Of a DNA stretch of 49,874 nucleotides, positions 1 to 49,874 are shown one piece after another. The notes under the pieces were generated by a model that did no database searches, was not told the DNA's origin, and saw only the letters and a list, made by a program, of their open reading frames with translations. The stretch is taken from the NCBI GenBank assembly GCA_012031875.1, contig JAAUSZ010000006.1:1-49874 (forward strand), read 5' to 3'. The first letter of the stretch is position 1. Each line of letters opens with the position of its first letter. The translations under genes and the position numbers were made by a program. This DNA comes from Desulfobacula sp. (lineage in GTDB: Bacteria > Desulfobacterota > Desulfobacteria > Desulfobacterales > Desulfobacteraceae).

Positions 1-726
1 GCAAGCGAGGTCCAAAAAATCTCCCAGCAATTTCAGGAACAGCTCAGCGCCCTTGATGTCAAAGCTGAAAAAAACCGGTTTGACCTGGAATCCATGGACA
101 AAAAAACCGCGGGCATGGAAGGCCAGATTGCGAAATTGACAACCTCAAAAGCCGACAGCAGCGGCATGAATGATCAATTGGCAAAAATTGATACCCGGGT
201 TACCAACAATACAAACCAGAACAAGCTGACACTCCAGACCATTGAAAGGGTGAACAAGGAACTGGTTTCTTCCCAGGCCGGCATCCAGTCCGAGCTGGAT
301 AAAAATATCAAACAGATGAAAGAAGACCTCTCGACTTTTAAAAAGGGGTTGGACTCGAAACTTGCAGCACTCGGAAATTACGATCAACAGCTCGGGGAAC
401 TGCAAAGAGATTTGAGTCTGATGGATAAAAAACTTAAAAAAATGGAGCAGGACAGCCTTTCACAAATCAAATTGGATGAAAAAGCAAGACTATTGAAGGA
501 AGAGCTGAACGCCAGTATTTTAAAACTTGACAAACAGGTCCAGAGCCTTGATCTAAAGTTAACCACCAATATATCAAGACTCCAGAAGGACATAGATGCA
601 TTGGATACTTCGCCATCGCCCGTGCCTCAAAAAACCCCGGTATCCGAACCGGTTAAACCCAAACCCCAGGTTAATATCGATACATCCAACCCGACAACTA
701 TCAAACAAAAAGTATTAACCGATTAA
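1..726 (+). CDS. Coiled-coil protein, 5' end outside window (partial)
   Basis: The reading frame is already open at base 1, so this is the C-terminal part (about 241 residues) of a longer protein. The ATG at 94 is internal. It is almost entirely charged, heptad-like coiled coil: Lys/Glu/Gln/Leu-rich, with repeated short Asp-Lys-Lys and Leu-Asp-Lys patterns and no cysteine. The last 40 residues are a Pro/Lys/Thr-rich, probably unfolded tail. No enzymatic motif or membrane segment is visible in the part present. It ends 18 bases before the large kinase-like gene at 745 and is probably co-transcribed with it. Such coiled coils are usually structural or scaffold proteins; the function is unknown. 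That it is a real gene is well supported by the long open frame and composition. Confidence 0.75.
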   Translation, partial: ASEVQKISQQFQEQLSALDVKAEKNRFDLESMDKKTAGMEGQIAKLTTSKADSSGMNDQLAKIDTRVTNNTNQNKLTLQTIERVNKELVSSQAGIQSELDKNIKQMKEDLSTFKKGLDSKLAALGNYDQQLGELQRDLSLMDKKLKKMEQDSLSQIKLDEKARLLKEELNASILKLDKQVQSLDLKLTTNISRLQKDIDALDTSPSPVPQKTPVSEPVKPKPQVNIDTSNPTTIKQKVLTD

Positions 727-744
727 CAGCCGGTATGAAGCGTT

Positions 745-2349
745 TTGGCAGTCCTTTGTAAAAATGATGCCAGCCTGATCCAGGCGGAGGGTCAGCTATT
801 ACACCAGAATATTGATTTTTCCGCTGCTTATCTGGCTGTTCAGTATCTATTTTTTCATATTCGAAAATCATTGGATCCGGTCCGGGACCAAACCATTGAG
901 GCCCTTTTTTCCGTTCTCCGGTCACAGCGTCATGATTCACAAAAACAGGTTTTTTTCCTTCATAAGGAAGCAGCCGATGCCCTGATCCACATATCCACCG
1001 ATTTTACTCACCCCTTCTCGTTTTCTGTGCTTTCCCGGCTGCAGGATCTTCTGATTTCAACCAAGGGGAAAAAACATCGCGCCGTTTCTGAAGCGCTGGG
1101 CTCCCTGCCTTTAAACATTGCCGGCCCGGACATTGAAAAAAAAGCTCCCGCGGATGTCTGTTCCATCCCGTTTGATTCATGTCTTGCCGCCCAGGGAGTC
1201 CTGGATATAAAAGCCTTCCGGTGGCAGGGAAGGACCCTGATATATTTTCTGAGTGACGGGAAAATAGCCTGTATCAAATTTGCCAGAACAAAGGAAGACG
1301 TTTATGACTTGGCCCGGGAAACCGAATGGTTATCCTTCCTGAACAGAACCCCGCCCTGCCCTGACTCGAATTTCCAGGTCCCTGTCCCGGTCTGTCTTCA
1401 CCATTGCTATGTTTTCAAATTCAGCAAGGCGCCGGAGTTTATCCTGAATATCCGGGAAATTCATCCGGATTGTCTTGCAATTATGTTTATTGCAGAAAAA
1501 GATTATTTTGAGTATGCAAACGAACCTTGGCATTTCCAGGATCAAGACAAGGAAATAAAAGCCGTTTTCGGGCGAAATGCATGGCTCCTTGGCAGGCTGA
1601 CGTCAATGGGAATCATCCATACGGCAATCATCCCCTTATTTCACAACCGGGTTCAGCACACCAGGCGTCGGGACCATGGCCTTTATGTGTGGGAGCAAGG
1701 CGGAAGGCTTGATAAATGGCTTGAATCCTGCCGGTACCCCAATTTTTCCAAATCCGGATTAAGGGATTTCGAGCACCTGACACCCTTAAAGAACACAAAG
1801 GAACTTCGGCATTTTATAGGTGAGCACATCCTTGGATTTATTCTTGTGATGGGGAGTTTTTTCAGAAATAAATCCCCTGGGAAAAAAGGCTTTGACGAAA
1901 AAGGAAATCCAATGGATTTACGAAGCCTTTTTGATAAACCGCTTTTTATCGAATTGGTCACCGAAGTCGTACGGAATTATTATCACGGGGTTACGGGCCG
2001 CCTGCCGGAAACCCTGCCCCGGTTTTTAAACGAAGGCCTGATTGATGCCCTCATCGAACATATGGGAGTGGATCATCATATGGAAGAAATTTTGCGTATC
2101 CAGGATCAGATGAATATGAGTGATGCTGAATTTGAGCATTTTTTATCATCCAGAGAATATGAAGGAGCGCTTATTAAAACCCTTCGTAAGGGTGAAAAGG
2201 ATATCATCCTGAACACCGGCCCCCACCTTGGAGGTTTTAACCAGCCCATATCCATTCCGGAATTGATTGAATTTCTCTTCTGCCTTTCCTCCCTGTGCAT
2301 CTCGGACAGATTTATCATGGAAAATGGGTTGAAAGCATGCCGGAATTAA
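745..2349 (+). CDS. Large protein with HEAT-like N-terminus and kinase-like fold, possibly SidJ-related pseudokinase
   Basis: A 534-residue protein. Residues 15-125 are helical and HEAT-repeat-like. Around residues 160-200 lies a stretch resembling the N-lobe of a protein kinase: a strand ending IACIKFA with a Lys at about 178, then a helix with Glu at about 192. A possible catalytic-loop equivalent (GIIHTAIIPLFHNR) follows near residue 290, but it lacks the HRD...N pattern, so a pseudokinase is more likely than an active kinase. From memory, large proteins of this kind in Desulfobacterales are named SidJ-related pseudokinase; I could not verify this. The start is a TTG with weak ribosome-binding context, and an in-frame stop lies at 736-738, so the protein cannot begin much earlier. 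It follows the coiled-coil gene by 18 bases. Confidence 0.6.
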   Translation: MAVLCKNDASLIQAEGQLLHQNIDFSAAYLAVQYLFFHIRKSLDPVRDQTIEALFSVLRSQRHDSQKQVFFLHKEAADALIHISTDFTHPFSFSVLSRLQDLLISTKGKKHRAVSEALGSLPLNIAGPDIEKKAPADVCSIPFDSCLAAQGVLDIKAFRWQGRTLIYFLSDGKIACIKFARTKEDVYDLARETEWLSFLNRTPPCPDSNFQVPVPVCLHHCYVFKFSKAPEFILNIREIHPDCLAIMFIAEKDYFEYANEPWHFQDQDKEIKAVFGRNAWLLGRLTSMGIIHTAIIPLFHNRVQHTRRRDHGLYVWEQGGRLDKWLESCRYPNFSKSGLRDFEHLTPLKNTKELRHFIGEHILGFILVMGSFFRNKSPGKKGFDEKGNPMDLRSLFDKPLFIELVTEVVRNYYHGVTGRLPETLPRFLNEGLIDALIEHMGVDHHMEEILRIQDQMNMSDAEFEHFLSSREYEGALIKTLRKGEKDIILNTGPHLGGFNQPISIPELIEFLFCLSSLCISDRFIMENGLKACRN

Positions 2350-2395
2350 GGTATAAGTTACACATTCTTTGGGGAGACCATATAAAGGAACCAAA

Positions 2396-2557
2396 ATGTC
2401 TAAACAATACCCGGAGTGCCCTCTGTATAATCATGCAACCTGCAAAGAATTACACAATCATAAACTATGCGCAATTATAAGGGAAGACAAACTCTGCTTT
2501 AAAAAACAACAGAAACCAAAAAAAGAAAATCCGACAGATACCCCGTCCGCAGCATAG
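2396..2557 (+). CDS. Small Cys-rich protein (53 aa)
   Basis: A small gene with ATG at 2396 and a good ribosome-binding site (AAAGGA) 8 bases upstream. The product has four Cys within residues 8-34 (one, a second after eight residues, then KLC and KLC), followed by a Lys/Pro-rich tail. The spacing suggests a small metal-binding or disulfide module. A similar arrangement occurs in the small protein at 46837. It follows the kinase-like gene by 46 bases. No function can be assigned. Confidence 0.55.
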   Translation: MSKQYPECPLYNHATCKELHNHKLCAIIREDKLCFKKQQKPKKENPTDTPSAA

Positions 2558-2715
2558 CATTATTTTTCAACCGATCTTCTCCAAAAATCAGCCTCCGATC
2601 AAAACACGAACCAAAACTTGAATCCCGGCCTTTTTAGATATTTACCTTTGAAAAAAAAAGACTTAGTATGGCACAGTTCAACTGTTAATCGTCATATTTG
2701 ATTAGGTGCAGACAA

Positions 2716-3477
2716 TTGATAGAATTTCTGGTGGATCTTATACAAAAAGCCGGTTCAATCTGTAAGGTGGAACAAAGCCGGCTCTTACCGTCTGATGTGA
2801 ATTTTAAAGGCAGAAAAGACCTGGTTACAACAGTCGATAAAAAAATTGAAAATTTCATCATAGAAAAAATCAAAACAAAATACCCGGGCCATGATATCCT
2901 GGGCGAGGAAACCGGAAGGAGCAGCTTTTCGTCCGATTATGTATGGATCATCGATCCCATTGACGGAACAACTTCTTTTTTACACCAGCAGCCGTTTTAT
3001 TCCACGAGCATTGCCGTGCAGCATCAGGGCAAAACCATTTGCGGGGCCGTGTTTGCCCCCCGGCTGGATGAATTATTTTATGCGGACCAGGACAGCGGCG
3101 CTTTTTTAAACGGCGGATTAATCCGCGTTTCCGCTGCCGAGGCCCTTATCAACAGTGTTATGGCAACAGGATTCGCCTGTCTGAGAGCCGATGCAAAGCC
3201 CAACAACCTTTCCTATTTTAATAAAATAGTTCCCCTGTTAAGAGATATCCGGCGCTTTGGATCGGCTGCTGTTGATCTTTGCTATGTGGCCTGTGGAAAG
3301 CTGGATGGGTTCTGGGAAATGAACCTTAACTCATATGATGTTGCTGCCGGCGCGTTTATCGTGGAAAAAGCCGGGGGAAAGGTCTGTGATTTTAACGGAG
3401 ATGTGTATTTCCCCGAAAACGGTATCATTTCAGCAAATCCAAGTTTGATAAACCAATTACTTGAACATTTCAAATAA
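2716..3477 (+). CDS. Inositol monophosphatase family phosphatase (SuhB/CysQ-like)
   Basis: Mg2+-dependent sugar or nucleotide phosphatase of the inositol monophosphatase superfamily, 253 residues, which is the usual size. The family metal-site motifs are present in order: GEETG (first Glu ligand), WIIDPIDGTTSF (Asp-x-x-Asp-Gly-Thr), and a C-terminal SYDVAAGAFIVEKAGG carrying the last Asp ligand. Members hydrolyse inositol-1-phosphate, fructose-1,6-bisphosphate or 3'-phosphoadenosine-5'-phosphate, and sequence alone does not settle which. The TTG at 2716 was chosen because AGGTG lies 7 bases before it and it matches the family N-terminus. An in-frame TTG at 2698 has no ribosome-binding site. 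It may be co-transcribed with the RbgA-like GTPase 29 bases downstream. Confidence 0.88.
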   Translation: MIEFLVDLIQKAGSICKVEQSRLLPSDVNFKGRKDLVTTVDKKIENFIIEKIKTKYPGHDILGEETGRSSFSSDYVWIIDPIDGTTSFLHQQPFYSTSIAVQHQGKTICGAVFAPRLDELFYADQDSGAFLNGGLIRVSAAEALINSVMATGFACLRADAKPNNLSYFNKIVPLLRDIRRFGSAAVDLCYVACGKLDGFWEMNLNSYDVAAGAFIVEKAGGKVCDFNGDVYFPENGIISANPSLINQLLEHFK

Positions 3478-3506
3478 ATTTCAGCTCACACTAAAAAAAG
3501 GTGAAG

Positions 3507-4347
3507 ATGGCCATCCAGTGGTTTCCCGGGCATATGCTTGAAACAGAAAATCTGTTGATAAAGGAAATATCCAGGGTCGATGCGGTCCTGGAGATTTTAG
3601 ACGCAAGGCTGCCCTTGGCAAGCGCCAACCCTTTTGTGGACAAGCTGTGCAAGCATAAATTCAGGCTCAAGGTTTTAAACAAGGCTGATCTTGCCGACCC
3701 GGAAACGACACCTTTATGGCTTGAATATTTTGAAAAAAACCGGATCCCTGCTTTATCAACTTGCGGGACAGAATCTTCCCAGGTATTTTATGCCTTACGT
3801 GATTGTGTTGATAAAGCCGTCAGAAATAAGGCCAGGAAGCTGAAGATCATGGTTTTGGGTATCCCGAATACAGGAAAATCCACTATTTTAAATACCCTTC
3901 CGGGAAAAAATTGCCAGAACCGGCAATTCTCCTGCCGTTACCAAACATCAGCAAAGAGCCGGCCTGCCTAATAATATTGATATCTACGATACCCCCGGGA
4001 TCTTATCTCCGGTGATCGAACCCAGGGAAAAAGCATATCTTCTGGCCGTCAGCGGCGCCATATCCGATACCGCCTTTGATTACGGCGATATTGCATTTTT
4101 TGCCGCCGGCCTGTTGATCAAAAGATATCCGCATTTATTGAAGGAGCGATACCCGTTTCTGGAAATCCTTCCTGATGATCCCGCGGTGCTTATTGAGGAT
4201 ATCGGGCTGAAAAGAGGGTATTTGAAAAAAGGGGGCCTTGTTGATTTCCAAAAAGCCTCTGAAATATTGATCCGAGAACTCAGAGCTGGTAAAATAGGAA
4301 AAATAAGTTTTGAAACCCCAAGGGACTACGAAAATGAAGCACTATAA
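3507..4347 (+). CDS. rbgA: Ribosome biogenesis GTPase RbgA/YlqF-like (frameshift in sequence)
   Basis: Circularly permuted GTPase that assists late assembly of the large ribosomal subunit. The N-terminus AIQWFPGHM is characteristic. Then come NKADL (G4), GIPNTGKST (G1), TGNSPAVTK (G2/G3 region) and DTPGIL (G3). The frame breaks at the six-A run 3905-3910; removing one A restores a 279-residue protein, the normal family length (about 280). The ATG at 3507 is preferred over GTG 3501 because it gives the conserved N-terminus. The gene ends 14 bases inside the prc gene, so they are translationally coupled. As written the sequence would give only a truncated product lacking G2-G3. A sequencing error is more likely than a real pseudogene because the downstream half is fully conserved. 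Confidence 0.85.
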
Positions 4348-6400
4348 TTTCCATCGGTTTGATATTTCACTTCTCATCAAACATCTTTTATCCATTCTAT
4401 CCATCACTTTCCTCTCTTCCTCACTGTGGGCGGCGACCCCCGGCATCATCACCCCCAAGCCCGAGTTTTCGTCGCAATGTATAGGTATCATCCAGTCTCT
4501 GGAGCGAAATCATTATTCTGAAAAAACCCTGGATAATGAAATGTCTTCCATTATTCTGAATCGATACATCAAGCAGCTTGATCCCACAAAGCAACTGTTT
4601 ACCCTTTCCGATATGAACCGGTTTAATCAATATCAATTCCGGTTTGACAACGAATTAAAAAAAGGCAACCTGGATATGGCCTTTAAAATTTTTAATTTAT
4701 ATCTGGCCCGGTCCGTAGAAAGACTGGAATATATTTCATCATTGATTGAAACCTGGGAAAAAGACCTTGATTTGACAAAGGATGATTCCATCATCCTTGA
4801 TGATGGGTTACTCCAGTGGAAACCGGATAAGGATGCATTAACTCTTTTGTGGAAAAACGACCTGAAGAACCATGTCATTTCACTGATTCTGGATAATCAA
4901 GACAAGGCTTCCATTGCCGACACACTCAAAAAAACCTATTCAAACCGGCTGCAACATCTTTTGCAGACCAATGCCGGTGATATTTTCCAGATTTTTATGA
5001 ATAGCGTCACAGGCAGCTTTGATCCCCATACCCAGTATTTTCCGCCTAATGTTTCAGAGGATTTTGACATTCACATGAGTTTGTCTCTTGAAGGGATCGG
5101 CGCTGTTCTGCAAAATGAGTACGAATTTACCAAGGTTGTCCGTTTAATCCCCAAGGGCCCTGCCGACAAATCAAACCTGCTCATGCCCGGGGATAAAATC
5201 ATCGGCGTGGGACAAGGAGAAACCGGAGAGATTAAAGATGCAATCGGTCAGCGGATTGATACGGTGGTAAAAATGATCCGGGGCCCGAAAGACACCTTTG
5301 TCCGTTTAAAAATCATCCCTTCGGAAAAAAACGATACCACCAAGACCATTCAGATCAAAAGAGAAAAGGTGAAGTTAGAGGAACAGGCCGCCAAAAAAGA
5401 AATCATTACCTTATCCTATCCGAACCCTCCTTTAAGAATAGGGATTATTGAAATCCCCACCTTTTATCTTGATTTTAACGCCTTCAACAAAGGCGATCAG
5501 GATTATAAAAGCACGACCAAAGATGTCCAGAGACTTCTTTTTGAATTGAAACAGGAGAATATTGACGGGTTGATCGTCGATTTAAGGGACAATGGCGGCG
5601 GCTCTCTTAAAGAAGCCAATGACCTGACCGGGCTCTTTTTAAAATCCGGTCCCACCGTCCAGATCAAAACAAAGAACAGGATTTCAAGGCTCTATGATGA
5701 AGATCCGTCCATTGAATATTCCGGGCCCCTTATCGTCCTGATCAATCGGATGAGCGCGTCTGCTTCAGAGATTTTTGCAGGGGCCATCAAAGACTATCAC
5801 AGGGGCATTATTGTCGGGGAAAGAAGCTTTGGTAAAGGTACGGTTCAAGAATTACAGCCGCTTGGGGAAGGCAAACTCAAAATCACCAGTGCAAAGTTTT
5901 ATCGGGTTTCCGGTGAAAGCACTCAGAATCTTGGAGTTATACCGGACCTGCAATATCCCCCGCTATACAAGATTGAAGATACGGGAGAGAGTTCTTTGGA
6001 TGGGGCCCTGCCCTGGGACCAGACTGCGAAAACAATTTACAGCTCCTATAAGCCCCTTGACGGGATGGATAAAAAGCTTTCAGCACTTTATGAAGAAAGG
6101 TCCCTGAAAGACCCGGGATTGAATTATCTGAAGAAAAGGCTTGAAATCGGGGCTGAATTGAACTCAAAGGCAGCTTTGTCCCTAAATCTGGAAGCACGGA
6201 AATTGAGAAAAAAACAATATGAAAAGGCTGAGCTTGATGTCAAAAATGAATATTTAAAGGCCATCGGGAAAAAACCGGCCGAAAAGACAAACCAGGAAGA
6301 CACAGGGATTGAAGATGCTAAAACCATCCTGATGAATCAGACCCATCTGGTGATGGCGGATTTTATAAATATTTCAAAAAATCTCGATTTTTCATGGTAA
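4334..6400 (+). CDS. prc: Tail-specific periplasmic C-terminal-processing protease (S41)
   Basis: A 688-residue S41 serine protease of the long Prc/Tsp type, which trims C-termini of periplasmic and outer-membrane proteins. A signal peptide covers residues 1-33 (hydrophobic core, cleavage after SLWA). An N-terminal Prc helical domain follows, then a PDZ domain at about 250-340 (GIGAVLQ...GPADKSNLLMPGDKI) and the protease domain. The Ser-Lys dyad is visible: Ser476 in SASASE and Lys501 in FGKGTVQ, 25 residues apart as in E. coli Prc. The C-terminal helical domain is Lys/Glu-rich. The ATG at 4334 was chosen because it gives the signal peptide directly. It overlaps rbgA by 14 bases. Confidence 0.93.
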   Translation: MKHYNFHRFDISLLIKHLLSILSITFLSSSLWAATPGIITPKPEFSSQCIGIIQSLERNHYSEKTLDNEMSSIILNRYIKQLDPTKQLFTLSDMNRFNQYQFRFDNELKKGNLDMAFKIFNLYLARSVERLEYISSLIETWEKDLDLTKDDSIILDDGLLQWKPDKDALTLLWKNDLKNHVISLILDNQDKASIADTLKKTYSNRLQHLLQTNAGDIFQIFMNSVTGSFDPHTQYFPPNVSEDFDIHMSLSLEGIGAVLQNEYEFTKVVRLIPKGPADKSNLLMPGDKIIGVGQGETGEIKDAIGQRIDTVVKMIRGPKDTFVRLKIIPSEKNDTTKTIQIKREKVKLEEQAAKKEIITLSYPNPPLRIGIIEIPTFYLDFNAFNKGDQDYKSTTKDVQRLLFELKQENIDGLIVDLRDNGGGSLKEANDLTGLFLKSGPTVQIKTKNRISRLYDEDPSIEYSGPLIVLINRMSASASEIFAGAIKDYHRGIIVGERSFGKGTVQELQPLGEGKLKITSAKFYRVSGESTQNLGVIPDLQYPPLYKIEDTGESSLDGALPWDQTAKTIYSSYKPLDGMDKKLSALYEERSLKDPGLNYLKKRLEIGAELNSKAALSLNLEARKLRKKQYEKAELDVKNEYLKAIGKKPAEKTNQEDTGIEDAKTILMNQTHLVMADFINISKNLDFSW

Positions 6401-6457
6401 AAAAGCAGGAAATGGATAATATCCCGTGAATCTTCGTCATAGTAAACGAGGCCCTAA

Positions 6458-9400
6458 CTGAAATATTTTTTTAAAACAAGAAAGAGATGCCTTCTTTTTT
6501 CCTTCTTCCTGTCCGCCCTGGTTTTTATATCTGCTTTCCCTTATTTACTGAACTTTGCCATCAATACCCTTTATATAAAAAATAAAATTTCTTCTCTGAT
6601 TCACACCAGAACCGGTATTCCCCTGGAGCCGACAGGGTTTGCCCTTAGGTTTTTCCCAAAACCGGGTATTGTTTTAAGTGATTTCCGCCTCACGCCCCGT
6701 CCAAAAATTAATTTTGAAATCAGCCGGTTGGAATTAAATATGGACCTTCAACCGCTTTTACATGGCAAGATTGTTATGGGCCAGGTTTCTCTGGAGGGCC
6801 CGAAAATAAGTTTTCCCATTAAGGATTCACACCCCCCTGGCCCTCTTTTTAAATTCCAGGCAGTTGAATTAAAAGAGGCCTTGAGTAAAATATTTCAATA
6901 TTTGCCTGAAGATCAGGAAAAATTAGAAATAAAGATCATAAATGCGGTTTCACCCTATTTCAGCAGTATGGACGGATCCCTTATCCTCTCCAGGGCATCA
7001 AAGGACATTGCGGCCCAAGCAATCATCCATAAGTTTGAAATACACACTTCTGATTTGTCTCTCATTTCTCCGGATCAATATCCGGACATAGATTCCATTA
7101 TCCTTGATCAATTGAAATTCAATGTTTCGGTCAATTCCAAGTTTGAGATCACGGCCGGAATGGATGGACAAGGCCTTATGGCAAGGTCTGTCAACAACGA
7201 CGTTCTTTTTGATTCGGATTCTGTCAATGCGTTCTTAAACTTATCTGATACAGGATATCAACTGGACATCAAGCCATTTAAACTGAATTACCCGGACGGC
7301 CTTGTGGGGGTTCACTTTTTTTCCGATCCGGCTCAAAAAAAATCAGAGATTCAGTTTACCGGAAAGGATATCCATATTGACCAGGCCAAAAAGATGTCTT
7401 TAACGGTTTTTAAAAACAGCCGATTTGTCAATGATCTGTTTGGTATCTTAAAGGACGGCATCTCCCCGGATATCCATGTGGCTTTCAGAGCGGATGACCT
7501 GAGTCTTCTTTTTGAGGCAGGAAATTTGGAACTGGCGGGAAGCGTGAAGAATGGCGTTGTCAGAATTCCAAAAACCGATTTAACCGTTTCCGAGATCAAA
7601 GGAAGGGCCGAGATCCACAACGGGATTTTAGATATAGACGCCGGCTACGGCTCCCTGGAGTCTTCCGTAATCAAACAGGGACAATTAACGATTGATCTTT
7701 TAGGGTTTGACCATGTTCCCTTTAACGGCATTTTTGTTCTGGATGCCGATCTCTCCATGGTCCCGAAGACCTTAATCCCGCTATTACCGGAAACCCTTCT
7801 GGCAAAAGAATTAGCAAAGGCTCACAATATCGCCGGCCGGGCAAATGTCAGGTTAGATCTTTCAATCCCCAAGGATTCAGGAGAGCTTGATGTGAAGATT
7901 GATTCAGACGATTTTTCAATAAAGGGGAATTATGACCGGATACCGGGCCCTCTTTCCCTTGAAAGGATCAATTTTAAATACAATTCCGGTGTGGTGCATC
8001 TGAGTCATGTCCAGGGGACCCTGGCCGGCATGACCATCGATGATCTGGATTGCGGGCTTGATCTCAAAGTGGAACCCACCATTTCCATCCGGTCCGGTTC
8101 AGCCCGGATCTCCCTTTATTCAGCATTTCCCTTTCTGATGGCCAGCAAAAGAATTCAGGATTTCCTGTCACCCCTTAAGAACGCGGCCGGGAAAATTGAT
8201 GTTTCCTCTATCCGATTGTCCGGCCCTGTTCTGACACCGGAAAAATGGGTGTATGACATAACAGGAAAGGGAAGTCAACTGGATTTGACCACACAACCAA
8301 ACCAGAGGGAAATTGGGAATCTCTCCTGTGAATATCATTTTTCCCAGAATCATTTTTCCCTGGAAAAATTTCTGCAAAAATTGAAAGCCTTTCCTGGCTG
8401 AAACCTTTTTTAGGGGGAAAAAACCCTGAAAGCTTCCGGACTCCATTGAATATGGAGAACGGCCAATTTCAAACCAACCGAAAAAAATTAATATTCAGCA
8501 GTGACTTTTATTTTCCCGATGGCCCAAAGCTTAAGATTGAAGCGGATGGAGATAATCTCAGCGCTATGGCCTTAAAAAAAATAACGGTTTCGGAGCCCGG
8601 ACTTTCAGATGCGTTTATTACCCTATATCCTGATACGGCTAAAATCCTTTTCGATTTCGATGGGATTTTAAATACAAAAACCATCGATAAATTACTGGTC
8701 CCTGACAGTGATCCGGCAAAAAAAATGAATGCCTTTACCGAAGGTGAATCCGTGTTAATCCAGTCGGGTAAGGATTCGACAATTCATATCCTGACAAAAA
8801 AATGAATCTGACCTCTTATTTATCTTCCTCAAATTCCTCCCCAACACAGAACCCGCTGTTTTTAAACAAAACCGTCAAATTAAAAACAGAAACCCTTACG
8901 ATAAAAAACCGGACCATAAGAGACATTGATACTGAAATCTCGTTTAAACCGGATGATACATATATCCGGCTCAACAAAGCGCTTTTGTGTGATCTGGAAA
9001 CAACGGGATATATTAATCTTGAAAATGACCGTATTAATGCCAGAATTCCATTCAGTGCCGTGAATAAAGAGAATATCCAAGATCTCCTGACCTGCCTTTT
9101 TGATAAAAATGATTTTATGAGCGGCCGCTATTCTTTCACAGGGGAGATCACATCAGATACCTTGCAACAGAACCTTTTAGATACCTTGAACGGCTCCTTT
9201 CTTTTTCAGGCTGAAGAGGGACGGATCTATAAACTGACACTTCTTTCAAGAATCCTTTCAGTACTGAATGTATCCAGTTTTTTAAAAGGCAGCATTCCGG
9301 ATATTACTCAAAAAGGATTTGCCTATAGCAGGATTTCCATTGATGCAGAGATTAAGGACAGCATTATTCATATTACAAAAGCAATCGTTGACGGGAAAGA

Positions 9401-9721
9401 TATGACCCTTATTTTTACCGGCCGGATTGATCTGATGAATGATTATATGGATTTGACCTGCCTTGTGGCCCCGTTTAAAACCATTGATCTGATCATTGAA
9501 AAATACCCGTCGTCAGCACGCTTCTCAGTGGAAACCTTGTTTCCGTTCCTGTAAAGGCCAGTGGTAAAATTTCTGACCCTGCGGTGGTTCCCCTGCATCC
9601 ATCGGCCGTGGGTGAGGGTCTTATCAATATGATGGCCAATATTTTAAAAACACCCGTAAGATTATTGGACAAGATATCGAATGATGAGCAAACCCGCGGA
9701 ACCGCTTCCGAAAAAAAATAA
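6458..9721 (+). CDS. AsmA/YhdP-like membrane-anchored protein (three frameshifts in sequence)
   Basis: A large AsmA-superfamily protein of about 1088 residues after correction. These proteins are anchored in the inner membrane and form long periplasmic beta-rich bridges implicated in lipid transport and outer-membrane homeostasis. Residues 12-32 are a hydrophobic N-terminal anchor. The rest is repetitive beta-strand sequence, and the C-terminal 150 residues match the AsmA-like C-terminal region (LNGSFLFQAEEGRIY, then the FTGRIDLMNDYMDL segment). The frame breaks at A runs 8376-8380, 8796-8802 and 9499-9503; adding one A to each gives one open frame ending at TAA 9719-9721. The only in-frame start is CTG 6458, after GAGG and directly after a stop. 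Deleting that C would create ATG AAA TAT, so a base error here is also possible. It overlaps recX by 41 bases. Confidence 0.8.
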
Positions 9722-10181
9722 TGAAAACCCTTTAACCCCAGCGTTAAGGTATTTGTCCCACCAACCCAGGTCCATTCGTGAAATATATGAATATCTGACA
9801 AAGAAGGGCTTCGATGAAGGCCTCGTCCTTGAAACCATTGAAATGCTGAAGGAAAAAGAATACCTGAATGATGAAATTTTTACTAGAAACTTTGTTGAAA
9901 GCAGAATCAATCATAAACCCAAATCAAAATTTGCCCTGGCCTATGAACTCAATAAAAAAGGAATTGATTCCGCCATCATTGAAGCCGCTTTAGAAGCATA
10001 TGATGACCGAGATTTGGCTTTAAAGGCAGTCCAACCAAAACTTAAACCATGGACCCGTCTTGATGGTGAAAAATTTAAGAAAAAAATTTTAAACTTTCTT
10101 CAATATAGAGGATTTAAGCCTGATGTTTCCATATCAATATTTAACGAATTGGCTCAATCAGAGCAGAAAAACACAGATTAA
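9681..10181 (+). CDS. recX: RecX regulatory protein
   Basis: A 166-residue RecX-family protein, which binds RecA filaments and limits or tunes recombination. The three-helix RecX repeats are recognisable: ALRYLSHQPRSIREIYEYL near residue 20, then KEYLNDEIFTRNFVE and the PKSKFALAYELNKKGI segment around residues 70-95. Translation can start at ATG 9681 or ATG 9684. The gene begins inside the 3' end of the AsmA-like gene. recA is not in this window. Confidence 0.88.
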   Translation: MMSKPAEPLPKKNNENPLTPALRYLSHQPRSIREIYEYLTKKGFDEGLVLETIEMLKEKEYLNDEIFTRNFVESRINHKPKSKFALAYELNKKGIDSAIIEAALEAYDDRDLALKAVQPKLKPWTRLDGEKFKKKILNFLQYRGFKPDVSISIFNELAQSEQKNTD

Positions 10182-10190
10182 AGGACAAAA

Positions 10191-10676
10191 ATGAAAATTA
10201 AATTTTTTTCTGTCGGCGGAACCATTGATAAGGTTTATTTTGACGCATTGAGCAGGTATGAAGTCGGAGAGTCCAACCTTAAGGATATCCTTCAAAATGC
10301 CAGGGTTAATTTTGACTATGAAATAGAGTCCTTACTAGAAAAAGACTCACTTGATATGACTGAACAGGATCGCTTAATCATTTTGAGAGCGGTACAGGAT
10401 GACCCCAACGATAAAATCATCATTACGCACGGGACGGATACCATGATTGAAACGGCATCAGTCCTCGGTTCCATCAAAGACAAGGTGATTGTACTCACAG
10501 GGGCCATGGAGCCGGCCAAATTCAAAACCAGTGATGCCATGTTCAATTTGGGATCTGCCGTTGCTGCGGTTCAGGTATTGGCACCGGGTGTATACCTTGC
10601 CGTCAGTGGTAGGATTTTTACACCGGATAATGTTCAAAAAAATAGGGTTCAAAAACAGTTTGAGGAAAAAATGTAA
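10191..10676 (+). CDS. Short asparaginase-like protein (N-terminal domain only)
   Basis: A 161-residue protein homologous to the N-terminal catalytic domain of type I/II L-asparaginases. Two signature motifs are present: GGTIDK near residue 9 with the nucleophilic Thr, and THGTDTM near residue 80 with the second Thr/Asp pair. The C-terminal asparaginase domain that completes the active site in the dimer is absent, and the frame ends in a Lys/Gln-rich tail without a sign of frameshift. Short forms like this exist in many bacteria, and their substrate is not established. It follows recX by 9 bases, with AAGGACAAAA as ribosome-binding context. Confidence 0.8.
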   Translation: MKIKFFSVGGTIDKVYFDALSRYEVGESNLKDILQNARVNFDYEIESLLEKDSLDMTEQDRLIILRAVQDDPNDKIIITHGTDTMIETASVLGSIKDKVIVLTGAMEPAKFKTSDAMFNLGSAVAAVQVLAPGVYLAVSGRIFTPDNVQKNRVQKQFEEKM

Positions 10677-10872
10677 TCTTTTAGGAAAATATCTACCTAC
10701 TATTATAACCAATTTTTCCACAAATCCGTCAAAAAATAAGGAAAAAGCGTTTGGGCTGTCATGATCTTGACATTTAATCAAAACAATAAAAAATATTATT
10801 AAGCTATATTGATTTTATCTGCTTGATTTTATATTAGCTTCTTTATTATATCAGGATGTTAAATTCGTTTAG

Positions 10873-10888
10873 TGGCATGTTTTGTGCA
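10873..10888 (+). promoter_or_regulatory. Sigma-54 (-24/-12) promoter candidate
   Basis: TGGCATGTTTTGTGCA matches the RpoN consensus TGGCACG-N4-TTGCA at 14 of the 16 positions counted with N4 as free. The invariant GG (10874-10875) and GC (10886-10887) have the correct 10-base spacing. Transcription would start near 10900, about 40 bases before the PilZ gene. The flanking sequence is AT-rich; no activator site was identified. Confidence 0.6.
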
Positions 10889-10939
10889 GTTGTTGAAGAA
10901 AAATAAATACTTTTCAATTTTGATAAGGAAAACACTTTC

Positions 10940-11341
10940 ATGGTAGGCAGAAAAAGAACTATTGAAAGAAGAAAGCATAAACGCTACAAAGCTGTTGAAG
11001 GTGCCTATGCCGCCATCAGTCCGAATTCCCATAAACTTGGGCAGGTTATCGATATCAGTATGGGGGGACTGTCATTCAAATATATTGATACAACCAGTGA
11101 TGATGCAGATTTTGAACAATCACCCGAAGAATCGATTTTCTTGAGCAGTATGGGATATTATGTCGGAGACCTGCCCTTCAAAACCATTTCAGATTATGAA
11201 ATAACCAACGCCCCTTCGTTCAGTTCCATGAAAATCAGAAAAAGACATGTACAATTTACGGACCTAAGTTTTAAGCAACTTTTCGACCTTGATTATTATC
11301 TTCGAAACAATGTATCGGAGCAGGTTGAAAAGCTATCATAA
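10940..11341 (+). CDS. PilZ domain protein (c-di-GMP-binding candidate)
   Basis: A 133-residue single-domain PilZ protein. The c-di-GMP-binding signatures are both present: the Arg-rich RRKHKRY at residues 11-17 (RxxxR) and DISMGG near residue 40 (D/NxSxxG). The C-terminal part continues the PilZ beta-barrel and ends with a helix (LDYYLRNNV). Such proteins transduce c-di-GMP levels to motility, polysaccharide or transcription. A sigma-54 promoter candidate lies 52 bases upstream, consistent with control of motility or surface functions. The ribosome-binding site is AAGGAAA 8-9 bases before the ATG. Confidence 0.82.
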   Translation: MVGRKRTIERRKHKRYKAVEGAYAAISPNSHKLGQVIDISMGGLSFKYIDTTSDDADFEQSPEESIFLSSMGYYVGDLPFKTISDYEITNAPSFSSMKIRKRHVQFTDLSFKQLFDLDYYLRNNVSEQVEKLS

Positions 11342-11606
11342 CAGGTATTGATCCTTCGCCTATCCTCACCATCAGCTCATTCTTGGCTCCTTTCACAAAC
11401 AAACATGGCCGGCATGTTGCTTTGCTCCCATCAAGGCCATATTTTTTTATCTGAATAGAATCCAAGGGATATTCCGGATCATCGCACAGATCCGTGAATA
11501 TCCTGCTGCGCAGAAATAATATGCCCATTAAATTTTCGGTTTTTTTTAAAAGTAATTGACCTATTGCAATAAATAACAGAGAATTCGATGCTAAAATTGT
11601 AATCAT
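11271..11606 (-). CDS. Possible hypothetical protein, convergent with PilZ gene
   Basis: A 111-codon open frame that occupies the otherwise empty stretch 11342-11671. The N-terminal part is hydrophobic (a possible membrane segment) and the middle contains a plausible Cys-Arg-Pro-Cys motif with a KNELMVRIG segment. It overlaps the 3' end of the PilZ gene by 71 bases, has no ribosome-binding site at its ATG, and the frame stays open upstream towards the small decarboxylase-subunit gene. It may therefore be a real gene damaged by a frameshift, or chance. No other gene was found in this interval. Confidence 0.28.
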   Translation of the reverse strand: MITILASNSLLFIAIGQLLLKKTENLMGILFLRSRIFTDLCDDPEYPLDSIQIKKYGLDGSKATCRPCLFVKGAKNELMVRIGEGSIPVMIAFQPAPIHCFEDNNQGRKVA

Positions 11607-11671
11607 GATGGACAGTATTGCTTTTCTATTGAACCAAGATAATTTTGCGGCATATTCCGCGAGGAGGGTGA

Positions 11672-11803
11672 ATGGATAACTGGACTTTTGGATGGACGAT
11701 GATCATCGTGGGGATGGGCGGAACCATGGTCACTCTGGGTTTATTTGCAATCCTGATGGGATTTTTAAAAAAAGCTTTCCCGTTTAAAGAAAAAAATGAA
11801 TAA
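11672..11803 (+). CDS. Small membrane subunit of Na+-pumping decarboxylase (OadG-like)
   Basis: A 43-residue protein with a very good ribosome-binding site (GAGGAGGG 3 bases before the ATG region, 11661-11668). It has one transmembrane helix (about residues 9-32, rich in Gly/Met/Leu) followed by a Lys-rich cytoplasmic tail. Size, topology and position just upstream of the large membrane subunit fit the gamma (OadG/MmdD-type) subunit of sodium ion-translocating decarboxylases, which helps assemble the carboxyltransferase with the membrane pump. The call rests mostly on context. Confidence 0.65.
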   Translation: MDNWTFGWTMIIVGMGGTMVTLGLFAILMGFLKKAFPFKEKNE

Positions 11804-11845
11804 CTGCATGGAACAAAAAAATTTTATGAATAAGGAAATATAACA

Positions 11846-12995
11846 ATGTTAGAAGCCGTCATAAATGGAGTTAGCGGGCTTGGAGCCGGTTTTATACATA
11901 TGCACTGGTCCAACCCGGTCATGATTGTGGTAGGTTGTTTTTTGCTTTTTCTGGCTATTAAAAAAGATGTGGAGCCGATGCTGCTGTTACCCATCGGATT
12001 CGGCGCCATCTTGGTCAATATCCCCATTGCCGAATTGATGGGGGATGACGGATTTTTACGGACCATTTACAATATGGGTGTTTCCAACGAGCTTTTCCCT
12101 TTACTGATTTTCATCGGCATCGGCGCCATGACCGATTTCGGACCCCTGCTTGAAAATCCGAAAATTTTCCTTCTCGGCGCTGCGGGGCAGTGCGGAATCT
12201 TCCTCACCATCGGCCTTGCCCTCTTTTTTGGTTTCCCGCAATTGGATGCGGTGGCCATCGGTGTCATTGGCGCCTGCGATGGGCCCACGGCCATTTATGT
12301 GACCTCTAGATATGCCCCTCATTTACTGGGCGCCGTATCCGTGGCCGCCTACTCCTATATGTCTCTGGTGCCGGTGATCCAACCGCCGATCATGAGATTG
12401 CTGACAACTGAAAAAGAGCGTAACATCAATATGAACGCCGTCAATAAAGCCTACAAGCCCGTCTCAAAAACGCCGTATGGCCTTCCCTTTAGCCGTGACC
12501 ATTATCGGCGGGATGATCGCTCCCCAGGGCCTGCCTCTTTTGGCCACCATCATGCTGGGCAATTTGATGAGAGAATCCGGAGTTGTCAGCCGGCTTACCA
12601 AGGCCTCTGAAAACGAGATTGCCAACGTCGTCACCCTGTTTTTGGGTATCTCCATCGGCGCCACCATGGATGGCCAGAAGTTTCTGACGTCCCAGACACT
12701 GATGATCCTTGGATTCGGCTTTCTGGCCATCTGCCTGGATACGGTATGCGGGGTGCTGTTTGCCAAACTCATGAATGTGATGACCGGGGGAAAGATCAAT
12801 CCGTTGATCGGTGCTGCCGGGATCTCCGCCTATCCCATGGCCGCGAGGGTTGTCCAGCGGGAAGGGCAGAAATACAATAAGCAAAACTTTCTGCTCATGC
12901 ATGCCATCGGCGCGAACACGGGTGGCCAGGCCGGGTCGGTCATGGCGGCAGCAATCATGCTTTCGGTGCTGAAAGGAATGGGAATTGTCCCCTAA
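11846..12995 (+). CDS. Na+-translocating decarboxylase beta subunit (OadB/GcdB/MmdB family; frameshift in sequence)
   Basis: A polytopic membrane protein of about 382 residues that couples decarboxylation of carboxybiotin to Na+ export. Family landmarks are GIGAMTDFGPLL with the membrane Asp, the GACDGPTAIY segment, the SYMSLVPVIQPPIMRLLTT segment, and the C-terminal HAIGANTGGQAGSVMAA. The frame breaks at A run 12466-12470; removing one A joins the two halves (SKRRMAFPLAV). The catalytic carboxyltransferase and biotin carrier subunits are not in the window, so the substrate (oxaloacetate, methylmalonyl-CoA, glutaconyl- or malonyl-type) cannot be read from here. Methylmalonyl-CoA or glutaconyl-CoA decarboxylation would suit a Desulfobacterota metabolism. 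This is inference. Confidence 0.88.
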
Positions 12996-13037
12996 CACCG
13001 ATATTCCTGAAAATCTGTACCCTGTATAATGAACAAC

Positions 13038-13065
13038 AAAATGTTTCTGTTTATAGAAACATTTT
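13038..13065 (+). terminator. Hairpin terminator after the decarboxylase beta gene
   Basis: Perfect 11-bp inverted repeat (AAAATGTTTCT / AGAAACATTTT) with a 6-base loop, ending in TTTTTC. It sits 42 bases after the decarboxylase stop codon and ends 2 bases before the -35 box of the trp promoter, insulating the two units. Confidence 0.7.
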
Positions 13066-13067
13066 TC

Positions 13068-13096
13068 TTGACAGGAAAAGAATTCTTGGATATTTT
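13068..13096 (+). promoter_or_regulatory. trp operon promoter (sigma-70 type)
   Basis: -35 TTGACA (13068-13073), 17-base spacer, -10 TATTTT (13091-13096). The expected start is near 13103, giving a leader of about 230 bases before trpE that contains the leader peptide and attenuator. I saw no clear palindromic TrpR-type operator in the promoter. Confidence 0.75.
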
Positions 13097-13124
13097 ATCA
13101 GAAAATTTAAAGAGCGCAGATGCT

Positions 13125-13220
13125 ATGAAACATCCAATTTTACACATTAAAGACCGGTTTAGAGGTTGGCGGCAAAGCTGGATATGGTTTTTGCTGCCGC
13201 CGGGATTCGTGTTCAAATAA
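13125..13220 (+). CDS. trpL: trp operon leader peptide
   Basis: A 31-codon leader peptide (ATG 13125, TAA 13218-13220) with three Trp codons at positions 15, 19 and 21 (GWRQSWIW). It is encoded between the promoter and an attenuator hairpin, exactly where a Trp-sensing leader is expected. Ribosome stalling at these codons when charged tRNA-Trp is scarce would control the downstream hairpins. A weak AAGAG-type ribosome-binding site lies about 10 bases upstream. Confidence 0.85.
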   Translation: MKHPILHIKDRFRGWRQSWIWFLLPPGFVFK

Positions 13221-13271
13221 AAAAAATATAGAACCGGAAGCTGCGGCAGCAAAAAAAGCGCCGCAGCTTTT
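13168..13271 (+). promoter_or_regulatory. trp attenuator (pause, antiterminator and terminator hairpins)
   Basis: All four classical segments can be drawn. Segment 1 GGCGGCA (13168-13174, at the Trp codons) pairs with segment 2 TGCCGCC (13195-13201). Segment 2 (TTTTTGCTGCCGC, 13188-13200) pairs perfectly over 13 bases with segment 3 (13243-13255) to form the antiterminator. Segment 3/4 (AAGCTGCGGC 13238-13247 with GCCGCAGCTT 13260-13269) forms a 10-bp terminator followed by a short T run. Low Trp should favour 2:3 and read-through into trpE; high Trp should favour 3:4 and termination. Confidence 0.85.
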
Positions 13272-13277
13272 GTATTC

Positions 13278-13320
13278 AAAAGGCTGCTTATGACAAACTC
13301 AAGCAAGCCTTTTTTATTTT
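13278..13320 (+). terminator. Second hairpin with T tract just before trpE
   Basis: AAAAGGCT+GCTT (13278-13289) pairs with AAGC+AGCCTTTT (13301-13313): 12 bp with one bulged A and an 11-base loop, followed by TTTATTTTT. It looks like a second intrinsic terminator in tandem with the attenuator and ends 13 bases before the trpE start, touching its ribosome-binding site AAAGG (13322-13326). Confidence 0.6.
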
Positions 13321-13332
13321 TAAAGGATAAAC

Positions 13333-14822
13333 ATGATTTTAAAACAATTTCCTGATAAGCAAACATTTTTGGAATTCAGCAAAGCATCCAATGTCATCCC
13401 GGTCTGTGTGGAAATTTTGGCGGACATGGAAACCCCTGTATCCATTTTACAAAAATTCTTTTCCAAGGATAAGGAAAGTTTTCTGCTGGAAAGTGTCGAA
13501 GGGGGCGAAAGATGGGCCAGATACAGTTTCCTTGGACTTTCCGCCTTTGGCAGCGTCAAAATCTTTTCAAACACGGTAGAAATAAAAGCAGGAGATGAAA
13601 CAAGAGTCATCGATCATCACAATGACCCCCTTCAGGTAATCCGTGCTTTTTCCAAGGAATTCAAGCCAGCCGAAATTCCTGGATTGCCGAGATTCTGGAC
13701 CGGATTGACCGGATATCTGACCTATGAAATGATTTCCTTTTTTGAGGCTGTTCCGGTGTCCCTGCCGGAAGGGACTCCCTATGCCCATTTGATCCTCCCC
13801 GATAAAATGATCATTTTGATAATATGAAGCAAACTTTAAGCTGCCTTAAAATCTGTTATATGAAAGACGGATCAGACCCTGAGAAAATTTTTCATCAGGC
13901 CGAAGAAGATCTTGAGAAAATGATGGGGACGATTCAAAAACCATTTGTGCAAAAAAAACAAGGCCGGTCGGGCGATGTCCGGTTCGAATCGGAGATCCCG
14001 GCAAAGGACTATATCCAGGGTGTCGAAACCATCAAGAGACATATCGTTGAAGGTGATATTTTCCAGGCCGTATATTCCCAGCCCTTTTCCTGCCGCACCT
14101 CCGTGGACCCCATTTCCATCTACCGGGCCCAGAGGTATATCAACCCCTCCCCCTATATGTTCTTCATGAATTTCGTGGAGTTTGCCATTGCCGGGTCCTC
14201 ACCGGAAACCATGGTAAGGCTTGAAAACGGAATTGCCACACTAAGGCCCATTGCCGGGACAAAACCCAGGGGAAAAACCGAACAGGAAGACCGGAAACTG
14301 GCCGATGAACTGCTCAATGATGAAAAGGAAAGAGCGGAGCACGTCATGCTCATTGATCTGGGGCGCAATGACCTGGGACGGGTGGCGGAGCCCGGAACAG
14401 TTCAGGTGACCGATACCATGGTGATTGAACGCTATTCCCACGTCATGCATCTGGTCTCCAATATCACCTGCGATCTTAAGGAGGGCCGGGATGCCTATGA
14501 TCTTATCCAGGCTGTTTTTCCGGCTGGAACCCTGTCCGGGGCTCCCAAGATCCGGGCCATGGAAATCATTGCCGGGATTGAGAATTCTCCTCGAGGGATC
14601 TATGGCGGGGCCGCAGGTTATATTTCCTTGACCGGAAATATGGATTTTGCCATCACCATCCGGACGGCGGTGATAAAAAAGGACAAACTGACTGTCCAGG
14701 CCGGAGCCGGGATTGTTTATGATTCAGACCCCAAAAGAGAACTCATGGAATGCAAAAACAAGGCGAAAAGCGTAGAAGCAGCATTACGGCTTGCTCTTGG
14801 CAGCCCTGATGGAGGAAGATAG
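13333..14822 (+). CDS. trpE: Anthranilate synthase component I (frameshift in sequence)
   Basis: Converts chorismate plus ammonia (from TrpG) to anthranilate, the first step of tryptophan synthesis. After correction it is 496 residues, the usual length. The N-terminal domain carries an LLESVEGGERWARYSFLG segment, where feedback-inhibiting Trp binds in the family. The catalytic domain has AGSSPETMVR, RPIAGTKPRG, LIDLGRNDLGRV and FPAGTLSGAPK. The frame breaks at the TTTT run 13814-13817; one added T joins the halves as DKMIIFDN. It starts at ATG 13333 behind AAAGGAT and is first in the attenuated operon. Confidence 0.93.
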
Positions 14823-14823
14823 C

Positions 14824-15392
14824 ATGCTGGTTGCAATGATAGACAATTATGATTCCTTTACCTTTAACCTGGTCCATTATATCCTTCATACCGGCGCAGA
14901 AGTGGAGGTATTCAGAAACGACAAGGTGTCCATTCACGACTTAAAGGCGCTGAATCCCGGGGCCATCGTGATTTCCCCGGGACCGGGCCGTCCTGAAGAT
15001 GCCGGAGTTTCCATAGATGTGGTCAACCAGTTCTCCGGGGTCATCCCCATCCTGGGGGTTTGCCTGGGTCACCAGGTCATTGCCCAAAGCTTCGGGGGAA
15101 CCATTGTGCATGCCAAAAAATCATGCATGGAAAGACCTCCGTGGTCACCGCGGACACGGACCATATTTACTCGGGAATCACCAAACCCTTCACAGTCATG
15201 AGATACCATTCCCTGGCCGTCCTGGAAAACGAGCTTCCCGCCTGTCTCAGGGTCACGGCAAGATCGGAAGACGGGGAAATCATGGGTATCCGGCACAGGG
15301 AGCATCCCACCCAGGGGGTCCAGTTTCATCCGGAATCCTTTATGACCACGGTGGGGAAAAGACTGATTCGAAATTTTATCGACGGAGCATAA
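14824..15392 (+). CDS. trpG: Anthranilate synthase component II, glutamine amidotransferase (frameshift in sequence)
   Basis: Class I glutamine amidotransferase of 189 residues that supplies ammonia to TrpE. The start MIDNYDSFTFNLV, the oxyanion region SPGPGRPEDAG, the nucleophile Cys in GVCLGHQ, and the His-Glu of GVQFHPES are all present. The frame breaks at the six-A run 15115-15120; one added A restores AKKIMHGKTS. The ATG at 14824 was chosen because GGAGG lies 7 bases upstream; it follows trpE directly. It is a TrpG-only protein, not fused to TrpD. Confidence 0.92.
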
Positions 15393-15393
15393 T

Positions 15394-16415
15394 ATGACGG
15401 ACTTTACGGGGAATTTAAAAAAAATAATTGCCGGGCAGGATCTGGATGAGGAAAGCAGTGCTTCCATGCTCATGGATATTTTTTCAGGAAATATTTCCGA
15501 GGCGAGGATCGGGGCTTTCATGGCCGCCCTGGCCACCAAAGGGGAAACTTTTGAAGAAATCGCAGGCGCCGCAAAGGCCATGAGACGGAAAGCAAAACGG
15601 ATTCAGACGCTTTCCGAAAAAGTGATAGACATTGTCGGGACCGGCGGCGATGCTTCAGGATCATTTAATATATCCACCACTACAGCCTTTGTGGTGGCCG
15701 GTTCAGGGGTAACCGTCGCCAAGCACGGCAACCGGAGTATTTCCAGCCAATGCGGCAGCGCCGATGTGCTGGAGGAACTCGGCCTCAACCTGAATACGGA
15801 CCCTGAGATTGTTGAGGAAGCCATCAATGACATCGGCATCGGTTTCATGTTTGCCCCCCTATATCACGGATCCATGAAATATGCGGGCAAGGCCAGGCAG
15901 GAATGCGGTATCCGGAGCATCTTCAATATGCTGGGTCCCCTGACCAATCCTGCAGCCGCCGGTTGTCAGCTTCTCGGGGTATATGCCCCGGAACTGACGG
16001 AAATGTTCGCCAAGGCCCTCAAGCTTTTGGGCGTTTCCAAAGCCTTTGTGGTCCATGGTCATGACGGCATGGATGAAATCACGACAACCACTTTGACTCG
16101 GATTTCGGCACTTCATGATGGAGCCATCCGTTCCTTTGATCTCAACCCTTTGGATTTTTTTGAAAATTTTGCAGCCCCAGAAAACCTGAAAGGCGGAGAC
16201 AGAAAAGAAAACGCCGCCATTACAAAGGCTGTGCTAAAGGGGAAAAAGGCCCCAGGCGGGACATTGTGCTTTTAAATGCCGGCGCGGCCCTGGTGGCTGC
16301 CGATATGGCCGATTCCATCAAAACCGGGATTGCCCTTGCAGAAGCATCCATTGATACCGGGAAAGCCTTTCAAAAACTGGAAGATCTTGTCCGCTTTACA
16401 CAGGAGAACGGCTGA
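15394..16415 (+). CDS. trpD: Anthranilate phosphoribosyltransferase (frameshift in sequence)
   Basis: Transfers phosphoribose from PRPP to anthranilate. It is 340 residues after correction, the family norm. The PRPP-binding GTGGDASGSFNIST loop, the KHGNRSISS segment and the GPLTNPA motif are present. The frame breaks near GGCCCC 16248-16253; one added base restores the C-terminus RRDIVLLNAGAAL, which then reads to TGA 16413-16415. Without correction the last 46 residues are lost. It starts one base after the trpG stop. Confidence 0.92.
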
Positions 16416-16416
16416 T

Positions 16417-17214
16417 ATGGGAATAGACGGATTCTTAAAACAGGTGGCGGAAATCAAATCCAGGGAACTGGCCCGGGCCGTCTCCGGCATCCCCTTGAAA
16501 ACCATGCGGCGGGAGGCGGAAGAGGCAGTTCCAAAGGCAAGCTTTCTTGACGCCATGAAAAAAAGCGGGCCCGATGATATCGGGATTATTGCGGAGATCA
16601 AAAAGGCCTCGCCCTCCAAAGGAAATATACGGCCGGATCTTGACCCTGTTCTCTTTGCCGGGCATTATACAAAAGCCGGAGCCAGGGCTGTTTCCGTCCT
16701 GACGGAATCCGAATTTTTTAAAGGCAGTTTAAAAGACCTTGAACTGGTTTGCAATGCCACGGATCTCCCGGTATTAAGAAAAGATTTCATCATCGACGCT
16801 TACCAGGTTTATGAGGCAAGGCGGGCCGGGGCATCTTCCGTCCTCCTGATCACCACCCTCCTTTCCAGGGACCAGTTGAACGATTATATCCTTCTTGTGC
16901 GAGAACTCGGCATGGAACCCCTGGTTGAGATCACATCGGAAAAAGAGTTTGAAACAGCCTATTACTGCGGCGCCAAGGTGGTGGATATCAACAACCGCAA
17001 CCTTCAGACCCTTGAAACCGATCTGACGGTTTCAAAACGCATTGGAGCCATCTTGCCCGATGATATCATCCCGGTTGAAGCCAGCGGGATTTCCTCCTTT
17101 AAAGATATTGAAACAGGCCTGTCTTACCGGATCTTTAATTTCCTGGTGGGTGAAAGCATTGTGAGGGCTGAAGATACCATCGCCTTTATCCGGGAACTGC
17201 GGAATGTCAAATGA
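16417..17214 (+). CDS. trpC: Indole-3-glycerol-phosphate synthase
   Basis: A 265-residue TIM-barrel enzyme that closes the indole ring from carboxyphenylaminodeoxyribulose phosphate. Conserved features are AEIKKASPSKG (catalytic Glu/Lys at the first strand), SVLTESEFFKGS, LPVLRKDFIID (catalytic Lys), the INNRNL segment and EASGI for phosphate binding. ATG 16417 starts one base after the trpD stop. The last 11 bases overlap trpF. Confidence 0.95.
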   Translation: MGIDGFLKQVAEIKSRELARAVSGIPLKTMRREAEEAVPKASFLDAMKKSGPDDIGIIAEIKKASPSKGNIRPDLDPVLFAGHYTKAGARAVSVLTESEFFKGSLKDLELVCNATDLPVLRKDFIIDAYQVYEARRAGASSVLLITTLLSRDQLNDYILLVRELGMEPLVEITSEKEFETAYYCGAKVVDINNRNLQTLETDLTVSKRIGAILPDDIIPVEASGISSFKDIETGLSYRIFNFLVGESIVRAEDTIAFIRELRNVK

Positions 17215-17902
17215 ACCCGGCAGGCCCCGGATGTCTGCCGGGAAAACGCCATGGATCAAAATCTGCGGCCTCACCGACCCGGACAATGCCCTTGCCTGCG
17301 CCAAATTTCAACCCGATGCCCTGGGCCTGGTATTTTATGAAAAAAGCCCGAGGCATGTGACCCTGGATCAGGCCGCCCGGATCACGGAAGCCCTGCCCCG
17401 GCACATACTGACCATTGGCGTGTTTGTGGACAAAACCTTTGAAGACATCCTGGAAAAGGTCAGGGGCTGCGGCTTGAAAGGGGTCCAGCTTCACGGGAAA
17501 GAATCCCCGGAACTGGTAGACCAGTTAAAAAAAGAAGACCTTTTTGTCATCAAGGCGCTTTTTGCTGTAAAGGAACCCGGTCTGAACCGGGCAAAGGAAT
17601 ATTCAACTGCATCCGCCCTTCTGGTGGAATACGGCAAAGGCCTTCTCCCCGGCGGAAATGCAGAATCCTGGGATTATGCATTCTCTTCCGGAATCCGTAC
17701 GAAATGCCCGATTATTATCGCAGGCGGGCTTTCACCCATGAACGCGGCAGAGGCAGTAAAGGCTGCCAGGCCTTTTGGTGTGGATGTGTCTTCAGGTGTT
17801 GAAAAAACTCCGGGAATAAAAGATATGGATAAGGTCAATGCTTTCATTACCCGGGTAAGATCCCTGACGGATGTATCCATAAGGCCTGGCAGACAGGTTT
17901 GA
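17204..17902 (+). CDS. trpF: Phosphoribosylanthranilate isomerase
   Basis: A 232-residue TIM-barrel isomerase (Amadori rearrangement of phosphoribosylanthranilate). Motifs: KICGLTDPDNA with the catalytic Cys, GLVFYEKSPR, GVFVDKTF, VQLHGKE, the catalytic Asp region VKAARPFGVDVSSGVE, and AGGLSPMNA. It overlaps trpC by 11 bases and is the last gene of the trp operon here; the next gene is convergent and starts 15 bases on, so trpB and trpA must lie elsewhere. About 14 residues precede the core; an internal ATG (residue 10) is an alternative start. Confidence 0.94.
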   Translation: MSNEPGRPRMSAGKTPWIKICGLTDPDNALACAKFQPDALGLVFYEKSPRHVTLDQAARITEALPRHILTIGVFVDKTFEDILEKVRGCGLKGVQLHGKESPELVDQLKKEDLFVIKALFAVKEPGLNRAKEYSTASALLVEYGKGLLPGGNAESWDYAFSSGIRTKCPIIIAGGLSPMNAAEAVKAARPFGVDVSSGVEKTPGIKDMDKVNAFITRVRSLTDVSIRPGRQV

Positions 17903-17916
17903 ACGGCTCTCAGGAC

Positions 17917-18129
17917 CTATTCATCCTTGTATTTAAAGGATAATCTAAGGTTTGTCCTGAAGGTGATGGGTTTGCCGTCTTCGATTTTGATATCCAGCTT
18001 CTGAACTTCGGCAATCCTCAGATCCTTTAATGTATTGGATGCCTTTTTAATGGCCTTGGAAGCCGCATCTTCCCAGGATGTTTGACTGGAACCGACTAGG
18101 TCAATAATTTTGTAAACACTGTCACTCAT
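17917..18129 (-). CDS. Dodecin-family flavin-binding protein
   Basis: A 70-residue dodecin: small beta-alpha-beta-beta protein forming a hollow dodecamer that stores or buffers flavins (or related cofactors). The start VYKIIDLVGSSQTSWEDA, the helix AIKKASNTLKDL and the final strands (KPITFRTNLRLSFKY) match family spacing. The aromatic Trp at residue 19 sits where dodecins often have the flavin-stacking residue region, but I did not confirm equivalence. A strong AAGGAGGG ribosome-binding site precedes the ATG. It is convergent with trpF. Confidence 0.88.
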   Translation of the reverse strand: MSDSVYKIIDLVGSSQTSWEDAASKAIKKASNTLKDLRIAEVQKLDIKIEDGKPITFRTNLRLSFKYKDE

Positions 18130-18405
18130 GATACCCTCCTTGATTAAGATTGATGGAAATTAAACAGCGGGGAAGCATGAAATCTTTTAATACAGGACCG
18201 AATATAGGTGTGAATGACTGATTATATCGAATTATAAAGGATTGTCAAAAGTATTTTCCAAATACGGACCGCATATCCCGGCCTTCCCGATTGTTTTTTT
18301 TTAAAACGGTCTTATGATATTCCTGTATACTGAAGACGGATTCCACGTCTGATGATACCTGTATTAACAAATCCAGACATCCTTAGGTTTAAGGAGGTAG
18401 CGATA

Positions 18406-18717
18406 ATGAAAGAATTAAGTATTGAAAAAAGGGAACTGGACGCTGTACTGTGTTCCTGTGTGGACGATGAGAAATCTTCTCTTCACCTTGAGTTTACAAT
18501 TCCCGGTGTAAAAAAAGAGGATATTGATCTTAAATTGAACCATGACGGCTTCAACCTGAAAGCCGGAAAGAATGATGCGGAATATGTTTCCACGGGTTCA
18601 TTTTGTTGTCCGGTCGAAATAGAGAAAACGGAAGCCAATTATGAAAATGGGCTTCTTCTGATTGATATTCCCCTGAAGGACCCATGGGAGAATGCATATC
18701 ATGTAACTATCCATTAA
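18406..18717 (+). CDS. Hsp20/alpha-crystallin-like small protein
   Basis: A 103-residue protein with the small-heat-shock (alpha-crystallin/CS) beta-sandwich: LEFTIPGVKKEDIDLKL followed by paired strands and the terminal ENGLLLIDIPLK, the family GxLxIxxP-type edge. It lacks the long N-terminal arm and the C-terminal IXI tail of typical Hsp20, so it may be a CS-type co-chaperone module. ATG 18406 was chosen for its perfect AAGGAGG site. The 220-base gap upstream, shared with the divergent dodecin gene, contains a weak TTGTTT/TATGAT pair at 18291-18318. Confidence 0.75.
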   Translation: MKELSIEKRELDAVLCSCVDDEKSSLHLEFTIPGVKKEDIDLKLNHDGFNLKAGKNDAEYVSTGSFCCPVEIEKTEANYENGLLLIDIPLKDPWENAYHVTIH

Positions 18718-18758
18718 TAGAGGATCATCCCCTCCGTCACCGGAATAGGTAGACGGAC

Positions 18759-18795
18759 AATTCAGGGCAGCCCTGTGACAGTGCTGCCCTGAATT
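18759..18795. terminator. Bidirectional terminator between Hsp20-like and UspA genes
   Basis: Perfect 13-bp inverted repeat AATTCAGGGCAGC / GCTGCCCTGAATT (18759-18771, 18783-18795), and the loop can pair further (CTGT/ACAG). It lies between convergent genes and is followed by TGATTTT on the + strand. Confidence 0.8.
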
Positions 18796-18826
18796 TGATT
18801 TTAGAAACAATCCATATGGCCGATGA

Positions 18827-19281
18827 TCAGGCGGGGATATCCGGAATGAGGGGAACAGCCGTGACAGGAACGGGAGAATTCTTCAGGACCTTTTCGGTGA
18901 CCGACCCAAAGCGATACTTACCCTTTCGCCATGACTGGCCATAACCACCAGGTCAATATTTTCAGCTTCAATCAGTTTTAATATTTCTTCTGCAGGATCA
19001 CCTATGGCAATATGCCTGATATATAGGGGGCACCCCTCCAGATATTTATCACAGATTTGATTCAGCCTGCGTGTTGCCGATTTGTGCGCCCATTCCATGA
19101 GTTCATGGATATGGTTCTTTCCAAATTCACCATACCATGATTCATGATGCGCGATATACTGAACCACGTAAAGGACGTGTATTTCAGCATCATATTGCCG
19201 GGTCAGGGATTCAACATAGGGAAGCGCTTTTTCTGCATTGCCTGAAAAATCAGTGGGCCAGAGTATCCGTTTGATTTCCAT
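18827..19281 (-). CDS. Universal stress protein (UspA family; frameshift in sequence)
   Basis: A 151-residue USP domain protein. It starts MEIKRILWPTDFSGNAEKAL, has the helix with the LNQICDKYLEG segment, and contains IDLVVMASHGE followed, after correction, by the ATP-binding GKYRFGSVTEKVL and SPVPV terminus. The frame breaks at TTT 18924-18926 on the + strand (one A missing on the coding strand). The glycine-rich G-2x-G-9x-G(S/T) ATP-binding pattern is partly replaced (GEKGKYRFGSV), which still fits an ATP-binding type. It is third in the short stress operon read leftwards. The ATG at 19281 follows AAGGAG. Confidence 0.85.
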
Positions 19282-19303
19282 GACAACTCCTTTCTTATTG
19301 ACA

Positions 19304-19474
19304 TCATTCAATATATCCTTTGCCCCGGCAGTCAGGACATTCAATATCCGGCTCACACCGGCAGTCGTTGAATCCGTTTTCGCCGTCCAGGCTTCGCCAT
19401 TCAGCATTGCATTCGCAATTGCCCACAACCATTTTTTTACCCTTGCACGTTGGGCAAACCTGTTGAGATTTCAT
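19304..19474 (-). CDS. Small DnaJ-type zinc-finger-like protein (56 aa)
   Basis: A 56-residue protein with eight Cys, including CPTCKGKK at residues 7-14 and CPDCRGKGY at residues 46-54, plus CEC and CRC in between. The CxxCxGxG-type units are those of the DnaJ central zinc domain, so two Zn2+ sites are likely. ATG at 19474 has AAGAGGA as ribosome-binding site; the stop is 19304-19306, 22 bases before the UspA start. Its place between a stress-cluster protein and UspA suggests a chaperone-like or redox role. This is inference. Confidence 0.75.
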   Translation of the reverse strand: MKSQQVCPTCKGKKMVVGNCECNAEWRSLDGENGFNDCRCEPDIECPDCRGKGYIE

Positions 19475-19499
19475 TTTCTTTAATTCCTCTTGCTATGGG

Positions 19500-19763
19500 T
19501 TATGAATAGCCGCCAGCCAATTGTCTGATATTGTCTTTTAATTGGTAAATCTGCCATCCGAGCCCGATGCAGTGCTTGTTTTCCATACAGACATCCGCAT
19601 CCTCAGGCTCAAGAAATGTTTTCAATTCCCGGTTGTCTTTTTTTAATAAAACAACCCAGGCTTTGTTGCTATGGTCAAAATCCACCTGGATATCGATACC
19701 GCATTTCCCGACATCCGGGTATAAGGATGATATTTTTTCGCATATTTGATTTTTCTGATACAT
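19500..19763 (-). CDS. Hypothetical protein of stress cluster (87 aa)
   Basis: An 87-residue soluble protein, ATG at 19763 with GGAGG 6 bases upstream. It has four Cys (residues 8, 21, 59, 65), an amphipathic C-terminal helix and no membrane segment. I do not recognise the family. It is the first gene of a leftward operon with the zinc-finger-like and UspA genes; the promoter candidate lies 45 bases upstream. Confidence 0.65.
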   Translation of the reverse strand: MYQKNQICEKISSLYPDVGKCGIDIQVDFDHSNKAWVVLLKKDNRELKTFLEPEDADVCMENKHCIGLGWQIYQLKDNIRQLAGGYS

Positions 19764-19806
19764 AAGACCTCCTTTTTATGGTTTCTGAACAGAGGTTATG
19801 AAGATA

Positions 19807-19834
19807 ATAATAGGGATTCTTTGCCCGTTGTAAA
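19807..19834 (-). promoter_or_regulatory. Promoter candidate for the stress operon
   Basis: On the - strand: -35 TTTACA (19834-19829), 16-base spacer, -10 TATTAT (19812-19807). The start would be near 19799, 36 bases before the ATG at 19763. It lies in the 90-base gap downstream of the lipoate ligase gene. Confidence 0.45.
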
Positions 19835-19852
19835 GGAGGTCCAGGGCCAGGG

Positions 19853-20490
19853 TCAAGACGGAAATTCTGTCCCCAGGGCCTTTCCAAGACACAGGGAAAG
19901 GCCCTGGGCCGTTATTCCGTGATAATAACAGCTCAAGTTTCTTACAAAATCATGATGGGCCCTCCCCTGCCTGTATTCCGGTTCCCTGGGGGGATACTCC
20001 AGATAATTCCCCATCATGTCGAGATCGGTTGAAACCAGGATTGAAGCCGAGAAATAGGCGAAATCTTTTGACCGCTTTAAACAGGAGCCTCCGATTTTAT
20101 GGTTGTCAACCACCAGATCCGAAATGCCGTCCGGATAGATTCCATCAATGCCGGCCCTGTTCAGCCCCTTGATGAGCCAGTGGGTGCACCGGGCAAACAG
20201 CGCTGGAATCCCTGAGATCCCCACGGCTGGAAAGGCGGTTGAAACAATCAGGGAACCCTTGTCCAGAAAAACCGTGCACCCGCCTCCCCGGCGTCTGTAA
20301 ACCGGGATTTCATCCTTAAGAATTTTTTCAAGCCGGGTTTCCCGGGACAGGGAACTTCCCCTACCGGCCACAATGGCAGGATAGGGAAACGGGTAACAGG
20401 AAAATTGAGGGCTTTTCTTTAGCAATGCAGATTCAATTAATGCATCATCCAGGTGAAGGGCGGGATTGTCAGGTCAGGCGGCTCCGGCAT
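19853..20490 (-). CDS. Lipoate-protein ligase A family enzyme (frameshift in sequence)
   Basis: Member of the LplA/LipB/BirA-like fold that attaches lipoate (or octanoate) to E2 and GcvH lysines. After correction it is 212 residues. The lipoate-binding signature RRRGGGCTVFLD is present near residue 70, and the catalytic-Lys region reads DLVVDNHKIGGSCLKR. The N-terminus PPLHLDDALIESALL is restored by adding one C to the coding-strand CCC (+ strand GGG 20458-20460). The ATG at 20490 overlaps the last base of the dihydrolipoamide dehydrogenase stop (TAATG). Its place at the end of the pyruvate dehydrogenase operon makes E2 of that complex the likely substrate. Confidence 0.82.
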
Positions 20491-21902
20491 TATTTCTTTC
20501 CTTTAAGCAGGTGAACAGAGCCCCCGGCAGCCATCTCCGCAGCCTCCATAATGGATTCCGAAAAAGTGGGATGGGGATGGATGCTGACTATCAAATCTTC
20601 AAGGCAGGCTCCCATTTCAATGGCCAGGGTGCCCTCCGATATCAGTTCCGACGCATTTTCCCCCCACCATCCCCACACCCAGGATCAGGGAGGTCTCCTT
20701 TTGGGCGATGACCTTTACAAAACCGTCGGTCTTTCCGGTACTTTGGGCGCGTCCAAGGGCTGTCAGGGGAAACCGGCCCACTGTAAAGGGAATATTCCGG
20801 TCCCGGGCCTGTTTTTCCGTGAGGCCGGTCCAGGCGATTTCCGGATGGGTAAACAATACGGCCGGGACAGCCACATTATCAAAAGCGGAAGGCCTGCCGG
20901 CAATCACCTCTGCCGCCACCCTGCCTTCCCTGGCGGCTTTATGGGCAAGCGCCGGTCCCCGGGTGACATCCCCCACGGCAAAAATATGGCGGATTTCGGT
21001 CCTGCATTGCTCATCCGTCGGGATGAGTCCTTTGTCATCCATTTTTATCCCGATATTTTCAAGTCCGAGATCATCGGTATTGGGACGTCGCCCCGTGGCC
21101 ATCAGAACCTGGTCATAGGTTTCTTTCATCCGTTCTCCATTTTTTCAAACGCCACTGCGTATCCTTTTTCTGTGGCATCCATGTGAAGCACCTTGGACCG
21201 GGTATGAAGGGCGGAAAACCGTTTCTGACAGTTTTGGACCACTATCCTGACAAGATCCCTGTCTGCCCCCTGCAAGAGATCTTCATTGAATTCAACCATT
21301 GACACCCGGCTTCCGAGACCTGCATAGGCCTGACCGATCTCAAGTCCGATATAACCGCCGCCCACCACCAGGAGGCTCCCTGGAATTTCAGGCAGGGACA
21401 GGGCTTCGGCGGAAGTCCACAGGGGAAGGCCAATGCCGGCCGGAAGGGTGTTGATTCTAGACCCGGTGGCAATAACGGCATGTTTGAACCGGATATTGGT
21501 ATTCGCGCCCTCAATATAGATCTTATGCTCCTCGGTAAACCGTCCGCGGCCCTGGATGATTTCTATGTTCCGGTTTTCAAGGAGCTTTGAAATCCCGCCT
21601 GAAAGGGAATCCACCACTGAATTGATCCAGGTTCGAAGGCGGTGGATATCAAACTCAACCCCCGTATATGTTAGCCCAAAAGTGCCGGCCTGTTTCAAGG
21701 ACTCGGCCAGACCCACCGCATGGATCAAGGTTTTCGACGGGATACACCCTTCCGTAAGGCAAACTCCGCCTAAACGGGAACGGGGCTCAACCAGCATCAC
21801 CTCAAACCCCAGGTCGGCCGCACGGATTGCCGCCGTATACCCGCCGGGGCCGCCGCCCAGAACAACCACTTCCGTGTCATAAACAAGTTCTCCGACTACC
21901 AT
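20490..21902 (-). CDS. lpdA: Dihydrolipoamide dehydrogenase, E3 (two frameshifts in sequence)
   Basis: FAD/NAD disulfide oxidoreductase of 470 residues that reoxidises lipoamide of E2. Motifs: GGGPGGYTAA (FAD), the redox GGVCLTEGCIPSK (here the pair is Cys-x4-Cys), ATGSR, the NAD loop GGGYIGLEIG, FAVGDVTRGPALAHKA, and the C-terminal HPHPTFSESIMEAA with the catalytic His-Glu pair. The frame breaks at + strand T run 21140-21145 (one A missing on the coding strand) and C run 20660-20665 (one G too many). Start ATG 21902 follows GGAGAGGG. Confidence 0.93.
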
Positions 21903-21951
21903 GCCGCCCTCTCCTTTTTTTCTCAATGGATGGCCTTCCATCCTGGAGGCC

Positions 21952-23199
21952 CTAAACCCGGGTCATAAAAACCATGGGAGTCTCCATCATCTGCTTCAGA
22001 TCCCGCATGAAATAAGCTGCCCCGGCGCCGTCGGCCACCCGGTGATCAAAGCACAGGGTCACGGGGAGCATTGTCCTTATCACGACGGCATCATCCTTTA
22101 CCATGGGTTTGGGGCCAACCCTTCCCATGCCCAGGATGGCGGATTCCGGATAATTGATAATGGGGAAAACCCCTGTGCCGCCGATGGCCCCGACATTGGT
22201 GACCGTAAAGGTTGATCCGGTCAGCTCTTCAGCCGTGAGGGTGCCGTCCCGGCCTTTCCCGGCAAGGGAACGGATTTCTGTTGCAATCTGTGTCACGCTT
22301 TTGGCGTCAGCCTGCCTGATAACCGGAACGATCAATCCCTTTGGGGTATCTGCGGCAATTCCGATATGGTAATATTTTTTATGAATTATCTCCATTTTAC
22401 GCGGATCAACGCTTGCATTAAATTGAGGATATTGTTTTAAAAGAGAGGCAAGGGCCTTGACGATAAATGACAGCAGGGTGATCCGGTCGGATTCGTTCTT
22501 TTCCCGGTTTAATGATTTGCGCAAGGCTTCAAGCTCCGTCACATCCCACTCTTCCATATGGGCCACATGGGGAATCAGAATCATGGAGGAGGTCGTTTTA
22601 ACCGCCACTTTTTTTCTCAGAGAGCGCATGGGTATTTTTTCAACAGGCCCTTCTTCGGCATAGTCCGGCAGGGCGGGTATTTCCAGAAAGGGAATTCCGG
22701 AATGGATCTCTTCCGGGACTGCAATATCCGGGTCAGCCGTCCCGGCATCTTTTAGATCACCCTTGCCCGGCTCTCCTGCCGCCAATTGAACATCCTCCGG
22801 CGTCACCTTTCCTGCTGACCCTGTTCCGGTGACGGTGGTGATATCAATCCCCATCTCCCGGGCCAGACGCCTTGTGGCCGGAGCTGCCGCCACCTGTTTT
22901 TTCATTTCCTGATCCTGAACCTTTGCGTCATCCGTTTGCCCGGATGTTTCAGATGAATTTTCCCCGCTGACCTCAATGACCGCCAGAACCTGACCTACCC
23001 GGATCATATCCCCGGGGTTTCCATTCAGCTTCATAATTGTCCCGGTCCTGGGTGACGGGAGGGTCACAGTGGCCTTGTCCGTCTCCATATCACAGAGCGG
23101 GTCGTCTTCCCGGATGAAATCCTTTTCTTTGACATACCATTTGAGCAGCTCTCCCTCGTGTATCCCTTCACCCAGATCCGGAAGCTTAAATTCAAACAT
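21952..23199 (-). CDS. pdhC: Dihydrolipoamide acyltransferase, pyruvate dehydrogenase E2
   Basis: A 415-residue E2. A single N-terminal lipoyl domain carries the lipoyl-Lys in METDKATV (about residue 43). A flexible linker follows, then a peripheral-subunit binding domain (ATRRLAREMGIDITTVTGTG, near residues 107-130), a Pro/Glu linker, and the catalytic acyltransferase domain with the active His and Asp in FDHRVADGAGA. It sits between E1-beta and E3 in one operon, which fixes the pathway; acetyl transfer to CoA is the expected reaction. AGGAGG precedes the ATG. Confidence 0.93.
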   Translation of the reverse strand: MFEFKLPDLGEGIHEGELLKWYVKEKDFIREDDPLCDMETDKATVTLPSPRTGTIMKLNGNPGDMIRVGQVLAVIEVSGENSSETSGQTDDAKVQDQEMKKQVAAAPATRRLAREMGIDITTVTGTGSAGKVTPEDVQLAAGEPGKGDLKDAGTADPDIAVPEEIHSGIPFLEIPALPDYAEEGPVEKIPMRSLRKKVAVKTTSSMILIPHVAHMEEWDVTELEALRKSLNREKNESDRITLLSFIVKALASLLKQYPQFNASVDPRKMEIIHKKYYHIGIAADTPKGLIVPVIRQADAKSVTQIATEIRSLAGKGRDGTLTAEELTGSTFTVTNVGAIGGTGVFPIINYPESAILGMGRVGPKPMVKDDAVVIRTMLPVTLCFDHRVADGAGAAYFMRDLKQMMETPMVFMTRV

Positions 23200-23208
23200 A
23201 ATGACCTC

Positions 23209-24188
23209 CTAGTCGTTCAGCGTTTGTATCATCGCTCTAAAAATTCTGTCCTGGGAGGGGAAATACATCTGCTCCCTTCCAAACAGCGGAACCGGGAGGT
23301 CATACATGGTGACCCGGTTGACCGGGGCCTTGAGGTACATCAGGGCATGATCATTGATCAGGGCAATGATTTCAGAAGCCGGTCCAAAGGATTTCTGGGC
23401 TTCCTGGACAATAACACACCGCCCGGTTTTGGTAACGCTGTGGACAATGGTTTCGACATCCATGGGGGACAGGGTCAGAAGATCGATCACTTCCGGGCGG
23501 CGCCGGTTTCCGCCTTCAGCTTTTTCACGGCTTTTAACGTATCCTGCATCATGGCCCCCCATGAAATCACGGTCAGATCTTCACCGGTTTTCAGGACCCG
23601 GGCCCTGCCGATGGGAATGGGGGGCAATTCGTCTTCCACCTCTTCCTTGAAAGACCGGTAGGACCGCTTGGGCTCCATGAAAACCACGGGATCAGGGTCG
23701 TCAATGGCTGCCTTTAGGAGTGCGCCCGCATTTGAAGGGCTGGACGGAATCACCACTTTGACACCCGCGGTATGGGCAAAATACACTTCCTTGCTTTCCG
23801 AATGGTGTTCCAATGCCCTGACCCCGCCGCCATAGGGCATCCGGATCACAAGGGGAACGGTAAACCGGCCCCTTGACCGCGTTCTCATCCTTGAGGCATT
23901 GCCTTCAAGCTGGTGCATCATCAGATAGGAAAAACCGGAAAACTGCATTTCAATCACGGGCTTGAGTCCTGACATCGCCATGCCGATGGCGGTTCCGAGA
24001 ATGGCGGATTCCGCTATGGGAGTGTCGATGACCCGCTGCCGGCCGAATTTTTGATACAGGCCGTCCGTAACCCGGAAAACCCCTCCGTTGAGACCCACGT
24101 CCTCACCCATGACCAGCACTTTCTCATCAGCCGTCATGATGTGGTGAAGCGTCCGGTTCAGAGACTGGACCATATTGATTTTATCCAT
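23209..24188 (-). CDS. pdhB: Pyruvate dehydrogenase E1 beta subunit (frameshift in sequence)
   Basis: A 326-residue ThDP-dependent E1-beta. Conserved features are VLVMGEDVG with the ThDP-activating Glu, GVFRVTDGL, FGRQRVIDTPIAE, the GGGVRALEHHSES stretch, and the C-terminal transketolase domain (EVIDLLTLSPMDVETI, then RCVIVQEA). The frame breaks near + strand 23493-23494; one added C/G restores AREVIDL. The start ATG overlaps the E1-alpha stop by 8 bases. Confidence 0.92.
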
Positions 24189-25272
24189 TTTCAGCCTCCT
24201 TTTTCAAATTCTCCAGAAATTGTGCCCGCTGTTGCTCAATCAGGTAAAAGGAATTACCAAAAACATGATCAAAAGGAGCGTCCGGTTTAAATTCCCTTTT
24301 GGATTCAAACTCTTTCACCGCTTGATCAATGGTCTCTTTGAGCTTGTCCTCAAGATCTTTTTGCTTTTTTTCATCCCAGATCTGTTTTTGGATCAGGTAT
24401 TTTTCAAACCGGACCAGGGGGTCACGGGCTTTCCAGGATTCAACCTGTGCCTCTTCCCTGTACCGGGTCGGATCATCTGCCGTTGTATGCATCAGCATCC
24501 GGTAGGTCACCGCTTCAATCAAAGAGGGCCCTTTGTCTTCCCGGGCTCTTTTAACGGCATCGCCCACTGCTTTGAAAACCGCCAGGGGGTCATTCCCGTC
24601 CACCTGGATCCCGGGTATACCATAGGCGATGGCCTTTTGTGCAATGGTGGCGGACCGGGTCTGGAGTTCCCGGGGCGTTGAAATGGCATATTGATTGTTC
24701 TGGCACAAAAAAATCACAGGGGCATTAAGGACGCCGGCAAAATTCAAGGCCTCATGAAAATCGCCTTCGGAAGTCGCCCCGTCCCCGAAAACCGCCAATG
24801 CAACCGTATCCTTTTCCCCCTGGAGGCGGGACCCATAGGCCAGGCCCACGGCCTGAGGCAGTTGGGATGCCAGGATAATTGAGACGGGAAGGGTCCGGGG
24901 GCTTTCAGGATTAAAACTTCCCTCTTCAAACCCATTATAAAAATGAAGCACGTTGATAAGCGGTTCCCCCCTCATCAAACGGCCCCCCAATTCACGATAG
25001 GACCCCACAAACCAGTCGGTATCCCGGATGGCCAGAACCGGCGCACAAAAAGAGGCTTCCTGGCCGGTGGCGGCCGGCAGGGTTCCGAGCCGGCCCTGTC
25101 GCTGAAGGTTCAGCATCCTTGCATCCGCCATCCTCGAAAGCGTCATATAATAATGGAGCCTCAGAAGGTCCTCCCGGCTCAGATCCGGCTCCAGGGCCCT
25201 ATCAACATTGCCGTTTTCATCAAGTATCTGCAGATAATCGATACTGAAATTGTCTAAAGTCTGTAATGCCAT
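24181..25272 (-). CDS. pdhA: Pyruvate dehydrogenase E1 alpha subunit
   Basis: A 363-residue ThDP-dependent E1-alpha with E1-beta completing the active site. The ThDP-binding stretch FGDGATSEGDFHEALN ... QNNQYAIS is intact, and the phosphorylation-loop equivalent TADDPTRYR follows. Overall similarity is to the Gram-positive-type PdhA rather than the branched-chain enzyme; substrate assignment to pyruvate is therefore likely, not proven. ATG 25272 was chosen because AAAGGAGCGAGGG lies before it. It is the first enzyme gene of a pdhABC-lpd-lipoate-ligase operon read leftwards. Confidence 0.9.
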   Translation of the reverse strand: MALQTLDNFSIDYLQILDENGNVDRALEPDLSREDLLRLHYYMTLSRMADARMLNLQRQGRLGTLPAATGQEASFCAPVLAIRDTDWFVGSYRELGGRLMRGEPLINVLHFYNGFEEGSFNPESPRTLPVSIILASQLPQAVGLAYGSRLQGEKDTVALAVFGDGATSEGDFHEALNFAGVLNAPVIFLCQNNQYAISTPRELQTRSATIAQKAIAYGIPGIQVDGNDPLAVFKAVGDAVKRAREDKGPSLIEAVTYRMLMHTTADDPTRYREEAQVESWKARDPLVRFEKYLIQKQIWDEKKQKDLEDKLKETIDQAVKEFESKREFKPDAPFDHVFGNSFYLIEQQRAQFLENLKKEAENG

Positions 25273-25331
25273 AACCCTCGCTCCTTTACCTTCATTCAGC
25301 CGCCTGCCTGAGGGTCGCTTTTTCCAGCCCG

Positions 25332-25568
25332 TCAATGCATAGCGTTATAATATACCTTTTCAAAGAATGTATCGGTTCTCTCATCAAAAACCGCTTCATG
25401 TTCATGAATTAATTTGGAACACCCGTCGGCCCAGCCGCCACATGCCGGAACAACACTGTCTCCGAGGCTGAACTTTCTATTACAGGCCGCACATCCGGAG
25501 GCATTGTTTAGATTTAAAAGTTCAAGGTCCATTATCAATTGATTCTTATGGCGCTTTTTAAATATCAT
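25332..25568 (-). CDS. Small Cys-rich protein upstream of pyruvate dehydrogenase genes (78 aa)
   Basis: A 78-residue protein with four Cys in a CAAC and a ...CGGW...C arrangement (residues 26-50), resembling a zinc knuckle, followed by an HEHE segment and an aromatic C-terminus. The ATG at 25568 has a very good GGGAGGGG site. It ends 60 bases upstream of pdhA and is probably in the same transcript. I do not recognise its family. A metal- or redox-sensing role next to an oxidation-sensitive complex is only a guess. Confidence 0.65.
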   Translation of the reverse strand: MIFKKRHKNQLIMDLELLNLNNASGCAACNRKFSLGDSVVPACGGWADGCSKLIHEHEAVFDERTDTFFEKVYYNAMH

Positions 25569-25911
25569 AGTCCCCTCCCAGGTTTTTAATTCATTTTTCC
25601 GTCCTGTACTATTAAAACCAGACCTGCTTAACCCATCTTAATTCTAGATAAAAAATGCGGGCAGATTAAAAAAAGTCAACAGGATTAATTAGGTTACGGA
25701 TAAAAAATAAAACTATTTAAAAATGTTTGTGTCGACTTATTTTTATCAAGGTTTCTTTGTAATAATCAGAAAAAAATTTCCGGCTTGAATATTTTAACCG
25801 GCAAGAATTGTATAAAAAAATGAAGACCATACCATCAAGAGGGATATCCGGGGATATGTGCAGGCGAACGCGCCGATATTGTCCAGAAATAAAACGGCCT
25901 GGGGTTTTTGA
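25569..25911. other. Intergenic region (343 bases), no gene found
   Basis: AT-rich gap between the ATP-grasp/GNAT gene and the small Cys-rich gene. The - strand holds a TTGACT with no matching -10 at standard spacing. Short open frames in it are antisense to flanking genes or lack ribosome-binding sites. It probably carries the promoter of the leftward operon starting at 25568. Confidence 0.5.
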
Positions 25912-27492
25912 TTACAGGGTCGGCCCCATAATTTTGCTGTAAACGGCTTTGCCGTCACCCGGTTCGTAAAAATCATCCAGAACCACATCGCAGCGGTACC
26001 CGCACCCTTCGTAAAAACTACGGGTAGATGCATATCTTATCTGGGTGGAGGTTTCCACATAGGCTCTTTTTCCCCCGGCTTCAGAAATCAGGCCTTCCAT
26101 TTCCGTCAGAATGCTTTTCCCAAGTCCTTTGCCTTGAAATTCCGGAGAAACGGCAACCCAGTAAATATCATAGCTTGTCAAGGTGCAGGGAATGGGGCCG
26201 TAGCATCCATATCCGACCACCCGGCCGTTTTTTGAGGCTATGACAAAATAGTAGCCGCTCCCGGCCGGACCTTTTTCCAAATGCTCCTGAACCAGTTCTT
26301 CGGCAATCTCAATTTCGTCCGGCCTGAAAAATCCGGTGGCTTCCACAAGAGCCCGGATCTGTTCCGCATCCTTCGGGACAGCCTCATACCGGATGCTCAC
26401 TGCCTGATGAGGATCAACAGAGTGCATGTATCCGGTATTTTTCACAACGGATTGACCCATGTCCTGATTCCCTGCCAGGGCTACCGGTTGACCCTGCCGG
26501 ATTAAAATCTGTTCAACGGCTTGGGAATAAAAAATCCCTGCCCGGTCAAGGGCTGCCGCAAACCCGGCATCCGGTGAAATGCAGGGATTGGCATTGACTT
26601 CCAGTATAAAAGGCCGGCCCTTCTGATCCACCCGGAAATCCACCCTGGCATATCCTCTCAGGCCAAAACTTTGCCAGCACCGGAGAGCAAGGGCCTCAAG
26701 GGTTGACAATAAATTCCGGTCAACGGCTGAAAACTCAAAGCACCGGGGCGTATTGTGATATTCAGCCGAATCCGGCATCCATTTTGCCCGGTAGCCGACT
26801 ATCCTGGGTGTATCTGCCTCAAATCCCCGGAATAAAATTTCCGCCGGGGGAAGGACCCTGGCCCCGTCTGTTGTATCCAGGATCGAAAGATTGAATTCCC
26901 GGCCCTCTATAAAGGCTTCGGCAAAACAGGCGCCGCCCATTTCCGGTTTGCAGCCGGATAAAAGCCCATGGATGTCTTTAGCTGCGCCATGAACCAGGTT
27001 TTCTTTTTCCAGCCCCAAAGAGGCGTGCTCCCAGAGGGATTTGATGATCCATACCCTTTTGTGCGGGTCCTCAAGACGGGTTGCCCCTGACCAGGGCATG
27101 TCTCCGGGAACCGGATTGATCCAGTCCGGGGTCGGCAGGCCTGCCGCCCTCATCCTTTCCTTAGCCATCACTTTATGCGAGGTTGCTAAAATGGCTTCGG
27201 CCGGACACCCGGTATAGGGAATGCCCAGGGCATCCAGAAGTGACGGGACAAGATGAATCAATCGCCCATGGCCGGCCAGGGATTCAACCAGATTAAAGGC
27301 AGCAAGGGGATCAAGGGCAATCAGTCCTGACTTCAGACTTTCAAGGTCAAGGTCACAGGGCAAGGGTTCCGGTATATACCCCAGATTCATAAGAGCCTTG
27401 GATACGGCTTCAACCTGGATCAGGACATCCTCTTCATCGGGCAGGCTGCCGCCTTTCACAGCGTTGTGAACGAGTGCAATGGTCCGGTTCAC
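25912..27492 (-). CDS. ATP-grasp ligase (D-Ala-D-Ala ligase-like) fused to GNAT acetyltransferase
   Basis: A 526-residue fusion. Residues 1-345 are an ATP-grasp ligase of the D-alanine-D-alanine ligase fold, with KVMAKERMRAAGLPTP, ACFAEAFIEGREFNLSI and the metal-binding EVNANPCISPDAG. Residues 370-525 are a GNAT acetyltransferase with the acetyl-CoA pyrophosphate loop VSPEFQGKGLGKSIL. Ligase plus N-acetyltransferase in one chain suggests formation of an amide or peptide bond followed (or preceded) by N-acetylation. It overlaps the second ATP-grasp gene by 4 bases (ATGA), and the KamA gene is upstream in the same operon. The ligase's amino-acid specificity cannot be read here, but the Ser-x-x-Gly loop of cell-wall Ddl is not obvious, so peptidoglycan use is unlikely. 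Confidence 0.85.
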   Translation of the reverse strand: MNRTIALVHNAVKGGSLPDEEDVLIQVEAVSKALMNLGYIPEPLPCDLDLESLKSGLIALDPLAAFNLVESLAGHGRLIHLVPSLLDALGIPYTGCPAEAILATSHKVMAKERMRAAGLPTPDWINPVPGDMPWSGATRLEDPHKRVWIIKSLWEHASLGLEKENLVHGAAKDIHGLLSGCKPEMGGACFAEAFIEGREFNLSILDTTDGARVLPPAEILFRGFEADTPRIVGYRAKWMPDSAEYHNTPRCFEFSAVDRNLLSTLEALALRCWQSFGLRGYARVDFRVDQKGRPFILEVNANPCISPDAGFAAALDRAGIFYSQAVEQILIRQGQPVALAGNQDMGQSVVKNTGYMHSVDPHQAVSIRYEAVPKDAEQIRALVEATGFFRPDEIEIAEELVQEHLEKGPAGSGYYFVIASKNGRVVGYGCYGPIPCTLTSYDIYWVAVSPEFQGKGLGKSILTEMEGLISEAGGKRAYVETSTQIRYASTRSFYEGCGYRCDVVLDDFYEPGDGKAVYSKIMGPTL

Positions 27493-28487
27493 GATGGCCC
27501 ACAGCTTGGAATCCGCTTTGCCGCAGACTCCAGAATCATTTCAATAAGTCGGACATAAGATGTCCCGAAAAATCCGCAAAGCATTGGCAAATCAGAATAT
27601 TCCGGCCGGAGTCCGGCCAGGGGGTTTACTTCGATAAATCCGGGCCTGCCCCGACGATTGCAACGGATGTCGATACGGCCGCCATCCCGGCAGCCCAGAA
27701 CGGTCCAGGATTTTAGGGCCAGGGTTTCCACTTCCTGGATCAGGGGATCTTTTTCAGGACTGACCGGCCGGTATTCCACCCGACCCTCCCAGCCTTCTTT
27801 ATTTTTAAGAGAATAAACTTCTTTTTCCGCCCGGTCCAGGAGCAGGATTTCCATGGCGCCGATAACTCTTGCTTCTTTACCCGTCCCTGCAAGCCCAACG
27901 GTAAATTCTCTTCCCGGCAAAAATTCTTCAATCAGAACCGGCTGTTGAAATTGTTCAAGAAGATCCCGGCAGGCATCCTTAAGCTCCCCGCGGGACCTCA
28001 CCACGGATTTGGCCGTGATCCCCATGCCCGTTCCCTCAGCCACGGGTTTGACAAAAAACGGGGGCTCGAATCGGGCAAAGTCTGCATCCTCAACAGAATG
28101 GGCCACCACAAAATCCGCAGTGACCAGTCCTGCATCGCGGACAATCTGTTTGGTCATGCCCTTGTGGAGGCAAAGGCTCATCACAAGGGGGTCTGAAAAG
28201 GTATAGGGGATTTCATATAAATCCAGAATGGCCGGCACCTGGGCTTCCCTTCCAACCCCATGAAGGCCTTCTGCAATATTAAAGACCAGGTCCCAGCGGT
28301 CCCCTTTCACAAGACGTTCGGCGAGCCTGCGGCCGTTGCCGATGCGAACCGTCTCATGTCCCAGAGTTAAAAGCGCCCCTTCCAGGCCCTCAATGGTTTC
28401 GACGGTGTCGAATTCCGCTGTCTCAAGTTCGCTATAGCCCATGTCCAGGTAATCTTGGCGCAGGTCATAGGTCAGTCCTATTATCAT
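27489..28487 (-). CDS. D-alanine-D-alanine ligase-like ATP-grasp enzyme
   Basis: A 332-residue ATP-grasp ligase. Visible motifs are FNIAEGLHGVGREAQVPA (N-terminal substrate domain), IPYTFSDPL, the ATP-binding FFVKPVAEGTGMGI, VLIEEFLPGREFTVG and the metal site RIDIR...FIEVNPLAGL. It resembles the putative D-Ala-D-Ala ligases that sit outside cell-wall clusters. The start ATG 28487 has an AGAAAGATAAT-type weak ribosome-binding context. It lies 51 bases after kamA and overlaps the fused ligase/GNAT gene, so the three are expected to act in one pathway. Confidence 0.85.
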   Translation of the reverse strand: MIIGLTYDLRQDYLDMGYSELETAEFDTVETIEGLEGALLTLGHETVRIGNGRRLAERLVKGDRWDLVFNIAEGLHGVGREAQVPAILDLYEIPYTFSDPLVMSLCLHKGMTKQIVRDAGLVTADFVVAHSVEDADFARFEPPFFVKPVAEGTGMGITAKSVVRSRGELKDACRDLLEQFQQPVLIEEFLPGREFTVGLAGTGKEARVIGAMEILLLDRAEKEVYSLKNKEGWEGRVEYRPVSPEKDPLIQEVETLALKSWTVLGCRDGGRIDIRCNRRGRPGFIEVNPLAGLRPEYSDLPMLCGFFGTSYVRLIEMILESAAKRIPSCGPS

Positions 28488-28530
28488 TATCTTTCTCCTT
28501 CTCCTGGTAAAAAGATTTGCATCCCTTTTG

Positions 28531-28549
28531 GTGCGTTCTCAGAACGCAC
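28531..28549. repeat. Inverted repeat at the KamA stop codon
   Basis: GTGCGTTCT-C-AGAACGCAC, a perfect 9-bp palindrome around one base, covering the kamA stop codon (28539-28541). It may form a small hairpin that tunes read-through into the ATP-grasp genes, or be an operator. No T tract follows on the - strand. Confidence 0.4.
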
Positions 28550-29858
28550 AGTCCCCGGGAAGAGGATCAGGATATCGATAACTTTTGTTTTCATAATTGG
28601 TAAGAATCATCTCTTCAGCCGTATGCCCCTGGACATAATCCGGCATTAAGGGAATTTTCCCTCCGCCGCCGGGGGCATCCACAACATAGGTGGGAACGGC
28701 ATAGCCGGTTGTAACTCCCCGGAGGCCGCGAATGATGTCAAGCCCCTTTTCAATGGAAGTCCTGAAGTGTCCCGACCCTGTTATGGGATCACACTGGTAA
28801 AGATAATAGGGTCTGACCCTCATTTTCATCAGTCCCTGCATCAGGGATTTCATGGTATCCACGGAGTCGTTGATATTCCTCAGAAGAACCGTCTGGGATC
28901 CCAGGGGAATACCGGCATCGGCAAGCATCGCACAGGCTTTGGCGGTTTCTGGGGTACATTCATCCGGATGGACAAAATGAAGGCTCATCCAGAGGGGATG
29001 ATACCGCCTGAGCATTTTAACCAGCCTAGGGGTAATCCTCTGGGGCAAAACCGCCGGCACCTTGGTGCCGATACGGATAATCTCCACATGGGGGATCCGC
29101 CGCAGTCTGGACAATATCCATTCCAAGCGGTCGTCGCTCAGGGTCAGAGGATCGCCTCCCGACAAGAGGACATCCCTGACCATCGGAGTTCTTGCGATAT
29201 AATCAATGGCTTTTTCCCACCTTGTTCGTCCGGCATGAATATTTCCGTGTCCCACCACCCTTGACCGGGTGCAATACCGGCAATAGGTGGAGCAAAAATC
29301 TAAAAGCAGGAATAAAACCCTGTCCGGATAGCGATGGACAAGGCCGGGCACCGGACTCTGATGTTCCTCGCCCAGGGGATCATCGGATTCACAGGGCATT
29401 TTAACCCATTCGTTGACGTTGGGAACCACGGATCTGCGCAGGGGTTGACCAGGATCATCGGCCGAGACAAGGCTGAGGTAATAGGGTGTAATGCTCAGTG
29501 GAAGCTGGGTCCCGCTGTTGACCAGTGTTTCATCAGGCGATAAGGACAAAATCCGGCTCAGTTTTTCATAGGTCCGGATGCGGTTGCTGACCTGCCATTG
29601 CCAATCGTTCCATTCTTTGTCTGCGACCAAAGGATAGAAATTACGCCGAAACGATTTCGTTCTCGAACTGGTTCTGGGGCTGCGCCGACTGATCTGAATC
29701 TTTGCGGCCTGGATAAGATTCGTGTTTTTAAAAATGATCGGGTAGGAAACGGCTGTTGAAGCCGGGGGGTGGGTTATTGCAGCACGCCTGCTACTGGGAG
29801 GCTCATCATCTTCCAGTGTAAGCGCTGTTGCCATGGGTGAGTATTGTCCCTCTTGCAT
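28539..29858 (-). CDS. KamA-family radical SAM aminomutase (lysine 2,3-aminomutase-like)
   Basis: A 439-residue radical SAM/PLP enzyme of the lysine 2,3-aminomutase family (L-lysine to L-beta-lysine). The [4Fe-4S] cysteines are C189, C193 and C196 (CSTYCRYC). Other family sites are all visible: HRYPDR with the carboxylate-binding Arg180, LSGGDPL, YLYQCD with Asp357, and VVDAPGGGGK with Asp394 and the PLP Lys401. The two Asp that hold the lysine side-chain amine in characterised enzymes are kept, so lysine is the best guess for substrate. An unusual 70-residue Ser/Arg/Pro-rich N-terminal extension precedes the family start, and the C-terminal Cys-rich tail of the clostridial enzyme is missing. 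AAGGAG precedes the ATG. It is first in an operon with two ATP-grasp ligases. Confidence 0.88.
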   Translation of the reverse strand: MQEGQYSPMATALTLEDDEPPSSRRAAITHPPASTAVSYPIIFKNTNLIQAAKIQISRRSPRTSSRTKSFRRNFYPLVADKEWNDWQWQVSNRIRTYEKLSRILSLSPDETLVNSGTQLPLSITPYYLSLVSADDPGQPLRRSVVPNVNEWVKMPCESDDPLGEEHQSPVPGLVHRYPDRVLFLLLDFCSTYCRYCTRSRVVGHGNIHAGRTRWEKAIDYIARTPMVRDVLLSGGDPLTLSDDRLEWILSRLRRIPHVEIIRIGTKVPAVLPQRITPRLVKMLRRYHPLWMSLHFVHPDECTPETAKACAMLADAGIPLGSQTVLLRNINDSVDTMKSLMQGLMKMRVRPYYLYQCDPITGSGHFRTSIEKGLDIIRGLRGVTTGYAVPTYVVDAPGGGGKIPLMPDYVQGHTAEEMILTNYENKSYRYPDPLPGDCAF

Positions 29859-30159
29859 TTGTTCTCCTTTTCAAATGTCTTTAATGAGTCGGATTTTCCC
29901 GTTCCAATTAATAAAGCCATTGGCTGTTAAACCATGAACTTACGATCACGCTTAAGCAAACATCATACCTTGTTCGAATATCCATATCTTTGTTTCTTAT
30001 TTTTTTTGGATAGATGGAAAGCGCAAGGAACATCATATTTAAAAGCATTGAGACCGCCCCTGCTTGCGGCCGGCAAAGAGAAACAATACGTCCGATACAT
30101 CAGGACCCTCCAGGAAATATGGACATGGGATGTCTTGATTTCAAACCCGCCTGGGGTCC
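29859..30159. other. Intergenic region (301 bases), no gene found
   Basis: AT-rich gap upstream of the KamA gene and downstream of the LysM gene. Short open frames on the + strand are out of context and lack ribosome-binding sites. It presumably holds the kamA operon promoter: a TATGAT sequence occurs on the - strand (29972-29967), but without a convincing -35. Confidence 0.45.
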
Positions 30160-30859
30160 TCACCGGACAAGAATATTATTTCCTGGGAAAATTGCCGCAT
30201 CATTGGAGAGATTGTTTAATTTTCTCAAGGCCTCAACATTGGTATTATATTTTTTGCTGATGCTGAAAAGGGTTTCCCCTTTTTGAACGGTATGAAAAAT
30301 GGATTCTTTTTTTTCTTTTTTTACGACCTTTTTTTCAGGTGCGGAAACAGCAGCTCCGGGCTTTGGCTCTGTTGCATCCGGAGTGACATCCGGCTTTGCC
30401 GCCAATTGGGCAATCTGTTTTTCGATCTTCCCTATTCTTTCGATCATGGAGTCCATTTTAACTGAAAATGCAGTCTCCAGTCTTGCCACTCGCTCTTCCA
30501 GCGGATTGATCCCTGCATTTTCCTTTGCAGTTCCCCCATTTCCAGGCAAGGCTGACGATGTTTCAAGCCCTTGAAGGGTTTGCTCCAATTTTTCCATTCT
30601 ACCCTCAAGGTCGGGGGGGGGATGAAACTGCCTGATTCGCGGGGGCAGACCGGGGATCAGGATCAGACGTCCTGAAAAAAAAGAAAAAGATAATAAGCGT
30701 CACCAGCAGGGCTCCCACGACTATCAGTGCAAATTCATTCTTTTTGAGAAGAGACATATCCATTGTTCTTTCGCCCTCCGGATTCTCCGATAATTTCTTT
30801 CTATTGGTATTGGTTTTTGTTGTCGGTATCTTTGCTTCAAGGGTTTCTTTTAATTTCAT
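30160..30859 (-). CDS. Membrane-anchored coiled-coil protein with C-terminal LysM (frameshift in sequence)
   Basis: A 232-residue protein. The N-terminal cytoplasmic part is Lys/Thr-rich; a transmembrane helix follows at about residues 43-62 (IVVGALLVTLIIFFFFF), then a periplasmic Glu/Leu/Arg coiled coil, a Pro/Ala/Lys linker, and a LysM domain at the C-terminus (HTVQKGETLFSISKKYNTN) that should bind peptidoglycan. The frame breaks at the nine-G run 30613-30621; removing one base restores SSPPDLEGRMEKL. The start may be residue 1 or the internal ATG at the MDMSLLKKNE segment. It probably links the inner membrane to the cell wall. Confidence 0.75.
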
Positions 30860-31020
30860 GGCCGCGCTCCTTTTTTTACCGGATATGCATTTAATATCAT
30901 CTATACCTGATTTTTCAACAGTTAAACTCTTTTTTTACTGAATTTCATCATTGAACTTGGGTTTGATAGTGTGATAGGGTTTTATCAAATGCAGGGTTAA
31001 CATGATAATGGAAAATCTTT

Positions 31021-31882
31021 ATGACATTGAAAAAGAAAATTTTTCATCTCCTTTTCTTTAATTTTATTTTTTTGTTTACTAAATTCAAGTCTTTGGGCAG
31101 AACCCGCGATTTTCACCAATAAATTAGGCATGCGGTTTGTTCTTATTCCTGCGGGAAGTTTTGTCATGGGAAGCCCTGAGTCTGAAAAGGGCCGGCAGGA
31201 GAATGAAACCCAGCACCAGGTGACCATCTCAAAAAGCTTTTATATGGGAGAAACAGAGGTAACCCAGGGGCAATGGGAAAAGCTTGTGGGGTTTAACCCT
31301 TCGTCATTTTCCGACATGGGAAAAAACTATCCCGTGGATTCGGTATCCTGGGACCAATGTATTGAATTCATAAGGGTTCTGAATGAGTGGGAGAAAACCG
31401 ATAAATACCGCCTGCCCACGGAAGCGGAATGGGAATATGCCTGCCGGGCGGAATCTACCACGGCCTTTGCTCAAGGATCTCCGACCACCTTTGCCTGCAA
31501 TGAGCCGGAACCTGCCATTCTTGAAATGGCTTGGTATTGCTATAATTCAGGAGCCCAAAATCCTGCGGGCGATTTCAAGCCGCACCCTGTGAAAACCAAA
31601 TCTCCGAATAAATGGGGCCTGTATGATATGCACGGCAATGCCCAGGAATGGGTTCTGGACGCATGCGAGTGGCGGGACCCCCTGAGCCGCAATATAGGCG
31701 CCATAACAGACACCTATCAGGATAATATTGTCGATCCTCTGAGCAAAACCGGAAGTCACCGCATCTTCCGGGGAGGAGCCTGGCATCAGTCAAGCAAGTA
31801 TCAACGCGCCGCCTACCGGGGATATTATAAACCCGTGGCAAAAAGGAACAGCCTGGGGTTCAGAATTGTCAGAATGCAATAG
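31021..31882 (+). CDS. Secreted formylglycine-generating-enzyme (SUMF1/FGE-sulfatase) family protein (frameshift in sequence)
   Basis: A 286-residue protein with the FGE-sulfatase fold: MRFVLIPAGSFVMGS, YMGETEVTQGQW, RLPTEAEWEYACRA, GLYDMHGNAQEWV and HRIFRGGAWHQ...YRGYY...LGFRIVR. After correction of the T7 run 31067-31073 (one T too many) a signal peptide precedes it (hydrophobic core, SSLWA cleavage). The two Cys that form the copper site of true FGE are not evident, so oxidation of a sulfatase Cys is doubtful; most bacterial members of this family are of unknown role. It is monocistronic and divergent from the LysM gene. Confidence 0.82.
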
Positions 31883-31942
31883 TTTCCGGGGGACAAGACC
31901 CGCCTCAGGGAAAACACATCCTTAAGGATCTGCCCCTTATTT

Positions 31943-32218
31943 TCAAAAAAGCCGTTTTCTAATCTTGATGAAATTATCCAGCCGGTGCCTTAATACCATA
32001 AGCATCAGCCATTTTTCAAAAAGGACGGATATCTTTTCTCCTGGAGGGGTCTGGACGTGGGCTTCTTTTATCTTTTCAGCCATGCGTTTTATCCCTGCCT
32101 GGATTTCAGGCCCGGTGTTCTGATCTTCAAGACATAAATATGTTTCAAGGGCATCTTTATAATACCCTTGCCGTTCATACAATTTTGCGAGTTCAAGGGA
32201 CCCGAAATCCTGATTCAT
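31943..32218 (-). CDS. Small TPR-like protein (91 aa)
   Basis: A 91-residue protein whose N-terminal 40 residues form one TPR-like helix pair (LAKLYERQGYYKDALETYLCLE). The C-terminal half is basic and helical. The GTG/ATG start overlaps the end of the FtsB-like gene by 4 bases, so they are co-translated. Function unknown; co-occurrence with FtsB-like and MurJ genes suggests a cell-envelope or division role. This is inference. Confidence 0.65.
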   Translation of the reverse strand: MNQDFGSLELAKLYERQGYYKDALETYLCLEDQNTGPEIQAGIKRMAEKIKEAHVQTPPGEKISVLFEKWLMLMVLRHRLDNFIKIRKRLF

Positions 32219-32517
32219 GGCGTATTCCCCTTATTATCCGGTTTATCTTTAAACATCAGCTCATCTTCTTCGATCATGTCATGTTCATGCTTTGCAAGAT
32301 GTTTCAGGTATTCCATATCTGTTTTTAAGGCATTGATTTCGTTCTCAAGTTCCTGATTTTCAGATTCAACCAGGTGGATTTGGTCCAGAGCGCGTTGTTC
32401 TTTATCCATGATGGCCCTGTAATCAAAAATGCCGTTTTCGGAAAAGGCTATCAGACCTAAAAGGACGGCGATAAAAAATATGGTCAAATATAGACTTGCC
32501 TTCTCAACCGTGGTCAT
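32215..32517 (-). CDS. FtsB/DivIC-like septum formation initiator
   Basis: A 100-residue protein with the FtsB layout: short cytoplasmic N-terminus, one transmembrane helix (about residues 8-27) and an extracytoplasmic coiled coil (EQRALDQIHLVESENQELENEI) before an acidic tail. FtsB joins FtsL and FtsQ in the divisome. Sequence conservation in this family is low, so the call rests on topology and on its location after murJ. It overlaps the murJ stop (shared ATGACCACGGTTGA). Confidence 0.7.
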   Translation of the reverse strand: MTTVEKASLYLTIFFIAVLLGLIAFSENGIFDYRAIMDKEQRALDQIHLVESENQELENEINALKTDMEYLKHLAKHEHDMIEEDELMFKDKPDNKGNTP

Positions 32518-34047
32518 GATGTCTTTTTTTTATTCCCCTTTTTATGAATTCCAATTCAGGATTGGATATCATCCGGTTGATGCCAAGGTATAAAACCATG
32601 CCAAGGCCGATGCAGCCGGTAACCCCTATCGCGTATCCAAGTCTTGATGACAACAGCGGCAAAATCAGGTCTGCCGCATGCCGGACAAGGAAAAACATTA
32701 TAACAGATACAAAAAAAGTTCTGCAAGCGGAAACAATGATCTCGTTTTTCCTGATGTCCATTGTCCCTGGAATATTCATGAATAAAAAACAAAGCCTGCA
32801 ACGGCAGATATGGACACAGACAGGATAAGCCCCTTCAAGCCTAGGGGTGCCGATGCCAAACAGCCGATCAGGTTCAGGCCCATGGTAATCATTCCGGAAT
32901 AAAAGGGAATGGCTGTATTCATCAGAGAATAATACAGCGTTGCAAACAATCTCATCCCGGTAAAAGCCCAGAGCCCCAGGGCAAGAAAAAAAAGACAATC
33001 CGCCGTCTTTTCAACCGCCTCAACACCAAAGGCGCCATGGCCGAATAAGATTTTAACAATGGGTTCATCAAGGGCCATGAGCCCGGCCATGGCCGGGATG
33101 GTGACAAAGAACACCAGCTTTACCCCTCTTGAAAAAAGTTCCCCGACCTCATCCATCCGGCCGTACAAAGCCTTTTTTGATATTTCCGGCAATAGAACCG
33201 TTGCAAGGGAACCGGCAAAAAGGGCCATCGGAAATTGAACCAGCCGGTCAGCGTAATACACAAACGTCACGCTGCCCTCATCAAGCCCGGAGGTGAAAAA
33301 TGAGGCCACCATGATATTGATCTGATAGGAGGCGGCACCGATCATGGAGGGAATCATAATTTTTGCAACCCTTACCAGGCCGGGGTGAAAAATACGAAAA
33401 AAAGAAATTTTCAGCATGCCAAGCCGTATCATCAATGGTATCTGAATGGCCAACTGAAGTATTCCACCGGCGGTTACCCCTATGGACAACCCGATTGCCG
33501 GGACATTAAACCGGCTGGAGATAAAAAGCGTAAATATGATGACGACCAGATTAAAAACAAGGGGGGCCATGGCCGGAACCCCGAATTTTCCAAAAGAATT
33601 CAGCACCCCCATGCAAAGTGCGGTGATCAGAATAAAAAAACCATAGGGCAGCATGATTTTCAGCAATATCAACGTCAGTCCGTACTCGTACGAGTGATGG
33701 ATGAACCCGGGAGCAATGACCTTCATGAATAGAGGCCCAAAAAAGACTCCCGATAAAACAATGAGAATCCCGATCACTGAAAAAAAGAAAAAAAAAGAAA
33801 AAAACAATGCCGAGGCCTGGGGACGCCCCTCTTTTTCAAGGGTTTCGGAAAAAACAGGAATAAAGGATATGCTGAATATCCCCTCGGAAAAAAGCTTCCG
33901 GGAAAGATCAAAGGGACGAAAGGCAATAAAAAAGGCATCACTTTGGAATGATGCCCCCAAACAGACGGCAATCAGGGAATCTCTCACAAGGCCGAGGATG
34001 CGGCTTCCAAAAGTGAACAGGCTTATCAAGGCAGTCTTTTTCAGCAT
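32504..34047 (-). CDS. murJ: Lipid II flippase MurJ (frameshift in sequence)
   Basis: A 514-residue MOP-superfamily membrane protein with about 14 predicted helices that moves the peptidoglycan precursor lipid II across the inner membrane. Visible family marks are the N-terminal SLFTFGSRILGLVRD, then GPLFMKVIAPGF, the central NLVVIIFTL helix and the ADRLVQFPMALFAGSLATVLLP segment. The frame breaks at A run 32784-32789; one added base joins the C-terminal helix (FVFLFMNIPG). ATG 34047 was preferred because it gives the family N-terminus; GTG 34056 is an alternative. Its 3' end overlaps the FtsB-like gene. Confidence 0.92.
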
Positions 34048-34065
34048 TCTGCCCACAAGTTTTTC

Positions 34066-34094
34066 TTGACAAAATTCAGCAAAGTCTATATGTT
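34066..34094 (+). promoter_or_regulatory. rpsT promoter
   Basis: -35 TTGACA (34066-34071), 17-base spacer, -10 TATGTT (34089-34094). Expected start near 34101, giving a leader of about 57 bases before the S20 start codon. It lies upstream of murJ's start on the opposite strand. Confidence 0.7.
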
Positions 34095-34157
34095 TCCGAA
34101 TTTGAAATATGACTGAGTATTAAATTTGTTACCCATCTATAAAGGAGAAAGATCAAG

Positions 34158-34412
34158 TTGGCAAATCATAAATCGGCAATCAAACGTGCAAAACAGAGTC
34201 AGGGAAGACGGCTTAGAAACAGATCCGCCAAAACCACCCTCAAAACCCTGGAGAAAAAGGTTCGGGCTGTAAAAGAAGCCGGGGGTGAAAACGCGGATGA
34301 CCTCCTGAGAAAAAACCAATCTGCACTTCACAAAGCAGCTAAAAAAGGCATTATCCATAAAAAAACCGCTTCCAGGAAAATTTCCAGACTGTTCAAATTT
34401 ATGAATGCATAG
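34158..34412 (+). CDS. rpsT: 30S ribosomal protein S20
   Basis: An 84-residue basic protein: ANHKSAIKRAKQSQGRRLRNRSAKT near the N-terminus, then Lys/Ala-rich helices ending in RLFKFMNA, as in S20. It binds 16S rRNA early in 30S assembly. The start is TTG 34158, preceded by AAAGGAG; TTG starts are a known feature of S20 genes. It is expressed alone. Confidence 0.95.
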   Translation: MANHKSAIKRAKQSQGRRLRNRSAKTTLKTLEKKVRAVKEAGGENADDLLRKNQSALHKAAKKGIIHKKTASRKISRLFKFMNA

Positions 34413-34448
34413 GCCTTCACTTTTTCTTTCTTTGCCTGTATAAAATTC

Positions 34449-34484
34449 AAGGCAGGATTTATCACACATGATAAATCCTGCCTT
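34449..34484. terminator. Strong hairpin between rpsT and lptE
   Basis: Perfect 16-bp inverted repeat AAGGCAGGATTTATCA / TGATAAATCCTGCCTT with a four-base CACA loop (34449-34484), between convergent genes. On the - strand it is followed by GAATTTTAT, a weak T-rich tail, so it mostly serves the lptE/leuS transcript; rpsT transcription also crosses it. Confidence 0.75.
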
Positions 34485-34494
34485 CATGACGACG

Positions 34495-35004
34495 CTAAAA
34501 ATTGCTTAACATTCTGCTGACGATTCTTTCAGCAGTCCTTGCGGCAATTTTCTCCAAAGCCGTGCCCTTATTGCCTTCATCCGCAGCCATATCCCGGGAT
34601 GTCTTATAACTTTCCGTCGAACTCAAATCCATGGCAGACCAGATCACTTCTCCATCTTTGTTCACCATCTGAATATCCATGGTGGCGGAGACCCCCCTTT
34701 CGATAACCGATTCCACGGTTGCCCGTGACAGGGAAGAAAAAGTCACCGACTTGATGGTCCCCTCTATGACCGCAGTAGCCGCAGCCTCATCCACCACTTT
34801 GGTATCTGTTTTCTGAAGTATCTCTCTGACAAGGGCGTTTGTGAATATCACATCGGCCCCTGTTTCAGAGCTCTTATTCTCCAGGGCTTTAATCGCGACA
34901 CGCGTCACATCTTTGTTAATATAACCGCCGCCTTCAAATTTATATCCGCAGGCTGCAATAATGAAAAAAAGACAGACCGGTAAAAAAATTTTCATGTATT
35001 TCAT
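34495..35004 (-). CDS. lptE: LPS assembly lipoprotein LptE
   Basis: A 169-residue lipoprotein with a signal peptide and lipobox ending IIAAC (Cys at about 19), then the LptE domain GYKFEGGGYINKDVTRVAI and an alternating strand pattern (VEGTIKSVTF, ATMDIQMVNK). LptE plugs LptD in the outer membrane for LPS insertion. It follows leuS with one base between genes and likely shares its transcript. It confirms a Gram-negative envelope. Confidence 0.88.
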   Translation of the reverse strand: MKYMKIFLPVCLFFIIAACGYKFEGGGYINKDVTRVAIKALENKSSETGADVIFTNALVREILQKTDTKVVDEAAATAVIEGTIKSVTFSSLSRATVESVIERGVSATMDIQMVNKDGEVIWSAMDLSSTESYKTSRDMAADEGNKGTALEKIAARTAERIVSRMLSNF

Positions 35005-35005
35005 A

Positions 35006-37609
35006 TTAGACCACTATATTTACAAGGGTTTGTTTTTTTGCAATGACAATCACTTTTTTGGGTTTTTTATCCCCGATATGTTTTTTTATCTTTTCATCGG
35101 ACAGTGCCGCGTCCCTGATTGTTGACTCGTCGCTGTCTGCCTTGAGGCTGAATGTTGACCTGAGTTTCCCGTTGACCTGAACCACAACCGTTATCTCGTC
35201 GGATTCAAGAGAGTCTTCCCTGAAATCCGGCCAGGGTTGAAGCAGGATGGAGCCTTTATTGCCGAGTTTTTCGAATATTTCCTCACAAAAATGGGGAATA
35301 ATCGGTGACAAAAGCAAAAGAATATTTTCAAGGCTGAACGCAAGCACCCTTTTGAGTTCTGTATCCGCGGTTTCAAGATCAACGGCGTAGATATCGTTCA
35401 CCAGCTCCATGACGGCGGAAATGGCCGTGTTAAAATGAAAGCTTTTATCAATGTCCCGGGTCACTTTTTGAATGGTCTGATTGGCCTTGATATAAAGCGT
35501 CTTTGCAGGATTTGACGTAAGATCCGAAGCCGGGCCTGAAAAGGGTTCAAGCCCGTTTATTTTTTCCATCGAGTCCATGGCCAGCCGCCATACCCTGTTG
35601 ACAAACCGGTTGCTTCCCTCAACCCCGTCTTCGCTCCATTCCAGATCCCTTTCCGGCGGAGCGGCAAATAATGAAAACAACCGGGTGACATCGGCGCCGT
35701 ATTTTTCAAGCAATTCATTGGGATCCACCACATTTTTCTTGGACTTGGACATCTTGATGACCCGCCCGATTTCAACGTCCTTGCTGCATTTTGTGCAGAC
35801 GACCCTGCCGTCTGGATTTTTCACCGCCTCTTCAGGGAAAAGATAGCCGTGGTCCGGGCACATCATGGTTTCTTTGCACACCATGCCCTGGGTCAGAAGC
35901 CGTGTAAAAGGTTCTTTAAAATCAATCATCCCCAGGGAATTCAATACCCGCATAAAATACCGGGAGTAGAGAAGGTGAAGAACCGCATGCTCCACCCCGC
36001 CGATGTATTGATCCACCGGGGCCCAGTATTTAACGGCTTCGGGATCAAACATGCCTTTATCATATCCGGGAGAACAATACCGTAAATAATACCAGGACGA
36101 TTCCACAAAGGTATCCATGGTATCCGTATCTCTTTTGGCATCCTTTCTGCCGCATTGGGGACAGGTGGTGCGGGCAAAATAATCCAGGGCCGGCAAGGGG
36201 GACCCTCCTTTTTCAAGAAGGTTGGCCTCTTCGGGCAGCCGAATGGGAAGGTCTTTTTCAGGAACCGGCACCACCCCGCAGTCGGGACAGTGGATCACCG
36301 GGATGGGAGCCCCCCAGTAGCGCTGCCTGGATATTCCCCAATCCCTTAACCGGTAGGAAATGGTTTTCTTTGCCCGGCCCTCTTTTTCCAGCCAGGTGGT
36401 GATGGCCTCCATGGCGGTTTTATTGTCCATTCCGTTAAACTCACCCGAATTCACCAGCGCCCCATCCCCTGTAAAGGCCTCGGTCATGGCGGCGCCCTCA
36501 AGGGCCTCACCCTGCGGCTGAACCACCACCCGGATGTCAAGCCCGTATTTTCGAGCAAAATCAAAATCCCGCTGGTCTCCCGCGGGAACCGACATGATGG
36601 CCCCGGTGCCATAGCCCATCAGTACAAAATTGGCCGTATATACAGGGATTTTTTCTCCGGTGGCCGGGTTGATACAGAAGGCACCGGTAAAGACACCCTC
36701 TTTTTCATATTTTTCAAGACCTTCTGCCGACCTTTCCTGCCTGGATATTTTCTGGATGAAAGCGGCCACCTCCCCTTCCCTGCCGGTCCCCTGAGAAAGG
36801 GTTTCAACCAGGGGATGCTCGGGGGCAAGGCACATGAAGGTTGCCCCGAAAACCGTATCCGACCGTGTGGTAAAGACTTCAATCTCCAGGTCGTGCCCGT
36901 CCACCTTGAATCTGATTTCGGAACCAATGCTTTTCCCGATCCAGTTTTTCTGCATGACCGTTACTTTTTCAGGCCATCCCGGCAATTGATCACAGTGAAT
37001 CAGAAGGTCTTCCGCATAATCCGTAATCCTGAAAAACCATTGCCAGAGTTTTTTCTGCTGGACCGGCTGGGAACATCTCCAGCATTTGTCATTTTCAACC
37101 TGCTCATTGGCCAGAACGGTCTGGCATTTTTCACACCAGTTGACATAGGATTCCTTTCGATAGGCCATCCCTTTTTCCAGCATCTTTAAAAAAAGCAACT
37201 GCTCCCAGCGATAATACTCGGGCGTACAGGTGGCGATTTCCCGGTCCCAGTCATAGGAGAATCCCATTTTCTTAAGTTGGGCCCTCATGGTGCGGATATT
37301 GTTATAAGTCCAGGCGGCAGGATGGGTATTGTTATCAATGGCTGCATTTTCAGCCGGCATGCCAAAGGCATCCCATCCCATGGGATGAAGAACATTAAAC
37401 CCCTTCATCCGTTTATACCGGACCACGACATCTCCGATGGTATAATTTCTCACATGGCCGATATGGATTTTGCCTGAAGGATAAGGGAACATCTCCAGAA
37501 GATAGTATTTTTCTTTGGACGGGTCCTCGGTGACCTTGAACAATTGGTTTTCATTCCAGTATGCCTGCCATTTAGGTTCCACTGTTTCAGGATGGTACCG
37601 TTCCTCCAT
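35006..37609 (-). CDS. leuS: Leucyl-tRNA synthetase
   Basis: An 867-residue class I synthetase. HIGH is at residues 49-52 in GKIHIGHVRN, the editing (CP1) domain follows, and the KMSKSKKNVV catalytic loop is near residue 625. Cys pairs occur in CEKCQTVL...CWRC and in CPDCGV...CPQCG, the latter in the editing/insert region. ATG 37609 was chosen over GTG 37618 because AAGGAG lies 8-9 bases before it. lptE follows directly. Confidence 0.96.
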   Translation of the reverse strand: MEERYHPETVEPKWQAYWNENQLFKVTEDPSKEKYYLLEMFPYPSGKIHIGHVRNYTIGDVVVRYKRMKGFNVLHPMGWDAFGMPAENAAIDNNTHPAAWTYNNIRTMRAQLKKMGFSYDWDREIATCTPEYYRWEQLLFLKMLEKGMAYRKESYVNWCEKCQTVLANEQVENDKCWRCSQPVQQKKLWQWFFRITDYAEDLLIHCDQLPGWPEKVTVMQKNWIGKSIGSEIRFKVDGHDLEIEVFTTRSDTVFGATFMCLAPEHPLVETLSQGTGREGEVAAFIQKISRQERSAEGLEKYEKEGVFTGAFCINPATGEKIPVYTANFVLMGYGTGAIMSVPAGDQRDFDFARKYGLDIRVVVQPQGEALEGAAMTEAFTGDGALVNSGEFNGMDNKTAMEAITTWLEKEGRAKKTISYRLRDWGISRQRYWGAPIPVIHCPDCGVVPVPEKDLPIRLPEEANLLEKGGSPLPALDYFARTTCPQCGRKDAKRDTDTMDTFVESSWYYLRYCSPGYDKGMFDPEAVKYWAPVDQYIGGVEHAVLHLLYSRYFMRVLNSLGMIDFKEPFTRLLTQGMVCKETMMCPDHGYLFPEEAVKNPDGRVVCTKCSKDVEIGRVIKMSKSKKNVVDPNELLEKYGADVTRLFSLFAAPPERDLEWSEDGVEGSNRFVNRVWRLAMDSMEKINGLEPFSGPASDLTSNPAKTLYIKANQTIQKVTRDIDKSFHFNTAISAVMELVNDIYAVDLETADTELKRVLAFSLENILLLLSPIIPHFCEEIFEKLGNKGSILLQPWPDFREDSLESDEITVVVQVNGKLRSTFSLKADSDESTIRDAALSDEKIKKHIGDKKPKKVIVIAKKQTLVNIVV

Positions 37610-37649
37610 TGTATTCACTCCTTGTTCGCTCTTCTTAAAATAATGAACC

Positions 37650-37678
37650 GTAATACCGATATTTTAGGCCTTCATCAA
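37650..37678 (-). promoter_or_regulatory. leuS promoter candidate
   Basis: On the - strand: -35 TTGATG (37678-37673), 17-base spacer, -10 TATTAC (37655-37650), about 40 bases before the leuS ATG. Confidence 0.4.
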
Positions 37679-37820
37679 TGCCACAACCAGATGTAAATAG
37701 CAAGAAAATCAATAGAATTCCGGCCATTGATTTTTCTTTCCTTGTGTCCTGTTTTTATTTTTGATATTTCAATCTTTAAATTGATGCATGATCCTGTTCT
37801 GAACACTTTGAGGAAATTTT

Positions 37821-39469
37821 ATGCAGAATATTGGAAAATTTTCTGAAAACTCAAGGATTAATATAGTTATTGAGAATATTCTTGATGAACTCTGCCCCTT
37901 CCTTGAGGAGCAGGCCAGGGAAATATCCGAACTGACGGCCATCGGCAAAGCGCTGGGCACGGGAAAGGATATCCGGGCCCTCCTGAAAATGATCCTTTCC
38001 ATTGCAAGACGATTCTCAAAGGCCGACGGCGGAACCCTGTATCTGGTTGACCAGAAAGAAAAGAAACTGAATTTCCATGTCTTTCATAACGAGTCCCTGA
38101 AGATTGATGAGGAGGCGGGATGCCTTGATCTTCCAAGTGTCCCTCTGTATCGGGAAGATGATACGCCGAATCTTTCCAATGTGTCTTCCTATGTATTCCA
38201 TACCGGCGAGATCGTTAATATTGAGGATGTTTACAAAACAAATCAATTTCAGTTCAACGGAACCCAAAAATTTGACGAAGCGCTTCACTACAGGAGCAAG
38301 TCCATGGTTGTCATTCCCATGAGAAACCATGAGGATGATATCATCGGGGTCCTCCAGTTGATCAATTCCAGGACCCGTCTTCCCGAAAAATCATCCCTTT
38401 CAGCAAAGACGCCCAGGAGAAAGCCGCGGCCCTGGCCGGCCAGGCCTCGGTTATCTTAACCCAGCAAAGGCTCATTGTTGAGATGAAGGCATTGTTTGAG
38501 GCCTTTATCAAAGCCATTGCCGTATCCATAGATGAAAAATCAAAACATACCGGAGGCCACATCCAGCGGGTGACGGAACTCTGCATGATGATCGCGGGAA
38601 AAATAAATGAAGACACCACCGTTTTCAGGGATATCCATCTTTCCGAGGACCAGATGGACGAGCTGAGAATAGCCGCCCTAATGCATGATACCGGAAAAAT
38701 CACGACACCGGATCATATTATCGGCAAATCCTCCAGGCTTGAGACGGTTTTTGACAGGATAGAACTTATCAGGATGCGGTGGGAGTATTTTAAGGCCAAT
38801 CAAAAACTCATGGCGGCTCAAAAAAAGCTGTCCATCTTGGATCAGACGGGAAAGCAGGAAGAGATGGCGCGGATCGATGCCTTATGCGCCCGGGAAATTG
38901 AAATCCTGGAAAATGAAATGGCAGCCCTCTCCCATATTAATTCAAGCAGGGAGGCGCTTGATCAGGAATCTATCGATGTGCTTGAGGCAATCAATGAAAA
39001 ATCCTGCAAGACATCAAAACTGCCCTATCTCACGGAAGATGAATTTGAAAATCTGTGCATCATAAAAGGAACGCTAACCTCTAAGGAACGAGAGATCATC
39101 AATGGCCACGCCCGTTTAACCGAAAAAATACTCAATAAGCTTCCATGGCCCAAAAAGCTGTCAAACATTCCTTCCATTGCCGGGGCTCACCATGAAAAGC
39201 TTGACGGTTCTGGATATCCCTTGCATCTGGACCGGGAAAATATTAATACCCAGGCAAGGGTCCTGGCCATTGCCGATATTTTTGAAGCCCTGTGCGCCGT
39301 GGACAGGCCTTATAAAAAGCCCATGACCTTGAGCGAGACGATTAAGGTGCTGAGGCAGATGAGCGAGAACCAGCTCATCGATAAAGATATTGTCAAGCTG
39401 TTCATTGAATCCGGGGTACATATGGACTATGCCGGAAGGCATCTGTTCCCGGACCAAATCGATCTTTAA
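37821..39469 (+). CDS. GAF and HD-GYP domain protein, c-di-GMP phosphodiesterase candidate (frameshift in sequence)
   Basis: A 549-residue protein after correction. Residues 40-195 form a GAF domain (GGTLYLVDQ...SMVVIPMRN...GVLQLIN). After a helical linker, the HD-GYP domain begins at about 225: KHTGGHIQRVTEL, the metal-binding HD in LMHDTGKI, and the HHEKLDGSGYP signature near residue 455, with a family helix insert in between. Active HD-GYP proteins hydrolyse c-di-GMP. The GAF domain probably senses a small ligand. The frame breaks at A run 38386-38390; one added A restores EKIIPFSKDAQEK. The next gene, 82 bases on, encodes a PilZ-containing protein. Confidence 0.88.
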
Positions 39470-39551
39470 CACGGGGATTTGCTTCAATGATCCTTGTCAG
39501 GATGATAAACAATATGGTGCTGCCGGTATTGACTAAAAAAGGAGACCTTAC

Positions 39552-41306
39552 ATGGCGACTTTCCGCGATCTTCGAAAAACCGTAAGAGAGAGGCTGGATG
39601 ACCCGAGGCTGGCTGTCGTGTTTTTTGAAACTGAAAATTCAAGCATCTATCATTTTGCAAATGTTCTTAACCTGGGGGTTCAAGGGGTTCTGATCGAATC
39701 CGATAAAAGCTTTGAAACCGGCATCAAACCCAAGCTCATGATGAAGAACCCGGAGTTGAATCAATGGGATACCTTCTTTTGCAGGGTGGCCTGGGCACAA
39801 ATCACGGAAACTGAAAAACAATATAAAACAGGCCTTGAATTTCTTTTTCCCGTCGACAATGGAGCTGAACCGGAAACAGGGATAAACGGAGAAATCACAC
39901 CCCAGGACATTGATTTTCTTTTGAACACAAGATGGCTCAGGACCATACCCAAAGAGGGGCTCTGTTCCCTGCTGAACTGCATGTCCCGCAGAGCCTTTGA
40001 CCGGGACACCCCTTTCATTTCCGCGGGGGATCCTCAGAATTGCCTTTATATCATCCAGAAGGGAAGTTGCCGAATTGCCTTAAAAAATGAGGCCGGGATT
40101 TTTGAACCGGCAGGCCGGAAAAGAGAAGGCGACGTCATCGGGGATATGGGCTTTCTCTCCGCGGAATCCCTGATATCCGATGCTGTTTCAGAATCTGAAA
40201 TGGTGGTCTGGGAACTGCCGGCATCCAAGTTTGATGAAGCCTGCCGATTGCAGCAAGGGTTAATTGATTTTTTAACCGGGTTATTAACAAACCGGCTTGA
40301 TGATCTATCAGACCCGGGGGCAAAAGCCATCGGCCGCTACCATATTGCCCAACCACTCGGAGAGGGAAGGAACGGCTTTGTATATAAAGGGTCCCATAGG
40401 TTATTAAATATTCCTGTTGCCGTAAAAATGATGAAACATCATCAGGCGCAGCCAAAAGAAAATCTTACCGGCTTCAAAAAGAAAATCCGTCGTGTTGCCG
40501 ACCTGAACCACCCCCATATTGCCCAAATTTATGATATTGAGGAACGGTATCGCACTTTTTTCATTATCATGGAGTATATTGATGGTGATCCCTTAGACTT
40601 ATTTTTTGAAAGAAAAATCCTTTTCCCCCTGGACGACGCCCTGTTTCTTATGGCCCAGATCTGCTCCGCTCTTGCCCATGCCCATGATCAAAAATTAACC
40701 CATCAGCACCTGACCCCTTCAAATATTTTTATCACAGAGGGGCGTCATGTGCTGGTATCGGATTTCAGCCTTCCCGCCCCCATCCCGGAGGAAGGGCGCA
40801 TGGAAGATCGAAATATTTATTATATGGCGCCCGAACAGATCAAAGGCGGAAAAACCGACCCCAGATCAGACATTTACAGTCTTGGAATCCTGATCTATGA
40901 AATGTTGACCGGCCGGACCCCTTTTTCCCGCGGAGAAGATCAAGGCCCTTTAGCCCTGATGACCTCAAACGGAAGGCTGAATATGCCTTCTGCCCAGGCG
41001 CCGGAGATTCCGGAGCCCCTAAAGAAATTTATTCTCAAAGCCTGCGCCGAATTACCGGAAAAAAGATACCAATCGGTCCATGAAATCATTGAAGAGCTGT
41101 CCAATGAAAGCACCCTATTTAAAAACGCCCTGACCTGGAAAAAAAATAGGGAACAGGAAGTGTCCGCCCTGCTTATCTCCCATGGAAAAAACCAGCGCCA
41201 ACTCCTGTTTAAATTCCTTGATGAATTCAGCCAAAAGGCTTTAGACCTGGGTCTGGGGGTCAATATCACAGGCAAGATCCGGACCCATGAAAATCATACC
41301 CCTTAA
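39552..41306 (+). CDS. PilZ - cyclic-nucleotide-binding - pseudokinase protein
   Basis: A 584-residue protein with three parts. Residues 1-100 resemble a PilZ domain (NLGVQGVLIES..., GxxFxxP-type end KTGLEFLFP). Residues 125-250 resemble a cyclic-nucleotide-binding domain (DTPFISAGDPQNCLYIIQKGSCRI, GDVIGDMGFL). Residues 262-535 are a Ser/Thr protein kinase fold: GEGRNGFVYKG loop, Lys292 in VAVK, and the APEQIKGG...DIYSLGILIYEML end. But the catalytic HRDLKPSN is HQHLTPSN (residues 384-391: the catalytic Asp is His386) and DFG is DFS (404-406), so phosphotransfer is unlikely; the alphaC Glu also appears lost. It is probably a signalling scaffold, next to the HD-GYP gene. Confidence 0.82.
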   Translation: MATFRDLRKTVRERLDDPRLAVVFFETENSSIYHFANVLNLGVQGVLIESDKSFETGIKPKLMMKNPELNQWDTFFCRVAWAQITETEKQYKTGLEFLFPVDNGAEPETGINGEITPQDIDFLLNTRWLRTIPKEGLCSLLNCMSRRAFDRDTPFISAGDPQNCLYIIQKGSCRIALKNEAGIFEPAGRKREGDVIGDMGFLSAESLISDAVSESEMVVWELPASKFDEACRLQQGLIDFLTGLLTNRLDDLSDPGAKAIGRYHIAQPLGEGRNGFVYKGSHRLLNIPVAVKMMKHHQAQPKENLTGFKKKIRRVADLNHPHIAQIYDIEERYRTFFIIMEYIDGDPLDLFFERKILFPLDDALFLMAQICSALAHAHDQKLTHQHLTPSNIFITEGRHVLVSDFSLPAPIPEEGRMEDRNIYYMAPEQIKGGKTDPRSDIYSLGILIYEMLTGRTPFSRGEDQGPLALMTSNGRLNMPSAQAPEIPEPLKKFILKACAELPEKRYQSVHEIIEELSNESTLFKNALTWKKNREQEVSALLISHGKNQRQLLFKFLDEFSQKALDLGLGVNITGKIRTHENHTP

Positions 41307-41396
41307 TCCCATCCAAAAGGTGAATGTATTCACCCGAACAATATTCATATTGACCCCAATGGGCACAAATGATATATGAAATATTTTATGCAATGC

Positions 41397-41425
41397 TTGA
41401 CCGGCAGGTATTGCATTATTATTAA
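41397..41425 (+). promoter_or_regulatory. rpsF operon promoter
   Basis: -35 TTGACC (41397-41402), 17-base spacer, -10 TATTAA (41420-41425). Expected start near 41432, giving a leader of about 42 bases with a G-rich stretch (GGGCTTATGGCCGGGGC) that could be an S6:S18-type autoregulatory hairpin; I could not confirm that motif. Confidence 0.5.
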
Positions 41426-41473
41426 TCCTTGCTCGGGCTTATGGCCGGGGCTTTATATCCGTAAGGAGAAAAA

Positions 41474-41917
41474 ATGAGGAAATACGAAACTGTTTTTATT
41501 TCCGACCCTGATCTTCAGGATCAAACACGGACGGACCTGTTTGATAAAGTCAGAAATATCATTGCCAAGGAAAATGGTTATCTAATCGATTTCGATGACT
41601 GGGGAAGCAAAAAACTATCCTATGAAATCAAGAAAAAACTCCGGGGTCATTATGTCTGTGTGACATACGGCGGCTCAGGTGAACTGGTTAAAGAACTTGA
41701 GAGAAATCTCCGCTTGAGCGATGATGTCATGAAATTCATGACCATCCTTCTTGTAGAGGACGTAACGTTGGAACAGCTTGAAAAGGAAGCTGAAGAGGCA
41801 AAAAACAAACCCAAAAAATCAGATGAAGCAGATGAAGCCTCTGATAAAGAAAGTGCGGTTGATGATGCCTCAGAGGAAGATGATGACGATACGGAAACTG
41901 ACGAAGAACCAGAATAG
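41474..41917 (+). CDS. rpsF: 30S ribosomal protein S6
   Basis: A 147-residue S6: KYETVFISDPDL at the start, the KKLSYEIKKKLRGHYV strand and the LRLSDDVMKFMTILLV helix. Residues 105-147 are an acidic Glu/Asp/Lys/Ala tail, longer than in E. coli S6 but common in related bacteria. S6 pairs with S18 in the 30S platform. AAGGAG lies 7 bases before the ATG. First gene of the rpsF-rpsR-DUF2232-rplI-dnaB-hflX cluster. Confidence 0.95.
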   Translation: MRKYETVFISDPDLQDQTRTDLFDKVRNIIAKENGYLIDFDDWGSKKLSYEIKKKLRGHYVCVTYGGSGELVKELERNLRLSDDVMKFMTILLVEDVTLEQLEKEAEEAKNKPKKSDEADEASDKESAVDDASEEDDDDTETDEEPE

Positions 41918-41939
41918 TTAAAATCGGGAGAAAATAACC

Positions 41940-42212
41940 ATGTATAATAACAGCAGTAAAAAACCCCAAAAAGGCGCCGGTAAAAACAAATTTTATCAAC
42001 GCCGTAAAATATGCAGATTCTGTGTGGATAAGGACCTTGATATTGATTACAAAAACCCCAAGGCGCTTAGGCTGTTCATTACGGAACGGGGCAAGATTAT
42101 TCCCAGGAGGATCACGGGAACCTGTGCCAAACACCAACGGGAACTGACGGTGGCCATCAAACAATCCCGCATGATCGCCTTGCTTCCCTTTGTCGGCAAG
42201 CCCATGTATTGA
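41940..42212 (+). CDS. rpsR: 30S ribosomal protein S18
   Basis: A 90-residue S18 with CRFC (residues 26-29) and a later CAKHQ, i.e. the zinc-binding type, and the [19 protein letters not shown] core. It binds S6 on the 30S subunit. It sits 22 bases after rpsF. Confidence 0.95.
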
Positions 42213-42233
42213 TCAGATCCATCCTGAGGAACA

Positions 42234-43191
42234 ATGCAGATGACAGGCATGCAAATACAATCAACCTTAGTTAAGGATATTTTAACCGGTATCCTTTTAT
42301 ATATGTTGATTATTGCCGGCATGTACATGATACCGCTGACAGGGGTTGCAACCTGGTTATTCCTTCCCCTGCCCGTATTGTTTTACCGGTTGAAAACCGG
42401 CAGAAAAGGCGGAGTCATCATCATGCTGACAAGCCTTGCCATACTCATGCTTGTCACCCGCAACATTGTGATGATTACGCTTTATTTCGGCTCCCTTTTG
42501 ATGACGGGTTTTGTCCTGGGTGAGTGCATTGAAAATCATTTTCCAATTGGGAAAATAATGCTGGCCACCTGTCTTCTCGTGTTCGGCTCCTGTTTTTGGG
42601 CGCCTTGCTTTATTCTGTTTTAAAAGGACAGGAACTTCATCAGCTTATATCCGGTTATATCTCAAACTATTATGCCCTGTCAGGTGAATTTTTTTCTGAA
42701 CTGGAGCGTATTTATCCTGAGATGAATCTTGACCGGCAGATGTTTGAGAAGGAGAATTCGCTTATCCTTCTGGCTGCTCCGGGTGTTTTTATCAATTCAT
42801 ATCTGATGATGATATGGCTGAACATCCTTTTGATGAAGAAGATCTTATTAAAAAGGGAATCATCGTAAAAACCATTGAAAATTTAAACCGCTGGAAGGCT
42901 CCCGACACCCTTGTCATCGGCCTGATTGTCGTGTCTGTTTTAATTTTCTTTGCCTCGGGCCCACTAAGAATTTTTTCTATTAACGTTTTGATCGTATTAT
43001 TGTTTGTTTATTTTTTTCAGGGAATTGCGGTTGTATCATTTCTTTTTCAAAAAAAGAGGGCGCCGTTTGCCGTCAGGTTTTTCTTTTATATGCTGATTGC
43101 AATCCTTCCTCAGTTCCTGCTCCTTGTCATCGGATGCGGGTTGTTTGATACTTGGATTAATTTTAGAAAACTGGATACGGCTACATCATAA
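42234..43191 (+). CDS. DUF2232/YybS-like membrane protein (two frameshifts in sequence)
   Basis: After correction a 319-residue membrane protein with 7-8 helices in the DUF2232 (YybS-like) pattern, the gene commonly found between rpsR and rplI. The end has an amphipathic linker (ENLNRWKAPD) followed by the final helices. The frame breaks at T run 42593-42597 (one T missing) and A run 42850-42854 (one A missing). Its function is not known; the conserved location suggests a role linked to ribosome or replication genes by position only. Start ATG 42234 follows CTGAGGAA. Confidence 0.82.
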
Positions 43192-43246
43192 AATAAAAGT
43201 CATCCCCTTGATATAAAATCCTAGGGTGTACTTTTTGGAGGTTTAA

Positions 43247-43705
43247 ATGAGAGTAATATTAAAAGAAACCATTGACACACTTGGAATCGCCGGGACGGAA
43301 TGCACTGTGGCCGAAGGCTATGGCCGCAACTATCTTCTACCCCAGGGAAAAGCCATTATTGCGACTCCCCAGAACAGAACCGTCATGGCACAGGCAAAAG
43401 CAAAACTGGAACTCCAGATTGCCAAAGAAAGAAAGATTGCCGAAGAACTGGCAGAAAAAATTAAAAATGTTGTCATTACCATTAAGGCCAAAGTTCATGA
43501 AGACACCCTTCTTTACGGCTCTGTGACAACCCATGATATCAAGGAGTCCCTCAACAACAGCCATATTGAACTGGAACGCCGCGCCATTCTTCTGGCTGAA
43601 CCCATCAAAGAAATCGGGGAATACAAAGTCCCCATCCGTCTTTATAAGGATGTTGAGCCTGAAATAACGGTTAAGGTCATTGCTGAAGAAAACCAGGAAA
43701 ACTAG
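43247..43705 (+). CDS. rplI: 50S ribosomal protein L9
   Basis: A 152-residue L9: MRVILKETIDTLGIAGTECTVAEGYGRNYLLPQGKA is the N-terminal domain (rRNA-binding), then the long connecting helix and the C-terminal domain ending in VKVIAEENQEN. TTGGAGG lies 7 bases before the ATG. It belongs to the S6-S18-DUF2232-L9-DnaB cluster. Confidence 0.96.
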   Translation: MRVILKETIDTLGIAGTECTVAEGYGRNYLLPQGKAIIATPQNRTVMAQAKAKLELQIAKERKIAEELAEKIKNVVITIKAKVHEDTLLYGSVTTHDIKESLNNSHIELERRAILLAEPIKEIGEYKVPIRLYKDVEPEITVKVIAEENQEN

Positions 43706-43713
43706 TCTCTAAA

Positions 43714-43753
43714 GCATATCCGGGAAGATGTTCATAAATTTTCCCGGATATGC
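43714..43753. terminator. Hairpin between rplI and dnaB
   Basis: Perfect 13-bp inverted repeat GCATATCCGGGAA / TTCCCGGATATGC (43714-43726, 43741-43753) with a 14-base loop, immediately after the rplI stop. It is followed by TGTTTATG rather than a T run, so it may be a partial terminator or processing site that tunes dnaB relative to rplI. The first possible dnaB ATG (43728) lies in its loop. Confidence 0.55.
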
Positions 43754-43766
43754 TGTTTATGATTCT

Positions 43767-45149
43767 ATGGCGGCCAAAAAAACAAAAATATCCGAAGACC
43801 CGCTTCTCAATAAAACCCCGCCCCAGGACATGGATGCGGAACAATCCATTTTAAGCGCCATCTTCATCAACAACGACAGTCTTCATGATATCATCTCCAT
43901 CTTATCCCCGGAAGATTTTTACAAGGGCTCCCATCAAAAAATCTACCGGGCAGTGATGGATCTCGCCCAAAAGGGAGAACCTTCGGACCTGATCACCATC
44001 GTCAACCGGCTCAAGGAAAAAGGAGAGCTGGAAAGCATCGGCGGCGCCTCCTATCTGGCCGCCATTGCCGATGCAGCCCCGGTTGCGGTCAATGCCGTTC
44101 ATTACGCCAATATTATTAAGGGCAAATCCTCTCTCCGGCAATTGATCAATGCCTCCTCCGGTATTATTGAAAAATGCCTGAAGGACCAGGGTGATTTTGA
44201 AGATATTATCGATTTTGCCGAATCTTCGATCTTCAACATCTCTGCAAAAAAAACCGAGGGCGGTTTTAAACCCCTGGGAGAACTGATCAACCTGAATATT
44301 GATAAACTTGAAGACCAGCAGGGAAAAGCCGGCGGCCTCTCAGGACTGTCCACCGGATATACAAGACTCAATAAAATCACATCCGGGTTGCAGAAATCCG
44401 ATCTGATCATTCTGGCGGCAAGGCCCAGCATGGGAAAAACCGCTTTTGCCCTGAATATTGCCAGAAATGTGGCGCTTTTTGAACACAAACCCGTGGCTGT
44501 TTTTTCCCTTGAAATGTCCAATGAACAGCTTTCCATGAGGCTTTTGACCTCTGAAGCAAGGATTGATTCCAACCGGCTCAGGACCGGTTTTATCAGCCAG
44601 GAAGACTGGCAGAATGCCACCGATGCGGCCGGGATCTTAAATGACCTGCCGATCTTTATTGACGACACGCCCAATATCACGGCCATGGAGATACGGGCCA
44701 AGTCGAGAAAGCTGTTTCAGAAACACGATGAACTGGGCCTTATCGTCATTGATTATCTCCAGCTCATGAAGCCGCCGTTCCGGACGGATCGGAGAGACCT
44801 TGAAATTGCGGAAATTTCCAGGTCTTTAAAAGCCCTGGCCAAGGAACTGAATGTGCCCATCATGGCCCTGTCCCAGTTAAACCGAATGCTGGAACAGCGC
44901 TCGGACAAACGTCCCATGCTCTCGGATCTGCGCGAGTCGGGAGCCCTGGAGCAGGATGCCGATATTGTCGCCTTTATCTACCGGGATGAGGTCTATAACA
45001 AGGAGCCGGATAATCCCAAAAAAGGCATGGCTGAAATTATTGTGGCCAAAAACAGGAACGGGGCCACCGGCATGGCCCTGATGCATTTTTTGGGTCAATA
45101 CACCCGCTTTGAAGAACTTTCTCCAGACTCTTTTCAGGAATTTGAATGA
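43767..45149 (+). CDS. dnaB: Replicative DNA helicase DnaB
   Basis: A 460-residue replicative hexameric helicase. The N-terminal domain begins PPQDMDAEQSILSAIFINND; the RecA-like domain has Walker A ARPSMGKTAFALN, the SLEMSNEQL motif, Walker B GLIVIDYLQLM, then SQLNRMLEQRSDKRPMLSDLRESGALEQDAD and KNRNGATG. ATG 43767 was preferred to ATG 43728 because the latter sits in the loop of a hairpin; neither has a strong ribosome-binding site, so the start is uncertain. hflX starts inside its stop codon (ATGA). Confidence 0.94.
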   Translation: MAAKKTKISEDPLLNKTPPQDMDAEQSILSAIFINNDSLHDIISILSPEDFYKGSHQKIYRAVMDLAQKGEPSDLITIVNRLKEKGELESIGGASYLAAIADAAPVAVNAVHYANIIKGKSSLRQLINASSGIIEKCLKDQGDFEDIIDFAESSIFNISAKKTEGGFKPLGELINLNIDKLEDQQGKAGGLSGLSTGYTRLNKITSGLQKSDLIILAARPSMGKTAFALNIARNVALFEHKPVAVFSLEMSNEQLSMRLLTSEARIDSNRLRTGFISQEDWQNATDAAGILNDLPIFIDDTPNITAMEIRAKSRKLFQKHDELGLIVIDYLQLMKPPFRTDRRDLEIAEISRSLKALAKELNVPIMALSQLNRMLEQRSDKRPMLSDLRESGALEQDADIVAFIYRDEVYNKEPDNPKKGMAEIIVAKNRNGATGMALMHFLGQYTRFEELSPDSFQEFE

Positions 45150-46774
45150 AAAATCAGGTTTATGGTAATATCGAAGGCCTGAGACATACCCAGATCAAAC
45201 TTATCGAAACCCTGTACCAGTATCAAACCCTGCCTGAATACATCGCTGATCCGGAACTTGTCCTGAGCCTTGTGGGGCTTTCCCACGACATCAAACGGCA
45301 GATCGGGGTTCTCATTGACAGGAACGGCAAAGTCATCCATGTCATGGTCGGTGATCCCCAGAGGATTGTCATTCCCGTAATTTCCGATTATATGGCCCAT
45401 CCGGGAAAACTAAAAGGCCTCAGGCTGGTCCATACCCATTTAAAAGAGGAGCCCCTGACCAGGGACGATCTGACCGACCTTGCCCTTTTGCGCCTGGATT
45501 ATATCACTGCTGTCTGTATCCGGGCCGACGGCCAACCGGGATTTGTCTATTCCGGCCACATCCTTCCGGACGAAGATGCGGAGCCTTACAAGGTTCTCAG
45601 CCCTGTTCGGGTTGAGGATCTGAAAGCCGATTGCCTTTCTCAAATCCTGGCGCTTGAGTCTGAGCTGACCCGGAAAAACTCCTTATACAAGCCTGAATCC
45701 GGCAGGGAAAATGCCTTCCTCATCAATGCCGTGACCCTGGATCAGAAGGATGCCGCCGCTTCCCTGGATGAACTGAAAGAACTCTGCAAAACAAGCCGTA
45801 TCAATATCATTGGGACCGCCATTCAAAAACGCAAACTCATTGATCCCAAATACGTCGTGGGCAAAGGGAAATTATCCGAAATAGTGATCCAGGCCATCCA
45901 GAAACATGCCGGCCTGCTGATATTTGACAGGGAATTAACCTCTTCTCAAATCCGTTCCATCACGGATTTTGTTGAAATGAAGGTCATCGACCGCACCCAA
46001 CTGATTCTGGATATCTTTGCAACCCAGGCCAAATCCAGGGAGGGCAAATACCAGGTGGAGCTTGCCCAACTGGAATATATTCTGCCCCGGTTGATTACCA
46101 AAAATACCGCCATGTCGCGGTTGACCGGCGGTATCGGCGGCCGGGGGCCCGGAGAAACAAAACTTGAAATCAACCGGCGCCGTGTCAGAGAAAAAATAGA
46201 CCGGCTGAAAAATGAAATTACAAGAATAAGAAAACAGCGGCGGCAACAAAAATCCATGCGGAATAAAAAAGGGATCCCTGTTATCTCCATTGTGGGCTAT
46301 ACCAATGCGGGAAAATCAACCTTGCTGAACACCCTGACCCAAAGCAGCATCATTGCGGCCAATCGGCTTTTTGCCACCCTTGATCCCTCCAGCAGGCGGT
46401 TAAGATTCCCAAAAGATATCGAGGTCATCATTACGGATACCGTAGGATTTATTCAAAACCTGCCCAAGGATCTCATGGAAGCCTTCCATGCCACATTGGA
46501 CGAGCTGACGGATGCCGATGTGATCCTGCATGTGATTGATATCAGCAGCCCTCGCTATAAGCAACAAAAAGAGACCGTCGAACAGATCCTTAAAAATCTG
46601 AAACTGGATACCATCCCAACGCTTTTGGTTTTTAACAAAACAGACAGGATCGAGCTGGACGCCTTTGAAGATCAGTGGCTGTTAACCCAGGGCATTTCCA
46701 TAGCAGCGACGCAGAAACAAAGCCTAAAACCCCTGGTTGACAGGCTGGAATCCATGGTCGCCCCGATTAAATAA
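45146..46774 (+). CDS. hflX: GTPase HflX
   Basis: A 542-residue ribosome-associated GTPase: longer than E. coli HflX by an N-terminal domain of about 170 residues (typical in related bacteria). The HflX domain has VGKGKLSE, the FDRELTSSQIR segment, the GIGGRGPGETKLE linker and the GTPase motifs GYTNAGKST (G1), DTVGF (G3) and NKTD (G4). HflX splits stalled 70S ribosomes, e.g. after heat shock. It overlaps dnaB by 4 bases. Confidence 0.93.
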   Translation: MKNQVYGNIEGLRHTQIKLIETLYQYQTLPEYIADPELVLSLVGLSHDIKRQIGVLIDRNGKVIHVMVGDPQRIVIPVISDYMAHPGKLKGLRLVHTHLKEEPLTRDDLTDLALLRLDYITAVCIRADGQPGFVYSGHILPDEDAEPYKVLSPVRVEDLKADCLSQILALESELTRKNSLYKPESGRENAFLINAVTLDQKDAAASLDELKELCKTSRINIIGTAIQKRKLIDPKYVVGKGKLSEIVIQAIQKHAGLLIFDRELTSSQIRSITDFVEMKVIDRTQLILDIFATQAKSREGKYQVELAQLEYILPRLITKNTAMSRLTGGIGGRGPGETKLEINRRRVREKIDRLKNEITRIRKQRRQQKSMRNKKGIPVISIVGYTNAGKSTLLNTLTQSSIIAANRLFATLDPSSRRLRFPKDIEVIITDTVGFIQNLPKDLMEAFHATLDELTDADVILHVIDISSPRYKQQKETVEQILKNLKLDTIPTLLVFNKTDRIELDAFEDQWLLTQGISIAATQKQSLKPLVDRLESMVAPIK

Positions 46775-46836
46775 AATAGGGGTTGACCAAAGGGTGTTTT
46801 TAACTTAAATATGGAAAAATTTAATCTAATTATGGA

Positions 46837-47064
46837 ATGAATATGGAAATTAAAAAACTGGACCAGGTCATTGTCACGCCCTCGATTAAAAAGGACTCCA
46901 TAGACATGCCGGATTGTTTTGGTGAATTTAATAAAAAAAACAAGCTTTGTGCAAAATATTGTTCAATATCCATTCGCTGCTGTGTCATGCGAAGTCGAAA
47001 TCCCAAAATTGATATCCTGGAAAAACTCCTGATACATAACCATTACGCCGTGAAAATGCACTGA
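46837..47064 (+). CDS. Small Cys-rich protein (75 aa)
   Basis: A 75-residue protein with five Cys between residues 27 and 49 (CFGEFNKKNKLCAKYCSISIRCC). The arrangement of a CFGEF-type Cys, then KLCAKYC and a final Cys pair is a zinc-knuckle-like module, similar in layout to the protein at 2396. ATG 46837 or 46843 could start it; the ribosome-binding site is weak. Function unknown. It lies 62 bases after hflX. Confidence 0.5.
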   Translation: MNMEIKKLDQVIVTPSIKKDSIDMPDCFGEFNKKNKLCAKYCSISIRCCVMRSRNPKIDILEKLLIHNHYAVKMH

Positions 47065-47082
47065 TCCTTTGTTTATCTCCAA

Positions 47083-47097
47083 GGCCGGAAGCCGGCC
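47083..47097. terminator. Short GC-rich hairpin between convergent genes
   Basis: GGCCGG-AAG-CCGGCC (47083-47097), a perfect 6-bp stem with a three-base loop, between the small Cys-rich gene and the convergent GlcD gene. No T run follows, so termination would be weak. Confidence 0.45.
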
Positions 47098-47117
47098 ATT
47101 TATCTTAGAAATATTTC

Positions 47118-48497
47118 CTATTCAAATATCTTCCCCGGGTTTAAGATATTCAGGGGATCAAATACCCGCTTAATTCCCCTCATCAAATTGATTTGGGTTT
47201 CCCCGACTTCATCGGGCAGAAATTTTCTTTTGGTCATCCCCACCCCATGTTCCCCGGTGATGGTGCCCCCCAGGCGCAGGGTTTCACTGAACAATTCTTC
47301 AACCGCCCTCTTGGCTCTTTCACACGCATCTGCATCCGATTGATCATACATGATATTGCAATGGATATTGCCGTCCCCTGCATGACCGAAACTCACCACC
47401 CTCAATCCCGATGTTCTCTGGATTCTTTGGGCCACCTCAACCATTTCCGGTATCTTATTGATGGGAACCACAATGTCTTCATTGATTTTATGGGCTGCAA
47501 TCTTATATAGAACCGGGGATAAGGCTTTCCTGGCTTCCCAGAGAGTCTGCGCTTCTGCCGGGGTTTGGGCCGTCATTACCTCCAGGGCATCCGAAGAAAA
47601 ACAAAACTCCCGGATTTGCTCTGCATCTTTTTCAACCGCGTCAGGGTTCCCATCCAGTTCAATAATCAAAAGCGCCTTAATATTTTCGGCAATATCAAAG
47701 CTCAAATGATCCCGGATCAGACAAAGGCATTCCTCATCAAGATATTCAACACACCTTGGGATGATAGCGTTTTTCATAATCCCGGACACGGTGCGGGCGG
47801 CCTTTGTCATGCTGTCGAACAAAACAGCCATGGTTTTTACCGCCAAAGGTTTCGGCAAAAGCTTTAATGTGATTTCCGTCACCACGGCCAGGGTCCCTTC
47901 AGATCCCACAATCAGGCGTGTCAAATCATAGCCGGCAACCCCCTTTGCCGTGGACACGCCGGTTTGAATCACCTGGCCGGAGGGCAGGACAGCCCTCAGC
48001 CCAAGGACATAATCCCGGGTAACTCCGTATTTTACAGCCCTCGGGCCTCCCGCGCATTCCCCGATATTCCCGCCGATGGTGCAAACCGATGAACTGGATG
48101 GATCGGGAGGATAAAACAAACCTTTTTCTTCAACCGCTTTATGAATATCTGAAACAATCACCCCGGGTTGAACCCTGATGATAAAATTTTCTTCATCAAT
48201 GCTGAGAATCTTATTCATCCGGCTGGTCACCAAGACAAGACCGCCTTTGGCGGGGACTGATCCTCCCGTCATACCGGAACCGGTCCCGCGGGGAACAACG
48301 ATTAATTTCTCTTTTGAGGCGAGCTGTAAAATCCTTGAAATTTCGGTTTCCGACCCGGGAAAAACAACACCATCCGGAAGATGGGAAATCCCTGTCGCAT
48401 CATAGGAATAACACAGCAATTCTTCTTTTTCTGTTGTAACGTAGGCTTTCCCAGATATGGACCGAAGCTGCCTGAAAACCGACACCGGGATTCCCAT
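47118..48497 (-). CDS. FAD-binding oxidase, GlcD/D-lactate dehydrogenase family
   Basis: A 459-residue FAD-linked 2-hydroxyacid dehydrogenase of the GlcD (glycolate/D-lactate) type. FAD-binding region: VVPRGTGSGMTGGSVPAKGGLVLV and PPDPSSSSVCTIGGNIGECAGG. The C-terminal cap has the VSFGHAGDGNIHCN motif and GEHGVGMTKRKF near the end. In Desulfobacterota such enzymes usually oxidise lactate or glycolate, often with an Fe-S partner (not seen here). ATG 48497 starts on the base after the dnaA stop codon, so it is translationally coupled to dnaA. Confidence 0.9.
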   Translation of the reverse strand: MGIPVSVFRQLRSISGKAYVTTEKEELLCYSYDATGISHLPDGVVFPGSETEISRILQLASKEKLIVVPRGTGSGMTGGSVPAKGGLVLVTSRMNKILSIDEENFIIRVQPGVIVSDIHKAVEEKGLFYPPDPSSSSVCTIGGNIGECAGGPRAVKYGVTRDYVLGLRAVLPSGQVIQTGVSTAKGVAGYDLTRLIVGSEGTLAVVTEITLKLLPKPLAVKTMAVLFDSMTKAARTVSGIMKNAIIPRCVEYLDEECLCLIRDHLSFDIAENIKALLIIELDGNPDAVEKDAEQIREFCFSSDALEVMTAQTPAEAQTLWEARKALSPVLYKIAAHKINEDIVVPINKIPEMVEVAQRIQRTSGLRVVSFGHAGDGNIHCNIMYDQSDADACERAKRAVEELFSETLRLGGTITGEHGVGMTKRKFLPDEVGETQINLMRGIKRVFDPLNILNPGKIFE

Positions 48498-49874
48498 CTA
48501 TAATTTGCCTGTTTCAATTTTTTTGGAAAGATAATTGATCTGTTCAAAAAGAACACTTTTTTGTTTTAGCTCTTTTTCAATGGAATTAATGGCATATATG
48601 GCTGTTGCATGGTACCGGTTAAAACTGCTGCCGATGGTTTTAATCGGTTGATCCGTGTATTTCCGGGAAAGAAAGATGGCAATCTGGCGGGGCCTTACAA
48701 TTCTCTGTTGCCTGGAGGCCGATGTGATTTCTTTTTCCGATATGGAGAATTCGTCGCATATCAGTTTTTTAATGGATTCTATGGTAATCCTCTTTTTTAT
48801 GTTGATGATATTTGCCAGAACACTCTTTGCAAGCTCAATATCAATGTCATATCCCATGAGCCGTCCCTTTGCTGCTACGCCGAAGAGACCGCTTTCAAGC
48901 TGCCGGACATTGTCGCTCAGTTCCTGGGCAATATATTCCGTCACCTCTTTTGGGAGGGCAACCCCGAAATCCTTTGATTTCTTTTTTAAAATTCTGACCC
49001 GGGTTTCATAATCCGGCGCCGATATTTCCGTCACAAGCCCGAGAGTCAGTCTTGATTTCAATTGATCATTGAGTTTGGGGATATCATCCGGAAGGTCATA
49101 GCCGGACAAGATGATTTTTTTATCCGCCTCAAAAAGATAGTCCAGTGTAATGGCGAGTTCTTTTTGGGTTGCGTCCTTTCCTGCTAAAAAATGAATGTCT
49201 TCAAGAATAAGGACATCACATTCTTTTCTATATCGTTCCTTAAATTGATCAATGGTATTGGCTTTAATTGAATGGATCATTTCATTGGTGAAATCTTCGG
49301 CAGTCACATAATAAACCCTCTTGGACCGGCAATGGGTAATGATATGATGGCCGACGCCTGGGAAAGATGGCTCTTCCCCAGGCCGGTTTTTCCCAACAGA
49401 TAAAGGATGTTTGAACCGTTCCGAGTCCCATGGGCCAGGGATAGGGAAGCTGAATATGCAAAGTCGGAATTTCTGCCTACAACAAAATCATCAAAGGTAA
49501 AGCCTTTTTTAAGCAATCGTCCATTATTGAATCTTACGTTGAGCCCGGGCAGGGACATCTGTTTTGGACCCTTTGGTTTCACTGCAAGTGCAGGATAGGA
49601 CCCTGATTTTTTAGAATTCTTTTTTGAAGCGCCTTTTTCCTGTAAGGCCACTTTGAATTCAACCTGAACAGCCGGATGACCGAGCTTTGAAAACTCTTCG
49701 ACAAACAGCGGCAGGTAATTCTCTTTCAAACGCTTGACGGAATATGAATTCGGACTGGAGAGCCTGATATGATGCCCGTCATGCTCCAGAAGTTCCACCG
49801 GGTCAATCCACATTCTATAGCTGTGATCCGGCAGTGTTTTTTAATTTGACTTTTACTTCTTCCCAGAACAATTC
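48498..49874 (-). CDS. dnaA: Chromosomal replication initiator DnaA (two frameshifts; N-terminus outside window)
   Basis: AAA+ initiator. The N-terminal domain begins at the window edge (FWEEVKVKL...LPDHSYRMWIDP). Then come FVVGRNSDFAYSASLSLA, Walker A GKTGLGKSH, Walker B DVLILEDIHFL and the sensor region. The C-terminal DNA-binding domain contains SARPRQIAIFLSRKYTD-like text (ASRQQRIVRPRQIAI) and GSSFNRYHATAIYAI, the place of the usual GGRDHTTV signature. The frame breaks near 49351-49355 (one G missing on the coding strand) and at T run 49837-49842 (one too many). dnaN is not adjacent; a GlcD-type oxidase follows immediately, which is unusual. Confidence 0.9.

What the first reader, a model, noticed from the sequence alone, without database searches (positions are those of the whole stretch)
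25912..29858. KamA + ATP-grasp + ATP-grasp/GNAT cassette: possible acetylated beta-lysine peptide pathway
A lysine 2,3-aminomutase-like enzyme keeping the lysine-specific residues (Arg180, Asp357, Asp394, PLP Lys401) is in one operon with two D-Ala-D-Ala-ligase-like ATP-grasp enzymes, one fused to a GNAT acetyltransferase, with a 51-base gap and a 4-base overlap. Known archaeal and bacterial osmolyte synthesis uses KamA plus a GNAT enzyme to make N-epsilon-acetyl-beta-lysine. The two extra ligases suggest a larger product such as an acetylated beta-lysyl dipeptide or amide. That product is not known to me, and the fusion ties ligation to acetylation. This is the best candidate for an undescribed system here.
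Basis: partly seen in the sequence, partly recalled or inferred. Interest (0 to 1): 0.78.

Follow-up and report, generated by a model that had tools for sequence, protein, structure and literature searches.

The report
Acetylated beta-lysine amide synthesis cassette
A small, self-contained set of enzymes found in many anaerobic and aquatic bacteria seems to turn lysine into beta-lysine, join it to other building blocks and cap it with acetyl groups, making a small molecule that nobody appears to have identified yet.

Summary
In detail: KamA, an ATP-grasp ligase and an ATP-grasp/GNAT fusion form a tight unit with intact active-site residues. It belongs to a widespread module. In the phylum sample (297 genomes) 108 match the third protein; of 99 of the other 107 examined, 75 have KamA with both ligases. 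Relatives occur in Planctomycetota, Acidobacteriota, Myxococcota and Bacteroidota. The order is KamA-ATPg1-ATPg2-(deacetylase)-GNAT. The optional deacetylase (49 of 181 loci) is of acetylpolyamine-amidohydrolase type. The window probably lost it: its 'fusion' sits at a 1.7-kb gap against its closest kin. KamA lies outside the AblA clade; the GNAT is not AblB. In 14 of the 99 genomes pyruvoyl arginine decarboxylase (11 with agmatinase) stands beside the ligases instead; never both. Beta-lysine and putrescine are both 1,4-diamines, so I infer that the ligases use a 1,4-diamine unit and that the cassette makes an N-acetylated beta-lysine amide. KamA's N-terminal tail carries an apparently unreported [DE][DE]EPP[SG] motif (104 of 136 tails; 3.7 expected; pattern chosen after seeing tails). 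No reaction, product or role is shown; an osmolyte like NAGGN or N-acetyl-beta-lysine is possible.

The parts
28539..29858 (-). KamA-family radical SAM lysine 2,3-aminomutase-like enzyme (P0001, 439 aa), with a ~70-aa unalignable N-terminal tail
29796..29810 (-). DDEPP core of the recurrent linear motif [DE][DE]EPP[SG] in the N-terminal tail of KamA
27489..28487 (-). ATPg1: D-Ala-D-Ala-ligase-fold ATP-grasp amide ligase (P0002, 332 aa)
26488..27492 (-). ATPg2: second Ddl-fold ATP-grasp ligase domain (P0003 residues 1-335)
26407..26487 (-). Low-confidence linker of P0003 (residues 336-362, pLDDT under 50). It lies at the site where L052 has 1812 bases, most of a GNAT-deacetylase frame, against 102 bases here (26400-26501)
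25915..26406 (-). GNAT acetyltransferase domain (P0003 residues 363-526), close to PDB 2r7h (Dde_3044)

Best explanation
The cassette is a self-contained pathway for an N-acetylated amide of beta-lysine. Step 1 (inferred from residues and homology): KamA turns L-lysine into beta-lysine (3,6-diaminohexanoate), moving the amine so that the two amines have the 1,4 spacing of putrescine. Steps 2 and 3 (reaction type inferred from fold; substrates unknown): ATPg1 and ATPg2 each activate a carboxylate with ATP and form an amide bond, giving a short beta-lysine-containing peptide or amide. Step 4 (inferred): the GNAT acetylates a free amine. In some relatives an acetylpolyamine-amidohydrolase-type domain could remove the acetyl group, making the pool adjustable or recyclable; the window lineage seems to have lost it. 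The product probably stays in the cell as a stress or compatible solute or an amine-type stabiliser. KamA's EPP-motif tail may dock another protein, perhaps a cassette partner.
For: Order KamA-ATPg1-ATPg2-(deacetylase)-GNAT across several phyla. Lysine-type residues kept in 147-149 of 150 loci, the rest unaligned. Both ligases have the Ddl fold and keep catalytic-type residues across relatives. GNAT has a solved relative, 2r7h. The deacetylase domain (49 of 181 loci; 13 of 99 genomes of the phylum sample) is PF00850 and closest to acetylpolyamine amidohydrolases 6phr, 9gkz, 3q9b. KamA (75) or pyruvoyl arginine decarboxylase (14) accompanies the ligases, never both, in 99 other genomes; the decarboxylase, agmatinase and DHS-family names hold by Pfam on L049, the first two also over NCBIfam cut-offs. 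E25 and D27 of ATPg1 are invariant in 16 sequences from both contexts. One KamA cassette has its GNAT in frame with an agmatinase-family domain over the cut-off. AblB is in only 9 of 297 genomes, two of which also carry this cassette. The commonest flanking gene family is in 8 of 101 loci, so no shared exporter.
Against: No substrate or product has been measured. Homology does not fix what the ligases join, nor whether beta-lysine gives the amine or the carboxylate. Ten of 99 genomes show neither KamA nor the decarboxylase in the stretch; three of those stretches end at a contig end on the side where it would lie (L045, L166, L196). Nine loci with order ATPg1-KamA-ATPg2 and 8 of the 14 decarboxylase loci show no GNAT in the stretch, so acetylation is not universal. 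The deacetylase is in a minority of loci. Carrying the KamA type is unrelated to having nspC or speE (42 of 76 against 105 of 221, p 0.29), so it does not behave as a polyamine replacement. No salt-linked RNA element: Rfam scan of the window empty.
Confidence: 0.55

Rival explanations
1. It is simply a bacterial version of the N-epsilon-acetyl-beta-lysine osmolyte pathway (AblA plus an acetyltransferase); the ligases are incidental or act elsewhere.
For: KamA is closest to AblA among NCBIfam models and a GNAT is present.
Against: GNAT gives no AblB hit. KamA is below the AblA cut-off (479 against 525 bits) and none of 45 cassette KamAs falls in the AblA clade. Two genomes carry both AblB and the cassette. 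All 75 KamA-type genomes of the phylum sample have both ligases in the stretch (the sample was drawn by a ligase/GNAT match, so this is partly by construction for ATPg2).
Confidence: 0.1
2. The product is a secreted metabolite such as a metallophore or antibiotic with a beta-lysine part, as in streptothricin-type compounds.
For: Beta-lysine occurs in secreted antibiotics (established knowledge); the cassette spreads across phyla.
Against: No commonly shared neighbour: the largest shared flanking family is in 8 of 101 loci, transporter-like ones in at most 5.
Confidence: 0.07
3. The ligases and GNAT modify a protein, perhaps the tail of KamA itself at the EPP motif, as a peptide tag; the small molecule is only a donor.
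For: Acidic EPP motif in 104 of 136 tails; EF-P beta-lysylation is a known use of beta-lysine on a protein.
Against: The motif offers only Glu/Asp side chains for amide formation; it is absent in 12 of 12 cassette KamAs with other gene orders and in 25 of 130 with KamA first. KamA is well below the EpmB cut-off.
Confidence: 0.07
4. The ligases make a cell-wall precursor with beta-lysine or D-Ala (true D-Ala-D-Ala-type ligases).
For: Nearest structures for both are Ddl enzymes.
Against: Scores far under the Ddl cut-offs (144 and 94 against 243 bits). The residue aligned to the Leu of the Ddl HSLVP motif is Asp299 in all 18 ATPg1 rows of A3, though not in the two KamA-last loci L144 and L147. 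No neighbour family is shared by more than 8 of 101 loci.
Confidence: 0.06

Closest known systems
ablA-ablB pathway to N-epsilon-acetyl-beta-lysine (methanogens, some bacteria)
   Same: Lysine 2,3-aminomutase-like enzyme with the same key residues, plus a GNAT acetyltransferase.
   Different: KamA is outside the AblA clade and has an extra tail; the GNAT is not AblB; there are two ATP-grasp ligases and sometimes a deacetylase.
NAGGN pathway (Ngg and AsnO; N-acetylglutaminylglutamine amide)
   Same: Ngg both acetylates and forms a peptide bond, giving an acetylated dipeptide osmolyte (PMC8070244, passages only).
   Different: No KamA or second ligase is described there; P0003 does not match the NAGGN synthetase model (accession TIGR03103 recalled); no asparagine synthase was seen beside it here.
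D-alanine--D-alanine ligase (Ddl) family
   Same: Fold and several catalytic-type positions.
   Different: Far below the family cut-offs; ATPg1 has invariant E25 and D27 near the N-terminus and, in most KamA-type rows, Asp in place of the Leu of HSLVP.
Acetylpolyamine amidohydrolases (in relatives, not in the window)
   Same: PF00850 domain whose best PDB matches are APAHs.
   Different: Flanked by GNAT-like domains and placed in a KamA-ligase cassette.
PDB 2r7h, putative D-alanine N-acetyltransferase / GNAT Dde_3044
   Same: 0.7 A over 159 residues and 45% identity to the GNAT domain.
   Different: Function untested as far as I saw; I did not see its gene neighbourhood (searches did not find its genome).

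Membership tests
AblA lysine 2,3-aminomutase | Score over the NCBIfam TIGR03820 cut-off (525.4 bits) | tested here: not met
   P0001 479.3 bits; 5 of 6 other cassette KamAs also below, one at 526.8. All seven match only to model position 358-361 of 417; most of the six were given without their full tails
AblA lysine 2,3-aminomutase | Carboxylate-, amine- and PLP-binding residues of lysine 2,3-aminomutase (R, D, D, K) | tested here: met
   R180, D357, D394, K401; roles of the residues recalled
AblA lysine 2,3-aminomutase | Grouping with AblA encoded beside AblB | tested here: not met
   Tree of 53 rows: 8 KamAs beside AblB on one side of a 100/100 branch, none of 45 hand-picked cassette rows among them
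AblB beta-lysine N-acetyltransferase | Match to TIGR03827 (GNAT_ablB) | tested here: not met
   No hit at E 0.001 for P0003 or for 4 other cassette GNATs; own genome best 22.3 bits elsewhere, cut-off 205.1
NAGGN synthetase (Ngg) | Match to the NCBIfam model of N-acetylglutaminylglutamine synthetase | tested here: not met
   Not among the 21 families hit by P0003; that the library holds the model (TIGR03103) is recalled
NAGGN pathway | Asparagine synthase-type AsnO beside it | tested here: inconclusive
   None seen by eye among the ORFs, and no neighbour family is shared by more than 8 of 101 loci; no profile search for AsnO was run
D-alanine--D-alanine ligase | Ddl fold | tested here: met
D-alanine--D-alanine ligase | Score over the family cut-off | tested here: not met
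   P0002 144 and P0003 93.7 bits against 243 (NF002378)
D-alanine--D-alanine ligase | Activity with D-alanine | not testable with these tools
   Needs assay
EF-P beta-lysylation (EpmB) | Score over the TIGR03821 cut-off (369.3) | tested here: not met
   P0001 246.8 bits
Acetylpolyamine amidohydrolase (relatives' domain) | PF00850 domain most similar to APAH structures | tested here: met
   Pfam on the L045 protein, PDB on the L042 protein; the domain is absent from the window cassette

The most novel reading that the evidence does not exclude
The cassette defines an undescribed class of metabolites, acetylated amides of 1,4-diamine units. The same ligase pair is fed with beta-lysine from lysine (KamA) in some lineages and with agmatine/putrescine from arginine (PvlArgDC, mostly with agmatinase) in others. 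This would parallel, in small-molecule form, the way EF-P beta-lysine stands in for eIF5A hypusine. KamA's EPP tail would hold the enzymes together.
Probability: 0.3. Interest if true: 0.78.

Novelty: new variant of a known kind. Interest (0 to 1): 0.62.

Why it matters
In the phylum sample about a quarter of genomes (76 of 297, a lower bound) carry KamA with this ligase pair, and relatives occur in several other phyla, yet its product is unknown as far as the searched library shows. If right, it adds a widespread beta-amino-acid metabolite to the chemistry of anaerobic sediments and waters, gives a function to PDB 2r7h and to many genes now named D-Ala ligase, and explains why two different diamine sources serve one ligase pair. 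It gives a directly testable metabolite question.

Tried and rejected
Polyamine replacement: rejected for the KamA type, since carriers have nspC or speE about as often as others; the window genome has speE and shows no nspC (genome 87% complete). Decarboxylase-type genomes have neither in 14 of 14, against 147 of 283 others with one (p 9e-5, no correction for kinship). Only these two polyamine genes were tested; nspC was taken at E 1e-20 (75 genomes), speE over its cut-off (72).

Plain AblA-AblB pathway: rejected as above. Riboswitch control: Rfam scan of the window at gathering threshold gave nothing; other loci were not scanned. Plasmid carriage: no match for P0002 in the plasmid collection at E 1e-30. 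Conserved flanking genes: none beyond 8 of 101 loci. Promoter and terminator scan: near shuffle level.

Deacetylase elsewhere in the own genome: one PF00850 gene on contig C179, not in a cassette, beside an EpmA-like gene (the EpmA name is by eye).

First KamA tree held a wrong row for L225 (a second, weaker KamA-like hit) and very long own-genome paralogs; it was rebuilt without them. The AblA rows come from 8 of the 9 AblB loci; in L217 no KamA hit was seen. The Asp299 argument rests on a sequence-profile alignment and a recalled role of the Leu in Ddl, and two KamA-last loci (L144, L147) lack the Asp. The EPP pattern was written after I had looked at the tails, so its expected value is optimistic; KamA_b-type tails have it in 2 of 9. 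The DHS-like matches are strong in two of the 14 decarboxylase loci (L049, L150) and weak (21-23% identity) in five. In L186 the decarboxylase match is partial (47 bits). The 181 loci include some records fetched twice from two collections (L124 and L168 match in ORF content, L118 and L204 in contig length), so counts are of loci, not independent genomes. Iyer et al. 2009 on ATP-grasp amidoligases (recalled, PubMed id tried) is not held; it may mention such operons, so novelty is only as far as the searched library shows. The genome of PDB 2r7h was sought and not found.

The recount agreed; the deacetylase turned out a minority feature and the Asp299 statement was narrowed.
Full report
OBSERVATION. 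The three ORFs are present and intact at the stated places: KamA 28539-29858, ATPg1 27489-28487, ATPg2-GNAT 25912-27492, all on the minus strand, with a 51-base gap and a 4-base overlap. Pfam and NCBIfam give LAM_C/Radical SAM, Ddl-type ATP-grasp, and Ddl-type ATP-grasp plus GNAT.

THE MODULE IS WIDESPREAD AND ORDERED. In a drawn sample of 297 genomes of the phylum, 108 match P0003 at E 1e-20, the window genome included. I fetched stretches from 99 of the 107 others and mapped them (recount). KamA and both ligases share the stretch in 75 of 99; pyruvoyl arginine decarboxylase accompanies the ligases in 14 of 99; neither is seen in 10 of 99 (L045, L139, L149, L156, L166, L171, L178, L188, L196, L205). 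None has both. Eight matching genomes were not examined. These include Planctomycetota, Acidobacteriota, Myxococcota, Bacteroidota and Krumholzibacteria by record title or by the tree's taxonomy labels; most are metagenome-assembled genomes. Over 181 loci including the window, the commonest architectures are KamA-ATPg1-ATPg2-GNAT (64), the same with an HDAC-type domain fused to GNAT (24), KamA-ATPg1-ATPg2=GNAT (14, the window among them) and with separate HDAC and GNAT (11). In all, 49 of 181 loci show the HDAC-type domain and 17 show ATPg2=GNAT; of the 99 genomes 13 show the HDAC-type domain. Some records occur twice in the 181.

THE FUSION IS PROBABLY DERIVED. The closest relative, L052 (Desulfobacula sp.), aligns with the window at 83.7% DNA identity over the 10 kb that ends at the junction and at 89.3% over the 475 bases after it. 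Between window 26502 and 26399 it has 1812 bases where the window has 102; those bases hold most of a 755-codon GNAT-HDAC-GNAT frame. L053 also lacks the deacetylase, but there the two parts are in different reading frames. Other near relatives (L054, L055, Desulfotignum) have it. So a loss of the deacetylase, not a new design, most simply explains the fusion. The AlphaFold model shows two confident domains with a 27-residue low-confidence linker at that place.

WHAT THE DEACETYLASE ADDS. It is PF00850 and its best PDB matches are acetylpolyamine amidohydrolases. An acetyltransferase and an acetyl-amine hydrolase in one cassette, often one chain, suggest an acetyl group put on and taken off a small amine, in those lineages that have it.

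NOT ABLA-ABLB. KamA scores 479.3 bits against the AblA cut-off of 525.4, and five of six others tested are also below it. In a 53-row tree the eight KamAs encoded beside AblB form one side of a 100/100 branch without any of 45 cassette rows, which were a hand-picked spread. The GNAT has no AblB hit. AblB itself is found in 9 of 297 genomes; two of them, G178 and G280, also carry the cassette.

THE 1,4-DIAMINE IDEA. KamA and an arginine-decarboxylase set replace each other beside the same ligase pair. In L049 the neighbours are PvlArgDC and agmatinase over the NCBIfam cut-offs and a deoxyhypusine-synthase-family protein over the Pfam cut-off. Agmatinase-like matches are in 11 of the 14 decarboxylase loci, DHS-like in 7 (5 of them weak), a GNAT in 6. 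From chemistry, the amines of beta-lysine lie on C3 and C6, the spacing of putrescine. E25 and D27 of ATPg1 are invariant in 16 sequences from both contexts. One KamA cassette has its GNAT in frame with an agmatinase-family domain (L124, L168), and in L211 arginase-family and S-adenosylmethionine-decarboxylase genes lie about 4 kb downstream. I infer a shared 1,4-diamine unit. Against a plain polyamine role, the KamA type is unrelated to nspC or speE.

A LINEAR MOTIF IN KAMA. The tail before the catalytic core does not align, yet 104 of 136 distinct tails hold [DE].?EPP or [DE][DE].PP, against 3.7 expected from residue shuffles. The pattern was written after seeing tails. By gene order it is 105 of 130 where KamA is first, 0 of 9 for ATPg1-KamA-ATPg2 and 0 of 3 where KamA is last; 0 of 8 AblA upstream stretches hold it, three of these being cut short by the end of the locus. 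In the window it reads EDDEPPSS. A docking role is inference.

PRINT. Ten searches of the held library listed no paper that title, abstract start or passages showed to be on such a cassette; the lists were cut. I read passages only of PMC9337991, PMC3543383, PMC2922099, PMC11641026, PMC1224877 and PMC8070244. The Pelobacter genome paper proposes AblA-AblB there; the Na+ riboswitch paper links ablA to sodium control; the NAGGN paper describes Ngg as both acetylating and ligating.

VERDICT. A real, conserved, apparently uncharacterised biosynthetic cassette, best read as acetylated beta-lysine amide synthesis. Steps shown: gene content, order, co-conservation, residues, predicted folds, the missing deacetylase, the motif. 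Steps inferred: every reaction, the product, its role.

Noticed in passing
L049, L137, L138, L142, L143, L145, L150, L183, L184, L186, L189-L191, L194: Related ATP-grasp pair (with a GNAT in 6 of 14) beside pyruvoyl arginine decarboxylase, mostly with agmatinase-like and sometimes DHS-family genes, in genomes without an nspC or over-cut-off speE match: an apparently separate polyamine-linked version of the ligase module.
   Followed up: partly
window 29796-29810 and KamA tails of related loci: Short linear motif [DE][DE]EPP[SG] in an otherwise unalignable KamA tail; eight tails have more than one copy.
   Followed up: partly
window 20617-21941, 23209-24188, 32504-34056: Neighbouring genes that look like dihydrolipoamide dehydrogenase, an E1-beta subunit and MurJ (by eye) are each split over two frames; the MurJ-like gene is one 536-codon frame in L052 and L053, so assembly errors or recent frameshifts are likely here.
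   Followed up: no
window 19489-25336 against L052 12809-12900: The 2-oxoacid-dehydrogenase-like gene group downstream of the cassette is absent at this place in L052, whose alignment jumps from window 25337 to 19488.
   Followed up: no
window 25332-25568, minus strand: Small ORF of 78 residues with several cysteines (CAAC) between the cassette and the 2-oxoacid dehydrogenase-like genes; no Pfam match.
   Followed up: partly
L124 12274-13116 and L168 9721-10563: GNAT in frame with an agmatinase-family domain at the end of a KamA cassette.
   Followed up: partly
L156, L171: ATPg2 and GNAT without KamA or ATPg1 in the stretch, next to a queuine tRNA-ribosyltransferase gene (Pfam for L156; by eye for L171), in two genomes of one family: a reduced form of the module.
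   Followed up: partly
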